This document shows positions 1 to 55,882 of a DNA stretch of 55,882 nucleotides, in pieces; position 1 is the first letter of the stretch; each line of letters begins with the position of its first letter. Made by a program: the position numbers and the translations under genes. The notes beneath the pieces are model-generated. The model saw only the letters and a list, made by a program, of their open reading frames with translations. It was not told the DNA's origin and did no database searches. Location of the stretch: contig JAQBTG010000024.1 in assembly GCA_027624955.1 (NCBI GenBank), positions 1-55,882 of the forward strand, read 5' to 3'. This stretch comes from Pseudomonadota bacterium. GTDB taxonomy: Bacteria > Pseudomonadota > Alphaproteobacteria > UBA828.

Positions 1-15
1 ACCCCCTGTTCTAAA

Positions 16-90
16 TGGCTCCCCGGGTCGGATTCGAACCAACGACCTAGCGGTTAACAGCCGCTTGCTCTACCGCTGAGCTACCGAGGA
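16..90 (-). tRNA. tRNA-Asn (anticodon GTT)
   Basis: Read on the minus strand this folds as a complete cloverleaf. The seven-base acceptor TCCTCGG pairs with CCGGGGA with one G-U pair, the D stem is GCTC/GAGC, the anticodon stem is AGCGG/CCGCT around the loop CTGTTAA (anticodon GTT), and the T arm carries TTCGAAT. The discriminator is G and the CCA end is encoded (positions 16-18). Confidence 0.97.
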
Positions 91-403
91 ATGGTTCCTT
101 TGATGCGCCGGAGCGCCTCTACTTGGATGGCGCGCTCGTCGGCCAGTGACGGTCATTCAATCTCACATTTTAATATATAACAAACCGCCTAATGCGGAAC
201 CAGTCATTCATTAGCGTATGATTCGGGGCAAATATGGTTAATTCTGAGAAAATTACAATCGTCTGATTGATGTCACTGTATCCGACATTGAAAAACGCCT
301 GCGAGCGACACACGGGGGCCGCGTGCGCGGCGCCAATCCGCGCCGGCGCTGCTCGGCGCTGCGGCTTATGGCGCTGCGCCGGTCACAGCCAAGAGCTGAA
401 TTC
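91..403. other. Intergenic region between tRNA-Asn and the K+ channel gene
   Basis: About 310 bases with no open frame that looks like a gene on either strand. It contains an AT-rich patch at roughly 163-183, about 75 bases upstream of the tRNA-Asn 5' end, which could hold that tRNA's promoter, but I do not see a clear paired -35/-10. The right part is the GC-rich tail region following the channel gene's stop codon; no convincing terminator hairpin was found. Confidence 0.5.
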
Positions 404-1621
404 TTACGGTTCTTTTTCATCCTGTGTTTCAAAACTTTCGCTTTCGGCCAAGCGGCGCTCGGTCAATTCGGTCAGTTCCCCGGCAAGTGCCGGATTGTCC
501 TCCATTAACCGGTTCAGATCACGCGCTTGCAAGATCAGCAATTGGCACTCGGTAATCGAGATGACATTGGCCACTCGCGCGCTACGGTTGACAATGCCCA
601 TTTCGCCGAAATATTCGCCCGTCGTTAGGTGAAACGAGCTCGGCGGCAAATCCACTTCAACATCGCCTGAAACGATGAAATACATGCTATCCGCAGCCTC
701 GCCCCGGCGGATAATGGTATAGCGCGCGGGCACTGCCGAAGGTTTCAACAAGGCCGCGATTTCGGCAATTTTCTGGGCGTCGAGACTGCCAAAGAAAGGC
801 ACCTTTGCGACCATGCCCCAGGTCACCACGAATTGCCGTTTGCTCAATTCCTGCATGAAGCCGGAGGCAAGGATGGCGGCCGGCAGCGCATACATGCCGA
901 GGCCGAGGATGGTAACGAAGCCACCCAACACCTTGCCGAGGATGGTCACCGGCGTGACATCGCCGTAGCCGACTGTGGTGAGCGTAACCAAAGACCACCA
1001 CATGGCAGAGGGTATGTCGGCAAATGCTACGGGTTGTGCGTCATGCTCAATTAGGTACATCAGGCTGGCCGAGAGCACGAGCATAATGATCATCAAGAAG
1101 CCCGACATATAAAGCGTGCGGCGTTGGCCATAGAGCACCGCCGCGAACAGCGCCCAGGCGCCGGAATATCGGGTGAGTTTCAGGATTCTCAGCAGCCGGA
1201 GAATTCGCAGAACGCGCAAATCGATACCGATAATAAAACTGAGATAGAACGGCAGGATGACGATCAGGTCGACCAGCGCCATCGGGCTTGCCATGTAGCG
1301 CAGGCGGCCAATCAGCTTGCCGCGGTATTTACCGTCCGCGTTGTCGACGCAAATCCATACGCGCAGAACATATTCGACGGAAAAAATCGCCACCGAAACC
1401 AATTCGAACACTTTGAAGTGCGGCTGATAGGCCACAGCGATCGCTTCGATCGATTCGATAATGATCGCGAGCACATTCAGCGTTATCAGCCCGATCAGGC
1501 CAAAGTCGATAATGCGGGAGAACAGATCGTCGTTCTCCGACACCTCGAGAGCGTCATGCACTCGATTGCGAAGCTTGGTAATCACGGAAATCACCGACTC
1601 CTGCGCCAATTCAGGAGCCAT
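404..1621 (-). CDS. Voltage-sensor potassium channel with cyclic-nucleotide-binding domain
   Basis: A 405-residue six-helix cation channel of the inner membrane. S1-S3 lie at about residues 38-132. S4 (135-151) carries arginine or lysine about every third residue (RVLRILRLLRILKLTR), a real voltage-sensor pattern. The pore helix ends in the K+ selectivity filter TTVGYGD (215-221), followed by S6. The C-terminal part (about 275-395) is a cyclic-nucleotide-binding domain with the phosphate-binding cassette FGEMGIVNRSARV (338-350), including the conserved Glu and Arg. This architecture resembles MloK1 of Mesorhizobium, a known cAMP-gated K+ channel, but the S4 here is more heavily charged. I infer K+ conductance modulated by voltage and/or cAMP. 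It is transcribed away from the downstream tRNA-Asn and stands alone. Confidence 0.92.
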   Translation of the reverse strand: MAPELAQESVISVITKLRNRVHDALEVSENDDLFSRIIDFGLIGLITLNVLAIIIESIEAIAVAYQPHFKVFELVSVAIFSVEYVLRVWICVDNADGKYRGKLIGRLRYMASPMALVDLIVILPFYLSFIIGIDLRVLRILRLLRILKLTRYSGAWALFAAVLYGQRRTLYMSGFLMIIMLVLSASLMYLIEHDAQPVAFADIPSAMWWSLVTLTTVGYGDVTPVTILGKVLGGFVTILGLGMYALPAAILASGFMQELSKRQFVVTWGMVAKVPFFGSLDAQKIAEIAALLKPSAVPARYTIIRRGEAADSMYFIVSGDVEVDLPPSSFHLTTGEYFGEMGIVNRSARVANVISITECQLLILQARDLNRLMEDNPALAGELTELTERRLAESESFETQDEKEP

Positions 1622-1690
1622 ATGTCGCGCTGCCTGACTCCGATTGCAAGAAAAGTTTCTAAAGCCTTCCCTTGCGCTGGCACCCGTTTC

Positions 1691-2842
1691 TCATTCGCGC
1701 AGGCCGGCTTCACGCATCAACGGCAGCACGCGGTCGCCAAAATATTTGAGCTCTTCATGATAATCGAGCCAGGAAATCGCCAATCCTTCAACACCGAGAT
1801 CGGAGAGATTAATCATCTTATCGACGATTTGTTCCGGCGTTCCGACCAACGGCAGGCCGCCCCAACCCGCAATGAAACGTTCGCCCATGGCACGGATTTC
1901 GTCCTTGTTGGAACCGTAGGAATAATTCTCACCGAGCATCAGATCGATTATCGTATTGGTCGCGCCCCAATCGCCTTCATCGATAATTCGTTGGTAGAGA
2001 GCTTGAGCTTCTGCCTCCGTGTCGCGGCAACAAACCAGTGCGTAACTCATCGCCCGGCAGTGCCGTCCATGTTCCACCGCTTTCGAGCGGATCTGCGCAA
2101 TTACGTCCGCCGCCTTGTCGACCGAAGTGATCGAGAGCAAATTGTAATCGGCGTGGCGTGCCGAAAATTTGATCCCCGCCGGCGACGACCCAGCATTGAT
2201 AACTACCGGATGGGGCTGCTGGACCGGTTTCGGCGAAAGAAAGCCCTGATCGATCTTATAGAACTGGCCTTCATGGTCGAAGTCCTGTTCGGTCCACAAC
2301 CGTTTGACGCAGGACATCCATTCATCGGCCATCTCATAGCGTTCGTCATGTGGCAGCTGTTTGACGCCGAACATTTCCATTTCCGGCTTGAACCAACCGC
2401 ACACCACATTGATGCCAAATCTTCCGTTAGAAATATTGTCGATTGTGGCCGATTGTTTCGCTGCAAGAATGGGATGAACCGTGGGCACATGGGAGGTTGC
2501 AAATACCATAATGTCTTTGGTGTGACAGGCGATCGCCGCCGCCCAAGTATAAACCTCCAAATTGGTGCCGTTGAATTGCGTCGTGCCGCCAAAGTGGCGC
2601 CAGCGACCAACCGGGAGCAAAAGTTCAAAGCCAAGCTTATCCGCGAGTTGGGCAATCTTCACATTGTGTTCAAAAGTTGGCTCAAATGTTGTTTCGGCAT
2701 GGCTAATCGTGCATCCATGCGAGCAGTTGAGGCCGAACACACCGAGCTTAAATCGGTTCTTGTTGAACATTGGCACGTTGCGTTCGCGCCACTCGGCGGT
2801 GTCATCGGGGTGCGAAGTTTGCGCGTCAACAGATGAAGTCAT
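1691..2842 (-). CDS. Luciferase-like (LLM class) FMN-dependent monooxygenase, RutA/SfnG-like
   Basis: A 383-residue TIM-barrel flavin monooxygenase. The segments GGTTQFNGTNLE (about 85-96) and SATIDNISNGRFGINVVCGW (about 131-150) match the pattern of RutA (pyrimidine oxygenase) and dimethylsulfone monooxygenase SfnG, which use reduced FMN supplied by a separate reductase and O2 to cleave C-N or C-S bonds. The actual substrate cannot be read from the sequence, and no flavin reductase, rut or sfn neighbour is present. The start is well supported: AGAAGG lies 7 bases before the ATG. It follows the molybdopterin hydroxylase gene by 12 bases on the same strand, so the two are probably co-transcribed and may act on one substrate; that is inference. 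Confidence 0.88.
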   Translation of the reverse strand: MTSSVDAQTSHPDDTAEWRERNVPMFNKNRFKLGVFGLNCSHGCTISHAETTFEPTFEHNVKIAQLADKLGFELLLPVGRWRHFGGTTQFNGTNLEVYTWAAAIACHTKDIMVFATSHVPTVHPILAAKQSATIDNISNGRFGINVVCGWFKPEMEMFGVKQLPHDERYEMADEWMSCVKRLWTEQDFDHEGQFYKIDQGFLSPKPVQQPHPVVINAGSSPAGIKFSARHADYNLLSITSVDKAADVIAQIRSKAVEHGRHCRAMSYALVCCRDTEAEAQALYQRIIDEGDWGATNTIIDLMLGENYSYGSNKDEIRAMGERFIAGWGGLPLVGTPEQIVDKMINLSDLGVEGLAISWLDYHEELKYFGDRVLPLMREAGLRE

Positions 2843-2854
2843 GGTGCCGCCTTC

Positions 2855-5263
2855 TCATTGTTCCTGTGAATCGCAGTTCCTGTGAATCGCCCGCCAAACT
2901 CTTTCCGGTGTGGCCGGCATATCAAAATGCGAAACGCCGACTTTGTATAGCGCATCGAAGACGGCATTCGACATAGCAGCCATGCTCCCAACCGTGCCGG
3001 CTTCGCCGGCGCCTTTGATACCGAAAGGCGTATTTTCGCTGGGCACTTCATGTGACTGCAAAGCAATCATCGGCAGGTCGTCGGCGCGCGGCAGGCAGTA
3101 ATCCATAAAGGACCCAGATATCAATTGGCCGCTAGAGGGATCAAACGCGATGGCCTCACACAGAACTTGCCCAACCCCTTGCGCAACGCCGCCATGTATT
3201 TGGCCTTCCAGCAACAGCGGATTCAACACCTTCCCCACGTCTTCAACCACGGCGTAACGCGTCAGCCGCACCTGTCCCGTCTCGCGTTCTATTTCGACCT
3301 CACAAATATGACAGGCATTGGGAAAGGTGCAGTTGTCGGGCGCTGCCATCACATGTGCCGTGAGCCCGGCGACCGCGTCCGCAGCGGCGTCAGAAGCTTT
3401 GAAAGCACGCGCTGCAACATCCTGCAGAGACACCCTGTAATCGGTTCCGCCGACCACGAAGTGTCCCTCCGAAAACCCGATGTCCGATTCCGAAACTTCT
3501 AGCATTTCAGCCGCCAAGGGCTTGGCGATCTCTATGATTTTCTCGGCCGCCTGTTTTAAGGCTGCGCCGCCGATGCCAATCGAGCGCGAGCCGAAGGTGC
3601 CAACGCCTTCTTTTACGATCGCCGTGTCACCGAACTGAATGTCGATTTGGCCGGGGGTTAAACCCAGGAAGCTGTGGGCCAATTGGCGAAAAGCAGTTTC
3701 GTGTCCTTGACCATGATTGTGCGTGCCGAGAAAAAGCGTCGCATGCCCCGTCGCATCGAAGCGCAGCTCCGCCGATTCTTTCAGAGGCGCATCTTGCGGA
3801 CCCCCGGCGATTTCAACTGCGTAGGCGACGCCCACGCCATGAATCCAGCCCCTGCTCGCAGCCTCCGCCGCGCGGTCCTCCCGGCCATTAAAATCGGCGA
3901 GATCGATCGCCATATCCATGGTTTTTTCGAATTCGCCGCTGTCGAGGCGAAATGCCAAGCCCGTTGCGAATGGCATGGCGGAAGGCGGAATCATATTCCG
4001 GCGGCGCAGAGCAATCGCGTCCATGCCGAGTTGGCGCGCGGCGCTATCGACAATACGCTCAATGCACAACGTGGCTTCGGGCCGTCCCGCGCCGCGATAG
4101 GGCGCAGTCGGTTGCGTAAGGCTGAATACCCCGCGCACTTCGACATCGAATGCGCCGATGTCATAGGGGCCGCTTAACCCGCCCAGGTTATTGACCGGTA
4201 TATGGAGGCCGAATGTATCGAGATAGGCACCTAGGTTGGCGATGGTGTGCACCTTGAGCGCCAAGAATTTACCGCTCGCGTCGAGAGCAAGGGATACCTG
4301 CGAGACAGTGTCGCGTGCATGGTGGTCGGCGAGGAAGGATTCTGAGCGTTCGGCCACCCACCTAACCGCCCGGCCTGTGCGCCGCGCCGCCCACAGGACA
4401 AGCGCCAATTCGCGTTGCATAGAAGCCTTGAGGCCGAACCCGCCGCCCATGTCAGGCGAGATGACACGCAGCGACGCAGGCTCTATGTGCAACACATTGT
4501 TGGCAATTTCATTGCGCAGCAGGTGGGGCGTCTGAACACCGGCATAGAGCGTGTAGCTGTTTTCGCCGGAATCAAAGACGCCGATCGCCGAGCGTGTCTC
4601 CATCGGACTCGCTACAACACGTGAGATGACATATTCCGCCGCGACGATATGGGCGGCATCGACGAACGCTGCTGCCGTTCGTTTGGCATCTCCAAGACGC
4701 TCGACAAAACAAATATTCGAAGGTTCCTCCGGCCATACCGCCGGCGCATCCGGCGCTGCGGCTGCGCGCGTATCCGTCACACAGGCTGTGGGTTCGATGC
4801 TCACGTCTATGAGTTCGAGAGCGGAATCGGCCTCGGCCTCACTTTCGGCCACGACCATTGCGATGATGTCACCGACATGACGGACTTCCTCTTTGGCCAG
4901 CAGCTCGTATGGCGGCACAAAATTAGGCGTGCCATCGGCTCGTTCGCGGCTGGTGAAAGGCGCGAAACAACCGAGGCCGTCTTTGGCCAAATCGTCGCCC
5001 GTGAGGACTGCAATAACGCCAGGCGCGACCAATGCCGCCGTGACGTTGAGCCGGTCGATTCGCCCAGCCGCGTGTTGCGAGCGCAGCATCCGCGCGTGGG
5101 CCGTGCGCGGCATTTGGATGTCAGAGGCATACCGGCCTTTTCCGGTTAAGAAGCGCCCGTCTTCAAATCGGCGAACGGGCTGTCCGAAACGGCAGTCGAC
5201 GGAATTATCCGGCGCGGCGGCTGCCGAAAAAAGGGCCGGAGGCTCTGCTGGGGAGTTTTGCAC
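2855..5263 (-). CDS. Xanthine dehydrogenase/CO-dehydrogenase family molybdopterin-binding large subunit
   Basis: An 802-residue molybdenum hydroxylase large subunit. The N-terminal a/b-hammerhead domain is followed by the two-part molybdopterin domain with GGGFG (273-277), PYRGAGR (388-394) and KGAGEAG, whose Glu near residue 754 is the expected catalytic base. The active-site loop is the GAGR type of 'form II' CoxL-like proteins, not the CSFR loop of true aerobic CO dehydrogenase, so CO oxidation is unlikely; hydroxylation of a heteroaromatic or aldehyde is more likely. No FAD (CoxM-like) or 2Fe-2S (CoxS-like) subunit is encoded nearby, although enzymes of this family need them, so partners must be elsewhere. 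Start is a GTG with no obvious ribosome site; a slightly different start is possible. Confidence 0.9.
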   Translation of the reverse strand: MQNSPAEPPALFSAAAAPDNSVDCRFGQPVRRFEDGRFLTGKGRYASDIQMPRTAHARMLRSQHAAGRIDRLNVTAALVAPGVIAVLTGDDLAKDGLGCFAPFTSRERADGTPNFVPPYELLAKEEVRHVGDIIAMVVAESEAEADSALELIDVSIEPTACVTDTRAAAAPDAPAVWPEEPSNICFVERLGDAKRTAAAFVDAAHIVAAEYVISRVVASPMETRSAIGVFDSGENSYTLYAGVQTPHLLRNEIANNVLHIEPASLRVISPDMGGGFGLKASMQRELALVLWAARRTGRAVRWVAERSESFLADHHARDTVSQVSLALDASGKFLALKVHTIANLGAYLDTFGLHIPVNNLGGLSGPYDIGAFDVEVRGVFSLTQPTAPYRGAGRPEATLCIERIVDSAARQLGMDAIALRRRNMIPPSAMPFATGLAFRLDSGEFEKTMDMAIDLADFNGREDRAAEAASRGWIHGVGVAYAVEIAGGPQDAPLKESAELRFDATGHATLFLGTHNHGQGHETAFRQLAHSFLGLTPGQIDIQFGDTAIVKEGVGTFGSRSIGIGGAALKQAAEKIIEIAKPLAAEMLEVSESDIGFSEGHFVVGGTDYRVSLQDVAARAFKASDAAADAVAGLTAHVMAAPDNCTFPNACHICEVEIERETGQVRLTRYAVVEDVGKVLNPLLLEGQIHGGVAQGVGQVLCEAIAFDPSSGQLISGSFMDYCLPRADDLPMIALQSHEVPSENTPFGIKGAGEAGTVGSMAAMSNAVFDALYKVGVSHFDMPATPERVWRAIHRNCDSQEQ

Positions 5264-5351
5264 CGGACCGCGGGCTGTTTGAAGTTATGCGCTGCGCGGA
5301 AAGAGAATAATCGGTCGGGACATATGCTTAAAACTGTTACAATTGAGACGG

Positions 5352-5425
5352 TGGAGGCCGGGGCCGGAATCGAACCGGCATAAAAGGATTTGCAGTCCTC
5401 CACATAGCCACTCTGCCACCCGGCC
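5352..5425 (-). tRNA. tRNA-Cys (anticodon GCA)
   Basis: On the minus strand GGCCGGG pairs perfectly with CCCGGCC, the anticodon loop reads CTGCAAA (anticodon GCA) between GGA/TCC stem bases, the T arm has TTCGATT, the discriminator is U as expected for tRNA-Cys, and CCA is encoded at 5352-5354. It lies between the divergently oriented molybdenum hydroxylase and isoaspartyl methyltransferase-like genes. The 228 bases to its right (5426-5653) contain no gene that I can support. Confidence 0.97.
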
Positions 5426-5653
5426 AATGACGCGGCGTTGGGCGTCTTGCGCCCCCGTGGGTGCCCATATACGGTATGGTGCGGGCGCTGGTCAACCGGG
5501 TGTGCCGCGACACACGGTGCGCGGTACTCACAGCTTTTCGCAGTTGCGTTGTCATTCGTAGCAGGGCGGATATAAGATGCGCCAGTTTTTTGATTCTGGA
5601 GATCGTCGCCAACCCGATGTTCGGTATGCGGTGGCAGTTACGGTATAGTTCTC

Positions 5654-6313
5654 ATGAGCGAATTCGCCGCCGTTCGGCACAATATGGTTGAATGCCAACT
5701 TCGCCCCAACAAGGTGACGAATTGGCGCCTCATTGACGCGATGGATGATGTACCGCGCGAGCGCTTTGTGCCCAAGCAACTTGCCGGCGTGGCCTATATC
5801 GACGAGGACCTGATGGTGGCGCCTGGGCGCTATTTGATGGAGCCGCGGGTGCTGGCGCGCCTTTTGCAGGCGGCGACCATCACCGAGCAGGACGTGGCTC
5901 TGGATGTCGGCTGCGGCACTGGCTATTCATCCGCCGTATTGGGCCGCTTGGCTGGCACCGTTGTTGGGCTTGAGCCGGATGACGCGCTGGCCGCGCAGGC
6001 GAGCCAAACTCTGAGCGCAGTCGGCGCTGACAATGTCATCGTTGTTACCGGCAGCGTTGCAGAGGGGTATTCGCGCCAAGGACCCTATGACGTTATTTTA
6101 CTAAACGGGAGCATTCCTTTCATGCCATCGTCGTTGATCGATCAGCTCGCCGAGGGCGGCCGCATCATAGCGGTGGTGCGCGGCGCCGGCGAGGTGGTCG
6201 GCCGAGCAACACTTTGGGTCAGGATTCGGGGCGAAATTTCGCATCGGGTGCTATTCGATGCCGCTGTCCCGCCGCTGCCCGGTATAGAAACGAAACCGGC
6301 GTTCGAGTTTTGA
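5654..6313 (+). CDS. Protein-L-isoaspartate O-methyltransferase family protein, atypical
   Basis: A 219-residue class I SAM-dependent methyltransferase of the PIMT family. The SAM-binding motif I is VGCGTGYSS (about 85-93) and the N-terminal helix region VPRERFVP is typical of the family. The substrate-side loop differs: where genuine Pcm has GQTISQP, this protein has GRYLMEP, so the conserved Ser/Thr-Gln of the isoaspartyl site is missing. A canonical Pcm is encoded at 31966-32616 in the same window, so this copy has probably diverged in role. A PIMT-family gene directly before tolC is a familiar arrangement in alphaproteobacteria. Its stop overlaps a possible TTG start of tolC, suggesting co-transcription. 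Confidence 0.85.
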   Translation: MSEFAAVRHNMVECQLRPNKVTNWRLIDAMDDVPRERFVPKQLAGVAYIDEDLMVAPGRYLMEPRVLARLLQAATITEQDVALDVGCGTGYSSAVLGRLAGTVVGLEPDDALAAQASQTLSAVGADNVIVVTGSVAEGYSRQGPYDVILLNGSIPFMPSSLIDQLAEGGRIIAVVRGAGEVVGRATLWVRIRGEISHRVLFDAAVPPLPGIETKPAFEF

Positions 6314-6321
6314 ATAAGAAG

Positions 6322-7716
6322 ATGAAGCCGATGAGTGGGCGGATCGGAAGGCTGGCGGGTTTCACTGCCGGCGTCGCTCTGACGGCGATCTTGATATCGC
6401 CCGCTGCTTTTGCCGAATCGTTGGAGGAAGCGCTGGCGAGCGCCTATCAGAACAATCCTACTTTGTTGGCTGAACGGGCTTCGTTGCGCGCCACCGACGA
6501 AGGCGTGGCAACCGCACTTTCCGGCTGGCGCCCGACTGTACAGATCGATGGTGATGCAGGTTTTTCCGAATCTGAAACCACTTCTGTGACTTCAGGTTTC
6601 ACCACCACCACCACCAAAGACTCACTGCAGCCACGGTCGTTTTCTTTCAGCATTACCGAGCCGTTATACCGGGGCGGGCGTACCCAGGCAGAGACGCAAT
6701 CAGCGGAAAATTTAGTTGATTCCGGGCGCGCCGGGCTGGCAGAGACGGAACAGCGCGTCCTGCTCGACGCCGTGACCGCCTATATGGATGTATTGAGCAA
6801 TCATACCGTGGTCCAACTTAATCGAAACAATGAACGCGTTGTTGAGCGCCAGTTGCAGGCAGCGAGGGATCGCTTTGAAGTTGGCGAAGTAACGCGGACC
6901 GATGTGGCCCAAGCGGAAGCGCGGGTCGCTCAGGCGAAGGCAGATCGCATCGGCGCCGAAGGAGATTTGATATCTTCTCGGGCCACATATCGTCAGGTTG
7001 TCGGCGACTTGCCCGGCAAGCTTGAATGGCCAGCTAGCATCGGCGGCGTTCCTGCCAACGAGCGAGACGCACTGCAGGCCGCCAGTACGGCCAATCCAAC
7101 AATTGTAAGCGCCAATTTTGCCGAATTGGCGGCGCGCGATGATATCGATGTGGCAACCTCGGATTTGTTGCCACAAGTCTCGCTTCGCGGTGCCTATGAC
7201 CGGAGTTACGATGTTTCCGCGTTCACTGAGGAATCCGATTCACTGTCCATTTCGGCAGTTGTGACTGTACCGCTTTATCAATCCGGCGCCGAGCATTCTG
7301 CTGTACGGCGCAGCAAGCAAGTCGCCAGTCAGCGCCGGCTCGAATACGAAGAGGCGCGCCGCGCTATCTTTGAGGAAGTCACGCGGGCCTGGGAATCGCT
7401 GATTACCGCGCAGGCACAGATCACCGCCTTTCATTCGCAAGTCCGCGCCGCTGAGTTGGCTTTGGAAGGCGTGGAGCAGGAAACGTTGGTGGGCCTGCGC
7501 ACCACACTCGATGTCCTTGACGCTGAGCAAGAAGTGTTTGCCGCGCGCGTCAATCTGGTGAGTGCGGAGCGCGATGCCGTGGTCTCCAGCTATTGGGTGA
7601 AAGCAACCATGGGCGAATTGACTGCCGGCGCGCTAGAGCTTCCGGTCGAGCGTTACGATGCCGATGCGCACTACCGCAGCGTTCGCGACAAGTGGTTTGG
7701 CCTGTCACCGGATTGA
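6322..7716 (+). CDS. tolC: TolC family outer-membrane channel protein
   Basis: About 464 residues from the chosen ATG. An N-terminal signal peptide (hydrophobic core about residues 10-27, ending PAAFA) is followed by ESLEEALASAYQNNPTL, the typical first helix of the TolC/OEP fold, and two repeated coiled-coil/beta units. It forms a trimeric outer-membrane tunnel used by type I secretion systems and RND or MFS efflux pumps; no pump partner is encoded here. A frame continues upstream through the end of the methyltransferase gene, but the signal peptide fixes the start near 6322, with TTG 6310 and ATG 6331 as alternatives. AAGAAG just before the ATG may act as a weak ribosome site. Confidence 0.93.
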   Translation: MKPMSGRIGRLAGFTAGVALTAILISPAAFAESLEEALASAYQNNPTLLAERASLRATDEGVATALSGWRPTVQIDGDAGFSESETTSVTSGFTTTTTKDSLQPRSFSFSITEPLYRGGRTQAETQSAENLVDSGRAGLAETEQRVLLDAVTAYMDVLSNHTVVQLNRNNERVVERQLQAARDRFEVGEVTRTDVAQAEARVAQAKADRIGAEGDLISSRATYRQVVGDLPGKLEWPASIGGVPANERDALQAASTANPTIVSANFAELAARDDIDVATSDLLPQVSLRGAYDRSYDVSAFTEESDSLSISAVVTVPLYQSGAEHSAVRRSKQVASQRRLEYEEARRAIFEEVTRAWESLITAQAQITAFHSQVRAAELALEGVEQETLVGLRTTLDVLDAEQEVFAARVNLVSAERDAVVSSYWVKATMGELTAGALELPVERYDADAHYRSVRDKWFGLSPD

Positions 7717-7801
7717 CCGGCGAAAGCACTGCTGGCATTCTAAATCGCCTTGCCGTAATCTCTTCAAACCACATAAATATTTGACTTGATACAGGTATCA
7801 A

Positions 7802-8485
7802 ATGGCGGACGAACCCTCACAAGAAGAACCGTCCATGGAAGAAATTCTTGCTTCCATTCGCCGAATTATTTCGGAGGACGGGGAGGACGAGGAAAAACCA
7901 GACGCGGCTCGGCCCACCGCCGAGGACGGCAGTAACCCGGGGGCGGACGGTCTATCCACCGAGGCGCAGCTTGCCGATTCGGCTGAACTGTCCGGCGCGG
8001 GCGACGGAGTGCTTGAGTTGACAAATGAAGTAGACGAAGACGGCAATGTCGTTGAGGCGCAGGCGCTAGAGCAATCTGAACCGGCCGCCGAAACCGCCGA
8101 AACCGCCGAAACAAGTGACTTTGCACCGGTACCTGAATCCGCATCCGAGCTTGCACCCGAGACCACACCGGCACCTGCGGCCGCGCCTGATGCTCAATTC
8201 TCACCCGCCCCGCCGGTTGTGGCGAGTGACGAGCCTTTGATGGAGACCTTCACCAAAGAAACCGCCGCTGGCGCATTCGCGGCACTCGCTTCACAAATTG
8301 GACCGGGATCGGCGGATGAGAATAGCCAGAAAATTACGCCTTCCGGGCGCACCATTGAAGACCATGTGTTGGAAATGTTGCGGCCGATGCTTCGCGAGTG
8401 GCTCGACAAACATTTGCCACAAATGGTGCAACGCCTAGTGCAGCGGGAATTAGACCGCATTATTCACCGCTCCGATCCGGTGTAA
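7802..8485 (+). CDS. popZ: Polar organizing protein PopZ (DUF2497)
   Basis: A 227-residue protein with the two hallmark ends of PopZ. The N-terminal helix is PSMEEILASIRRIISED (about 10-26), and the C-terminal oligomerisation region begins at GRTIEDHVLEMLRPMLREWL (about 180-199). Between them is a long acidic, proline/alanine-rich disordered linker containing a threefold ETA repeat near 8088-8114. In Caulobacter PopZ self-assembles into a polar hub that anchors the ParB-parS centromere and recruits cell-cycle regulators. The valS gene follows directly, the same neighbourhood as in other alphaproteobacteria. The identity strongly supports an alphaproteobacterial host. Confidence 0.93.
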   Translation: MADEPSQEEPSMEEILASIRRIISEDGEDEEKPDAARPTAEDGSNPGADGLSTEAQLADSAELSGAGDGVLELTNEVDEDGNVVEAQALEQSEPAAETAETAETSDFAPVPESASELAPETTPAPAAAPDAQFSPAPPVVASDEPLMETFTKETAAGAFAALASQIGPGSADENSQKITPSGRTIEDHVLEMLRPMLREWLDKHLPQMVQRLVQRELDRIIHRSDPV

Positions 8486-8566
8486 AATTGGGCCGGGCGC
8501 CGCCCGTGCCGTACTTTGATCAATCCCACGGCCCCAACCGCCAAACTGTAGTGAGAGAGTTCAGCA

Positions 8567-11218
8567 ATGCTGGACAAGACCTATCTGCCCGCCGATATCG
8601 AGAGTAAGATTTACGACGCCTGGGAGGTGGCGGGTCTTTTCGCCTGCGCGCCCAAATCCGGTCTGCCACCATATTGCGTGATGATGCCGCCACCCAATGT
8701 GACCGGCAGTCTGCATATGGGGCATGCGCTGAATTCTACCCTGCAGGATGTGCTGACCCGCTATCGTCGCAAGATGGGGCGGGACGCCCTGTGGCAGCCT
8801 GGCATGGATCACGCGGGCATCGCCACGCAAATGGTGGTCGAGCGCCAACTCGCCGAAGAGAATATTCACCGCCGCGATTTGGGGCGAGATGATTTCGTCG
8901 CACGGGTGTGGCGCTGGAAAGAGGAATCGGGCGGCGCCATCGCCAATCAATTGCGCCGCCTTGGCGCCTCGCCCGATTGGTCGCGCGACCGTTTCACCAT
9001 GGACGAGGGGTTATCGCACGCCGTGCGCACGGTCTTCGTCGCGCTCCACGAAGAGGGCCTGATTTACCGGGACAAGCGCCTCGTCAATTGGGATCCTAAA
9101 TTTCACACTGCGATTTCCGATCTCGAAGTCGAGCCGCGCGAGACAGACGGGCATCTATGGCATTTCCGCTATCCCATCGAGGGCCGCGCGGGCGAATTTA
9201 TTACCGTCGCGACGACACGCCCGGAAACCATGCTCGGCGATACAGCAGTCGCCGTTCACCCTGACGATGAACGCTGGAAAAATCTTATCGGCGGGTTCGC
9301 GGTGCTGCCGCTGGTCGGCCGCCGCCTGATCGTCGTGGCAGATGAGCATGCTGATCCGGAGCTCGGCTCGGGCGCCGTGAAGATCACACCGGCGCATGAT
9401 TTCAACGATTTTGAGCTTGGCCGCCGGCATGATCTCGAATTGATCAACATCTTCGATGCCAACGCCTGCCTCAACGAGAATGTGCCGGAGCCCTATCGCG
9501 GCCTCGAACGCTATGCCGCGCGCGAGAAAATTGTCGCCGACATGGAAGCGCTCGGCCTGGTCGAAAAGATCGAACCGCATCGCCACGCGCTGCCCTACGG
9601 CGACCGCTCCGGCGTGGTGGTCGAGCCGTGGCTCACCGACCAATGGTTCGCCGATGCCAAAACTCTTGCCAAGCCAGCCATCGAGGCGGTCGAGACCGGG
9701 CGCATCCGGTTCGTCCCAAAACAATGGGAAAACACTTATTTTGAATGGATGCGCAATATCCAGCCCTGGTGCATCTCGCGCCAACTGTGGTGGGGTCACC
9801 GCATCCCGGCTTGGTACGGTCCTGATAATACCATCTTCGTCGCAATGGATGCGGCTGGGGCGGCGGAAAAAGCCAAGGCACATTACGGCGAGGACGTGGC
9901 GTTGAGGCAGGATTCTGATGTCCTCGACACCTGGTTCTCTTCCGGCCTGTGGCCGTTTTCCACCCTCGGCTGGCCGGAAAAGACCGAAGCGCTCGAGACC
10001 TATTACCCCAATGATGATCTCATCACCGGATTCGATATTATTTTCTTCTGGGTGGCGCGCATGATCATGCTCGGCATGCATTTCATGGGCGATGTGCCGT
10101 TCCGCACGGTTTATATCCATGCGCTTGTGCGCGACGCCGAAGGGCAGAAAATGTCCAAGAGTAAGGGTAATGTCATCGACCCTCTGGAACTGATCGACAA
10201 GTATGGCGCCGACGCCATGCGGTTCACCCTGGCTGCGATGGAGGCCCAAGGGCGAGATATCAAATTGTCGGAGAGCCGCGTTGAGGGCTACCGCAACTTC
10301 GCCACCAAATTATGGAACGCCGCACGCTTTTGTGAGGCCAATTCATGCAACCGCGATGCGGCGTACGATCCCGCCGCCTGTACTGGCACCATCAACCGTT
10401 GGATTGTGAGTGAGGCGGCGCGCGCCTCGGCTGCCATTGAGGCGGCGCTTGAAGCCTATCGATTCAACGAGGCAGCCAACGCGATCTACCAATTTGCCTG
10501 GGGCGTGTTCTGCGACTGGTTCGTAGAATTCTCGAAACCGGTCTTGAACGGGCCGGACGGCGCGGAGAAAGACGAAACCCGCGCCACCGCCGCTTGGGCG
10601 CTGGAACAGATTCTCGGCCTCTTGCATCCCTTCATGCCGTTTGTCACCGAAGAGTTGTGGGGTCGCCTTGACGATAAACGCGCCCAGCCGTTGATTTTCC
10701 AGCCTTGGCCGGTGTTGGACGATGCCACACTGCAATATGAAGCGGCGTCCGCGGAGATAGGTCGGGTGATTGCACTGGTTTCTGGGGTCCGCGCCGCACG
10801 GGCCGAAATGAACGTACCGGCGGGCGCGAAAATCCCGTTGCTGTTGCGCGGTGAAAACGGTTTTCCGGATTGGGCGGAAAATCAACGTGAACAGATCGTC
10901 CAACTGGCGCGTTTGGATAGCATGGCTATCCTGGACGGGGCGCCGCCCAAGGGTTCCGTCCAACTGGTGATCGACGGAGATTCCGTGGCCCTGCCGCTAG
11001 CTGGTGTTATCGATGTCGCGCAGGAGCGTGCCCGGCTGGAAAAGGAACTGGCCCGCATTGCCAAGGAAATCGTAGGGATCAAGGGCAAGCTCGGCGATAA
11101 AAAATTTCTTTCCAAGGCGCCTGGGCATGTTGTGGCCGAACAGCGCCGCCGCAAATCCGAGGCCGAAGCTGCACATCTCAAGATAACCGAGGCGGCAAAG
11201 CGCATCGATGCGCTTTAA
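8567..11218 (+). CDS. valS: Valyl-tRNA synthetase
   Basis: An 883-residue class I aminoacyl-tRNA synthetase that charges tRNA-Val. It has the HIGH-type signature [16 protein letters not shown] (about 37-52), the editing (CP1) domain with [17 protein letters not shown], the tRNA-synthetase [10 protein letters not shown] segment, and the KMSKS loop [10 protein letters not shown] (near residue 527). The C terminus (about 815-883) is the coiled-coil arm typical of ValS. The full length agrees with the family. GAGAG lies before the ATG. It follows popZ by 81 bases containing a short GC hairpin with no T-run. Confidence 0.97.
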
Positions 11219-11268
11219 CCGGCTGGGCCGGAGCGCTAAGATCGCGCGACATTCAAGTGGAGAATAAA

Positions 11269-12990
11269 ATGAGTTCCAAGTTCGACAAATCCAAATTGCC
11301 CAGCCGTCACATCACGGAAGGTCCCAAGAGCGCGCCGCATCGCGCTTTCTTCTACGCGATGGGCGTCTCCCGCGAGGCCATGAACCGGCCGATCATCGGC
11401 GTGGCGACGACTTGGAACGAAACGGCACCGTGCAACATTACGCTCCGGCGTCAAGCGCAAGCCGCCAAAGCGGGTGTCGATGAGGCCGGCGGCACGCCGC
11501 GCGAATTCACCACTATCACCGTGACCGACGGCATCGCCATGGGTCATCAAGGCATGAAATCCTCGCTGGTGTCGCGCGACGTCATCGCCGATTCCGTCGA
11601 GTTGACGATGCGCGGGCATTCCTACGACGCGCTGGTCGGCATTGCCGGCTGCGACAAATCACTGCCTGGCATGATGATGTCGATGGTGCGGCTCAATGTG
11701 CCGTCGGTGTTTCTATATGGCGGCTCCATCCTGCCGGGGCGGTTTCGCGGCAAGGATGTGACAGTGATGGACGTCTACGAATTCTACGGCAAGTTTTCGA
11801 GCGGCTCGGTCACGGAAGCCGAATTGGATGAAATCGAAGCCGTGGCCTGCCCGTCGGGCGGCTCCTGCGGGGGTCAGTTCACGGCCAACACCATGGCCTG
11901 CGTGTCCGAGGCCATCGGCTTGGCTCTGCCCCATTCGGCGGGTGCGCCGGCGGTCTATGATTCGCGCGACGAGTTCGCGGTGGCCTCCGGCGTCCAAGTC
12001 ATGAAACTGATCGAGCTTGGCATCCGCCCACGCGACATCGTCACCCGGAAAGCCTTGGAGAATGCGGCGACAATCGTCGCCGCTACCGGTGGTTCGACCA
12101 ATGCCGGCCTGCATCTCCCGGCGATCGCCAGCGAGGCCGGTATCGATTTCGATTTGGCGGCGGTCGGCGAAGTGTTCCGGCGCACTCCCTATATTGCCGA
12201 CCTCAAGCCCGGCGGGCGCTATGTTGCCAAGGACCTGTTCGATGTCGGCGGCGTGCCGATCGTCATGAAAGCGTTGCTGGAAGGCGGCTATTTGCACGGC
12301 GATTGTCTCACTGTCACTGGCAAGACCATCGCCGAGAATCTGGCCAACGTGAAATTCCCAACAGATCAGGATGTGGTGCTCAGCACCTCGACGCCGCTCT
12401 CGCCGACCGGCGGCTTGGTCTGCCTCAAAGGCAATCTCGCACCTGAGGGTGCGATTGTGAAAGTCGCGGGCATGAAAAATTTGCGCCACGTTGGCCCGGC
12501 GCTCTGCTTCGACACAGAAGAAGACGCGATGAAAGCCGTGGTAAGCCGGAATTATAAAACCGGTGATGTGATTGTCATCCGCTACGAGGGCCCGAAAGGC
12601 GGCCCCGGCATGCGAGAAATGCTGTCCGTGACCTCGCAGATTTACGGCCAGGGCAAGGGCGATGAAGTGGCCCTCATCACTGATGGGCGGTTTTCCGGGG
12701 CGACACGCGGCTTCTGCATCGGCCATGTCGGCCCCGAAGCCGCCGTCGGTGGTCCCATCGCCTTATTGCGCGATGGCGATCAAATCACCATCGACGCTGA
12801 GACCGGCGAAATGAGCGTCGCTCTCGACGATGCCGAACTAGCCGCTAGACATGCACAGTGGAAGCCACGCGAAAGCGATTACCGCTCCGGTGTATTGTGG
12901 AAATATGCCGCGACCGTCGGTCCTGCTTATAAAGGCGCCGTCACCCATCCTGGCGGTGCGGCGGAAACCTCGTGCTATGCAGATATTTAA
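11269..12990 (+). CDS. ilvD: Dihydroxy-acid dehydratase
   Basis: A 573-residue iron-sulfur dehydratase that converts 2,3-dihydroxy-isovalerate and -methylvalerate to the 2-keto acids of valine and isoleucine synthesis. The cluster cysteines lie in [13 protein letters not shown] and [10 protein letters not shown], and the ILVD/EDD signatures are intact, including the C-terminal DGRFSG. A GTG at 11257 is in frame, but the ATG at 11269 is preferred because GGAG sits 6 bases upstream of it. The gene lies 50 bases after valS. No other branched-chain amino acid gene is nearby. Confidence 0.96.
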
Positions 12991-13028
12991 GCGTCTCGTA
13001 AGCGCCGCGTAAGCTTCGACAGCACATT

Positions 13029-14582
13029 ATGGCACGCATCGCCGTTGGCGGGTTTCAGCACGAAACCAACACCTTCGCCCCGGTCCAGGCAGATTACAGC
13101 GCCTTTGCCGAGGCCGATGCCTGGCCGGCGCTCTCTCGGGGCGAGGGCCTGTTTGACGCCGTGGCAGGGATCAATCTTCCGATTGCCGGTTTTATTGCGG
13201 CGGCGCAAGATGCCGGCCACACGCTGTTGCCGCTTTCCTGGTGCTCCGCCTCTCCCTCAGCCCATGTTACTGAGGACGCGTTCGAGCGCATCTCCGCCAT
13301 GTTGTTGGAAGACATCGCCGCAGCAAAGCCGGATGCCATCTATCTCGACCTGCACGGCGCCATGGTGACGGAACATTTTGCCGACGGCGAGGCCGCCCTG
13401 CTAAACCGCATACGCGCCACAGTTGGCGCCGAGATGCCGATAGTGGTTAGCCTTGATCTGCACGCCAACATCAGTGTCGAGATGTGCGCCGCCGCGTCCG
13501 CACTGACGGCCTATCGCAGCTATCCTCATATAGATATGGATGTGACCGGCGCGCGCGCCGCAAAATTGATGGACCATATTTTGCGATCTGATGGTGCTAC
13601 AGCAAATCATTTCCGCCCCATCGATTTTTTAATTCCGATCAACGCGCAATGCACCATGGAGGAGCCCGCCGGCGGGCTCTACCGCCGCCTCGGTGAATTG
13701 GAGGCGGCGCCCGGCGTCTGGCAGTTGTCCTTCGCGATGGGATTTCCGCCCGCCGATATTTCCATATGCGGCCCCTCGGTTTATGGCTGTGGCTCGGATT
13801 TGGCGGCCGTGGCGCGCGCAGTAGATACCCTGGCTGATGAAATCGGTGCCTGCGAAGGCGAGTTTACCGAACAATTGTTCAGCCCTGACGAAGCGGTGCG
13901 CCTGGCCATGGCCAACAGCGACGCAGGCCCATTCGTCATCGCCGATACTCAGGATAATCCTGGCGCGGGCGGCAACTCCGACACAGTCGGCATGCTCGAG
14001 GCGCTGTTGCGCTGTGGTGCCAAAGGCGCGGTCTTGGCGATCCTCTACGACCCGGAAGTCGCTGAGGCGGCGCATCTCGCCGGAGAAGGCCACCGCTTCT
14101 CGATCGCGCTTGGGGCCAAATCCGGCCAGCCCGGCCAGCGTCCGTTCGAAGGAAAGTTTCACGTCGAGCGGCTTGGCGACGGCCGATTTACCGCGACCGG
14201 CCCAATGTGGCGCGGGGCGCGTATGGAATTAGGCAAAATGGCGCTGCTAAAAGTCGCCGACAAATCCGCCGATGTTCGGGTCATTGTCTCCAGCCGAAAA
14301 TTTCAGGCGGCTGACCAATCGATCTTCCGCCATCTTGGCCTGGAGCCTATCGAGCAAAAAATACTGGTGCTCAAAAGCTCGGTACATTTCCGCGCCGACT
14401 TCCAGCCCATCGCGGCGCAGATCATCACCGCCATCGCACCTGGCCCCAATCTTGCCGATACGCGCAAATTTCCCTACAAAAACTTGCGCCCAGGTCTACG
14501 CATCCAGCCCAACGGGCCGCGCGTGCTTGGCCCAGAGACCCACGCGAGCGGAGGATATTGCTCCTACGGTGAGACAGAGTAA
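13029..14582 (+). CDS. M81 family metallopeptidase (MlrC-like)
   Basis: A 517-residue protein of the M81 / microcystinase C family. It begins ARIAVGGFQHETNTFAP, carries DLHGAMV and DLHANIS in the N-terminal DUF1485 domain, and DTQDNPGAGGNSDT at the start of the C-terminal MlrC domain; the His/Asp residues of these motifs are the expected zinc ligands. The founding member, MlrC of Sphingomonas, degrades linearised microcystin, but most relatives have unknown peptide-like or amide substrates and this name should not be taken as a function. The VOC gene follows 41 bases later and probably shares its transcript. Confidence 0.88.
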   Translation: MARIAVGGFQHETNTFAPVQADYSAFAEADAWPALSRGEGLFDAVAGINLPIAGFIAAAQDAGHTLLPLSWCSASPSAHVTEDAFERISAMLLEDIAAAKPDAIYLDLHGAMVTEHFADGEAALLNRIRATVGAEMPIVVSLDLHANISVEMCAAASALTAYRSYPHIDMDVTGARAAKLMDHILRSDGATANHFRPIDFLIPINAQCTMEEPAGGLYRRLGELEAAPGVWQLSFAMGFPPADISICGPSVYGCGSDLAAVARAVDTLADEIGACEGEFTEQLFSPDEAVRLAMANSDAGPFVIADTQDNPGAGGNSDTVGMLEALLRCGAKGAVLAILYDPEVAEAAHLAGEGHRFSIALGAKSGQPGQRPFEGKFHVERLGDGRFTATGPMWRGARMELGKMALLKVADKSADVRVIVSSRKFQAADQSIFRHLGLEPIEQKILVLKSSVHFRADFQPIAAQIITAIAPGPNLADTRKFPYKNLRPGLRIQPNGPRVLGPETHASGGYCSYGETE

Positions 14583-14623
14583 GATGCAGCGAATTGTAAG
14601 GATTCTGAAAGGGAGGTTCCGCT

Positions 14624-15079
14624 ATGCCGCTGCTTGACCTGCACCATGTGGCGATCAAGAGCAAAGATTTGGCCGCAACCGAGAAATTCTATACCAAGGT
14701 TCTCGGCATGAAGAAGGTCGCTCGGCCGGACTTTCCATTTCCTGGCGTTTGGTTGGAAATGGGCGAAACCATGTTCCACATTTATGGCGGCAGCGCCGCC
14801 CAAACCCATGCTGGCGACTATGAATATGATCAGGGCGTGGCGCCGGTAGACCATGTTGCGCTGCGCGCCAAAAACTTCGATGAAATGAAAGAAGTCTGCA
14901 AGAAGCACCGCTGCGTCTGGCGGCAAATGAATATTCCCGATTTCAAGCTGTGGCAGCTTTTCGTGCAGGACCCAAGCGGCGTTATCGTTGAGCTTAATTT
15001 TGACGTCACCAAAGAGCCGCGCGGCAGCAAGGGTCCGAGCGGACGCAATCTGTTCGATGCGGGGCGGCCCTTCGAATAG
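14624..15079 (+). CDS. VOC (glyoxalase/bleomycin-resistance) superfamily protein
   Basis: A 151-residue single-chain VOC protein with two bab-bb modules. The first is LDLHHVAIKSKDLAATEKFY at the N terminus, and the second begins VDHVALRAKNFDEM (about 72-85) and ends in QDPSGVIVELN (about 112-122). His7, His74 and Glu121 are plausible metal ligands in the usual VOC positions. Reactions in this fold range from glyoxalase to dioxygenase and cannot be chosen here. The ribosome site is good (GGGAGG 8 bases before the ATG). It is the downstream partner of the M81 gene. Confidence 0.85.
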   Translation: MPLLDLHHVAIKSKDLAATEKFYTKVLGMKKVARPDFPFPGVWLEMGETMFHIYGGSAAQTHAGDYEYDQGVAPVDHVALRAKNFDEMKEVCKKHRCVWRQMNIPDFKLWQLFVQDPSGVIVELNFDVTKEPRGSKGPSGRNLFDAGRPFE

Positions 15080-15162
15080 GGTTTTGTGGCGTTTTCCCTC
15101 GCACGCCGGCCGCTCGGCTAATCGACGCGCGCTCTTTCATTCTGCGTTAACATAGCGCCGGT

Positions 15163-16314
15163 ATGGCAAATGAAGACCCCGCCATCGTGCGGCTTGCGCG
15201 TTTCTCGGCCCGCTTGCTGCCGGCTCTAAGGCCGCCCGGTCAAGTGATTGACGCCGGGCCGACCGCTGGGCTTGCGGCGGCGCGCGAATCGTCCAATGGC
15301 GGTTATATCGCCAGCCCATGGTACGACAATCTGTTCTTTATCTATTCGCCGCTGATTGCCCTGGCGCTCGGTATCGGCCTTTCGTTCACGTTGCTGGGCG
15401 AAGGGGGCGTGGGTTTCATGGGCCGAGAAAACAGTCTCATGGCGTGGTTTGTTGGACCCTTTATCATGGCCCACTTGGTGGCTGTGGTGTATCGCAGCCA
15501 CCTGAACGTTGCAGTGTTTCGGCGGTTTCCGTTGCGCTTCACGGTGGTGCCGCTGGTGCTGTTTCTGGCGATGGGATTTTCGACCACGGCGATCGTCGTT
15601 GTCTCGGTCGCGGCGACGTTTTGGGATGTCTATCACTCAGGCATGCAGACTTTCGGCCTCGGGCGGATTTACGATGCTCGCGTCGGCAACAACCCCCGCG
15701 TCGGCCGCCGGCTCGATGCGACGTTTAACCTGCTTATCTATGTGGGGCCGATCGCCGCTGGCGCCACGCTCATGGATCATGTCGGAGATTTCAACGAATT
15801 CGCAGAGATCGGCGCGGTCTTCTTCACCCGGATACCGGCCCAGGCGGAAGGTGTGGCGGGGGCGCTGACATGGGCGGTGGTCGGCTTCGGCGTGCCGTTC
15901 GTTGGATATTATCTGTGGTGGTATTGGCGGGCTGCTGGAGCTGGCTGGCGGGTGAGCCGGCAAAAGGTTGCGCTCTATGCGTCGACGGCACTGTGCTCGG
16001 TCTGGGCCTGGGGGTTCAATCCCTACGGCGAAGCGTTTTTCATCATGAATTTTTTTCACGCACTGCAATATTTCGCCATTGTTTGGTGGCGCGAGCAGGG
16101 CACGATGATGCGCGTATTCCGGTTGCCTGAGGCCAAGCGCGTCGCCAAACCCGTCGCGCTAACGATTTTTTTGGTTTCGGTATTTGCTTACGGCTTCATC
16201 GCCGACTCACTGCCGATCGGCAATAGTTGGTTTTTCGCCGCCGTGATGTGCGTGTCCATTATGCATTTCTGGTACGACGGCTTCGTCTGGTCGGTTCGCC
16301 GCCGAGAGGTTTGA
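15163..16314 (+). CDS. Polytopic membrane protein with conserved-looking His motifs, function unknown
   Basis: A 383-residue integral membrane protein I cannot assign. After a 50-residue soluble N terminus there are about eight hydrophobic segments. Histidines and aromatic residues cluster at membrane edges in three places: DVYHSGMQTFGLGR (about 150-163), NFFHALQYFAIVWW (about 297-310) and IMHFWYDGFVWS (about 367-378), with one more at MAHLVAVVYRSHLN (about 103-116). Such histidines could bind a metal, as in Brp/Blh carotene oxygenases or fatty-acid desaturase-like enzymes, but spacing does not clearly match either, so this is only a suggestion. It stands alone, convergent with xth. Confidence 0.7.
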   Translation: MANEDPAIVRLARFSARLLPALRPPGQVIDAGPTAGLAAARESSNGGYIASPWYDNLFFIYSPLIALALGIGLSFTLLGEGGVGFMGRENSLMAWFVGPFIMAHLVAVVYRSHLNVAVFRRFPLRFTVVPLVLFLAMGFSTTAIVVVSVAATFWDVYHSGMQTFGLGRIYDARVGNNPRVGRRLDATFNLLIYVGPIAAGATLMDHVGDFNEFAEIGAVFFTRIPAQAEGVAGALTWAVVGFGVPFVGYYLWWYWRAAGAGWRVSRQKVALYASTALCSVWAWGFNPYGEAFFIMNFFHALQYFAIVWWREQGTMMRVFRLPEAKRVAKPVALTIFLVSVFAYGFIADSLPIGNSWFFAAVMCVSIMHFWYDGFVWSVRRREV

Positions 16315-16333
16315 AGTGCATTGCCATCTGGCT

Positions 16334-17104
16334 TTATTCCGTGAGCGTGCACCAGACTGGTGTGTGGTCAGACGCTTTGAGCTTGGCGCGCGGCCCAGAG
16401 TCGATTTCACAGGCTTCCAGGCGGTCGGCGGCTTCCGGTGAGAGCAAGAGATGGTCGATCCTCAGGCCCTCGTCGCGTTGCCAGCGGCCTTTCTGATAGT
16501 CCCAGAACGAATACATCCCGGTTTCACTGTGCAGCGCGCGGAACGCTTCAGTATAGCCTGAATTGAGGATCGTACGGAAATGCGCACGTGCTTCGGGCTG
16601 GCACAGGGCGTCGTCGCGCCAACCTTCTGGGTCATAGACGTCGCCGTCGGCTGGTATGATGTTGTAATCCCCGCCTAAAACTACTGCGTCTTCGTGTGCC
16701 AGCAAGGTGGCAGCATGAGCGGCCAGACGCGCCATCCAGGCCAGCTTGTAAGGGAACTTCTCGCTCTCCACCGGATTGCCGTTGGGCAGGTATATCGAAG
16801 CAATGCGCACGCCCGAGATCACCGCCTCGATATAGCGCGCCTGTTCATCGCTCTCGTCGCCTGGCAGGCCGCGGGTGATATCCTCGATCGGCCGGTTGCT
16901 GAGAATTGCGACGCCGTTATAGCTTTTTTGCCCCAATACAGCGCAGTTGTAGCCGGCGTCGCCGATTTCCAATTCGGGGAAGTTTTCTTCGATGGTCTTG
17001 ATTTCCTGTAACAACACGACGTCCGGCGCAGTTTCGGCCAGCCACTCCAAAAGATGGGGCAGACGCACTTTGATTGAGTTGACGTTCCAGGTGGCGATTT
17101 TCAG
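16334..17104 (-). CDS. xth: Exodeoxyribonuclease III, apparently starting at CTG
   Basis: An endonuclease/exonuclease/phosphatase-fold AP endonuclease of base excision repair. Visible motifs are VLLQEIKT (Mg-binding Glu), GGDYNIIP, LRIDHLLLS and SDHTPV (catalytic Asp-His). The first normal start codon is a GTG at 17068, but that protein would lack the first beta strand. Reading upstream in frame gives LKIATWNVNSIK, the standard Xth N terminus including the metal-site Asn. No ATG, GTG or TTG precedes it in that frame for about 60 bases, whereas a CTG at 17104 has GGAG 7 bases upstream. I therefore extend the gene to 17104 (256 residues). The gene ends 19 bases from the convergent membrane-protein gene. 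Confidence 0.85.
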   Translation of the reverse strand: MKIATWNVNSIKVRLPHLLEWLAETAPDVVLLQEIKTIEENFPELEIGDAGYNCAVLGQKSYNGVAILSNRPIEDITRGLPGDESDEQARYIEAVISGVRIASIYLPNGNPVESEKFPYKLAWMARLAAHAATLLAHEDAVVLGGDYNIIPADGDVYDPEGWRDDALCQPEARAHFRTILNSGYTEAFRALHSETGMYSFWDYQKGRWQRDEGLRIDHLLLSPEAADRLEACEIDSGPRAKLKASDHTPVWCTLTE

Positions 17105-17173
17105 CGCAGTACTCCGATCAAGCCGATTTCCCGTCGGAAAGACGGAACAATCTATCTTATGAGCTGAGTTTTT

Positions 17174-17542
17174 TTAGACCAATGAGAAAGACGTGCCGCA
17201 GCCGCAAGACGAAACGGCTTTGGGATTCTTCACTTGGAAGGAAGCGCCAATCAGATCGTTGACATAGTCAATTTCCGAGCCCGCCATGTAGCCGGCGGAA
17301 ATGCTGTCGACCAACACGGTTACGCCGTCTTGCTCGATGATGATATCACCGTCCTGACGCTTGGCGTCGAACGCGAACCCATATTGAAAACCAGAACAGC
17401 CGCCGCCCGAAACGGTGACGCGCAGCGCCTGACCTATGTCCTCTTCATTGCTGAGGAGGCGGGCAACTTGCCGTGCAGCGCTGTTAGAAATGGTGATCGG
17501 GCCACTGGCCTCCACCACCATGCTCTCTATCGGTCGAGCCAT
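17174..17542 (-). CDS. erpA: Iron-sulfur cluster insertion protein ErpA (A-type carrier)
   Basis: A 122-residue HesB/IscA-type protein that delivers Fe-S clusters to apo-proteins. The three cluster cysteines are present at C49 (GGGCSGFQY), C113 and C115 (SSCGCGTSF) in the normal arrangement. The frame extends 13 codons further upstream, but the conserved fold begins after MARPIES, so I place the start at 17542. It is divergent from dgt with about 120 bases between, a pairing often seen in proteobacteria. ErpA versus IscA/SufA is chosen from length and neighbourhood and is likely but not certain. Confidence 0.9.
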   Translation of the reverse strand: MARPIESMVVEASGPITISNSAARQVARLLSNEEDIGQALRVTVSGGGCSGFQYGFAFDAKRQDGDIIIEQDGVTVLVDSISAGYMAGSEIDYVNDLIGASFQVKNPKAVSSCGCGTSFSLV

Positions 17543-17665
17543 ATTTAAATTCCGTTGTTTAAAGCCGTTCCAGTCTAGCACCTATTTATTAATTAGGCAT
17601 CTCTTGGTGCGAATCAACATCTATGGCCATTTGTGCGCCTGTGTTCGCCGATATACTCTCAAACG

Positions 17666-18835
17666 ATGAGTACTCCCCCACATAACATCGTCCCATATGC
17701 CAGTAATCCGGCAGAAAGCCGGGGCAGGCTCCATCCTGAACCTGAAAGCGCGACGCGCACAGCATTTCAACGCGACCGCGACCGCATAATCCATTGCGCC
17801 GCATTCCGTCGTCTTGAGTACAAGACCCAGGTATTTGTCTATCATGAGGGCGACTACTACCGCACGCGCCTGACGCACAGCCTAGAGACCGCGCAAATCG
17901 CGCGCTCTATCTGTCGCGTCTTGGGCCTGAACGAAGATTTGGCTGAGGCTTTGGCGCTGGCCCATGATCTGGGGCACACCCCGTTCGGCCATGCCGGCGA
18001 GGATGCGCTATCGGAGGCAATGGCCGACTATGGCGGTTTTGATCACAACACCCAGACACTGCGCATCCTCACTCAGCTAGAAGAACGCTACGCCAATTTC
18101 GACGGCCTCAATCTCACTTGGGAAACCCTCGAAGGCACGGTCAAGCATAATGGCCCGCTGCTGCCCGCCGAGACCGGCTTGCCGCCGGCTATACAGCGCT
18201 ATAACGAGAGCCATGATTTGGAACTCGCCATCTATCCTGGGCCGGAAGCGCAGGTCGCGGCGCTCGCTGACGATATTGCCTACAACAATCATGATGTTGA
18301 TGACGGTCTGAGAGCCGGCCTGTTCGAACTCAATGACCTGGCCGATGTCGCGCTGGTCGGGCCGATTTTTGCCGCCGTGCGCCACAGCCATCCAAATCTC
18401 GATCAGAACCGCCTGGTGCATGAAGGAGTGCGCCGCATGATCGGCGCCATGGTCGATGATCTCATTGCGGAAAGTCGCGGTCGGCTGGCGAACGCGGCTT
18501 GCACGAGCGCAGACGAGGTGCGCGCCCTCGGCCGCCCAGTGATTGCGTTTTCAAAGGAAATGGCGGCCAATGACCGCGGTCTGAAGAAATTCCTTTATCG
18601 CCGCATGTATCGCCACTACAAGGTCAACCGAATGGCCAGCAAGGCGCGCCGGGTCGTACGGGATTTATTCACGCTGTTCGTTGCGGAGCCGGAATGTTTG
18701 CCCGACGATTGGCGGGAGCGTTGCGATGCTGCAGGCAGCCACCAAACGGCCCGCGCGGTGGCCGACTATATCGCCGGAATGACCGATCGATTTGCCTTCC
18801 TAGAACATCAGCGCCTGTTTGAAATTCCATCATAA
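17666..18835 (+). CDS. dgt: Deoxyguanosinetriphosphate triphosphohydrolase-like protein
   Basis: A 389-residue HD-domain phosphohydrolase of the dGTPase-like family, which releases triphosphate from dNTPs. The first metal-binding His is in [14 protein letters not shown] (about residue 71), the HD pair is in [11 protein letters not shown] (about 98-108), and the later Asp is in [10 protein letters not shown]. The N-terminal [13 protein letters not shown] is characteristic of this branch. An in-frame GTG/ATG exists 33 bases upstream, but homologues begin near STPPHN, so ATG 17666 is used. argS starts three bases after its stop region, indicating an operon. Confidence 0.93.
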
Positions 18836-18837
18836 TA

Positions 18838-20595
18838 ATGAATATATTCAAGGAATTATTAGAATTAGTTAATTCTGAAATTGAGCAACTGTCCAAGGCT
18901 GGCGAGCTGCCTAGCGGGCTCGATATGACAGGTGTCTCGATTGAACCGCCGCGAGATCCTGAACATGGCGATATGGCCACCAACGCGGCCATGGTTCTGG
19001 CCAAGCGCGCCAGCAAACCACCGCGCGAAATCGCTGCGTTGTTGGCGGCACGTTTGGCCGCTCGGGACGATGTCGCGGCAGCCGATGTGGCTGGCCCAGG
19101 GTTCATCAACTTGCGCCTTGAAGCAGCTTATTGGCACACCGCTTTGGCGCGAATTACCGCCTCGGGCACGCGGTACGGCGCCTTCGATGTCGGGCGGGGG
19201 AAAAGGATCAACGTAGAATTTGTCTCCGCCAACCCCACTGGTCCGCTGCATGTAGGCCATGCGCGCGGCACGGTGTTTGGCGATGTCCTCGCGGCGCTGT
19301 TGGAGCGCGCCGGCTATGTCGTGACGCGGGAGTATTACGTCAACGACGCCGGCGCCCAGGTTGATATCTTGGCGCGCTCAGTCTATCAGCGCTATCTCGA
19401 AGCCCTCGGTCGAAAGCTTGGCTCCGACGCCTTCGAAGACGGCTATCCCGGAGATTATCTCGTTCCGGTCGGTGTGGCTCTGGCGGGCGAATATGGCGAT
19501 AGATTCGCCGATGCGCCAGAATGCGAATGGTTCGAAACCTTTCGTAGCTTCGCCGTCGAGTCGATGCTTTCGCTCATTCGTGACGACCTTGCAGCGCTCG
19601 GCGTGCGCCACGATCTATTTAGTTCGGAGAAAGAACTGGTCGATGACGGGCAGGTGCAGGCGACATTTGCGGATTTGCAATCGCGCGACCTGATTTATGA
19701 AGGCGTGCTCGAGGCGCCGAAAGGTAAGCCACCGCCCGAGGATTGGGAGCCGCGCCCGCAGCATCTTTTTCGCGCTACGGCTTTTGGCGATGAAGTCGAC
19801 CGCCCGCTTAAAAAATCGGATGGTAGTTGGACTTACTTCGCCACCGACATCGCCTACCACCGTGACAAGATCAAGCGCGGGTTCGACGACATGATCGACG
19901 TCTGGGGCGCCGATCACGGTGGCTATGTCAAACGCATGAAAGCCGCGGTAAGCGCCGTTTCCGGCGATACGGCCGTATTGGACGTCAAGCTTTGTCAAAT
20001 GGTGAAGCTGAGCGAGGGCGGCAAGCCGGTAGTCATGTCGAAGCGCTCCGGCCAGTTCGTCACATTGCGCGATGTGGTCGACAAAGTAGGCAAGGATGTC
20101 GTGCGCTTCATCATGCTCACACGCAAGAACGACGCACCGCTTGAATTCGATTTGGCGCGCGCACTTGAGCAGTCCAAGGACAATCCAGTATTCTACGTGC
20201 AATACGCACATGCTCGCATCCGCTCCGTGCAAAGACGCGCCGACGCAGAGATGCCGGAGCTGATGGCGGGCGATTTAGCCGCCATGGCGAATTTGAGCGT
20301 GTTGACCGATGCGGCGGAGATTGATTTGATCAAATGTCTTTGCGGTTGGCCGCGCGCCGTCGATTCGGCCGTCCAGTCGCATGAGCCGCACCGCCTCGCT
20401 TTTTACTTGCAGGAATTGGCGGCGGCGTTTCACCTGCTCTGGAATAAAGGCAATGAAGACCACGGTTTGCGCTTTATCATACTCGAGGACAGCCGGGTGA
20501 CGGCTGCGCGCCTGACCCTAATTGGCGCGGTGGCTCAGGTGATAGCGCTCGGGCTCGGTATTTTCGCCGTGCAGCCAGTTGAGGAGATGCGCTGA
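18838..20595 (+). CDS. argS: Arginyl-tRNA synthetase
   Basis: A 585-residue class I synthetase for tRNA-Arg. The N-terminal Arg-tRNA domain ends at PGFINLRL, the HIGH motif reads [17 protein letters not shown] (HVGH about 139-142), [14 protein letters not shown] marks the catalytic core, and the C-terminal DALR anticodon-binding domain ends the protein. As in many ArgS, the KMSKS loop is degenerate (VMSKRSG near residue 400). The first 16 codons are strikingly AT-rich against the surrounding gene, which may lower 5' mRNA structure. It begins directly after dgt and its stop is immediately followed by the SPOR gene start. Confidence 0.96.
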
Positions 20596-21606
20596 ATGTC
20601 GGATACGCGAGAGCCGGATTTCATGGCGGAGGAGGATCAAATCCTTCCCGAGACACCCGATGCGAGCGCGCAGGGTGAGGACGCAGAGGCCGCCCGCCCG
20701 CGCGCCCGCCTCCTGCCGATGTGGATATTGATAGCGGCGGTGGTGATCGTTGGCGTCGCCTGGGCAATGAGTGAGCGCTATTTCGGTCCCACAGAGGACA
20801 ACAAAAGCGTGCCGGTGATCGCCGCCGATGAGACGCCAGTTAAGGTCCGCCCCGAGGAGCCAGGCGGCGTCGACGTGCCGGACCGCGATAAATATGTCTA
20901 TAAAAGCCTGACCGACGAAGAGCCTGAGGCAGAACAATTGCTGCCGCCGCCCGAAGAGCCGATGGAACGCCCGCCCGTTGAAGTCGTTGAGGTGGCAGGG
21001 CCGCAGACGGTCGAGGAGGTGTCCACCGCCGAGACGTCCACCGCCGAAATTTCCGTCGAGAAGACGTCCGCCGGGACAATGAAGCAGGCGGTGGATGTAA
21101 CGATGCTAGAGATCGCGGAGGAAACGCCCGAACCGCCGCCGCCCGGCGAACTGGCAGTGGTCGAACTGAAAGCGCTGGTGGAAGCGGCCGAGGCGCAGGC
21201 GACGGAAACAGCGCCTGAACCCATGAAGCAAGAGGCCGCCGCCCCGAAGGCGCCGAAGGCCGCTCCAATCGAGAGCGCGCCCGCGCCCGCGCCATCTCCG
21301 GAGCCAGAACTCACATCCGCCGCGCCGCAGCAGAGTGCGGTATTGAGCGCCGATAGCGGCAGTTTTCTGGTGCAGGTCGGAGCTGCAAAGAGCGAAGCCT
21401 TGGCGAACGGCGAAATTGCCCGGCTCGCCAAGAAACATCCGGATGTTCTATCCGGGCTGAGCGGCGTTGTGATTCGCGTTGATCTCGGCGCCAAGGGCGT
21501 TTGGTACCGCATGCGTGTCGGCCCGTTCGCCGACCGCGGACAAGCCGAAGGCGTGTGCGGGCAACTGAAAGCCGTGGACGTCGGCTGCTTCGTTGTCACC
21601 AACTGA
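20596..21606 (+). CDS. SPOR domain-containing single-pass membrane protein
   Basis: A 336-residue bitopic protein. An acidic cytoplasmic N terminus with a basic stop (RARLLP) precedes one transmembrane helix (about 38-55), then a long Glu/Pro/Ala-rich periplasmic linker with repeated TSTAE units. A C-terminal SPOR domain follows (about 252-336: FLVQVGA..., YRMRVGPFADRGQAE). SPOR domains bind denuded peptidoglycan at division sites, so a role in cell division or septal wall remodelling is likely. The gene sits between argS and nagZ, the usual place for this SPOR protein in alphaproteobacteria, and overlaps nagZ by 14 bases. Confidence 0.92.
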   Translation: MSDTREPDFMAEEDQILPETPDASAQGEDAEAARPRARLLPMWILIAAVVIVGVAWAMSERYFGPTEDNKSVPVIAADETPVKVRPEEPGGVDVPDRDKYVYKSLTDEEPEAEQLLPPPEEPMERPPVEVVEVAGPQTVEEVSTAETSTAEISVEKTSAGTMKQAVDVTMLEIAEETPEPPPPGELAVVELKALVEAAEAQATETAPEPMKQEAAAPKAPKAAPIESAPAPAPSPEPELTSAAPQQSAVLSADSGSFLVQVGAAKSEALANGEIARLAKKHPDVLSGLSGVVIRVDLGAKGVWYRMRVGPFADRGQAEGVCGQLKAVDVGCFVVTN

Positions 21607-22651
21607 GCCTCTCTCCGCTAACCCGTCCAACAGTCCGCGCGCCGTCATATTCGGCTGCGCGGGGCTACGGCTTGAGCCGGGGGAGTATGACTTTTTTCGT
21701 GCAAGCAATCCGCTGGGTTTTATCGTCTTTGCACGGAACTGCGACTCTCCCGGGCAATTGGCGCGGTTGGTGGCGGATTTACGGTCGGCCGTCGACCGAC
21801 CCGACGCTCCCGTTCTCATCGATCAGGAAGGCGGCAGGGTCATCCGAATGGGCGCACCGCACTGGCGCAAACCGCCTGCGGCTGGCGCTATTGGCGCCTT
21901 GGCCGAGCGCGACCGGGGTGCCGGACGCCGCGCCGCCTGGCTCAATGCCCGCCTGATCGCCGCCGATCTCCGGGATGTCGGGATCGATGTTTGCTGCCTG
22001 CCAGTTCTCGATATGCAGTTCGAAGGCGCAAGTTCAGTGGTCGGTGACCGGGCGTTTTCCGCCAATGCCGAAATTGTCGCTGACTTGGGCCGCGCCGCTG
22101 CTGAAGGATTGATGGCCGGCGGGGTGCTTCCCGCCATCAAGCATATGCCGGGTCATGGCCGCGCCACCATCGACAGCCACCACGCGCTGCCACTGGTTGA
22201 GGCGTCCCTCGAAGATCTAGAGAACAGCGATTTTCGCCCCTTTCGGGCGCTAAACGATATGCCGATCGGCCTCACCGCGCATGTGTGTTACCAAGCGCTC
22301 GACGTGGATTTTCCGGGGACGCTTTCAGCCAAGGTTATTGCTCGGGCCATTCGCGGTACGATCGCCTTCGATGGTCTATTGCTGAGCGACGATCTTTCCA
22401 TGGAGGCGCTGTCCGGCACGGTGGGAGAGCGGGCGCGGGCGGCGCTCGCCGCCGGTTGCGACGTTGCGCTGCATTGCAATGGGCAACTTGAGGAAATGGC
22501 AGATGTCGCCGACAAAGTGGCGAAACTGACTTCGGCAGCTACGCGTCGCTGGGCCATCGCAAATAATGTATTAAACGAAGTAAAAATACATAAATACAAT
22601 GGCTTATTAGATGAATTTAATAATTTAATGGAAGTAAATTCTAGAGCATGA
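21593..22651 (+). CDS. nagZ: Beta-N-acetylhexosaminidase
   Basis: A 352-residue GH3 enzyme that removes N-acetylglucosamine from cytoplasmic muropeptides during peptidoglycan recycling. It has LIDQEGGRVIRM (about 78-89), KHMPGHGRATIDSHH (about 182-196, with the NagZ catalytic His/Asp loop) and LLSDDLSMEAL (about 263-273). The start is taken as TTG 21593, inside the end of the SPOR gene; a later start would still spare the domain. The last ~30 codons are abruptly AT-rich and encode a Lys/Asn-rich tail. The gene ends in ATGA overlapping the M50 peptidase start. Confidence 0.93.
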   Translation: MSPTEPLSANPSNSPRAVIFGCAGLRLEPGEYDFFRASNPLGFIVFARNCDSPGQLARLVADLRSAVDRPDAPVLIDQEGGRVIRMGAPHWRKPPAAGAIGALAERDRGAGRRAAWLNARLIAADLRDVGIDVCCLPVLDMQFEGASSVVGDRAFSANAEIVADLGRAAAEGLMAGGVLPAIKHMPGHGRATIDSHHALPLVEASLEDLENSDFRPFRALNDMPIGLTAHVCYQALDVDFPGTLSAKVIARAIRGTIAFDGLLLSDDLSMEALSGTVGERARAALAAGCDVALHCNGQLEEMADVADKVAKLTSAATRRWAIANNVLNEVKIHKYNGLLDEFNNLMEVNSRA

Positions 22652-23337
22652 ATCCTGATTCCAGCATCGTCCTGCAAGCCTCCATCTGGGTGATCCCGGT
22701 GCTGTTGGCGATTACCCTGCACGAAGCGGCGCACGGATTTGCGGCGCGTCTGTTGGGCGACGATACAGCCTATCGCCTGGGCCGCGTCACGCTCAATCCG
22801 ATCAAGCATATCGATCTGTTCGGCACGATCCTGCTGCCGGCAATGCTAATTTTCATGGGGGCGTCGTTTATCTTCGGTTACGCCAAGCCCGTGCCGGTTA
22901 ATTTTGCCAATTTGCGCAAACCCAAGCGCGACATGTTTTGGGTTGCCTTGGCCGGGCCCGCGGCCAACATCGTTATGGCTGTGGTTTCGACTATCTTGCT
23001 CTATGCGACGCCGATCATGCCCGAGAGCTTCGCTTCATGGTGGATCGAGATGCTAAGCGTTAGCATTCACCTCAATATCATCCTCGCGGTGTTCAATTTG
23101 CTACCGATTTTGCCGCTCGACGGCGGGCGCATGCTGGTCGGCGTGCTGCCGCGCCCCTACGCCATGCTGTACGCGCGAACCGAGCGGTACGGTTTTTTGG
23201 CATTGATCGGGCTTATCTTTATTTTGCCGTTAATCGCCGACGCATTTGGCGTATTCTTTCACCCCATGGCGTCGATTCTCTTGCCTGTCGTCGGTTGGCT
23301 AAGCGAATTGCTTTTGGTGACTCTGGGATTTGGCTGA
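22648..23337 (+). CDS. Site-2 protease family (M50) membrane peptidase
   Basis: A 229-residue polytopic membrane protein with the zinc motif HEAAH (25-29) in its first helix and the third ligand Asp in NLLPILPLDGGR (about 150-161). About six hydrophobic segments are seen. It lacks PDZ and CBS domains, so it is a minimal M50B peptidase like those widely found between nagZ and scpA in alphaproteobacteria. Substrate unknown. Overlaps nagZ by four bases and is followed by scpA seven bases later, so it is part of the same operon. Confidence 0.92.
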   Translation: MNPDSSIVLQASIWVIPVLLAITLHEAAHGFAARLLGDDTAYRLGRVTLNPIKHIDLFGTILLPAMLIFMGASFIFGYAKPVPVNFANLRKPKRDMFWVALAGPAANIVMAVVSTILLYATPIMPESFASWWIEMLSVSIHLNIILAVFNLLPILPLDGGRMLVGVLPRPYAMLYARTERYGFLALIGLIFILPLIADAFGVFFHPMASILLPVVGWLSELLLVTLGFG

Positions 23338-23344
23338 AATCGAA

Positions 23345-24172
23345 ATGAGCGAACAAGCCGAGAGCGGCGCGGAATTGGCGCCGGAGGTGCCCGCGCCCGT
23401 AGCGGAAGAATGGGATTTCGAGAGCGGAGACCGCGAATATGCTCTCATTCTCGACCTTGATGGATTCGAAGGCCCGCTCGACATTCTGCTCGCGTTGGCG
23501 CGCAACCAAAAAGTCGACCTTGGCAAAATTTCGATCCTCGAACTGGCCGAGCAATATTTGACCTTCATCACGCGGGCGCGTGAAATAAAACTCGAAATCG
23601 CCGCAGATTATCTCGTGATGGCCGCCTGGCTCGCCTACATGAAGTCGCGCCTGCTGCTGCCCGCGCCCGAGGCCGATGAAGAGCCGAGCGGGCAGGAGAT
23701 GGCGGACGCCCTAGCCTTCCGCCTGCGTCGCCTCGAAGCAATGCGCGATGCAGCGAAAAAATTGATGCGCCAGCCGCGCCTCGGCATTGACGTTTTTGGC
23801 TGCGGCGCACCCGAGGGTATCGAGGTCATTCGCACCCCCCAATATGAGGCCAGCCTCTACGAACTCTTAAAATCCTATGGCGAGCACAAATTGTCGATGG
23901 AGCGCGGTGAAAATCTGCAAATCGTCGGCGCTGAAGGCTATTCCCTGGAGCAGGCGTACCGTCGCCTTGCGGGTATGCTTGCGGTCATGCCGGAATGGGA
24001 ATCCATGGCGCGATTCTTGCCCCTCGAAGCGCGTAGCGGGTTTGGTTTACGCTCCGCCGTTGCGACGACCTTTGCTGCGAGCTTGGAACTTGCGCGTGAG
24101 GGAAAAATGCAGTTGCGGCAATTCGAACCCTTTGGACGAATTTACGTCCGCCGTGCTCCGGAGGAAACATGA
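23345..24172 (+). CDS. scpA: Segregation and condensation protein A
   Basis: A 275-residue kleisin. The conserved N-terminal segment DGFEGPLDILLALARNQKVD (about 40-59) contacts the SMC neck, and the C-terminal winged helix (about 215-275) contacts the SMC head. With ScpB and SMC it forms the condensin complex that compacts and segregates the chromosome. A TTG at 23330 is also in frame and would overlap the M50 gene; ATG 23345 is preferred. It overlaps scpB by the ATGA tetranucleotide. Confidence 0.92.
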   Translation: MSEQAESGAELAPEVPAPVAEEWDFESGDREYALILDLDGFEGPLDILLALARNQKVDLGKISILELAEQYLTFITRAREIKLEIAADYLVMAAWLAYMKSRLLLPAPEADEEPSGQEMADALAFRLRRLEAMRDAAKKLMRQPRLGIDVFGCGAPEGIEVIRTPQYEASLYELLKSYGEHKLSMERGENLQIVGAEGYSLEQAYRRLAGMLAVMPEWESMARFLPLEARSGFGLRSAVATTFAASLELAREGKMQLRQFEPFGRIYVRRAPEET

Positions 24173-24969
24173 ATACCGAAAGCGGCGAAGACACTGTGGA
24201 CATGTCTATCCCATCTACGTCAGACGACGGTTTCACTGATGAATCGGGTCAACATCTCAGAATCCTTGAGGCGCTGCTGTTTGCCGCCGATGAACCCGTG
24301 GACCGCCAATCCCTGGTGGAGAAGCTACCCGACAGTGCCGATATCGATGTTTTGATGGCCCGCCTCGCAGAGCGTTACGCCGGTCGGGGCGTTAATCTTA
24401 TTGCAGTGGCAAATGGATGGGCGTTTCGCACCGCTCCAGATCTGGCGTCCCATCTGACGGTCCATCGCACCGTCAAACGGCGTCTTTCGCGCGCTGCACT
24501 CGAAACCCTGGCCATCATCTCTTACCACCAGCCGGTGACCCGAGCCGAAGTCGAGGAAATTAGAGGCGTGACTCTGAGCCGGGGGACGCTCGACCAGCTG
24601 CTTGAAGCAGGCTGGGTCAAGCCGAAAGGACGCCGGCGAACCCCGGGCCGGCCGCTTACCTGGGTCACCACGGACGAATTTCTGAACCATTTCGGCCTCG
24701 ACAATCTGGCCGATTTGCCCGGCGTCGAAGAGTTGAAGGCGGCTGGCCTTCTGCAAGCCCATCACGTCGCCATTGGAGGCACCGACGAATTGCCCTTTGG
24801 AGCGGTACCGGAGAACGATGAGGACGAATCAGGTTTAAACGACGATTATGATTCATTGGACGACAATGATGTGCCCGACAGTTTTCTCGGCATCGTTGAA
24901 AATGCGCCCTTGCCTGCTGAAAACGGTGACGATGATACCGGCGAACGAGGCGATCCCTTCGCCGACTAA
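24169..24969 (+). CDS. scpB: Segregation and condensation protein B
   Basis: A 266-residue ScpB with tandem winged helices. Family features are RILEALLFAADEPV (about 27-40), RLSRAALETLAIISYHQPVTR (about 105-125, of which the core is AALETLAIISYHQ) and GRPLTWVTTDEFLNHFG (about 162-178). The C terminus beyond residue 205 is an acidic Asp/Glu-rich tail, common in alphaproteobacterial ScpB. It forms the SMC-ScpAB complex with the preceding gene. It ends the dgt-to-scpB operon; in many relatives tatA follows directly, but here an iron transporter intervenes. Confidence 0.93.
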   Translation: MNTESGEDTVDMSIPSTSDDGFTDESGQHLRILEALLFAADEPVDRQSLVEKLPDSADIDVLMARLAERYAGRGVNLIAVANGWAFRTAPDLASHLTVHRTVKRRLSRAALETLAIISYHQPVTRAEVEEIRGVTLSRGTLDQLLEAGWVKPKGRRRTPGRPLTWVTTDEFLNHFGLDNLADLPGVEELKAAGLLQAHHVAIGGTDELPFGAVPENDEDESGLNDDYDSLDDNDVPDSFLGIVENAPLPAENGDDDTGERGDPFAD

Positions 24970-25294
24970 TCAGATGAAAAAATCGCGCCGCGCCATTTCT
25001 GCGGCCGTTCTGAGGGTCGCATAACAGACCCAATTCAAAATTATTAACCAAAGTGACCCCAACGATAGGGTCAAATCGGCGCGCCGCGAAATCCTTCCGC
25101 CTTCCGTCGAATCTGCTGGGGCAGGCGTTATTTTCCGGCTATTGGCCCCACTCCATTGCCCTGAAATCGCTATGGTTCATGGAGTAGACAGGGCGTTTAG
25201 CTAGGGATATGCTAAGTCAATTGATAATGATTTGCATTTGCAACTTTATATGCCGGATCTTATTCACCACGACGATGACCCATGAAATTAGGAA
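24970..25294. other. Intergenic region holding the iron-transporter control region
   Basis: About 325 bases with no supportable gene. The right part contains the promoter and Fur-like operator annotated separately. A 19-codon frame beginning at ATG 25282 (MKLGIVYPP...) runs into the permease start in another frame; it may be a leader peptide or nothing. I saw no clear terminator after scpB. Confidence 0.5.
25221..25250 (+). promoter_or_regulatory. Promoter overlapped by a Fur-like operator
   Basis: TTGATA (25221-25226) and TTTATA (25245-25250) are separated by 18 bases, a good sigma-70 layout. The sequence between them, GATAATGATTTGCATTTGC (25223-25241), matches the classical 19-base Fur box at 14 of 19 positions, with GATAATGAT and CATT intact. 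Fur bound here would block RNA polymerase. Its place before an iron(III) transporter makes iron repression likely. In alphaproteobacteria the regulator could also be Mur, Irr or RirA, so which protein binds is open. Confidence 0.7.
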
Positions 25295-27070
25295 TTGTGT
25301 ATCCGCCTGCGGGGCCGGGTGTCTTTGTGCGTCGAGCGTGAGACCGTTGTGCCGGCACTGATTCACGGCGGCGGCGTTCTATCCTTGCGCCGGATCGCTT
25401 GGTTGACGCAACGTCGCGGCCGCAAAGGGGGCGGCTGGAGTGCCCTCGCCATATGCGTGGCGCTACTGGTCTCGGTGCCGATATTCGTCGTCTTCGCCTA
25501 TGTTTTTGTACCCGCCGGAGATGTGTGGCGCCATCTCGTCGACACAGTGCTCGGCGCGTATGTGGTCAATACACTATGGTTGGTATTCGGCGTTGGGATT
25601 GGCGTGTTCGTGATCGGCGTTGGCACGGCTTGGCTTGTCACCATGTGCCGTTTTCCGGGCCGCGCCTTACTGGAGTGGGGATTGCTGCTGCCACTCGCTG
25701 TGCCTGCCTACGCGATCGCCTACACCTACGGTGGCTTGCTGGATTATTCCGGTCCGGTGCAGTCGGCTTTGCGTGGCTGGTTCGGCTGGTCGCGCGGCGA
25801 CTATTGGTTTCCGGAAATCCGTTCCGTCGGCGGCGCCGCGGTGGTTCTTGCCTTTGTGCTTTATCCATATGTGTATCTGTTGGCGCGCGCGGCGTTTCTT
25901 GAGCAGTCCGTCTGCGTCATCGAAATCGGCCGCACCTTGGGGCGCAGTCCCTGGCGCAGTTTCACTTCCATCGCTTTGCCTCTGGCACGGCCGGCTATCG
26001 TCACCGGAATCTCGCTTGCCCTCATGGAGACTTTGAGCGATTTCGGCGCCGTGCAGCATCTCGGCGTGGCAACCTTCACCACCGGCATCTTCCGGACCTG
26101 GTTCGGACTTGGCGATCAGGCTGCAGCGGCGCAATTGGCGGCAATTCTTCTGGCTTTTGTATTCCTGCTTATCGTCGGTGAGCGCTTGACACGCGGGCGC
26201 GCTCAATTCCACCACACCTCCCGGCGCTACCGTGAACTGCCGCGCTATGTCCTCCGCGGCGGCCCGGCGGCGCTCGCTTTTGTCGCTTGCCTGTTGCCGA
26301 TCATTCTCGGGTTTCTTCTTCCCGGCGGGCAATTGCTGTCCTGGGTGGCTGAGACCGGAAGCGGCAGCTCAGGCGGCAGGCTGTGGTGGAATGCCGCAAA
26401 CAGCCTGATGCTTGCTGGCGGCGCCTCAGCCATCGCGGTAGTCGTGGCGCTGTTGCTGGCTTATGGCGTGCGTCTAAACCCCAACCTGGTGACAAAGAGC
26501 GCGACGCGATTAGCGGGTTTGGGATATGCCGTACCCGGTTCGGTTATAGCTGTCGGCGTTCTGATTCCCCTGGCGTGGTTCGACAATACGCTGGACGGCT
26601 GGTTGCGCGCCTCATTCGGTGTTTCCAGTGGCCTTCTTCTGAGCGGCACGGTTGCCGCGCTCATGTTCGCCTATGTGGTGCGCTTTCTTGCTGTATCTCT
26701 CAATACCGTGGATGCGAGCTTGGCCAAAGTGACGCCCAATATGGATGGCGTTGCCCGCACCTTGGGAATGGGGCCGGCGGCGACCGTGGCCCGTGTTCAC
26801 GTGCCGATCATTGCACCCAGCCTGATGACCGCCGCCTTGCTGGTTTTTGTCGATGTCATGAAGGAATTACCGGCGACGCTGATATTGCGGCCTTTCGATT
26901 TCAATACCCTTGCGGTGTATGCGTTTGAATTGGCCTCCGACGAGCAGTTGCGCGAGGCGGCGGCGCCGGCGCTGACCATCGTCGCGGCCGGGCTGATTCC
27001 TGTCGCTCTCCTCAGCCTTGCCATTTCGCGCGCCCGCCCCGGCCGAGCCCAGGCGGTGGTGCGGCCATGA
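25295..27070 (+). CDS. fbpB: Iron(III) ABC transporter permease (FbpB-like, two fused permease domains)
   Basis: About 590 residues with roughly twelve transmembrane segments made of two BPD-type permease halves. EAA-loop signatures are visible in both: EIGRTLGRSPWRSFTSIALP (about 211-230) and GVARTLGMGPAATVARVHVP (about 484-503). This is the fused permease of Fbp/Sfu/Hit ferric-iron importers. The true start is uncertain: TTG 25295 and GTG 25349 are both possible, and the membrane domain begins later. No periplasmic iron-binding protein gene (FbpA) is found in the window, so it must be elsewhere. The ATPase gene overlaps the stop by four bases. Confidence 0.88.
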   Translation: MCIRLRGRVSLCVERETVVPALIHGGGVLSLRRIAWLTQRRGRKGGGWSALAICVALLVSVPIFVVFAYVFVPAGDVWRHLVDTVLGAYVVNTLWLVFGVGIGVFVIGVGTAWLVTMCRFPGRALLEWGLLLPLAVPAYAIAYTYGGLLDYSGPVQSALRGWFGWSRGDYWFPEIRSVGGAAVVLAFVLYPYVYLLARAAFLEQSVCVIEIGRTLGRSPWRSFTSIALPLARPAIVTGISLALMETLSDFGAVQHLGVATFTTGIFRTWFGLGDQAAAAQLAAILLAFVFLLIVGERLTRGRAQFHHTSRRYRELPRYVLRGGPAALAFVACLLPIILGFLLPGGQLLSWVAETGSGSSGGRLWWNAANSLMLAGGASAIAVVVALLLAYGVRLNPNLVTKSATRLAGLGYAVPGSVIAVGVLIPLAWFDNTLDGWLRASFGVSSGLLLSGTVAALMFAYVVRFLAVSLNTVDASLAKVTPNMDGVARTLGMGPAATVARVHVPIIAPSLMTAALLVFVDVMKELPATLILRPFDFNTLAVYAFELASDEQLREAAAPALTIVAAGLIPVALLSLAISRARPGRAQAVVRP

Positions 27071-28140
27071 CGGTGAACGCTGCGGCGCCAGGCCTATTGC
27101 TTGCCGGCGTAAGCCATCGGTACGGCCACGAACCGGTGCTTCGTGGCCTTGATCTTGAGATCGCGCGCGGCGAAATCACCTGTCTGCTAGGCCCGTCGGG
27201 CTGCGGAAAATCCACGTCCCTGCGCGTTGCCGCGGGCTTGGAGCCAATTCAGGAAGGGCGCGTGGAAATTGCTGGCGTCGAGGTCGCGCGGCCGGGCTTC
27301 TCAGTGCCGCCCGAGCGCCGGCGGGTCGGGCTGATGTTTCAGGATTATGCGCTTTTTCCGCATCTTCGGGTCGTCGACAATGTGGCCTTCGGAGTGCGCG
27401 AAGGGGACAAAGCCGCCAAGCGCCGCGCCGCGATGGAGCTGTTGGCGCGCCTTGGCGTTGAGCGCTACGCCAAAGACTTTCCGCATGTACTATCGGGTGG
27501 CGAGCAACAACGAGTCGCCCTCGCCCGGGCGCTGGCGCCGCGGCCCGTTGTGATGCTGCTGGATGAGCCGTTCTCTGGCCTCGATCGCCGCCTGCGCGAC
27601 AGGGTTCGCACCGATACATTGGACGTGTTGCGCGAATTGTCCGTCGCGACTCTTCTGGTCACCCATGATTCCGAAGAGGCCATGCTGATGTCGGATCGCA
27701 TCGCCCTTATGCGCGACGGCGCCATCGTTCAATCGGGAACCGCCGCGGAACTCTATTCCCGGCCGGAAAGTGCGTTTGCGGCCTCGTTTTTCGGCGAGGT
27801 CAATGTGATTGAGGGAACCGCACAAGGCGGCGCAGTCGCGACCTCCATGGGCACATTGGCCGCCCCCTTCAAAGACGGCTGCCAGGTGCGCGTGTTCATC
27901 CGCCCCGAGGGCTTGAACCTGGATGCCGAACTGGGCGATCAGGCAGCCGGCGCGGTGGCGGAAATTGTCGCGAGCCACATGCTCGGCCCATCCTGGCTTG
28001 TCCGACTGAAGTTGGCGGGCAATATCGAACCATTGACGGCACGGGTGAACGAGGGCGGCCTGTGGAAAACCGGGAAAACGGTGCGTATTCGGCTTGACCC
28101 GGAGCGTAGTTTTGTGTTCCCTGCAAGTCAGGAAATGTAG
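27067..28140 (+). CDS. fbpC: Iron(III) ABC transporter ATP-binding protein (FbpC-like)
   Basis: A 357-residue ABC ATPase that drives the preceding permease. Walker A is GPSGCGKST (42-50), the Q-loop is in MFQDYALFPH, the signature is LSGGEQQRVALARAL (about 142-156), Walker B is VVMLLDEPFSGLD, and the switch His is in LLVTHDSEEA. The C-terminal 120 residues form a TOBE-type regulatory domain. Assignment to ferric iron rests on the fused FbpB-type permease and the Fur-like box; thiamine or putrescine transport is less likely. It overlaps fbpB by ATGA. Confidence 0.88.
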   Translation: MTVNAAAPGLLLAGVSHRYGHEPVLRGLDLEIARGEITCLLGPSGCGKSTSLRVAAGLEPIQEGRVEIAGVEVARPGFSVPPERRRVGLMFQDYALFPHLRVVDNVAFGVREGDKAAKRRAAMELLARLGVERYAKDFPHVLSGGEQQRVALARALAPRPVVMLLDEPFSGLDRRLRDRVRTDTLDVLRELSVATLLVTHDSEEAMLMSDRIALMRDGAIVQSGTAAELYSRPESAFAASFFGEVNVIEGTAQGGAVATSMGTLAAPFKDGCQVRVFIRPEGLNLDAELGDQAAGAVAEIVASHMLGPSWLVRLKLAGNIEPLTARVNEGGLWKTGKTVRIRLDPERSFVFPASQEM

Positions 28141-28241
28141 TAAATGGCCGCACTTAGCCGCTACCATTGCGGCGGAACGCGAATATTGCGGCGAAAGACG
28201 GCCCTCGGTAAATTAGTATCAAGTATTGGGAGTGCACCTGA

Positions 28242-28514
28242 ATGTCGTTTGGAATTTGGCAAATAGTGCTGATTGTTTTGGTGGTCGTGCTGGTGTTCGG
28301 GGCCAACAAAATTCCTCGGGTCATGGGCGATTTCGCTAAGGGAATCAAAAGCTTCAAGGCAGGTATGAAAGAAGGGGAAACGGGCGAGACGGAGCCGGCG
28401 AACCCTGGAAGTCAACCCGCGCAGAACACCCAGGAAGAGTCCAAGGCGATCAATGCCGAAACCACCGCAGCGGACGCCGGTAGCGTAAAAAAAGACGAAG
28501 CCGCAAAAGGTTAA
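28242..28514 (+). CDS. tatA: Sec-independent translocase subunit TatA
   Basis: A 90-residue TatA. It has one N-terminal helix with the expected start FGIWQIVLIVLVVVLVFGANKIP, here shown by its core IVLIVLVVVLVFG (about 8-20), the FGxxK hinge and an amphipathic helix (GDFAKGIKSFKAGMKE). The tail is polar and acidic. TatA polymerises to form the pore for folded twin-arginine substrates. About 100 bases separate it from fbpC, so a promoter of its own is likely. tatB and tatC follow. Confidence 0.95.
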   Translation: MSFGIWQIVLIVLVVVLVFGANKIPRVMGDFAKGIKSFKAGMKEGETGETEPANPGSQPAQNTQEESKAINAETTAADAGSVKKDEAAKG

Positions 28515-28571
28515 TAACAACAACCACGCGTCTTAGGGAGATTTAAGGCCGCGCGTCGTGCGGTGAACGCC

Positions 28572-28985
28572 ATGTTTGATATCGGCTGGACAGAAATCTT
28601 AATCGTCATGGGAATTGCTTTGGTGGTGGTTGGCCCCAAGGAATTGCCCAATATCGTGCGCACGATCGGCAAGTGGCGCGGTAAGGCGAGCGCCTACGCG
28701 CGCGATTTCCAACGCTCCATTGAGGAAGCGGGCGATATGAGCGAGCTGGACGCGGTAAAAAAGGAAATCGCCGAAGCCAACCGCGAATTGAACGAAGCCA
28801 AACGCGATTTGGGCGATCAGGCGGCGGCGATTAAGGGCGATATGGATTCGGCGACCAAAGATTCCACAATCGCAAAGCTCAATTCGGATGGCAGCGTGAG
28901 TGAGCCTGGCGCCGGCAGTGCAAGCGCTGCGGCAGTTTCTGAGGCCGCACCGGGCGAAAGCCAAGAGAACAGCGCGAACGCTTAG
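28572..28985 (+). CDS. tatB: Sec-independent translocase subunit TatB
   Basis: A 137-residue TatB. It begins MFDIGWTEILIVMGIALVVV with the invariant Glu in the membrane helix, then the PKELP hinge and a long charged amphipathic helix/coiled coil (about 28-90) that binds TatC. A GTG nine bases upstream is in frame, but homologues begin at MFDIG. It sits 57 bases after tatA and three bases before tatC. Confidence 0.95.
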   Translation: MFDIGWTEILIVMGIALVVVGPKELPNIVRTIGKWRGKASAYARDFQRSIEEAGDMSELDAVKKEIAEANRELNEAKRDLGDQAAAIKGDMDSATKDSTIAKLNSDGSVSEPGAGSASAAAVSEAAPGESQENSANA

Positions 28986-28988
28986 GCC

Positions 28989-29855
28989 GTGGCAGAACAA
29001 GCAGATCCCATCGAACAAAGCCGTGCGCCGATTATGACGCACCTCGCTGAGGTGCGACGACGCCTCTCCTATGTCGTCATCATTGTACTCGTCGCGTTTA
29101 TCGGTTGTTTTTTCGTTGCGCCGGAAATCTTCAATTTTCTGGTCGAGCCCCTCCGGGTGGCATTGGAAGACGCAGGCTACGATTCCAAGGTCGTGTACAC
29201 CCATTTGCTCGAAGCGTTCTTCACTCAACTCAAGATAGCCTTTTACGGCGCGCTGTTCATCACGTTTCCATTCATCGCCATTCAGTTCTGGCTATTTGTC
29301 GCGCCCGGCCTCTACCACAATGAAAAGAAAGCGCTGGCACCCTTCTTGGTTCTGACGCCAGTTCTATTTTTCGCCGGTGCAGCGTTGGTCTATTACCTGA
29401 TCTTTCCGCAGGCCTGGAAATTCTTCATCGGATTTCAGACCGAAGGCGCGAGCGGCGAGATTCCCACCGAGTTGTTGCCGAAGATGAGCGAGTATCTCTC
29501 GCTCGTCATCAAGCTGATCTTTGCCTTTGGCATCTGCTTCCAGTTGCCGGTGATGCTGACCCTGATGGGTCGGGTCGGGATCGTTACGGCCGCAGGGCTT
29601 CGCGCCAAGCGTAAATATGCCATCATCATCGTTTTCATCGCGGCTGCCGCCTTGACGCCGCCGGATCTCGTTAGCCAGATAGGCCTCGGTATTCCGCTGT
29701 TGATTCTCTATGAGATCTCGATTTTTTTCGTCAAGATGGCGGAGAAGAAGCGGGCGGAGAAACAGGCGGCGGAAGACGCCGAAATGGCCGCACTCGATGC
29801 CATCCTCGCAAAGGATGACGATACAGACGAGACGGACTTCAATTACGGTCGCTGA
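28989..29855 (+). CDS. tatC: Sec-independent translocase subunit TatC
   Basis: A 288-residue six-helix membrane protein, the twin-arginine signal receptor. Signature parts are [11 protein letters not shown] (about 15-25, the family's HLxELRxR-like motif), the conserved periplasmic and cytoplasmic loops such as [12 protein letters not shown] (about 103-114), and [12 protein letters not shown] near residue 221. The C-terminal 40 residues form a charged cytoplasmic tail rich in Lys, Glu and Asp. Start is GTG 28989. A 6-bp GC hairpin (29863-29878) follows the stop, without a T-run. Confidence 0.96.
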
Positions 29856-29940
29856 GATATTGGCAGGCTTTCGCCTGCTGCGCGCTTCGGTTAAAAGATG
29901 CGCAACCATAACCGGCTCATCTCCCACATTCGGCTGAACG

Positions 29941-31209
29941 ATGTTTGACATCAAATGGATTCGCGACAACCCCGAGGCCTTCGATGCTGGCTTGAGCAAG
30001 CGCGGCTTGGCGGCAACTGCGGACCAATTGATCGCCCTCGATTCAAGTCGCCGCGCCGCGCAAACCGCTTTGCAGGATTTGCAGCGCCGGCGCAATGAGG
30101 CGTCGAAGGCTATCGGCGCGGCCAAATCGCGCGGCGAAGATGCGGTCGAGCAGATGGCGGAAGTGCAGGGCCTGAAAGAGGCGTACCAAAAATTCGAGCA
30201 CGATGAACGCGAACAGGCGCTAGAACTGAACACCGCGCTCGCCGCTTATCCAAACATGCCCGCTGAGGACGTGCCGTTGGGCGTTGACGAAGAAGCCAAC
30301 GTCGAAATCAGACGGTGGGGCGAAAAACCCGAACTGTCAGGGGAGCCCAAGCAACATTTTGAGCTCGGCGAGGCCTTGGCCCTGATGGATTTCGAACGGG
30401 CGGCGAAAATGTCTGGCGCGCGTTTCGTTGTCCTTTCAGGCGCGCTGGCGCGCTTGGAGCGTGCGCTCGCAGGGTTCATGCTGGACCTACACACCGATGA
30501 ATATGGCTATACCGAAGTGGCACCGCCTATCCTAGTGCGTGAGAATGCCGCGTTCGGCACCGGCAACCTGCCCAAATTTGCGGAAGATCTGTTCAAAACC
30601 GTGGACGATTATTGGCTTATTCCCACTGCCGAGATGCCGCTTACCAACCTCGTAGCTGGCGAAATTCTCGAGGAGATGGAATTGCCGCTGCGGTTCACCG
30701 CATATACGCCGTGTTTTCGCGCTGAGGCGGGAGCCGCCGGCAAGGACACGCGTGGCATGATCCGCCAACACCAATTCGGCAAGGTGGAGTTAGTGAGCAT
30801 CGCCCATCCCGAGCGCTCAAACGAAGAGCATGAGCGCATGACGGACTGTGCCGAGGAGGTGCTGCGCCGTCTCGACCTGCATTATCGCACCATGTTGCTT
30901 TCGACCGGTGATATGGGCTTTTCCGCGCGCAAAACCTTTGACATCGAGGTTTGGCTGCCGGGCCAGGATAGCTTCCGCGAGATTTCGAGTTGCTCGAATT
31001 GCGGGGATTTTCAGGCGCGCCGCATGAACGGGCGCTTCCGAATAGGCGGCGCTAAGGGAACTCAATTTGTACACACCCTAAATGGCTCGGGCCTTGCGGT
31101 CGGTCGCACCCTCGTCGCGATATTGGAAAACTATCAAAATCCCGATGGTTCGATTAGCGTGCCTGAAATTCTACGCCCGCGTATGGGCGGTTTGGAGCGT
31201 ATTGGCTAA
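29941..31209 (+). CDS. serS: Seryl-tRNA synthetase
   Basis: A 422-residue class II synthetase for tRNA-Ser. It has the N-terminal antiparallel coiled-coil arm (about 30-100, rich in Arg/Gln/Glu) that grips the tRNA long variable arm, motif 2 around [23 protein letters not shown], cited by its core [14 protein letters not shown] (about 260-273), and motif 3 [15 protein letters not shown] (about 381-395). Length is typical. It lies between tatC and surE, the common alphaproteobacterial order. Confidence 0.97.
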
Positions 31210-31213
31210 CCTT

Positions 31214-31969
31214 ATGCGTATTCTTCTAGTAAATGATGACGGCATTCTCGCGCCGGGGCTCAAGGCTCTGGAGCGCTTAGCGCGGACACTTTCCAAAGAT
31301 GTCTGGGTGGTGGCTCCCGAAACCGAGCAAAGCGCTGCATCGCATTCGCTCACCTTGCACCGGCCGTTAAGTCTTAGGCGCATATCGGCGCAGCGCTGGG
31401 CCGTCAATGGCACGCCCACCGATTGCGTCTATCTTGCCCTTCATAAAGTTTTAAAGGGCAAACGCCCTGATTTGGTTCTTTCCGGGGTAAATCGGGGCGC
31501 TAATCTCGGCGAAGATGTGACCTATTCCGGTACGATCGCGGCGGCCATGGAATCAACGCTTCTCGGTGTTCCGTCGATTGCGCTCAGCCAGTATTACGAA
31601 GACGGTGAGCACATCAAATGGAAGACGGCAGAACATTGGGGCGTGAAGACGGTTCGCGCGCTGCTGAAGGCCGGATGGCCGGAGAATATTCTGATCAACG
31701 TAAATTTCCCTGATCTGCCGGCCGCAAAAGTGCGCGGCATCCGCGCCAGTAAACAGGGCGAGCACGAGATGTTGGACGCCTTTGAAGAGCGCACCGACCC
31801 GCGCGGGCGGACCTACTACTGGGTTGGTATGGACCAAGTCGAAGGTGGGCCCGCGGCACCCGGTACGGACCTTTGGGCCGTGAACCAGGGCTATGTCGCG
31901 ATCACTCCGCTGCATTTGGATTTGACCCACCGACCGACGCTGACCCGACTGAAGAAGATATTTAGTTGA
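31214..31969 (+). CDS. surE: 5'-nucleotidase SurE
   Basis: A 251-residue metal-dependent 5'/3'-nucleotidase. It begins MRILLVNDDGILAPG with the metal-binding Asp pair (D8, D9), followed by PETEQSAASHSLT (about 36-48), NGTPTDCV (about 63-70) and SGVNRGANLGEDVTYSGTIA (about 90-109), all canonical. A long in-frame extension upstream lies inside serS and is not used. surE, pcm and nlpD form a classical stress/stationary-phase cluster. The stop overlaps the TTG start of pcm by four bases. Confidence 0.96.
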   Translation: MRILLVNDDGILAPGLKALERLARTLSKDVWVVAPETEQSAASHSLTLHRPLSLRRISAQRWAVNGTPTDCVYLALHKVLKGKRPDLVLSGVNRGANLGEDVTYSGTIAAAMESTLLGVPSIALSQYYEDGEHIKWKTAEHWGVKTVRALLKAGWPENILINVNFPDLPAAKVRGIRASKQGEHEMLDAFEERTDPRGRTYYWVGMDQVEGGPAAPGTDLWAVNQGYVAITPLHLDLTHRPTLTRLKKIFS

Positions 31970-32616
31970 ACGGCGACGTTCGCAAGATTCGCCTGCTCAT
32001 GGAACTGCGCAAGCAGGGAATTTCAGACACTAAAGTACTGTCGGCGATGGAACGGGTGCCGCGCGAATTGTTCGTTCCCGAGGCGTTTCAAGATCAGGCA
32101 TATGAGAATATAGCTCTGCCGATCGGCGCCGGTCAGACCATCAGCCAGCCCCAAATCGTCGCCGAGATGACAACCGCGCTGGAATTGGGACCACGCCTTA
32201 AGGTTCTAGAAATCGGCACGGGATCGGGTTATCAGGCGGCGGTACTGGCCCATCTCTGCCGCCGCCTATACACAATCGAGCGCCATCGCACGCTGGCTGA
32301 AGAAGCGGAACGGCGATTTGCTGCGCTCAGGCTCGGCAATGTCGTTGTTCAGATTGGTGACGGCGGCGCGGGCTGGCCCGCACAAGCGCCATTTGATCGT
32401 ATCATCGTCACCGCTCAGGCTGAGATGCTGCCGGAAATCTTGCTGTCGCAACTGTGTGAAGGTGGAGTGATGATTCTACCCATCGTCGAAAGCGGACGTG
32501 GCCAAAAGGTGGTTCGGTTGCGCCGGACAGCAAATGGAGTCGAGCGGGAATCGCTAATGGATGCGCGTTTCGTGCCTTTGTTGAACGGCCTCCCATTTCC
32601 CGCTGAAGGCAACTGA
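31966..32616 (+). CDS. pcm: Protein-L-isoaspartate O-methyltransferase
   Basis: A 216-residue canonical Pcm that methylates isoaspartyl residues in aged proteins using SAM. It has ENIALPIGAGQTISQPQIVA, cited by its core GAGQTISQP (about 56-64), which contains the substrate loop, and motif I LEIGTGSGYQAAVL (about 82-95). Start is TTG overlapping the surE stop as TTGA, so translation is likely coupled. This is the normal copy in contrast to the divergent homologue at 5654-6313. Confidence 0.95.
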   Translation: MNGDVRKIRLLMELRKQGISDTKVLSAMERVPRELFVPEAFQDQAYENIALPIGAGQTISQPQIVAEMTTALELGPRLKVLEIGTGSGYQAAVLAHLCRRLYTIERHRTLAEEAERRFAALRLGNVVVQIGDGGAGWPAQAPFDRIIVTAQAEMLPEILLSQLCEGGVMILPIVESGRGQKVVRLRRTANGVERESLMDARFVPLLNGLPFPAEGN

Positions 32617-32687
32617 TAGCGGCGTTCGGCGCATCGCGTAGCATCGCCATTGAAGATGCGACGGCTGCTCGTTTAGAATCCCCAACC

Positions 32688-33722
32688 ATGACATCGAACT
32701 GGCGCGCGATCTCCAAAGCTTCGGCAGCGCTCGCTGTTTTGCTCCTCTTGTTGGCTGCCTGTAGTCAACCGCCTGCGCCGGTGGTCATGGGTGGCTCGAA
32801 CACCAAAAGCACGGCCGTGCCGCCGCGCCCCCTCGTGAAACCTGAATCGCAGATCGCCGTAAATTCCGACGATGCCATGGTGCCTTTGCCGAGAACGAAA
32901 CCGGCGCCCTCGCGGGAAAGCGCCGATGAAGCCTCTTCCGACCTGGGCGCCGTGCAAGTCCAGGCTGGCGATACAGTCTATGCCCTCTCACGCCGCCATC
33001 ATGTCGGCGTGCGTGATATCATTCGCGCGAACAGGCTCGAGCCACCTTACAAATTGGCGATCGGTCAATCGATCCGCCTGCCAAGAGCGCAGTACCACGT
33101 CGTGCGGGCGGGCGAGACACTGTACGGATTGTCGGAAAATTATGATGTGGATATGAGCGCCATGGTCCGCGCCAACAATATCCCCGCACCGTATCGCCTG
33201 GTTGTTGGTCAGCGTCTACGCTTGCCGGGCGCGAGCGCAAAAGTGGCGCAGGACATACCGCCGGCTGCCGTACAAACCGCTGCCGCCGCGCCGAGAAAGC
33301 AAGTGCGCAAGGGGATACCCGGCAAGCCGCCGCCGCTCGCCGGAAAATATTTTTTGTGGCCCGCCGAGGGGGCCCTGCTATCGAGTTTCGGCCCGAAGGA
33401 AGGCGGTCTTCACAATGACGGCATAAATTTCTCAGTGCCACGCGGCGCGCCCCTGCGCGCCGCTGAGAACGGAATCGTCGCTTATGCCGGCAATGAATTG
33501 CCAGGCTACGGCAATCTTCTTTTGATTCGCCATGATGGGGGCTGGATGAGCGCTTATGCCCATAACGACACCCTGTTGGTATCGCGCGGCGATGAAGTGA
33601 AGCGAGGTCAAATCGTCTCTCACGCAGGTAGTACTGGAAACGTCGCTTCACCGCAGGCGCATTTTGAATTGCGGCGCAACGGCAAGCCGGTCAATCCGGA
33701 GAAATATCTCGCTAAATCATAA
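32688..33722 (+). CDS. nlpD: NlpD-like lipoprotein: LysM x2 and M23 peptidase domain
   Basis: A 344-residue lipoprotein. The signal ends in the lipobox LLAAC with the lipidated Cys at 25. Two LysM domains follow: VQAGDTVYALSRRHHV (from about 91) and HVVRAGETLYGLSENYDV (from about 137). The C terminus is an M23/LytM domain with LHNDGINFSVPRG and YAHNDTLLV and AHFELRRNG. The second metal ligand is Asn rather than Asp (HNDGIN), so the domain may be catalytically weak, as in E. coli NlpD, which acts by activating amidases at the division site. It completes the surE-pcm-nlpD cluster. Confidence 0.93.
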   Translation: MTSNWRAISKASAALAVLLLLLAACSQPPAPVVMGGSNTKSTAVPPRPLVKPESQIAVNSDDAMVPLPRTKPAPSRESADEASSDLGAVQVQAGDTVYALSRRHHVGVRDIIRANRLEPPYKLAIGQSIRLPRAQYHVVRAGETLYGLSENYDVDMSAMVRANNIPAPYRLVVGQRLRLPGASAKVAQDIPPAAVQTAAAAPRKQVRKGIPGKPPPLAGKYFLWPAEGALLSSFGPKEGGLHNDGINFSVPRGAPLRAAENGIVAYAGNELPGYGNLLLIRHDGGWMSAYAHNDTLLVSRGDEVKRGQIVSHAGSTGNVASPQAHFELRRNGKPVNPEKYLAKS

Positions 33723-33743
33723 CGTTGCCGTCGGTAGAATCGT

Positions 33744-34613
33744 TTAATTCGATCCGCTGCTGAGCATGGTTCCTTTGCGCCCGGCCAAATCCTGCACGAA
33801 TTGCCAGGCGACGCGGCCTGAGCGCGCGCCTCGGGTCATGCTCCACTCGATGGCGGCGGCTCTGAGCTCTTCCGGTTGAACCTCGATGTCGTGGCGCTTC
33901 ACATAACCTTCGATCATGTCGAAATAGGTTTGCTGATCGCAGGTATGGAAGCCAAGCCACAAGCCGAAGCGGTCCGACAAGGAAACTGATTCCTCGACAG
34001 CTTCGCCCGGGTGTATGGCGGTAGCGCTTTCATTTTCGATCATGTCGCGCGCCATCAAATGCCGGCGGTTCGAGGTGGCGTAGAAAACAGCATTCGCGGG
34101 TCTGCCTTCTATGCCGCCTTCGAGCACGGCTTTGAGTGATTTATACGTGGTGTCGTCCGATTGGAACGACAGATCGTCGCAAAACAGGATAGCGCGACGT
34201 GTGCTTTCCCGCAGTTTGGTTAGCAGATGGGGCAACGAGGGAATTTCTTCGCGGTGTATTTCAACCAGTGCGAGACTGCCCGGTTGATGTCCATTGACGG
34301 TCGCATGTACGGCCTTGATCAGAGAGCTTTTCCCCATACCGCGCGCACCCCAGAGGAGGGCATTGTTGGCGGGCAGTCCGGAGGCGAATCGCTGGGTATT
34401 TTCGAGCAGCACATCGCGCACTTGGTCGATGCCCTTCAGAAGGTCCAAATCGACGCGGTTGATATGCGGAATCGGCTCAAAAAATTCGCCTTCCGCGTGC
34501 CAAACAAATGCGTCGGCGGCCTCCAGCGAAGCAGTTTCCCGCTGCGGTGGTGACAGGCGCTCAAGAGCTTCTGCCACGCGGCGTAACAACGCTTCTGTGT
34601 TGGTATCGGACAT
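33744..34613 (-). CDS. DUF815 family AAA-type ATPase
   Basis: A 289-residue P-loop ATPase of the DUF815 family. Walker A is GARGMGKSS (89-97), Walker B is RAILFCDDLSF (about 139-149) and the sensor region reads NAVFYATSNRRHLMARDM (about 174-191). Asn at TSN and the Arg cluster suit an AAA+ core. The biological role is unknown; relatives are widespread in proteobacteria and often lie near yajC or nlpD. It is transcribed convergently with nlpD (21 bases apart) and divergently from yajC. Confidence 0.9.
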   Translation of the reverse strand: MSDTNTEALLRRVAEALERLSPPQRETASLEAADAFVWHAEGEFFEPIPHINRVDLDLLKGIDQVRDVLLENTQRFASGLPANNALLWGARGMGKSSLIKAVHATVNGHQPGSLALVEIHREEIPSLPHLLTKLRESTRRAILFCDDLSFQSDDTTYKSLKAVLEGGIEGRPANAVFYATSNRRHLMARDMIENESATAIHPGEAVEESVSLSDRFGLWLGFHTCDQQTYFDMIEGYVKRHDIEVQPEELRAAAIEWSMTRGARSGRVAWQFVQDLAGRKGTMLSSGSN

Positions 34614-34788
34614 TTGGCAACCGCGCTCAAGATAAATGGCTAAATGCCCGCGAAACCTATCACAAGCGTTCCGATGGTCAACGCAGGTGCACGCGCAATA
34701 TCATTTGCCCGTACAGCCATTTATGCCTATCTTGCGGTTCGTTTTTCGGGGCCTCTATTTGCGCCCAGTTTTGAGGAGAGGAAGAAAT

Positions 34789-35334
34789 ATGCCTCGAGTG
34801 TTTGCGAGGGCGGGAAATCTCGCCGTGGCTGGAAAAGCAAGTTTGCTCGCCGTAGTTCTGTTCGGTTTGACTGCCTGTCCCCAGGGTCAGGGCGGCGAGG
34901 GTGAAGGCGGGTTGGGTGGCATTGGCGCAATTTTGCCATTGGTGCTGATATTTGTTGTTTTCTATTTTCTTTTGATTCGTCCGCAGCAGAAAAAGCAAAA
35001 AGCGCACAAGCAAATGCTTAATCAGGTGCATCGCGGCGACGACATTGTGACCAATGGCGGTATTGTCGGCCATGTGGTCAAGGTCGGACGAGATGAAAAT
35101 CTCCTTGTCGAAATCGCGCCCGATGTGCGCGTTCGCGTCATGCGCAATATGATCTCCGAAGTTATCCGTCGCCCCGATCCGGAATTCGACGAAGAGGAAG
35201 AAGACGACGAGGATTACGATGAGGGCCACGACGAGGGTCAAGACGAAGGTCACGACGAGGAGTATGAGGACGATGGCGAATTCGAGGATGAAGAGCCGCA
35301 AGATAAATCGTCCGGAGATAAATCCGATAAATAA
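34789..35334 (+). CDS. yajC: Preprotein translocase subunit YajC with lipobox-like N terminus and acidic tail
   Basis: A 181-residue YajC, accessory subunit of SecDF in Sec export. The core is one membrane helix (about 44-65) ending FLLIRPQQKKQKAHK, then VHRGDDIVTNGGIVGHV. Two additions stand out. The N terminus looks like a lipoprotein signal (LFGLTAC, Cys30) before the usual helix, and the C-terminal 50 residues are a highly acidic tail with imperfect DEGHDEGQDEGHDE repeats. A strong AGGAGAGG ribosome site near 34773-34780 selects ATG 34789. secD follows 40 bases later. Confidence 0.92.
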   Translation: MPRVFARAGNLAVAGKASLLAVVLFGLTACPQGQGGEGEGGLGGIGAILPLVLIFVVFYFLLIRPQQKKQKAHKQMLNQVHRGDDIVTNGGIVGHVVKVGRDENLLVEIAPDVRVRVMRNMISEVIRRPDPEFDEEEEDDEDYDEGHDEGQDEGHDEEYEDDGEFEDEEPQDKSSGDKSDK

Positions 35335-35374
35335 CCGCTCGGGCGTGGCGTCGCCCAGAACGTAGCGCCCGCCG

Positions 35375-36955
35375 ATGCTGCGAATTCGTTTATGGCAGGT
35401 TATCGCGGTCGTGCTGGTGTGCGCGGCCTCGGTTCTGTTTGCCATGCCGAACCTGTTCAGCGAGCGTTCGTTGAGCACGTCCTTTCCGGAATGGCTGCCA
35501 GGCGACAGAGTCAACCTCGGCCTGGATTTGCAGGGCGGGTCTCACCTCTTGCTCGAAGTGCAGGTCGACGCGGTCGTCGTGGAACGTATGGACGCGCTCG
35601 TAGACGATACGCGAAATGCACTCAGGGGCGAGCGTATCGGGTACACCGGCTTAAAAAGGCGTGGCCAAACAGTCGTGCTGCAATTGACCAAGCTGGAAAA
35701 CCTCGACGCCGCGCAGGACCTGTTGTCTGACCTGGACCGCGAAATAAACGTGACAGCAACCGGAGCCGGGGCTGTCGAGCTTTCTCTGAGCGATAGCGCT
35801 ATTGCTGCCCGCAAGAGTTCTGCACTCAGCCAATCTATTGAAATCGTTCGCCGCCGGATCGACGAGACCGGCGTGAGCGAGCCCACCATTCAACGTCAGG
35901 GCGATGACCGGATCCTAGTTCAGCTTCCCGGCTTGCAAGACCCAGAGCGTCTCAAAAGATTGCTCGGCAAGACGGCGAAAATGTCCTTTCATCTGGTCGA
36001 TCAAACCGTTACGGATGCGGACTTGGCGCGGGGCCGCGTGCCGCCCGGGACCATGCGGTTGCCGGCGGACGATGAAGTCGACAGCGCCGGCAATCCGCGC
36101 CTCTATCCGATCCGCAAGCGGGTGATGGTGAGCGGCGATTCGCTGGTCGATTCACAGGCAACATTTCAAGACAACCAGGCAGTTGTCAGCTTCCGTTTCG
36201 ATTCCAGCGGCGCCAAAAAATTCGGCAGAGTAACGCAGGAAAATGTCGGCCGTCCCTTCGCCATCGTTCTGGACGGCAAAGTCATCAGTGCACCGGTCAT
36301 CCGCGAGGCGATCCTCGGTGGCAGCGGCGTCATCAGCGGAAACTTCAATGCGGAGACCGCCAATGACCTGGCTCTCCTGTTGCGCGCGGGAGCCCTGCCG
36401 GCGCCAATGAAAATATTGGAAGAGCGCACCGTGGGTCCCGACCTTGGCGCCGATTCCATCGAAGCCGGAAAAATCGCATGCGTGATCGGTTTGCTTGCCG
36501 TCCTCATTTTCATGCTGCTGTATTACGGTTTGTTCGGCGTCGTCGCCGATATCGCCCTGATCCTCAATCTGATCATTATCTTCGGACTGCTCTCGCTTTG
36601 GCAGGCAACCTTAACGCTCCCCGGCATCGCTGGAATCGTGCTGACTATAGGCATGGCCGTGGATGCGAATGTGCTGATATTCGAGCGTATCCGTGAAGAA
36701 GTAAGAGCCGGTCGCTCGCCATTTTCGGCGATGGAGGCGGGCTATAAGAGGGCTTTCACCACGATTTTCGATTCGAACATCACCACGCTCATCGCCGCTG
36801 TCATTCTCTATATTTTCGGCTCGGGCCCGGTTCAGGGATTTGCCGTGACGCTCGGCATCGGCATCATCACGTCGATGTTCACAGCGATGTTGGTGAGCCG
36901 CTACATTTTAGTTTGGTGGCTCAAGCGCTATCGCCCCAAAACTTTGCCGCTATAG
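35375..36955 (+). CDS. secD: Protein translocase subunit SecD
   Basis: A 526-residue RND-like membrane protein that uses the proton-motive force to pull proteins through SecYEG. Diagnostic motifs are LGLDLQGGSHLLLEV (about 49-63), the P1 periplasmic domain, and six transmembrane helices with GTVGPDLGADSI-like ERTVGPDLGADSIEAGK (about 350-366) and GMAVDANVLIFERIREE (about 427-443). The length suits alphaproteobacterial SecD. It is followed by secF 15 bases downstream. Confidence 0.96.
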   Translation: MLRIRLWQVIAVVLVCAASVLFAMPNLFSERSLSTSFPEWLPGDRVNLGLDLQGGSHLLLEVQVDAVVVERMDALVDDTRNALRGERIGYTGLKRRGQTVVLQLTKLENLDAAQDLLSDLDREINVTATGAGAVELSLSDSAIAARKSSALSQSIEIVRRRIDETGVSEPTIQRQGDDRILVQLPGLQDPERLKRLLGKTAKMSFHLVDQTVTDADLARGRVPPGTMRLPADDEVDSAGNPRLYPIRKRVMVSGDSLVDSQATFQDNQAVVSFRFDSSGAKKFGRVTQENVGRPFAIVLDGKVISAPVIREAILGGSGVISGNFNAETANDLALLLRAGALPAPMKILEERTVGPDLGADSIEAGKIACVIGLLAVLIFMLLYYGLFGVVADIALILNLIIIFGLLSLWQATLTLPGIAGIVLTIGMAVDANVLIFERIREEVRAGRSPFSAMEAGYKRAFTTIFDSNITTLIAAVILYIFGSGPVQGFAVTLGIGIITSMFTAMLVSRYILVWWLKRYRPKTLPL

Positions 36956-36970
36956 GGTAGGGAACAGACG

Positions 36971-38104
36971 ATGTGGCGCCTCCGCCTAATTCCCGATAAG
37001 ACCGACATCCCGTTTTTACGCTGGCGCAACGGTCTGTTCGCGTTTTCCGCCGCGCTTGCCATCGTTTCTGTCGTTCTGCTATTCGCAAAGGGCCTTAACT
37101 TCGGCATTGATTTCGAAGGCGGCATTCTGATCGAAGTGGGCAGCGAACGGCCTGCCGACATCAGCGACATGCGAGTAACCCTCGGCGAATTGGGCTTGGG
37201 CGAGGTCAGCCTGCAGGAGTTCGGCTCCAAAACCGAAGTGTTGATTCGAATCGAACGCCAGCCCGGTGATGCCGACGCCCAGCAAGCAGCCATTACGATC
37301 GTGCGCGAGACCCTGGACACAAAATATGCCGGCGGGCTGACCTATCGCCGGACGGAGTTTGTTGGCCCGAAGGTGGGCGCAGAACTGATCCAGGCCGGCA
37401 TCATTGCCATGGTCCTCTCAATTGCGCTGATGCTGGTCTATATCTGGTTCCGATTCGAACTGCCGTTTGCCATTGGTGCCATAATTGCGTTGATGCATGA
37501 TGTGCTGCTGACACTCGGCATGTTTGCGCTGTTTGGGCTCGAATTCAATCTATCGATCGTTGCGGCAATTCTGCTGATTGTCGGCTATTCGATGAACGAC
37601 ACCGTCGTCGTGTATGACCGCGTGCGCGAAAATTTACGCAAATTCAAGAAGATGCCGTTAGTCGAATTGCTCAATGTGAGTATCAACGACACGCTGTCGC
37701 GCACCGTCATGACATCGCTCACCACGTTACTGGCGCTGGCGGCGCTTTTGATATTCGGCGGTGAAGTGATCCGCGATTTCACCATCGCGATGATTTGGGG
37801 CGTCTTTGTCGGCACCTATTCTTCAATTTTTGTCGCCAGTTCGATCCTGGTGCATGTCAAGCCGGGCACCGGAACCAACGTCACCAAGTCAGGTTTCGGC
37901 GGCGCAGAACGGACGCAGGCTGTCGACTCGGTCGTCGAAGACGCCGGGCTACAGAAATTTGCCGCCTTGCCGGATTCCGGTGATGAGGAAGATGAGGCGC
38001 TAGACGGGCCCCCTGAGACTGCGGGAGATGGCTCGCGCGCCAGTCGGCGGGCCTCCACCTCTCGTGCAAACCGCGATAAACGCCGGCGCAAGAAGCGCCG
38101 CTGA
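36971..38104 (+). CDS. secF: Protein translocase subunit SecF
   Basis: A 377-residue partner of SecD. It has NFGIDFEGGILIEV (about 38-51), EFVGPKVGAELIQAG (about 130-144) and GYSMNDTVVVYDRVRENL (about 207-224). The protein is longer than most SecF: beyond residue 300 is a soluble tail with a Gly-Asp-Glu-rich segment ending in a run of basic residues (NRDKRRRKKRR). The tail is probably cytoplasmic and could touch ribosomes or lipid; that is inference. Confidence 0.96.
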   Translation: MWRLRLIPDKTDIPFLRWRNGLFAFSAALAIVSVVLLFAKGLNFGIDFEGGILIEVGSERPADISDMRVTLGELGLGEVSLQEFGSKTEVLIRIERQPGDADAQQAAITIVRETLDTKYAGGLTYRRTEFVGPKVGAELIQAGIIAMVLSIALMLVYIWFRFELPFAIGAIIALMHDVLLTLGMFALFGLEFNLSIVAAILLIVGYSMNDTVVVYDRVRENLRKFKKMPLVELLNVSINDTLSRTVMTSLTTLLALAALLIFGGEVIRDFTIAMIWGVFVGTYSSIFVASSILVHVKPGTGTNVTKSGFGGAERTQAVDSVVEDAGLQKFAALPDSGDEEDEALDGPPETAGDGSRASRRASTSRANRDKRRRKKRR

Positions 38105-38118
38105 TTGGGCCCGGGCGG

Positions 38119-38493
38119 ATGGACATCACGCCTGAAATTCCGGCGGACCGGAAATATATTGACCATTACGGCGACGGCGGCTTCCGCGTTGGCGGCGAAC
38201 GTTATGAAGGATCTCTTATTGTCGCCCCGGAGCAGGTCTGGCCGTGGGCCATTTCCGACATCACGCAATTGACTGCGGAAAGCGTTGCTGTGGTTCTCAC
38301 CGCCGATCCATCGATCGAATTACTGCTGATTGGCTGCGGCGCGCGGGTAGAGAGGCTTCCGCAAGATGTGCGCGAGGCACTCCGCTCCCACGCAATCATC
38401 GTCGACGGCATGGAAACCGGCGCCGCCTGCCGTACTTATAATGTGTTGATGGCGGAAGAACGGCGCGTTGCGGTGGCGCTGATCGCAATCTAA
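38119..38493 (+). CDS. Mth938-like/DUF498 protein, NDUFAF3 homologue
   Basis: A 124-residue single-domain protein of the Mth938/DUF498 family. It has YGDGGFRVGGERYEGSLIV (about 18-36) and LLLIGCGARVERLP (about 69-82). The human member NDUFAF3 is an assembly factor for mitochondrial complex I, and the family is conserved in alphaproteobacteria directly after secF, as here. A role in NADH dehydrogenase assembly is plausible. A strong terminator follows, ending the yajC-secDF operon. Confidence 0.9.
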   Translation: MDITPEIPADRKYIDHYGDGGFRVGGERYEGSLIVAPEQVWPWAISDITQLTAESVAVVLTADPSIELLLIGCGARVERLPQDVREALRSHAIIVDGMETGAACRTYNVLMAEERRVAVALIAI

Positions 38494-38525
38494 TTCACCG
38501 CAATAATCGTTCCGGCACAAAGAAA

Positions 38526-38552
38526 AGCCGGGCTCTACAGGAGAGCCCGGCT
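38526..38552. terminator. Strong, probably bidirectional terminator
   Basis: A perfect 11-bp stem AGCCGGGCTCT / AGAGCCCGGCT with a 5-base loop (ACAGG), preceded by AAAA and followed by TTTAT. It lies between the DUF498 gene on the plus strand and the PuuD-like gene on the minus strand and could stop transcription from both sides. Confidence 0.92.
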
Positions 38553-38572
38553 TTATTTGATTTGCTCTTTGT

Positions 38573-39103
38573 TCAATAAATATTCTGCGCCGAGACCATG
38601 GCGTAGAGCATCGGAATAGAGAGCAAGGTATTGGTTCGCGAAAACAGCATTGCCGTTCGTGCCGCTTTCTTCTTGGCATCGGCATCCACTACGACCATGC
38701 CCAGAGCTTTCTTTTGATTGGGCCAGATAACGCCCCAAACATTGAAGGCCATGATGATACCCATCCACATGCCAATACCGATTGCCGTGTGTTTGAGCAC
38801 GAAGGCATCTTCCGCCGCGCCGACGATACCGAGCGTGATGGCGTCTAGGATGTAGCCCTGCCAACCAGCCAGGACAAGACCCGTCACCAGCGTAGCGAGC
38901 GCCGCCCAGCGGAACCAAAATAGCGCCGAAGGTGCGATTACCTTACCGATGGCCGGCTTTTGTTCGTCCGGAATCTTCGGCATATTGGGAATCTGTACAA
39001 AGTTGAAATACCACAGAAGGCCGATCCACATGACGCCGCTGCCAACATGCAGCCAGCGCAACATAAACATGCCCCAGACTTCGTCAAATAGGTTCATATC
39101 CAT
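38573..39103 (-). CDS. Small PuuD-like (urate hydroxylase membrane domain, DUF989-like) protein
   Basis: A 176-residue membrane protein with about four helices. RWLHVGSGVMWIGLLWYFNF (about 16-35), APSALFWFRWAALATLVTG (about 58-76), VLKHTAIGIGMWMGII (about 103-118), NVWGVIWPNQKK and SRTNTLLSIPMLYAMV match the membrane part of PuuD. PuuD couples urate hydroxylation to a C-terminal cytochrome c; that domain is absent here, so a urate function should not be assumed. His19 and His106 in membrane helices are candidate haem ligands. A good ribosome site (GGAAGGA) precedes the ATG. A 30-residue membrane peptide gene lies just upstream on the same strand. Confidence 0.82.
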   Translation of the reverse strand: MDMNLFDEVWGMFMLRWLHVGSGVMWIGLLWYFNFVQIPNMPKIPDEQKPAIGKVIAPSALFWFRWAALATLVTGLVLAGWQGYILDAITLGIVGAAEDAFVLKHTAIGIGMWMGIIMAFNVWGVIWPNQKKALGMVVVDADAKKKAARTAMLFSRTNTLLSIPMLYAMVSAQNIY

Positions 39104-39121
39104 TTTGCGTTCCTTCCGCGA

Positions 39122-39214
39122 TTAAGCGATTGCGGCCAGAACGGCGACCATGATGACGGTGAGAACAACCCCCATCACGACGGTGCTGGACAAAGATTCA
39201 AGCGGGTTCTTCAT
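39122..39214 (-). CDS. Predicted 30-residue single-helix membrane peptide
   Basis: A small frame from ATG 39214 to TAA 39122 encodes a 30-residue peptide. The N terminus is polar (MKNPLESLSS) and is followed by one hydrophobic helix TVVMGVVLTVIMVAVLAAIA. It ends 18 bases before the PuuD-like gene on the same strand, with GGGGA upstream of its ATG. The layout resembles small single-helix subunits of membrane redox complexes (for example CydX or CcoQ), which I use only as an analogy. It could be chance, but length, hydrophobicity and operon position argue for a real gene. Confidence 0.6.
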   Translation of the reverse strand: MKNPLESLSSTVVMGVVLTVIMVAVLAAIA

Positions 39215-39322
39215 TACAGGATTCCCCAATATGTTATCGTGCTGGGCCAGAATCATAGTGCATTGCTTGGTTGTTTCAATTGCTTTGCTGCGAATTTCTT
39301 CGGCAGGCAGGCTTGGCGTCTG

Positions 39323-40579
39323 TTAATTCCGGCTGACGGCGAGCGCCAGGGCGGCGGCGCGCTGACCCGAAAGAACGGCGCCTTCGATGGTTGCGGGCAG
39401 TCCGGTCGCGGTCCAGTCACCGGCTAAAAACAAGTTTTCATATGCCGTACGCGGTACGGCGCGCTTCTCCATGGCGGCTGGAATTTGCGCGAATGTGGCC
39501 CTCTTCTCTTTGACGATTCTGACCGGAGGCGGCGCTGACGGCGGCTTTCCAAGGGCAAAGGCGACATCTCGCCACAACAGCTCGGCGATCTGCCCGGCGT
39601 CTTTCTCGGCCAATTTATCGGCCGCGCTAACCGTTACCGAGGCGATATCGCCGCGTGCAAACAGCCAATGAGCGGTGCCGCCGATGATTCCGAGCAGCCG
39701 ATTGCCACCTGGCAATTGTACGTCATGATCGAGACGGAAATGCGCGTTTACGATAGCGCGCGTCGCGAGCGGGGCGGGAATTTCAGGCAGAATTTGAACC
39801 AGATTTGCCGGCGGCATTGCCAGTACAACTGAATCGCCGGACCCTAACGGCGTCGACTCGGCGCCGAAATCGAGCGCTTCGATTCGCTTTCCGGCCTTAT
39901 TCAGCCCACGCAACCGTGCGCCAAAACGCACTTCGCCGCCATGTTCGCCGACGAATTTCACGCCCGGTTCCACAAGGTCCGGGCCGAGCCCGCGGCGCGC
40001 GACATAGGCCCGGCACGCAGCCTCGCCCCGGCCGAACGTTAGGCGCAATACTGGCCACAACAACCGGGCCGCGCCTTCCGCGGTCGAGGCGTTCAGAACC
40101 GCGACCGTCAGCGGCTCCCAAAGGCGTGTCACCAGTGGTCCCGAGGCCCCAACGCAATCAGCGATGGTCGCCATTTCCGCCGCCCGCGCCAGCTTCAAGC
40201 CGGCTAAGTAATCCGTCCATTTCGTGCCGGGCACGCGCCGCGCCGGCGAAAAAATCCACCAGGGGAAAAGACCCGCATTGGGGCGTAATACCCAGCGCTC
40301 GCCGCTGGCGATATCGACGAAAGGGAATTCGGCACGCGTTTGCCCGACCAATCCGCTCCGGCCATCCACTGTGTCCAAATAGGAGAAAACCGCCGGATTC
40401 GCACCCAGGATCAGATGATTGCCGTTATCGATTACGCGATCGAGCGTCTCGTCGTGAAACGAACGGCACCTTCCGCCGGCTTGCCCGGCTGATTCGTGCA
40501 GCGTAACCGCGCGCCCAGAACGGGCGACCTCAACCGCACAGGCGAGGCCGGCCATGCCCGCACCAACAACATGAATCAT
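39323..40579 (-). CDS. hpnE: Hydroxysqualene dehydroxylase-like FAD amine oxidase/desaturase (HpnE)
   Basis: A 418-residue FAD-dependent oxidoreductase of the phytoene desaturase/amine oxidase group. The dinucleotide motif is VVGAGMAGLACAVEVARSGR (about 3-22), followed by ESAGQAGGRCRSF and the C-terminal FLAGDWTATGLPATIEGAV (about 383-401). It resembles HpnE, which removes the hydroxyl of hydroxysqualene to give squalene for hopanoids. HpnC and HpnD are expected partners; only one squalene-synthase-like gene is near and it looks like the NDUFAF6 branch. An in-frame start 60 bases upstream would add residues unlike the family, so ATG 40579 is used. Confidence 0.83.
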   Translation of the reverse strand: MIHVVGAGMAGLACAVEVARSGRAVTLHESAGQAGGRCRSFHDETLDRVIDNGNHLILGANPAVFSYLDTVDGRSGLVGQTRAEFPFVDIASGERWVLRPNAGLFPWWIFSPARRVPGTKWTDYLAGLKLARAAEMATIADCVGASGPLVTRLWEPLTVAVLNASTAEGAARLLWPVLRLTFGRGEAACRAYVARRGLGPDLVEPGVKFVGEHGGEVRFGARLRGLNKAGKRIEALDFGAESTPLGSGDSVVLAMPPANLVQILPEIPAPLATRAIVNAHFRLDHDVQLPGGNRLLGIIGGTAHWLFARGDIASVTVSAADKLAEKDAGQIAELLWRDVAFALGKPPSAPPPVRIVKEKRATFAQIPAAMEKRAVPRTAYENLFLAGDWTATGLPATIEGAVLSGQRAAALALAVSRN

Positions 40580-40739
40580 GGACACGGGCGGATATTCCAG
40601 ATTGTTCGTGACTGGGTGAATGTGTCCATGGTGCGCCAATTATTGCGTCGGGTCGTTGGTCCGGCTAAAAGCGCGTCCTATATGGCATAGCCGTCCGCGC
40701 TCTGGCAAACCGCTGGCAGCAGGATCATTGTTAGAGCGT

Positions 40740-41585
40740 ATGAACCAAAAAAACCCAACTCTCCGTCTCGCTGAGCGTGCTCGCGACGCAGATCCTGATC
40801 GCTATATGTGCGCGCTATTCGCGGCGCCGCGCCAGCGTGGGGCGCTGTTTGCGCTCCTGCTCTTCAACACGGAAATCGCTCGGGTGCATGAAGTGGTGAG
40901 CGAGCCGATGTTGGGTCAAATTCGATTGCAATGGTGGCGCGAAGCGATTGACGAGATATACCAGGGCCGCGGCCGCCGACATGATGTGGCGGAACCCTTG
41001 GCCGCAGCGATCCGCACCCATGGGCTCACGCGGAGTTATTTTGAGCGCTTGATCGACGCCCGCGAAAAAGACCTCGACGGCACGCCACCGGAGAATATGG
41101 CGGCACTCGAACAATATGCGGAGGAAAGTGCAGCGCCATTGGTTTCTCTGGCGCTGGAGATTGCCGGCGCTGATGCGAGCGTCCAAGCCGATGTTGCGCG
41201 TCATACTGGTATTGGCTGGGCCTTGACCGGCTTGATGCGGGCACTACCCCACCATGCAGCTGCGGGGCGCGTGATGTTGCCGCGCGATGTCATGGCGGCA
41301 AACGGTCTCACGGTGCAAACCGTGCGTGGCGGCGAGGCGAAGGCGAATATCGCCCGCGCCGTGGAAAAAGTCGCGGATGTGGCGCGCCAACATTCATACC
41401 AAGCGCGGGTCCTTCGTCGGACCCTGCCGCGTGCCGCCAAACGGGCGACCCTGCAGGCGGTTTTGTCGGGCGCTTATTTACGCCGGTTGGCGGCATGCGG
41501 TCACGATCCCACTGACCCGCGCACAACTCTTGGCCCATTATATCGTCAGCTCTTACTCACCAGGGCGGCGCTATTCGGCGCTTGA
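40740..41585 (+). CDS. Squalene/phytoene synthase-fold protein, NDUFAF6 homologue
   Basis: A 281-residue all-alpha prenyl-synthase-fold protein. [20 protein letters not shown] (about 21-40) and [20 protein letters not shown] (about 52-71) are signatures of the NDUFAF6 branch. Where true squalene or phytoene synthases carry the first DxxxD motif, this protein has [10 protein letters not shown], so prenyl-diphosphate condensation is doubtful. Human NDUFAF6 is a complex I assembly factor. The frame could begin upstream, but homologues begin near NQKNP. The gene is divergent from hpnE and its 3' end overlaps trmFO on the other strand by 40 bases. Confidence 0.88.
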
Positions 41586-42934
41586 TCAGCCGCCAGCCAC
41601 TTGGCTAATTCGTCGAGCGCGCGGCGCGCCATCGCCGGCTTGCGCTCGCGTTTGTTGACCCGCCCCGCGAGCGGCGGAAACAGCCCGAAATTGACATTCA
41701 TCGGCTGGAAACTTCCGGCACTCGAAAGATGTCCGCTGGTAATGTGCCTTAGAAGCGCTCCTAGCGCCGTATCGGGCGGTGGCGGCTGGGCTTCAGTGCA
41801 GGCGATTTCCGCAGCGATAAATCGCCCGGCAAGAAGGCCGATGGCGGCGCTCTCGATATAGCCTTCGACCCCGGTGATTTGGCCGGCAAATCGGATATTT
41901 GGCTGCGCCTTCATCCGCAGCAAATGATCGAGGATGCGCGGACTGTTGAGAAACGTGTTGCGATGAATGCCGCCAAGGCGGGCGAAGCGCGCGTTCTCCA
42001 ATCCGGGAATAGCGCTTAGCACGCGCTTCTGCTCGCCATGCTTCATCTTGGTTTGGAAGCCGACCATGTTGTATAGCGTGCCGAGCGCGTTGTCCTGGCG
42101 CAATTGCACCACGGCATAGGATTTGGCACTGGCATTCGGATTGGTCAAGCCGACGGGCTTGAGCGGGCCGAAGCGGAGCGTTTCACGTCCGCGATCCGCC
42201 ATCACCTCGATCGGAAGGCAACCCTCAAAATAGGGTGTGTCCTTTTCCCACTCTTTGAATTCGCTGCATTCTGCCGCCAGCAGAGCGTCGATGAAGGCTT
42301 CGTACTGCTCTTTGTCCAGTGGGCAATTGACATAGGCGGCAGCATCGCCGCCTGGTCCTTCTTTGTCGTAGCGCGACTGCATCCAGGCGATGTTGAAATC
42401 GATGCTGTCCTTGTAGATCACCGGCGCAATGGCGTCGAAAAAAGCCAAGGATTGTTCGCCGCTGCGTGCCAAAATCGCAGCGCTGAGGCTGGGAGAGGTG
42501 AGCGGCCCAGTTGCTATTAGGACCGGGCCAGCTTCGCCGTCCGCTAGGTCGTGAACTTCTTTGCGCCGGATCTCAACATTTTTGTGATCTGCCAGCGCGG
42601 CCTCGACGGCGCCAGAAAAATTATCCCGATCAACCGCGAGCGCGCCCCCGGCGGGCACTTTGTGCGCATCGGCGGCGTTGAGGATAAGCGATCCCGCACG
42701 ACGCATTTCTTCGTGCAGCAGACCGACGGCGTTGGTCTCCCAATTGTCGGAACGGAAGGAATTGGAGCACACCAATTCAGCTAGACCATCGGTCAGATGG
42801 GCTTCGGTGCCGCGCTCCGGGCGCATCTCATAGAGCGCCACCGGAACGCCGCGCTCCGCAAGCTGCCAGGCGGCCTCGCAGCCGGCCAAGCCGCCGCCGA
42901 TCACGCGCACGCGCGCTGGTGATTTCTCGGTCAT
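41546..42934 (-). CDS. trmFO: tRNA m5U54 methyltransferase, folate/FAD-dependent (TrmFO)
   Basis: A 462-residue flavoprotein that makes 5-methyluridine at tRNA position 54 using methylenetetrahydrofolate. It has the FAD motif [19 protein letters not shown] (about 11-29), [11 protein letters not shown] (about 53-63) with the essential Cys, and the C-terminal [18 protein letters not shown]. The last 40 bases overlap the 3' end of the convergent NDUFAF6-like gene. Presence of TrmFO rather than TrmA is common in alphaproteobacteria. Confidence 0.96.
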
Positions 42935-42984
42935 GACGGAAAGTATAGAGGAGGGAAGGGAGGAGTAATACTGGTCAGTCAGGC

Positions 42985-44454
42985 CTAACCATTGTGGCGG
43001 TGACCAAACAGCATAGTGATGTTGGTGCGGCGGTTGATATAGCCTCCGCGGAAATGACAGTCGTCGCTCTTGTGAAATAGGTTTGAGTTAAAAATTACCG
43101 CCCGGTTAGAACGGTGTGGAATGGTGATACTGTCGCGGCCTTGTTCGTCAAGGCACCGGTCGATGGCGTCCTGTTGATTGTCGTCGCGGCGAAAATTCCA
43201 GGATAGTGGCGCTTCCGCCCTAAACACTTCGAGGCCACCAGATTCGGGCCGGCGATTGGCTTCGTCCGGCGAAATCCAGAAATTTACGTTCACTGCGGCG
43301 CGGTCGGCATGGATGCCCATTCCGCCTGATTCCGAATCGCATTTATATGACCACATGTCGATCAACGGATGTTTGGCAAGAATCGCCGGCAGACTCTGAC
43401 GCAGCTCATGCGCGATTTGCAGAAGGAGAGGCTCGCAAAAGCCGTCGCGCAAAAAGCTTCCAAGATGGCCGGGCTTGACGTCCTTCCATATTGTGGCCTC
43501 ACGACAAAAGGCGCGCAGGCGGAGGAGCGCTTCGTCGCTCAAGAGATTATCGACAACGGCGAGATTCGGCTTTGAGGCAAAATAGGATTTTTCCACTTGG
43601 CTTTGCTGCACGCCTTTGCCGAGCGCCGATAGTTTCAGCATCGGACAGGCGGGCAAGTAATAGGCGCCATCATAGCTTGGGTTGAGTTTTTGGTGCTGCG
43701 CCTCATTAAGCGTAAAAAGTGCGTCATGCGGCATATTTCGCGGCAGATTGTCGCGCAGCGATTCATAGCGACCGATGATTTGTTGGATGTCGTTGCCGGC
43801 CATCCCGCGGGCATAAAGATGACGCATCTGATCGATGTCGTGACTGAGCTTAAATCGCGCCGAGATGCGTTGCGGCCGGACGGCGAGCTGCGCTGCGCGC
43901 CACAAATAAGCATAGGCCTCTTCGACGTAGCCGCCGGCTAGATAACTGAGTGCCAGCTTCGAATGCGCCTCGCTCATGTCCGGCGCGAGTTTTATCGCCG
44001 TCTCAAAATGCTTTCGGGCTTCGGAGTTATCGGCAGAGCCAAACAGGGCCCAACCTAAATTGAGATGCGCCGCCGGAGCGTCCGGTTGCAATTCCAAGGC
44101 ACAGCGGAATGAGTCGAGTGCCATTTCCTTGTCGTCGAGCGCTGCATAGGCGCGCCCGAGATCACCGCGATAAGCCGCATTGCGTGGATTTCCAGCAACC
44201 GCGCGGCCGATCAGCTCCGCCGCTTCATCTAGCTGATTGCGTGCCAGGCACAGCAATCCCGAAAGATGTAGCGCGTCGGGAAAGTCCGGATCGACATCGA
44301 GCAGCAAGCGGTAAAGCGCGTCCGCCTGGTCTAGGCGCCCTGCCTGGTGATGCTGCACCGCCATGTTGAGGATCTCGCCGCTGTCGGGCGCCGCCTCGAC
44401 AGGCATTGGCGCCACGCTGTATTCTGATCGTTCTACGCGCTCAACATAAGCCAT
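42985..44454 (-). CDS. TPR protein with C-terminal 2-oxoglutarate/Fe(II) oxygenase-like domain
   Basis: A 489-residue two-part protein. Residues about 28-200 hold four or five tetratricopeptide repeats (for example [20 protein letters not shown] and [20 protein letters not shown]). The C-terminal domain (about 300-489) has the facial triad of a 2-oxoglutarate-dependent dioxygenase: HAD (His382, Asp384), a distal His461 in NSNLFHKS, and Arg475/476 to bind 2-oxoglutarate. Substrate unknown; relatives hydroxylate peptides or small molecules, and TPRs suggest a protein partner. A 16-bp palindrome lies 30 bases upstream of the start, a candidate operator. Confidence 0.8.
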
Positions 44455-44483
44455 TCCGCCAGATTAGCGGCTCGTTGGTTAAG

Positions 44484-44499
44484 AAATGATTAATCATTT
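44484..44499. promoter_or_regulatory. 16-bp perfect palindrome upstream of the TPR/oxygenase gene
   Basis: AAATGATTAATCATTT is self-complementary over its full length and lies 30-45 bases before the minus-strand start codon at 44454, inside an outer TCCGCCA/TGGCGGA inverted pair. It is also just past the uvrA stop codon. A transcription-factor operator is the simplest reading; AT-rich promoter sequence is an alternative. Confidence 0.5.
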
Positions 44500-44507
44500 T
44501 GGCGGAG

Positions 44508-47387
44508 TCAGGCAGCAGAGCGCTTGGCGGTGGCGCGCCGGCGCTTAGGCTGGGCGCTCCTTGGCGCGAGCGCTTTCGCAAGGTATTGGCCGGTATAGCT
44601 TTCCGCGATTTGGGCCAAACCTTCCGGCGGGGCTTCGGCGACCAGCCGGCCGCCGCCGTCGCCGCCGTCGGGGCCGAGATCGATAACCCAGTCGGCGGTT
44701 TTAATGATTTCTAGATTATGCTCGATGACGAGTACTGTGTTGCCGGTTTCCACCAGGCTGTGCAGCACTTCAAGTAATTTGCGCACGTCATGGAAATGCA
44801 GGCCGGTAGTGGGTTCATCGAGGATATAGAGGGTGCGCCCAGTCGCGCGGCGCGACAGTTCCTTAGCCAATTTCACACGCTGCGCTTCGCCGCCCGAGAT
44901 CGTCGTCGCCTGCTGGCCGACTTTGATGTAGCCGAGGCCGACGCGTTGCAATGTTTCTAGCTTGTTGCGGATCACCGGTACCGCTTTGAAGAATTCCGTC
45001 GCCGCCTCGACGGTGAGGTCCAGCACGTCGGCGATGGATAGTCCCTTGTAATGGATTTCCAGAGTCTCGCGGTTATAGCGGTGCCCCTTGCACTCCTCGC
45101 ACTGGACGTAAATGTCTGGCAGGAAATGCATTTCAATCTTGATCAGGCCATCGCCCTGGCACGCTTCGCAGCGCCCGCCTTTGACGTTAAACGAGAAGCG
45201 GCCCGGCTTGTAGCCGCGCGCTTTGGCCTCCGGCAGGCCAGCGAACCAATCGCGGATCGGGCCGAATGCACCGGTATAAGTTGCTGGGTTGGAGCGCGGC
45301 GTACGGCCGATCGGCGATTGGTCGATATCGACGATCTTGTCGATAAATTCTAACCCCTCGATCGCTTTATGCGCGCCGGGTTGCGCTCGTGCACCGTTCA
45401 TACGCTTGGCCACGGCCTTATATAACGTGTCGATTACCAGCGTCGATTTACCGCTGCCCGACACGCCGGTAACACAGGTAAAGGTGCCGAGTGGTATGTG
45501 CACATCGATATTCTGAAGATTGTTGGCGTTCGCGCCGATGACGCTGACAGATTGTCCCTTTTTGCCTTTCCGGCGCTTGTCCGGCACGGCGATTTGCTCC
45601 ACGCCGGTGAGATATTTCCCGGTTAGGCTCGCCGGCGCCGCCATAATCTCTTTCGGTGTACCTTCGGCGACAATCTCGCCGCCATGTACGCCGGCGGCGG
45701 GGCCCATGTCGACGACGTAATCAGCGCTGAGGATGGCCTCTTCGTCATGCTCGACGACGAGCACTGAATTACCGAGGTCACGTAAGTTTTTCAGAGTTGC
45801 CAGGAGGCGGGCATTGTCGCGTTGATGCAGGCCGATCGATGGCTCATCGAGCACATAAAGCACACCGGTCAGGCCCGAACCAATTTGCGAGGCGAGCCGG
45901 ATACGCTGGCTTTCGCCGCCCGATAGCGTGCCTGCCGAGCGCGCCAATGTGAGATATTCGAGGCCGACATCGACGAGAAAGCGCAGCCGCTCATTAATTT
46001 CCTTAAGGATGCGCTGGGAGATTTCTTTGTGTTTGGCGCTCAGTTGCGTATCGAGCGCGGTGAACCATTCCGCGGCCTGTAGAATGCTCAGCTTGGTGAT
46101 CTCAGCGATATGGCGGCCGCCGATCTTCACCGCCAGAGATTCGGGCTTCAGCCGGTTTCCGGCGCAGGATTCGCACGCCGCCGCGCTCTGGAATTTGGCC
46201 ATTTCCTCGCGCAGCCAAGCGCTGTCAGACTCGCTCCAGCGCCGATCGAGATTCGGGATCACGCCTTCAAAGGCCTTGGTGGTACTGTATTCACGCGAGC
46301 CGTCGTCGTAGCGGAATTTTATCCGCTCGCTGCCCGAGCCGTACAGAATTACGTTCCGAATTTTTTCCGGCAGCTCCCGCCAAGCGGTGATTGTGCTTTC
46401 TTTATAGTGGCGCGCGATACTGTCCAGGGTCTGGTTGTAATAGGGCGAAGAAGACTTTGCCCACGGCGCGATGACGCCTTCGCGCAGCGCCAAAGCCTCG
46501 TCCGGTACCACCAATTGCGGGTCGAAATAGAGCCGCACGCCGAGGCCGTCGCAGGCCGGGCAGGCGCCGAACGGATTGTTGAAGGAAAACAAGCGCGGCT
46601 CGATCTCTTCGATGGTAAAGCCCGAAATCGGACAGGCGAATTTGGCCGAAAAAATGGTCCGCTCGCCGCTCTCAGCCTCCTCTGCGATGGCCAGGCCGTC
46701 GGTCAAGGAAAGCGCGGTCTCCAGGCTGTCGGCCAATCGGTTTCCGAGATCGCTCTTAACCACGAGGCGGTCGATGACGATCTCGATATCGTGCTTTTTC
46801 TTCTTGTCGAGCGCCGGCGCCGAATCGATATCGTGCATCTCGCCATCGATTTTGACGCGGGTGAAGCCACGCTTCATCAGGTCGGCCAATTCCTTGCGGT
46901 ATTCGCCCTTGCGCCCGCGGATGATTGGAGCGAGCAGCAGCAGTCGGGTCCCAACCTTCATTTGGAGGATGCGGTCAACCATCTGGCTCACGGTCTGGCT
47001 CTCGATTGGCAGTCCGGTCGCTGGCGAATAAGGAATGCCAATGCGGGCGTAGAGCAGTCGGAGATAATCGTAAATCTCGGTCACCGTGCCCACTGTCGAG
47101 CGCGGATTTTTCGATGTCGTCTTCTGCTCAATGGAAATTGCCGGCGACAGGCCGTCAATCGATTCAACATCAGGTTTCTGCATCAATTGTAGGAATTGCC
47201 GGGCATATGCCGAGAGGCTCTCGACGTAGCGGCGCTGCCCTTCGGCATAGATGGTATCGAAGGCGAGCGAGGATTTTCCCGAACCCGAGAGGCCGGTAAT
47301 CACCACCAGCTTATCGCGCGGTAAATCCACGTCCACGCCCTTGAGGTTATGTTCCCGGGCGCCGCGTACGCTGATGGTGTTGTGCAT
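44508..47387 (-). CDS. uvrA: UvrABC excinuclease subunit A
   Basis: A 959-residue damage-sensing ATPase of nucleotide excision repair, with two ABC domains. The first Walker A is GLSGSGKSS and the second GVSGSGKST. The signatures are [14 protein letters not shown] and [14 protein letters not shown]. Zinc-finger cysteines lie in CESCAGNRL and in [17 protein letters not shown]. The open frame runs 157 codons further upstream, but UvrA proteins begin at [17 protein letters not shown], and that start (47387) gives the standard length. It is divergent from ssb; I found no obvious LexA-type repeat in the 241 bases between them. Confidence 0.97.
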
Positions 47388-47628
47388 CTTCTTGAGCTCG
47401 GACGATCTCGACGGAGTGGGATGAGTTGAGAGGCAATATAGGCAGCGCCGTGCCTGATTGCGAGCCTGATCGCGGATTTGCACCATCCTCCGCCCTAGGT
47501 TTGGATATTGCCCTGTGTGCTCCCCTTCAAAACGGGCACAGCGGCGATTGCGGCAGCCTGGCCGATACGCCAAAATAGCCTTTACGGAGAGTCGACGAAC
47601 GGACGCAATGAGCGAGTAGGAGAGCGAC

Positions 47629-48123
47629 ATGGCTGGCAGCGTGAACAAGGTAATTCTGGTGGGCAATTTGGGACGGGACCCGGAGGCGCGCCAGATGCAG
47701 GACGGCAATCCGGTCGTGAATCTGTCGCTTGCCACATCAGAGTCATGGCGCGACAAGAACACCGGCGAGCGGCGGGAGAAAACCGAGTGGCATCGGGTCG
47801 TGATATTCAACGATAAATTGGCCGAAGTGGCGCAGAAATATCTCCGCAAAGGCTCCAAGATTTACATCGAAGGCCAGTTGCAAACGCGCAAATGGACCGA
47901 CCAATCCGGCGTCGAAAAATATTCGACCGAAGTGGTGTTGCAACGTTTCCGGGGCGAACTGCAAATGCTTGATCGCGCCGGGGAAGGTGAAGGCGGTGGT
48001 GGAGGTGGCGGAGGCGGCGGCGGCGGAGATTATGACCAAGACCGGCCGTCGCGCGGTGGATCAGGAGGCTCAGACGCGGGCGCCCCTTCCAGTGGCAGCC
48101 TTGACGACGACATTCCCTTCTAG
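47629..48123 (+). CDS. ssb: Single-stranded DNA-binding protein
   Basis: A 164-residue SSB. The OB fold starts [17 protein letters not shown] (about 3-19) and includes [13 protein letters not shown]. The linker holds a run of about twelve glycines (near 47996-48030), and the C terminus ends in the acidic tip DDDIPF that recruits repair and replication partners. The gene has a weak AGGAGAG site before ATG 47629. It is divergent from uvrA, a common pairing, and gyrA follows after 145 bases that I cannot assign. Confidence 0.97.
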
Positions 48124-48268
48124 CATCCCTAGACATTCACTTTCAGCGTTTGCTGGACAGCGCCTGAGGCGTTGTCCGCTGCCGTCTAATCGATTATAAT
48201 TAAGCCGAGCGATTCGGGCGCGTGCAGCCCGCACGTTTTCTTTTAAATCAATAGATTAAGATAGGCTG

Positions 48269-51079
48269 TTGAGCACCACGACACCGCCCATTCCGCCATC
48301 TGAGGTGCCGCCGGAAATACCGCCCGGCGAGCCGCCTCACAGCGACGAACCGGTCTCTATCGAAGACGAAATGAAGCGCTCCTATCTCGATTACGCGATG
48401 AGCGTGATCGTGTCGCGGGCGCTGCCGGATGTTCGTGATGGCTTGAAGCCGGTGCACCGGCGCATTCTCCACGCCATGAATGAGGGCGGTTACACGGCCG
48501 ACAAGCCGTACCGCAAATCCGCCCGTGTCGTCGGCGATGTGATGGGTAAATATCACCCGCATGGCGATTCCGCCATTTACGATGCGATGGTGCGCATGGC
48601 GCAGGATTTTTCCATGCGCTTGCCGCTTCTAGACGGCCAGGGCAATTACGGCTCGATGGACGGCGATCCTCCCGCAGCCATGCGCTACACCGAAGTACGT
48701 ATGGCGGCCTCCGCCCATGCGCTGCTCACCGATCTTGACAAAGAAACGGTCGATTTTCAGGCTAACTATGACGAATCCTCGTTCGAGCCGACCGTGCTGC
48801 CGGCCGAATATCCCAATCTTTTGGTTAACGGCGCCAGCGGCATTGCGGTTGGCATGGCGACCAATATCCCGCCGCACAATCTCGGCGAAGTTGTCGATGC
48901 CTGCCTCGCCTATGTCGACGATCCGGAAATCACCATCGAAGGCCTGATGAAATTCATCGAAGGGCCTGATTTTCCCACCGGTGGCTTTATTTTCGGCCGC
49001 GCCGGCATCCACCAAGCCTATCACACTGGGCGTGGCTCGGTGATCGTGCGCGCCCGCGCGGCGATTGAAGAACTGCGCAAGGATCGCGAAGCCATCATTG
49101 TCACGGAGATTCCCTACCAGGTTAACAAGTCGCGCATGATGGAGCGCATCGCAGAGTTGGTGCATGAGAAAAAGATCGAGGGTATCAGCGACCTGCGCGA
49201 TGAATCCGACCGCGACGGCGTGCGCGTGGTGATCGAGTTGAAGCGCGACGCTATCGGCGAGGTGGTGCTCAACCAGCTCTATCGCTATTCCTCCCTGCAG
49301 ACCAGCTTTGGCGTCAATATGCTGGCGCTGAGCGGCGGCAAGCCGGGCATTATGAACCTGAAGGAGGTTATCGCCGCCTTCGTCGCCTTCCGCGAGGAAG
49401 TCATCACCCGGCGCACCGTATATCTCCTCGGCAAGTCGCGTGGCCGGGCGCATATTTTGGTTGGGCTTGCCATCGCCATCGCCAATATCGACCCCATCAT
49501 AGAATTGATCCGCAAGGCCAAAGATCCGGCCAGCGCGCGTGAAGGGCTGACGGGGCAAGCATGGCCGGCCAAGGATGCGCGCCCGCTGATCGAATTAATT
49601 GCCGATCCGCGCCAATCGGTGGCCGAAGACGGCACCTGCCGCCTTTCGGAGGAGCAGGCCAAGGCCATTCTCGAGTTGCGCCTGCAACGACTAACGGCGA
49701 TGGAGCGCGACAAGCTTAGCGACGAGTTGCACGCAATTGTTGATGATATCAAGCGCTATATCGGCATCTTGCATGACCCGGAAACACTCCGCGACGTTCT
49801 GCGCCAGGGATTGCGCGACGCACGTGAGAAATTCGCCGATCCGCGCCGCACGACCCTAGTCGAGCATGAGTTTGAGCATGACGTTGAAGATTTGATTCAG
49901 CGCGAGGAGATGGTCGTCACCTTGAGTCATGGCGGCTACATCAAGCGCGTACCGCTTTCGACGTACCGCGCCCAGCGCCGCGGCGGCAAAGGCCGTGCGG
50001 GCATGCGCGTACGGGATGAGGATTTCGTCAACCAGTTGTTCGTCCTCAACACCCATACGCCGGTCTTGTTTTTTTCCAGTGCCGGCAAAGTTTATAAGCT
50101 CAAGGTCTATCGCCTGCCCCTTGCCGAGCCCCAGGCGCGCGGTAAGGCGCTCATAAATTTGCTGCCGCTGGCCGAGGGCGAGACCATTTCCACCCTTCTG
50201 CCGATGCCGGAAGACGAAGAAAGTTGGGCCGATAGCCAGCTTATGTTCGCCACCCGTTCGGGCACTGTGCGGCGAAATAGCGCCGCCGATTTCCGTAGCG
50301 TCATGGCCAACGGAAAAATTGCCATGAAGTTGGAAGAAGGTGACAGCATCGTTGGCGTGCGGTTCTGCGGCCACGATGACGATGTTCTGCTCGCCGCCGC
50401 GGGCGGCAAATGCGTTCGCTTCCCGGTGCCTGACGTGCGCCTCTTTAAGGGGCGCAGCTCGCAAGGCGTGCGTGGCATGAGCCTCGACAAAGACGACAAA
50501 CTCATCTCCATGACAATTCTGCATCACACCGGTGTGACGCCGGAGGAACGCGACGGCTATTTTGGCCGTAAGCGCGACGACGAAGTGCCGGAACTTGCTC
50601 CCGAGCGCCGCGCCGCGTTGCAGATGGTTGAGCAATTTCTCTTGACCGTGCGCGACGATGGCTATGGCAAGCGCTCATCGGCGCATGACTATCGTGTGAC
50701 AAAGCGCGGAGGTAAGGGTGTAATCAATATCGATGTCGGAAAGACCGGCAAGGTCGTGGCCGCCTTTCCGGTAGCCGAGGATGACGAGATCATGCTGGTG
50801 ACCGATGGCGGCCAGCTGATCCGTTGCGCGGTACACGGTATCAGCAAGGTCGGGCGCGGCGCCCGTGGCGTTCGCATCTTCCGCTTGGCCGAGGACGGAC
50901 GCGTGGTTTCGGTCGCCCATCTGGGCGAGGCCGCAGCTGAGGATGATGAAGCGGGTGATGAGGATGAAGCCGGCGGCGTGGTTGAAACAGGCAGCGCCGG
51001 TGAGGCGTTGAGCGAGGCGGATGATGTGGACGAAGGCGCCGAAGCGGACGGCGATGGCGAGGAAGACGCACAAGCATGA
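48269..51079 (+). CDS. gyrA: DNA gyrase subunit A
   Basis: A 936-residue type IIA topoisomerase subunit. The catalytic Tyr is in [10 protein letters not shown] (about residue 136), and the GyrA box QRRGGKG (about 569-575) in the C-terminal pinwheel identifies gyrase rather than topoisomerase IV. The quinolone region reads [17 protein letters not shown] with the Ser and Asp of sensitive enzymes intact. Start is a TTG at 48269 with AGG six bases upstream; it adds a proline-rich segment of about 30 residues before the conserved [14 protein letters not shown]. The last 50 residues form an acidic tail. The stop overlaps coaD by four bases. Confidence 0.97.
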
Positions 51080-51582
51080 GTAAACATCGTATCGGCATTT
51101 ATCCAGGCACATTTGACCCCGTTACCTCGGGCCATTGCGATATTGTTCGCCGGGCCCTCAGGCTGGTCGATAAACTCGTCGTCGGTGTTGCTTCCAATGC
51201 TGGCAAAGGCCCCGCATTTAGCCTCGACGATCGAATCGAAATGGCGCGTGGCGATCTGTCGGCTTTTGATCCGGACGGCGACCGCATAGAAGTGCGCCCC
51301 TTCGATCAATTGCTTATGCATTTTGCTGAGGAAATGAATGCCGGGGTCATCGTGCGTGGCTTGCGCGCCGTTTCCGATTTTGATTTCGAATTTCAAATGA
51401 CCGGCATGAATGCGCGTCTCAATCCGAATGTCGAAACCGTCTTTCTGATGGCGTCGGAAACTCATCAATTTATTTCCTCACGCTTCGTCAAGGAAATCGC
51501 GGCGCTGGGCGGGGATATCACCAGTTTCGTTTCGCCGAACGTGGCCACCCGCTTGGTGGCGCGCTATCAAGGCGAAACCTGA
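51076..51582 (+). CDS. coaD: Phosphopantetheine adenylyltransferase
   Basis: A 168-residue CoaD, the penultimate step of coenzyme A synthesis. It has [18 protein letters not shown] (about 7-24, containing the TxGH motif), [22 protein letters not shown] (about 95-109) and the C-terminal [15 protein letters not shown]. It starts with ATGA overlap to the gyrA stop, so translation is probably coupled. queA follows 50 bases later; in many relatives a peptidyl-prolyl isomerase gene sits between them but is absent here. Confidence 0.96.
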
Positions 51583-51632
51583 GCTCGGCTGGGCGAGCCG
51601 CCTAGCCGTTCGCGCGGTCGGTCAACCCTATT

Positions 51633-52724
51633 ATGCAGGTCGATTTATTCGATTTTCAATTGCCGCCGGAGTGCATCGCCGCGCGTCCGGCCTCGCCGCG
51701 CGATTCCGCACGGCTTCTCCATGTTGGTCAAAGTGTCGGCCAAAGCGCCCTGGGCGACCATACCGTGCGCGATCTGCCTGCGCTGCTCTCGCCCGGCGAT
51801 GTGCTGGTTCTGAATGATACCCGCGTGCTGCCAGCGCGATTGACCGGCATGCGCGGCGAAGCGCACATCGAAGTAACACTTCACCACATGGTGGAAGACG
51901 GCGTTTGGGACGCCTTCGCGCGCCCGGCCAAGCGCCTCAAGGCCGGCCATGAAATTATCTTTGCGGATGGTTTCTCGGCCGATGTTCTGTCCCGCGAGGG
52001 CGCGGAGGTGCGCCTCAAATTCGGGCTGCGCGGCACGCCGCTGCGTACCGCGCTCGAGCGTCAGGGCGTGCCGCCGCTGCCGCCATACATCCCCCGTTCG
52101 GATGGCGCGGACGCACGCGACAAGGCTGATTATCAAACAATTTATGCCGCCAAGGATGGCGCCGTTGCGGCGCCTACCGCGGGCCTCCATATGACGCCGG
52201 AGCTATTCGCCGCGCTGGATGCGCGCGGCGTGACCTGCGAATTCATTACGCTTCATGTTGGCGCCGGGACGTTTTTACCGGTACGCACGGAGGATACATC
52301 GGATCATGTCATGCATAGTGAATGGGGCACCCTTAGCGCCACGACCGCGGAGCGCATCAATGCTGCGCGTGAGAATGGCGGGCGCGTCGTAGCCCTCGGC
52401 AGCACCAGCCTGCGCGTCCTCGAACACGCGGCTGATGCTGAGGGGCGCTTGACGCCTTTTTCAGGCGAAATAGACCTCTTTATCGAGCCGGGTTATCGCT
52501 TCAAGATCGTCGATCTCCTAATGAGCAATTTTCATTTGCCGCGCTCCACCCTGTTCATGCTGGTCTCCGCCTTCGCCGGCATGACCTGCATGCGGCAAGC
52601 CTATGCGCACGCTATCGCATCGGGCTATCGCTTCTATTCTTATGGCGATGCCAGCCTTCTCGCCCCCGCAGATACAGCCGAAGTTGCGGCAGAAGCGGCG
52701 GCAATTGCTAGGGCTGGCACATGA
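51633..52724 (+). CDS. queA: S-adenosylmethionine:tRNA ribosyltransferase-isomerase QueA
   Basis: A 363-residue QueA that adds the epoxycyclopentanediol ring of queuosine precursor to tRNA. It begins [19 protein letters not shown], then [15 protein letters not shown] (about 56-70), [10 protein letters not shown] (about 181-190) and the C-terminal [18 protein letters not shown] (about 299-316), all standard. It overlaps tgt by four bases; the two enzymes act in the same pathway. The length is normal. Confidence 0.97.
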
Positions 52725-53848
52725 GCACCATCCCGTTCGTCATATCGGCCCGGGACGGTGCGGCGCGGACCGGGCAATTGGAACTCGCCCATGGCGTGGT
52801 GCGGACACCGGCCTTTATGCCGGTCGGCACCGCCGCAACGGTAAAGGGCATGCTGCCCGAGGCGGTCGCCGCCTTAGGCGCGGATATCCTTCTCGGCAAT
52901 GTTTATCATCTTATGCTCCGCCCCGGTGCCGCGCGGATTGCCGAGCTCGGGGGCCTGCACAAGTTCATGAATTGGCCGGGGCCGATTCTCACCGATTCCG
53001 GCGGCTTTCAAATTATGTCGCTCTCGAAGATCCGCAATCTCGACGAAAATGGCGTCGAGTTTCGCGCCCATACTGACGGTTCGCGCCATCGCCTGACGCC
53101 TGCCGCGTCAATCGATATCCAGCGTCAATTGGGCAGCGACATCACCATGGTCCTCGATGAATGCACACCCTATCCGGTGAGTGAGGAGGACGCAGCAAGC
53201 TCGATGCGCCGCTCTATGCGCTGGGCCGCGCTCTGCCGCGAGCGCTTTGAGGAACGTCCGGGCCACGCGTTGTTCGGTATCGTTCAGGGCGGCGTATTTG
53301 CTGACCTCCGCGCCGAGTGCGCAGCGTCGCTGCGCGGAATCGGCTTCGATGGCTACGCCATCGGCGGCTTGGCGGTGGGCGAGGGCCAGGAACAAATGCT
53401 AACGGTGCTCGATGGTCTTGTAGGCGCGCTCCCGGAAGATCGTCCGCGCTATCTGATGGGTGTGGGCACGCCCAGCGATATGGTGAAATCGGTGCTCCGC
53501 GGCGTTGATATGTTTGATTGCGTCCTGCCAACCCGATCCGGGCGCACCGGGCGCGGCTATACCGCGCGTGCCACGATCAATCTGCGCAATGCCCGGCACG
53601 CCGCCGATCCGCGTCCGGTGGATGAGGAGTGCACTTGTCAGACCTGCGCCGGCTATTCCCGCGCCTATATCCACCATCTATTCCGCTGCCAGGAAATGCT
53701 CGGCCCAATTCTGCTGACGCTGCACAATCTCTACTTCTATCAATCCTTGATGCAGGGCATGCGCCAGGCCATTGCCTCTGGCACGATGTGCGAATTTGCC
53801 GAACAATTCCTGGCGCATGCGGAGGTGGGTGATATTGAACCGCTATAG
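52721..53848 (+). CDS. tgt: tRNA-guanine transglycosylase
   Basis: A 375-residue Tgt that swaps guanine 34 for preQ1 in GU(N) anticodons. The catalytic Asp is in [11 protein letters not shown] (about 88-98) and the second in [10 protein letters not shown] (about 264-273). The zinc site CTCQTC with a later His near HNLYFYQ is complete. It begins with ATGA overlap to queA. The sequence downstream (53849-53943) leads to tRNA-Lys without a further gene. Confidence 0.97.
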
Positions 53849-53943
53849 CTTGCATTTTCCACGCGAGCGGGCCGGAGCGGTCTGGCCCACCAGCCATTTC
53901 TTGACCGCAACAAGGCCAATCCATATGGTGGCGCACCGCCCGG

Positions 53944-54019
53944 GGGCGCGTAGCTCAGTTGGCAGAGCATCTGACTTTTAATCAGAGGGTCACAGGTTCG
54001 AATCCTGTCGCGCCTACCA
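53944..54019 (+). tRNA. tRNA-Lys (anticodon TTT)
   Basis: A complete cloverleaf with acceptor GGGCGCG/CGCGCCT (first pair G-U), D stem GCTC/GAGC, anticodon loop CTTTTAA (anticodon TTT), T arm ACAGG-TTCGAAT-CCTGT, discriminator A and encoded CCA. The composition of the DNA changes immediately after its 3' end, marking it as a likely attachment site of an integrated element. Confidence 0.97.
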
Positions 54020-54033
54020 ATTATTTCAATAAG

Positions 54034-54098
54034 TTAGGCGGACTTTTGTAAAGCACGAATATTTTTAAAAAGCTAATAGGCGACAATTTAGGCGACAA
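54034..54098 (+). repeat. Short direct repeats TAGGCGACAA next to tRNA-Lys
   Basis: TAGGCGACAA occurs at 54077-54086 and again at 54089-54098 (12-base period), and a variant TTAGGCGGAC lies at 54034-54043, 15 bases past the tRNA. Repeats of this kind beside a tRNA can be integrase arm or core sites. No integrase gene is in the window, so this is only suggestive. Confidence 0.55.
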
Positions 54099-54144
54099 AA
54101 TGGTATTTCGCTTTTGAGTGCATCTAGACCTGGTCGTGAACATC

Positions 54145-54161
54145 CGAACCTGTGACCTCTG
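54145..54161 (-). repeat. Inverted fragment resembling tRNA-Lys T-arm region
   Basis: CGAACCTGTGACCTCTG matches the reverse complement of tRNA-Lys positions 53983-54000 except for one missing base. T-arm sequences are similar among tRNAs, so it could come from another tRNA or be chance. Within an island edge it may be a relic of an earlier integration. Confidence 0.4.
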
Positions 54162-54299
54162 CCTTCGGAGTGTATCGAAGACGCTATTTTATCATTTACT
54201 ATCAGTATGTTGCACTACTATAGAGGCAAAATAGTATAGCAGTAGTATACCAGTGTTGGCTGCGAAACGTGTCAACACGATTTAGCCCACAGCCCTCAT

Positions 54300-54725
54300 T
54301 TAACGCCCTTTTCGCACCTTTCTGCCAAACGCTGCAAGTGCCTCAATCTGCGTATCCAACTCACCCTCTAATACTGCTTGTTTGAGTGAGGAGAGGGTAG
54401 GGGCAACGTCTGCCTCTGACTTGAGCGCGATAGCGGATTTTCCTTTTACAAACTCAATCGGCTTGCTGCCATACCGCAGCGTCAACAACACCCCACCGTC
54501 GCTTGAATGTGTCCACCACCGTTTTACACGCTTCGGTGCTGCAACTCTGCTTTCTACGCCGTCGGCACCTTTTACCCACTTTTGTTTGGTTGGCACGTAG
54601 TCTGCGTCTGCCGCAATCCGTTCTTGCTCTTCAATCTTTACAGCAAGTTTGCGACGACGATTGAGTGTTGGGTTGCTTGAAGTAGCCTTGTATTCAACGA
54701 ATGTGAGGGAAGATAACAATGTCAT
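54300..54725 (-). CDS. DUF6641-like protein of unknown function
   Basis: A 141-residue soluble, basic protein. Recognisable features are RRRKLAVKIEEQERIA (about 23-38), RVKRWWTHSSDGGVLLTLRYG (the core RWWTHSSDGGVLLTLRYG at about 68-85), GKSAIAL, and the C-terminal LKQAVLEGELDTQIEALA. From memory this pattern matches the DUF6641 family, common in accessory and phage-linked DNA, but I could not check this. No catalytic residues can be proposed. It lies on the minus strand next to the tRNA-Lys island edge and its composition is lower in GC than chromosomal genes here. Confidence 0.75.
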   Translation of the reverse strand: MTLLSSLTFVEYKATSSNPTLNRRRKLAVKIEEQERIAADADYVPTKQKWVKGADGVESRVAAPKRVKRWWTHSSDGGVLLTLRYGSKPIEFVKGKSAIALKSEADVAPTLSSLKQAVLEGELDTQIEALAAFGRKVRKGR

Positions 54726-55040
54726 AGCAGCCTCCTTGTTTGTGTCTGCACACGCATAGTGCGTTCAGATTACAAAGGCTGTCTTCTATTACATTTGAAT
54801 CGCTGTTCTGTTGCAGAAATGCAAAAAACCAGTCCTTACTACGCTTACGTTGTCTGCTCCCAAAGTATGCTTAAGCCAACTTATCTATCTGTTTTACAAA
54901 GATAAAAATCCATCTGAAATACTCTGTTATATTTTTAGAACAGTCACTGCTTGACACCCCCCACCCCCCTCGTATCTAATATCAAGAGGATATTTATATC
55001 TCTGCTTTCTATCATCTTTCTGTACAGAGGAACATCAGCA
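54726..55040. other. Divergent control region between the DUF6641-like gene and lipoprotein gene
   Basis: About 315 AT-rich bases with no supportable gene. The right end holds the promoter listed at 54951-54980. The left end must contain the promoter of the minus-strand gene, but I do not see a clear pair of boxes. Several short T and A runs are present without a hairpin. Confidence 0.5.
54951..54980 (+). promoter_or_regulatory. Sigma-70-type promoter of the lipoprotein gene
   Basis: A consensus -35 box TTGACA (54951-54956) is followed after 16-18 bases by TATCTA/TCTAAT (54973-54980). The spacer is an unusual C-rich run. It lies about 60 bases before the ATG at 55041. Confidence 0.7.
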
Positions 55041-55409
55041 ATGAAGAATACATACATTGCAGCATTTGCTGCGTCGGTAATAGTGTTAAGCGGCTGCAGT
55101 AGTGCTCAAAAAGCATCTGAAGTTCAATCTGTACGTATGCCTATCGCGCCATACTTAAAAATGTCTTGCAAGGAACTGGCATCAGAGCAATCGAATCTTG
55201 TCAGAGAAGCGCAAGCCGCTGGCGCAGAAGTTGATGCTGCTTACGATTCGGACAAAACTGCAGAATTAGTTGCTTGGATCTTATTTGCGCCAGCAGCATT
55301 GATGCTTGAAGGCAATCAAGCACAGGCCTCACGTCTCGCAAGCACGAAAGGTCAACTTGAAGCAGTACAAGAGGCACAGAAAGTCAATAAATGCACTGAC
55401 AATGGTTAA
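55041..55409 (+). CDS. Small lipoprotein, island-encoded
   Basis: A 122-residue predicted lipoprotein. The signal peptide ends in VLSGC with the lipidated Cys at 19. The mature part begins polar, has a Cys in MSCKELASEQ, then a probable coiled coil (about 50-70) and a hydrophobic patch ELVAWILFAPAALML (about 74-88), ending with a second Cys near the C terminus (VNKC). Proteins of this shape are common in phage and plasmid accessory DNA, but I do not know a function. The frame is open further upstream over the promoter; AGAGGA ten bases before ATG 55041 and the signal peptide fix the start. A terminator follows. Confidence 0.85.
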   Translation: MKNTYIAAFAASVIVLSGCSSAQKASEVQSVRMPIAPYLKMSCKELASEQSNLVREAQAAGAEVDAAYDSDKTAELVAWILFAPAALMLEGNQAQASRLASTKGQLEAVQEAQKVNKCTDNG

Positions 55410-55421
55410 CAAAAAATAGTA

Positions 55422-55449
55422 AAAAACCGCGCTTCGGCGCGGTTTTTTT
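55422..55449. terminator. Intrinsic terminator after the lipoprotein gene
   Basis: CCGCGC-TTCG-GCGCGG with six A before and seven T after: a 6-bp GC stem (8 or more with flanking A-T pairs) and a stable TTCG loop. The symmetry lets it act for both the lipoprotein gene and the minus-strand gene to its right. Confidence 0.93.
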
Positions 55450-55546
55450 ATGTCTAATATATTTGCAATGCGTATCGCATAGTCAGCCTATCTACCAGCA
55501 CACAACTTCTACGACACACCACAAACCGTGCTCATTTGATTCGTTT

Positions 55547-55876
55547 TCACACATTCTCTGTATCGCTATGTTGATTTGATAACGGCGGAATAGGCTTGAA
55601 TGGTTGCAGTTGAGAAGGTGTTGCTGGCTCTTCTGCTTGTTGCTGTTGCTCTGGATCTTTCTGCACAACTTTCTCTTTGGGTATGTAGGCTTTGACAACT
55701 TTGGTTTTTGTCTTTGTCTTTGGTGTTGTCAGTTTCTTCGCTAGTGCCACAACACTCTGACTTGTTCCTAACATCAACTGCAACGCTGCCATTTTTGTTT
55801 CAGCGTCTGCCTTGTCTGCTAATGCACGTATCGTGTTCAGTGCTTGCTGCACGTCTTTCAAAACTTCGTTATTCAT
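55547..55876 (-). CDS. Hypothetical protein, Lys/Gln/Pro-rich C terminus
   Basis: A 109-residue protein I do not recognise. The first half is predicted helical (KDVQQALNTIRALADKADAE and a TKMAALQLMLG helix), followed by a basic stretch with TPKTKTKTKVVK (about 51-62), and a Gln/Glu/Pro-rich, probably disordered tail with QQQQ. It starts six bases from the right edge, so upstream signals are only partly seen. Low-GC codon use fits the island rather than the chromosome. It could be a DNA-binding or phage-type accessory protein; this is not shown. Confidence 0.6.
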   Translation of the reverse strand: MNNEVLKDVQQALNTIRALADKADAETKMAALQLMLGTSQSVVALAKKLTTPKTKTKTKVVKAYIPKEKVVQKDPEQQQQAEEPATPSQLQPFKPIPPLSNQHSDTENV

Positions 55877-55882
55877 AAACGT

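Follow-up and report, generated by a model that had tools for sequence, protein, structure and literature searches.

A probable integrase-distal end of an integrative element with a tRNA-Arg(CCG) fragment as its putative core, in the flank of an alphaproteobacterial tRNA-Lys gene

The window analysed here, i.e., the whole of contig C24 with its 55,882 bases, belongs to a genome assembly (G000) of 3.58 Mb in 84 contigs with 2.35% contamination. Near its right end lies an intact tRNA-Lys(TTT), and the two genes upstream of this tRNA were identified by Pfam as tgt and as a gene for a Queuosine_synth protein.

52721..53848, + strand: tgt, the host gene preceding the tRNA (Pfam TGT, 4.4e-155)
53944..54019, + strand: tRNA-Lys(TTT), intact (ARAGORN)

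A first reading of this DNA, made without database searches (the sequence-only reading), had placed the left edge of an integrated element at the 3′ end of tRNA-Lys, behind 54 kb of housekeeping genes. The housekeeping character holds for the two genes named above, which are those that annotation covered. The transition to AT-richer DNA past the tRNA is borne out by the base composition: GC is 0.587-0.629 in the 1-kb bins from 51 to 54 kb (0.609 at 53-54 kb) and falls from ~0.61 to ~0.45 behind the tRNA, with the bin at 54-55 kb (0.446) being the minimum among the 55 1-kb bins listed.

In the relatives, tRNA-Lys(TTT) lies behind tgt in 8 of 20 loci (with a spacing of ~1.1 kb in G022), and in 4 of these 8 the contig stops 70-268 bp past the tRNA. 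When the 1939 bp from 53944 to 55882 were compared with 21 family genomes, the matches outside G000 finished by query position 106, apart from short tRNA-Arg pieces at query positions 199-227; the match to the sister genome G004 begins upstream of tRNA-Lys and breaks off ~20 bp past it. The ORFs of the window gave no tblastn match in the relatives' loci at hand, and a clean empty site was not found in relatives. Nor was continuous synteny past tRNA-Lys, the observation that the sequence-only reading had named as speaking against itself, found in any of the family relatives. These comparisons support the view that mobile DNA starts near the tRNA-Lys 3′ end.

As the sequence-only reading had also claimed, the genes past the tRNA are small and accessory-like; the 1.86 kb carry three small ORFs and a terminator-like hairpin, as listed below.

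54300..54725, − strand: DUF6641 protein of 141 aa, encoded by the final gene ahead of the distal end (Pfam PF20346, 1.3e-18; 52% identity to the copy of strain IMCC14465)
55041..55409, + strand: small putative lipoprotein, 122 aa, cargo (ORF; signal and LSGC lipobox seen by eye)
55421..55448, + strand: perfect 12-bp hairpin with a T run, terminator-like (inverted repeat)
55547..55876, − strand: ORF3 (109 aa), which serves as the marker of the element family (50% identical to its IMCC14465 counterpart across 103 residues; alignment of eight rows)

DUF6641 occurs sporadically, being above the cut-off in 3 of 385 genomes of the class. NCBIfam returned nothing above its cut-off for the ORFs of the window, PADLOC returned nothing for 7 proteins, and the lipoprotein ORF has no family above the cut-off. 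When an AlphaFold model of DUF6641 (pLDDT 84.9) was compared with the PDB and with viral models, no fold matched significantly (best E 0.21 and 0.025, respectively). Neither DUF6641 (tblastn) nor DUF6626, a further gene of the family described below, matched phage and plasmid records, and no match in viral contigs was obtained for DUF6641, ORF3 or the 411-aa recombinase of the relatives. A prophage check of the window yielded phrog_31551, of unknown function, as the sole phage-family match (for DUF6641).

Homologues of two of these genes lie together in IMCC14465 (G170; locus L129, also obtained as L117), in an AT-richer island beside guaA (Pfam) that also carries DUF6626 and two tyrosine recombinases of 189 and 411 aa. 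A scan of genome contigs with the ORF3 pair of the window and IMCC14465 as the query found 11 loci (L129 among them being IMCC14465 again), mostly in marine Alpha- and Gammaproteobacteria: IMCC14465, SAR116 (two), Pseudomonadales AF_MB504 (two places), Motilimonas, Ca. Enterovibrio luxaltus, Rhodobacteraceae XHP0102 and HTCC2150, Porticoccus and LSUCC0096. DUF6626 is present in 10 of these 11 loci and DUF6641, whole or partial, in 7, while the lipoprotein ORF was found in none of the 11. Both recombinases are present in six loci (in pieces in L131), in four of which guaA stands directly upstream of the 411-aa recombinase. In L130, a truncated Arm-DNA-bind_3 integrase lies behind guaA.

The large recombinase is 91-96% identical among L127, L128, L129 and L134 (SAR116, IMCC14465, HTCC2150), which suggests recent transfer between lineages. 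For ORF3, pS is 0.22-0.42 and pN 0.035-0.058 in six pairs among four relatives (the window copy lies outside these pairs), values indicative of purifying selection on ORF3 among the four. The small recombinase has relatives of only ~31% identity in 55 phage records, mostly of Caulobacter phages, and these matches are general recombinase similarity. In one Pseudomonadales contig (CALSNA010000001.1; loci L126 and L133), the ORF3/DUF6641 element occurs as a tandem array of several copies, some whole and some broken.

The relative L129 also shows where such an element ends. Its core at guaA, GAGTGGGAGTAG, recurs at position 14080, 213 bp behind DUF6641, thus marking DUF6641 as the gene at the integrase-distal end; it is the last gene before the distal core in L129, as in the window, where it ends at 54300 and points left, toward the tRNA. 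In L126, a core-like motif lies between one DUF6641 and the next recombinase. The DNA between DUF6641 and the tRNA-Lys flank in the window contains the following features.

54142..54170, − strand: tRNA-Arg(CCG) fragment from the anticodon arm to the T loop, 29 bp, proposed att core (97% to C22:5-33 of the same assembly, E 1.2e-5; at the position of the core in the guaA relatives)
54171..54210, − strand: end-of-element sequence resembling the stretch that precedes the distal core in the guaA elements (25/40 to L129, 24/40 to L126)
54232..54253, − strand: tandem repeat TAGTATA(G/C)CAG ×2, period 11, candidate arm-type sites of the distal end (copies at 54232 and 54243)

The tRNA-Arg fragment begins 123 bp past the end of tRNA-Lys and has the orientation of the core at the distal end; an inverted copy of tRNA T-arm sequence occupies 54142-54157. 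The 40-mer preceding the L129 core scored best, among 111,684 window positions, at 54171-54210, with 25 of 40 identities (22/40 at the runner-up position); the L126 sequence scores 24/40 there. Shifting the register by 1 to 3 bases leaves 11-16 identities, and 5000 shuffles reached a mean of 12.4 and a maximum of 22; the similarity around TACTGATA had been seen by eye before this register test was run. With 54171-54210 so aligned, the start of the guaA core in the relatives coincides exactly with the start of the tRNA-Arg fragment, the distal copy of that core having been found in one relative only, L129. The period-11 repeats agree in placement too: they precede the core by 77-80 bp in L129 and by 79-84 bp in the window. 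Over 60 bases, 29 are identical, the largest value of 5000 shuffles being 31. When the whole end was aligned locally with gaps, the result was not significant: of 1000 shuffles, 56 reached the score for L129 and 555 that for L126. Taken at the level of sequence, the core of the element thus probably lies on the tRNA-Arg(CCG) fragment, and the edge of the element off tRNA-Lys. A normal insertion into tRNA-Arg would leave a complete tRNA 3′ end. However, the fragment stops at the T loop, so this is not a plain insertion into tRNA-Arg, and one has to suppose a secondary site or some later rearrangement.

The tRNA-Lys flank itself carries a second set of features, and the short repeats that had been reported beside the tRNA are indeed present, on this side as well as at 54232/54243.

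54020..54037, + strand: post-CCA motif ATTATTTCAATAAGTTAG, probably the element-derived flank of a tRNA-Lys attachment site (likeness to other family tRNAs seen by eye; the G004 homology ends here)
54077..54098, + strand: tandem repeat TAGGCGACAA ×2, period 12, candidate integrase arm-type sites of the tRNA-Lys site (copies at 54077 and 54089)

A stretch similar to the post-CCA motif recurs, as judged by eye, behind several family tRNAs. Tandem repeats (at least 9 of 10 identical, period 10-13, within 130 bp; five short-flank rows dropped) stand behind 8 of 32 tRNAs, invariably between +43 and +64, and in front of none of the 32, in loci that were fetched by similarity to the window's own tRNA-Lys flank. 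At least two repeat sites in the 281 bp of 54020-54300 arose in 1 of 2000 dinucleotide shuffles (mean 0.0185), a criterion chosen after the repeats had already been seen, and 12 such sites occur in 34 kb of host DNA. As a control within the same genome, a tRNA-Ala(CGC) on contig C9 is followed by AAGTGTCACT ×2 with period 12 (beyond the 130 bp counted above) and then by an Arm-DNA-bind_3 integrase of P4 type. In G017, an integrase domain lies ~150 bp behind tRNA-Lys(TTT), in a flank that has no repeat at the count threshold. The 120-bp flank in the window resembles that of the second tRNA-Lys of its own genome, at a score reached by 0 of 300 shuffles. The comparisons of the flank with G011 (score reached by 10 of 300 shuffles) and G003 (58 of 300), of 54040-54141 with G004 (111 of 1000) and of the right side with G004 (41 of 200) are not significant. 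The stretch 54020-54098 thus looks like an attachment-site signature of the kind seen at other family tRNAs, and the flank of tRNA-Lys has the appearance of an attachment site of its own, either older or nested.

Three further observations come from tRNA loci of relatives. In L058 (G005; reverse strand, 1847-3421), the first gene behind tRNA-Lys is a 524-aa TnpB-like frame, as read by eye. In L068 (G022; reverse strand, ~2350-6000), ~4 kb with a GC of 47-50% vs. 60-66% and small accessory frames lie behind tRNA-Lys(TTT); this low-GC stretch is another occupant of the same tRNA-Lys site. In L083 (G003:C88), ARAGORN reports a 74-nt tRNA with anticodon TTA at 1376-1449, where relatives have tRNA-Lys(CTT); it is a decayed or altered tRNA beside an attachment-site signature.

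The second copy of the tRNA-Lys 3′ end predicted by the sequence-only reading (attR) is missing from the assembly: a 25-nt pattern (up to 3 mismatches) matched, besides itself, only two places inside other tRNA genes, and a 19-nt pattern (up to 2 mismatches) matched itself only, in an assembly that may lack the other end of the element, where such a copy would be sought. No integrase was found among the ORFs or by Pfam in 54020-55882, and the contig stops at 55882. Neither the recombinases of the ORF3/DUF6641 family nor DUF6626 (for which the search was positive in the control, IMCC14465) nor a second end of the element was found in the assembly, so the completeness and the mobility of the element are only putative. 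Thus, of the claim of an element integrated at tRNA-Lys, mobile DNA near the tRNA 3′ end is supported, whereas the anchoring at tRNA-Lys is not, given the missing end copy, the lack of an integrase on the 1.86 kb and the core on the tRNA-Arg fragment.

The better reading has two layers, i.e., the scar of a tRNA-Lys attachment site and, 123 bp further on, a distal end with a tRNA-Arg core. In our view, what lies between about 54142 and the end of the contig is likely the integrase-distal end of an integrative element that belongs, as a diverged member, to the small-island family described above. Fuller relatives have, in this order, the 411-aa tyrosine recombinase, an opposed small, catalytic-only tyrosine recombinase (189 aa), DUF6626, ORF3, a 60-aa protein, cargo, DUF6641 and the end. 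Such an element would leave the chromosome as a circle and enter a chromosomal site through tyrosine recombination with its own core, the recombinase being held by arm-type repeats that flank this core. The core in relatives is the guaA 3′ end (GAGTGGGAGTAG), and here it would be the part of tRNA-Arg(CCG) from the anticodon arm to the T loop. The end of the element would then sit in the 3′ flank of tRNA-Lys, which bears the putative scar or left arm of a different, tRNA-Lys-specific integration, and the recombinases and DUF6626 would be expected beyond 55882. The gene homology and gene order, the in-register end sequence, the repeats and the tRNA-Arg fragment are seen directly in the data; recombination at the fragment, the integrase responsible for it and the nesting of the two sites are what we infer here.

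Another account, in line with the sequence-only reading and in our view unlikely, is a single element at the tRNA-Lys 3′ end, with its left edge at the CCA end and an incidental tRNA-Arg fragment. It would explain why the G004 homology stops ~20 bp past the tRNA, and it gains from the placement of the post-CCA motif and tandem repeat, which is that seen behind other tRNAs (including the genome's own tRNA-Ala with its P4-type integrase), as well as from the integrase domain adjoining tRNA-Lys(TTT) in G017. However, the assembly has no further tRNA-Lys end copy, and the tRNA-Arg fragment is what the end sequence lines up with in register. In addition, DUF6641, which in L129 is the gene closest to the distal end, points toward the tRNA here; a single tRNA-Lys element would therefore have a polarity opposite to that of the guaA relatives. 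A decayed relic, in which the right part is a remnant left without recombinases after the loss of most of an island, is somewhat improbable in our estimate. In its favour, one recombinase or both are missing from 5 of the 11 ORF3 loci, meaning that relics are common, and the assembly has no recombinase partner. Against this, the DUF6641 and ORF3 frames are open in the window, and pN of ORF3 is low relative to pS between relatives, a comparison that is not a test of the window copy.

An assembly chimera, with two genomes joined at a conserved tRNA or at the 29-bp tRNA-Arg piece, appears very improbable. The 84 contigs and the contamination estimate, the commonness of tRNAs shared by different species and the early end of half of the eight contigs of relatives on which tRNA-Lys(TTT) follows tgt are all in keeping with a misjoin. 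However, the contig crosses the tRNA and the 120 bp of own-like flank before the foreign part begins, and that foreign part shows the end structure expected beside a core. Two other candidates were dropped. A single attP around the tRNA-Arg core, built from the P-side and the tRNA-Lys-side repeats, was rejected, as the repeats in the window differ whereas the two sides of L129 agree; a joining of contigs C24 and C22 by the element was rejected as unproven.

Genomic islands at guaA are already known, e.g., GIsul2 and ICERspD18B with the core GAGTGGGA (PMC9376610, PMC7775301). As far as the available parts of these papers describe them, they share with the relatives of the window element the site, the 8-bp core, a tyrosine integrase and direct repeats at both ends. 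In contrast, they mostly have P4-type integrases with AlpA, whereas the relatives here have two other tyrosine recombinases together with DUF6626, ORF3 and DUF6641. The element in the window also differs from these islands in not sitting at guaA; insertion at guaA in its own genome was rejected, since guaA (C4:45494-47032) is directly followed by host sequence, with a host reading frame. The attP of ICEMlSym R7A is a studied case of repeated arm-type motifs (PMC11963761). From the portion of that account at hand, such tRNA islands with a P4-type integrase resemble the window in having a tRNA-derived core and short repeated arm-type motifs nearby, whereas in the window no integrase is visible, the core is the middle of tRNA-Arg rather than the 3′ end, and the neighbouring tRNA is another one. 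Tycheposons are defined, in the sections of PMC10872708 available, by a border tRNA and xerD. The likeness to them consists in marine bacteria, a tRNA border, a tyrosine recombinase and cargo; the guaA relatives, in a comparison by description, have no tRNA border.

The literature searched contained no mention of DUF6641 or DUF6626 and none of the combination of Alphaproteobacteria, guaA, integrase and SAR116. Thus, the kind of the guaA island is known, and the gene set of ORF3, DUF6626 and DUF6641 together with a tRNA-Arg core looks new within that literature. A broader proposal, offered tentatively and with somewhat less than even confidence, is that small integrative elements with paired, opposed tyrosine recombinases form an undescribed family that spreads among marine Alpha- and Gammaproteobacteria, that its core has switched between the guaA 3′ end and tRNA-Arg(CCG) with the arm spacing and end sequence kept, and that the window represents the tRNA-type lineage. 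If this is true, ORF3, DUF6626 and DUF6641 would be marker genes of a widespread group of elements that appear in family libraries as unknown only, and the locus would be a natural example of a tyrosine-recombinase element that exchanged a protein gene for a tRNA gene as its target while the remainder of its attachment site was retained. It would also caution against taking the nearest tRNA as the insertion site, as the in-register sequence points to the fragment of another tRNA 123 bp on.

Two minor observations were made elsewhere in the same assembly. Contig C22 (1-65, L014) starts inside tRNA-Arg(CCG), and C25:53690-54700 (L015:13690-14700) carries a tRNA-Arg(CCG) 3′ end followed by a broken tyrosine-integrase-like frame (frames read by eye), probably another island at tRNA-Arg. 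The tRNA-Ala(CGC) region mentioned above (C9:96645-99425, L021:11646-14425), in which the tRNA, the tandem repeat and the P4-type integrase are followed, 2.7 kb on, by a candidate second tRNA end, GGCTCCACCA, is a possible mini-island.
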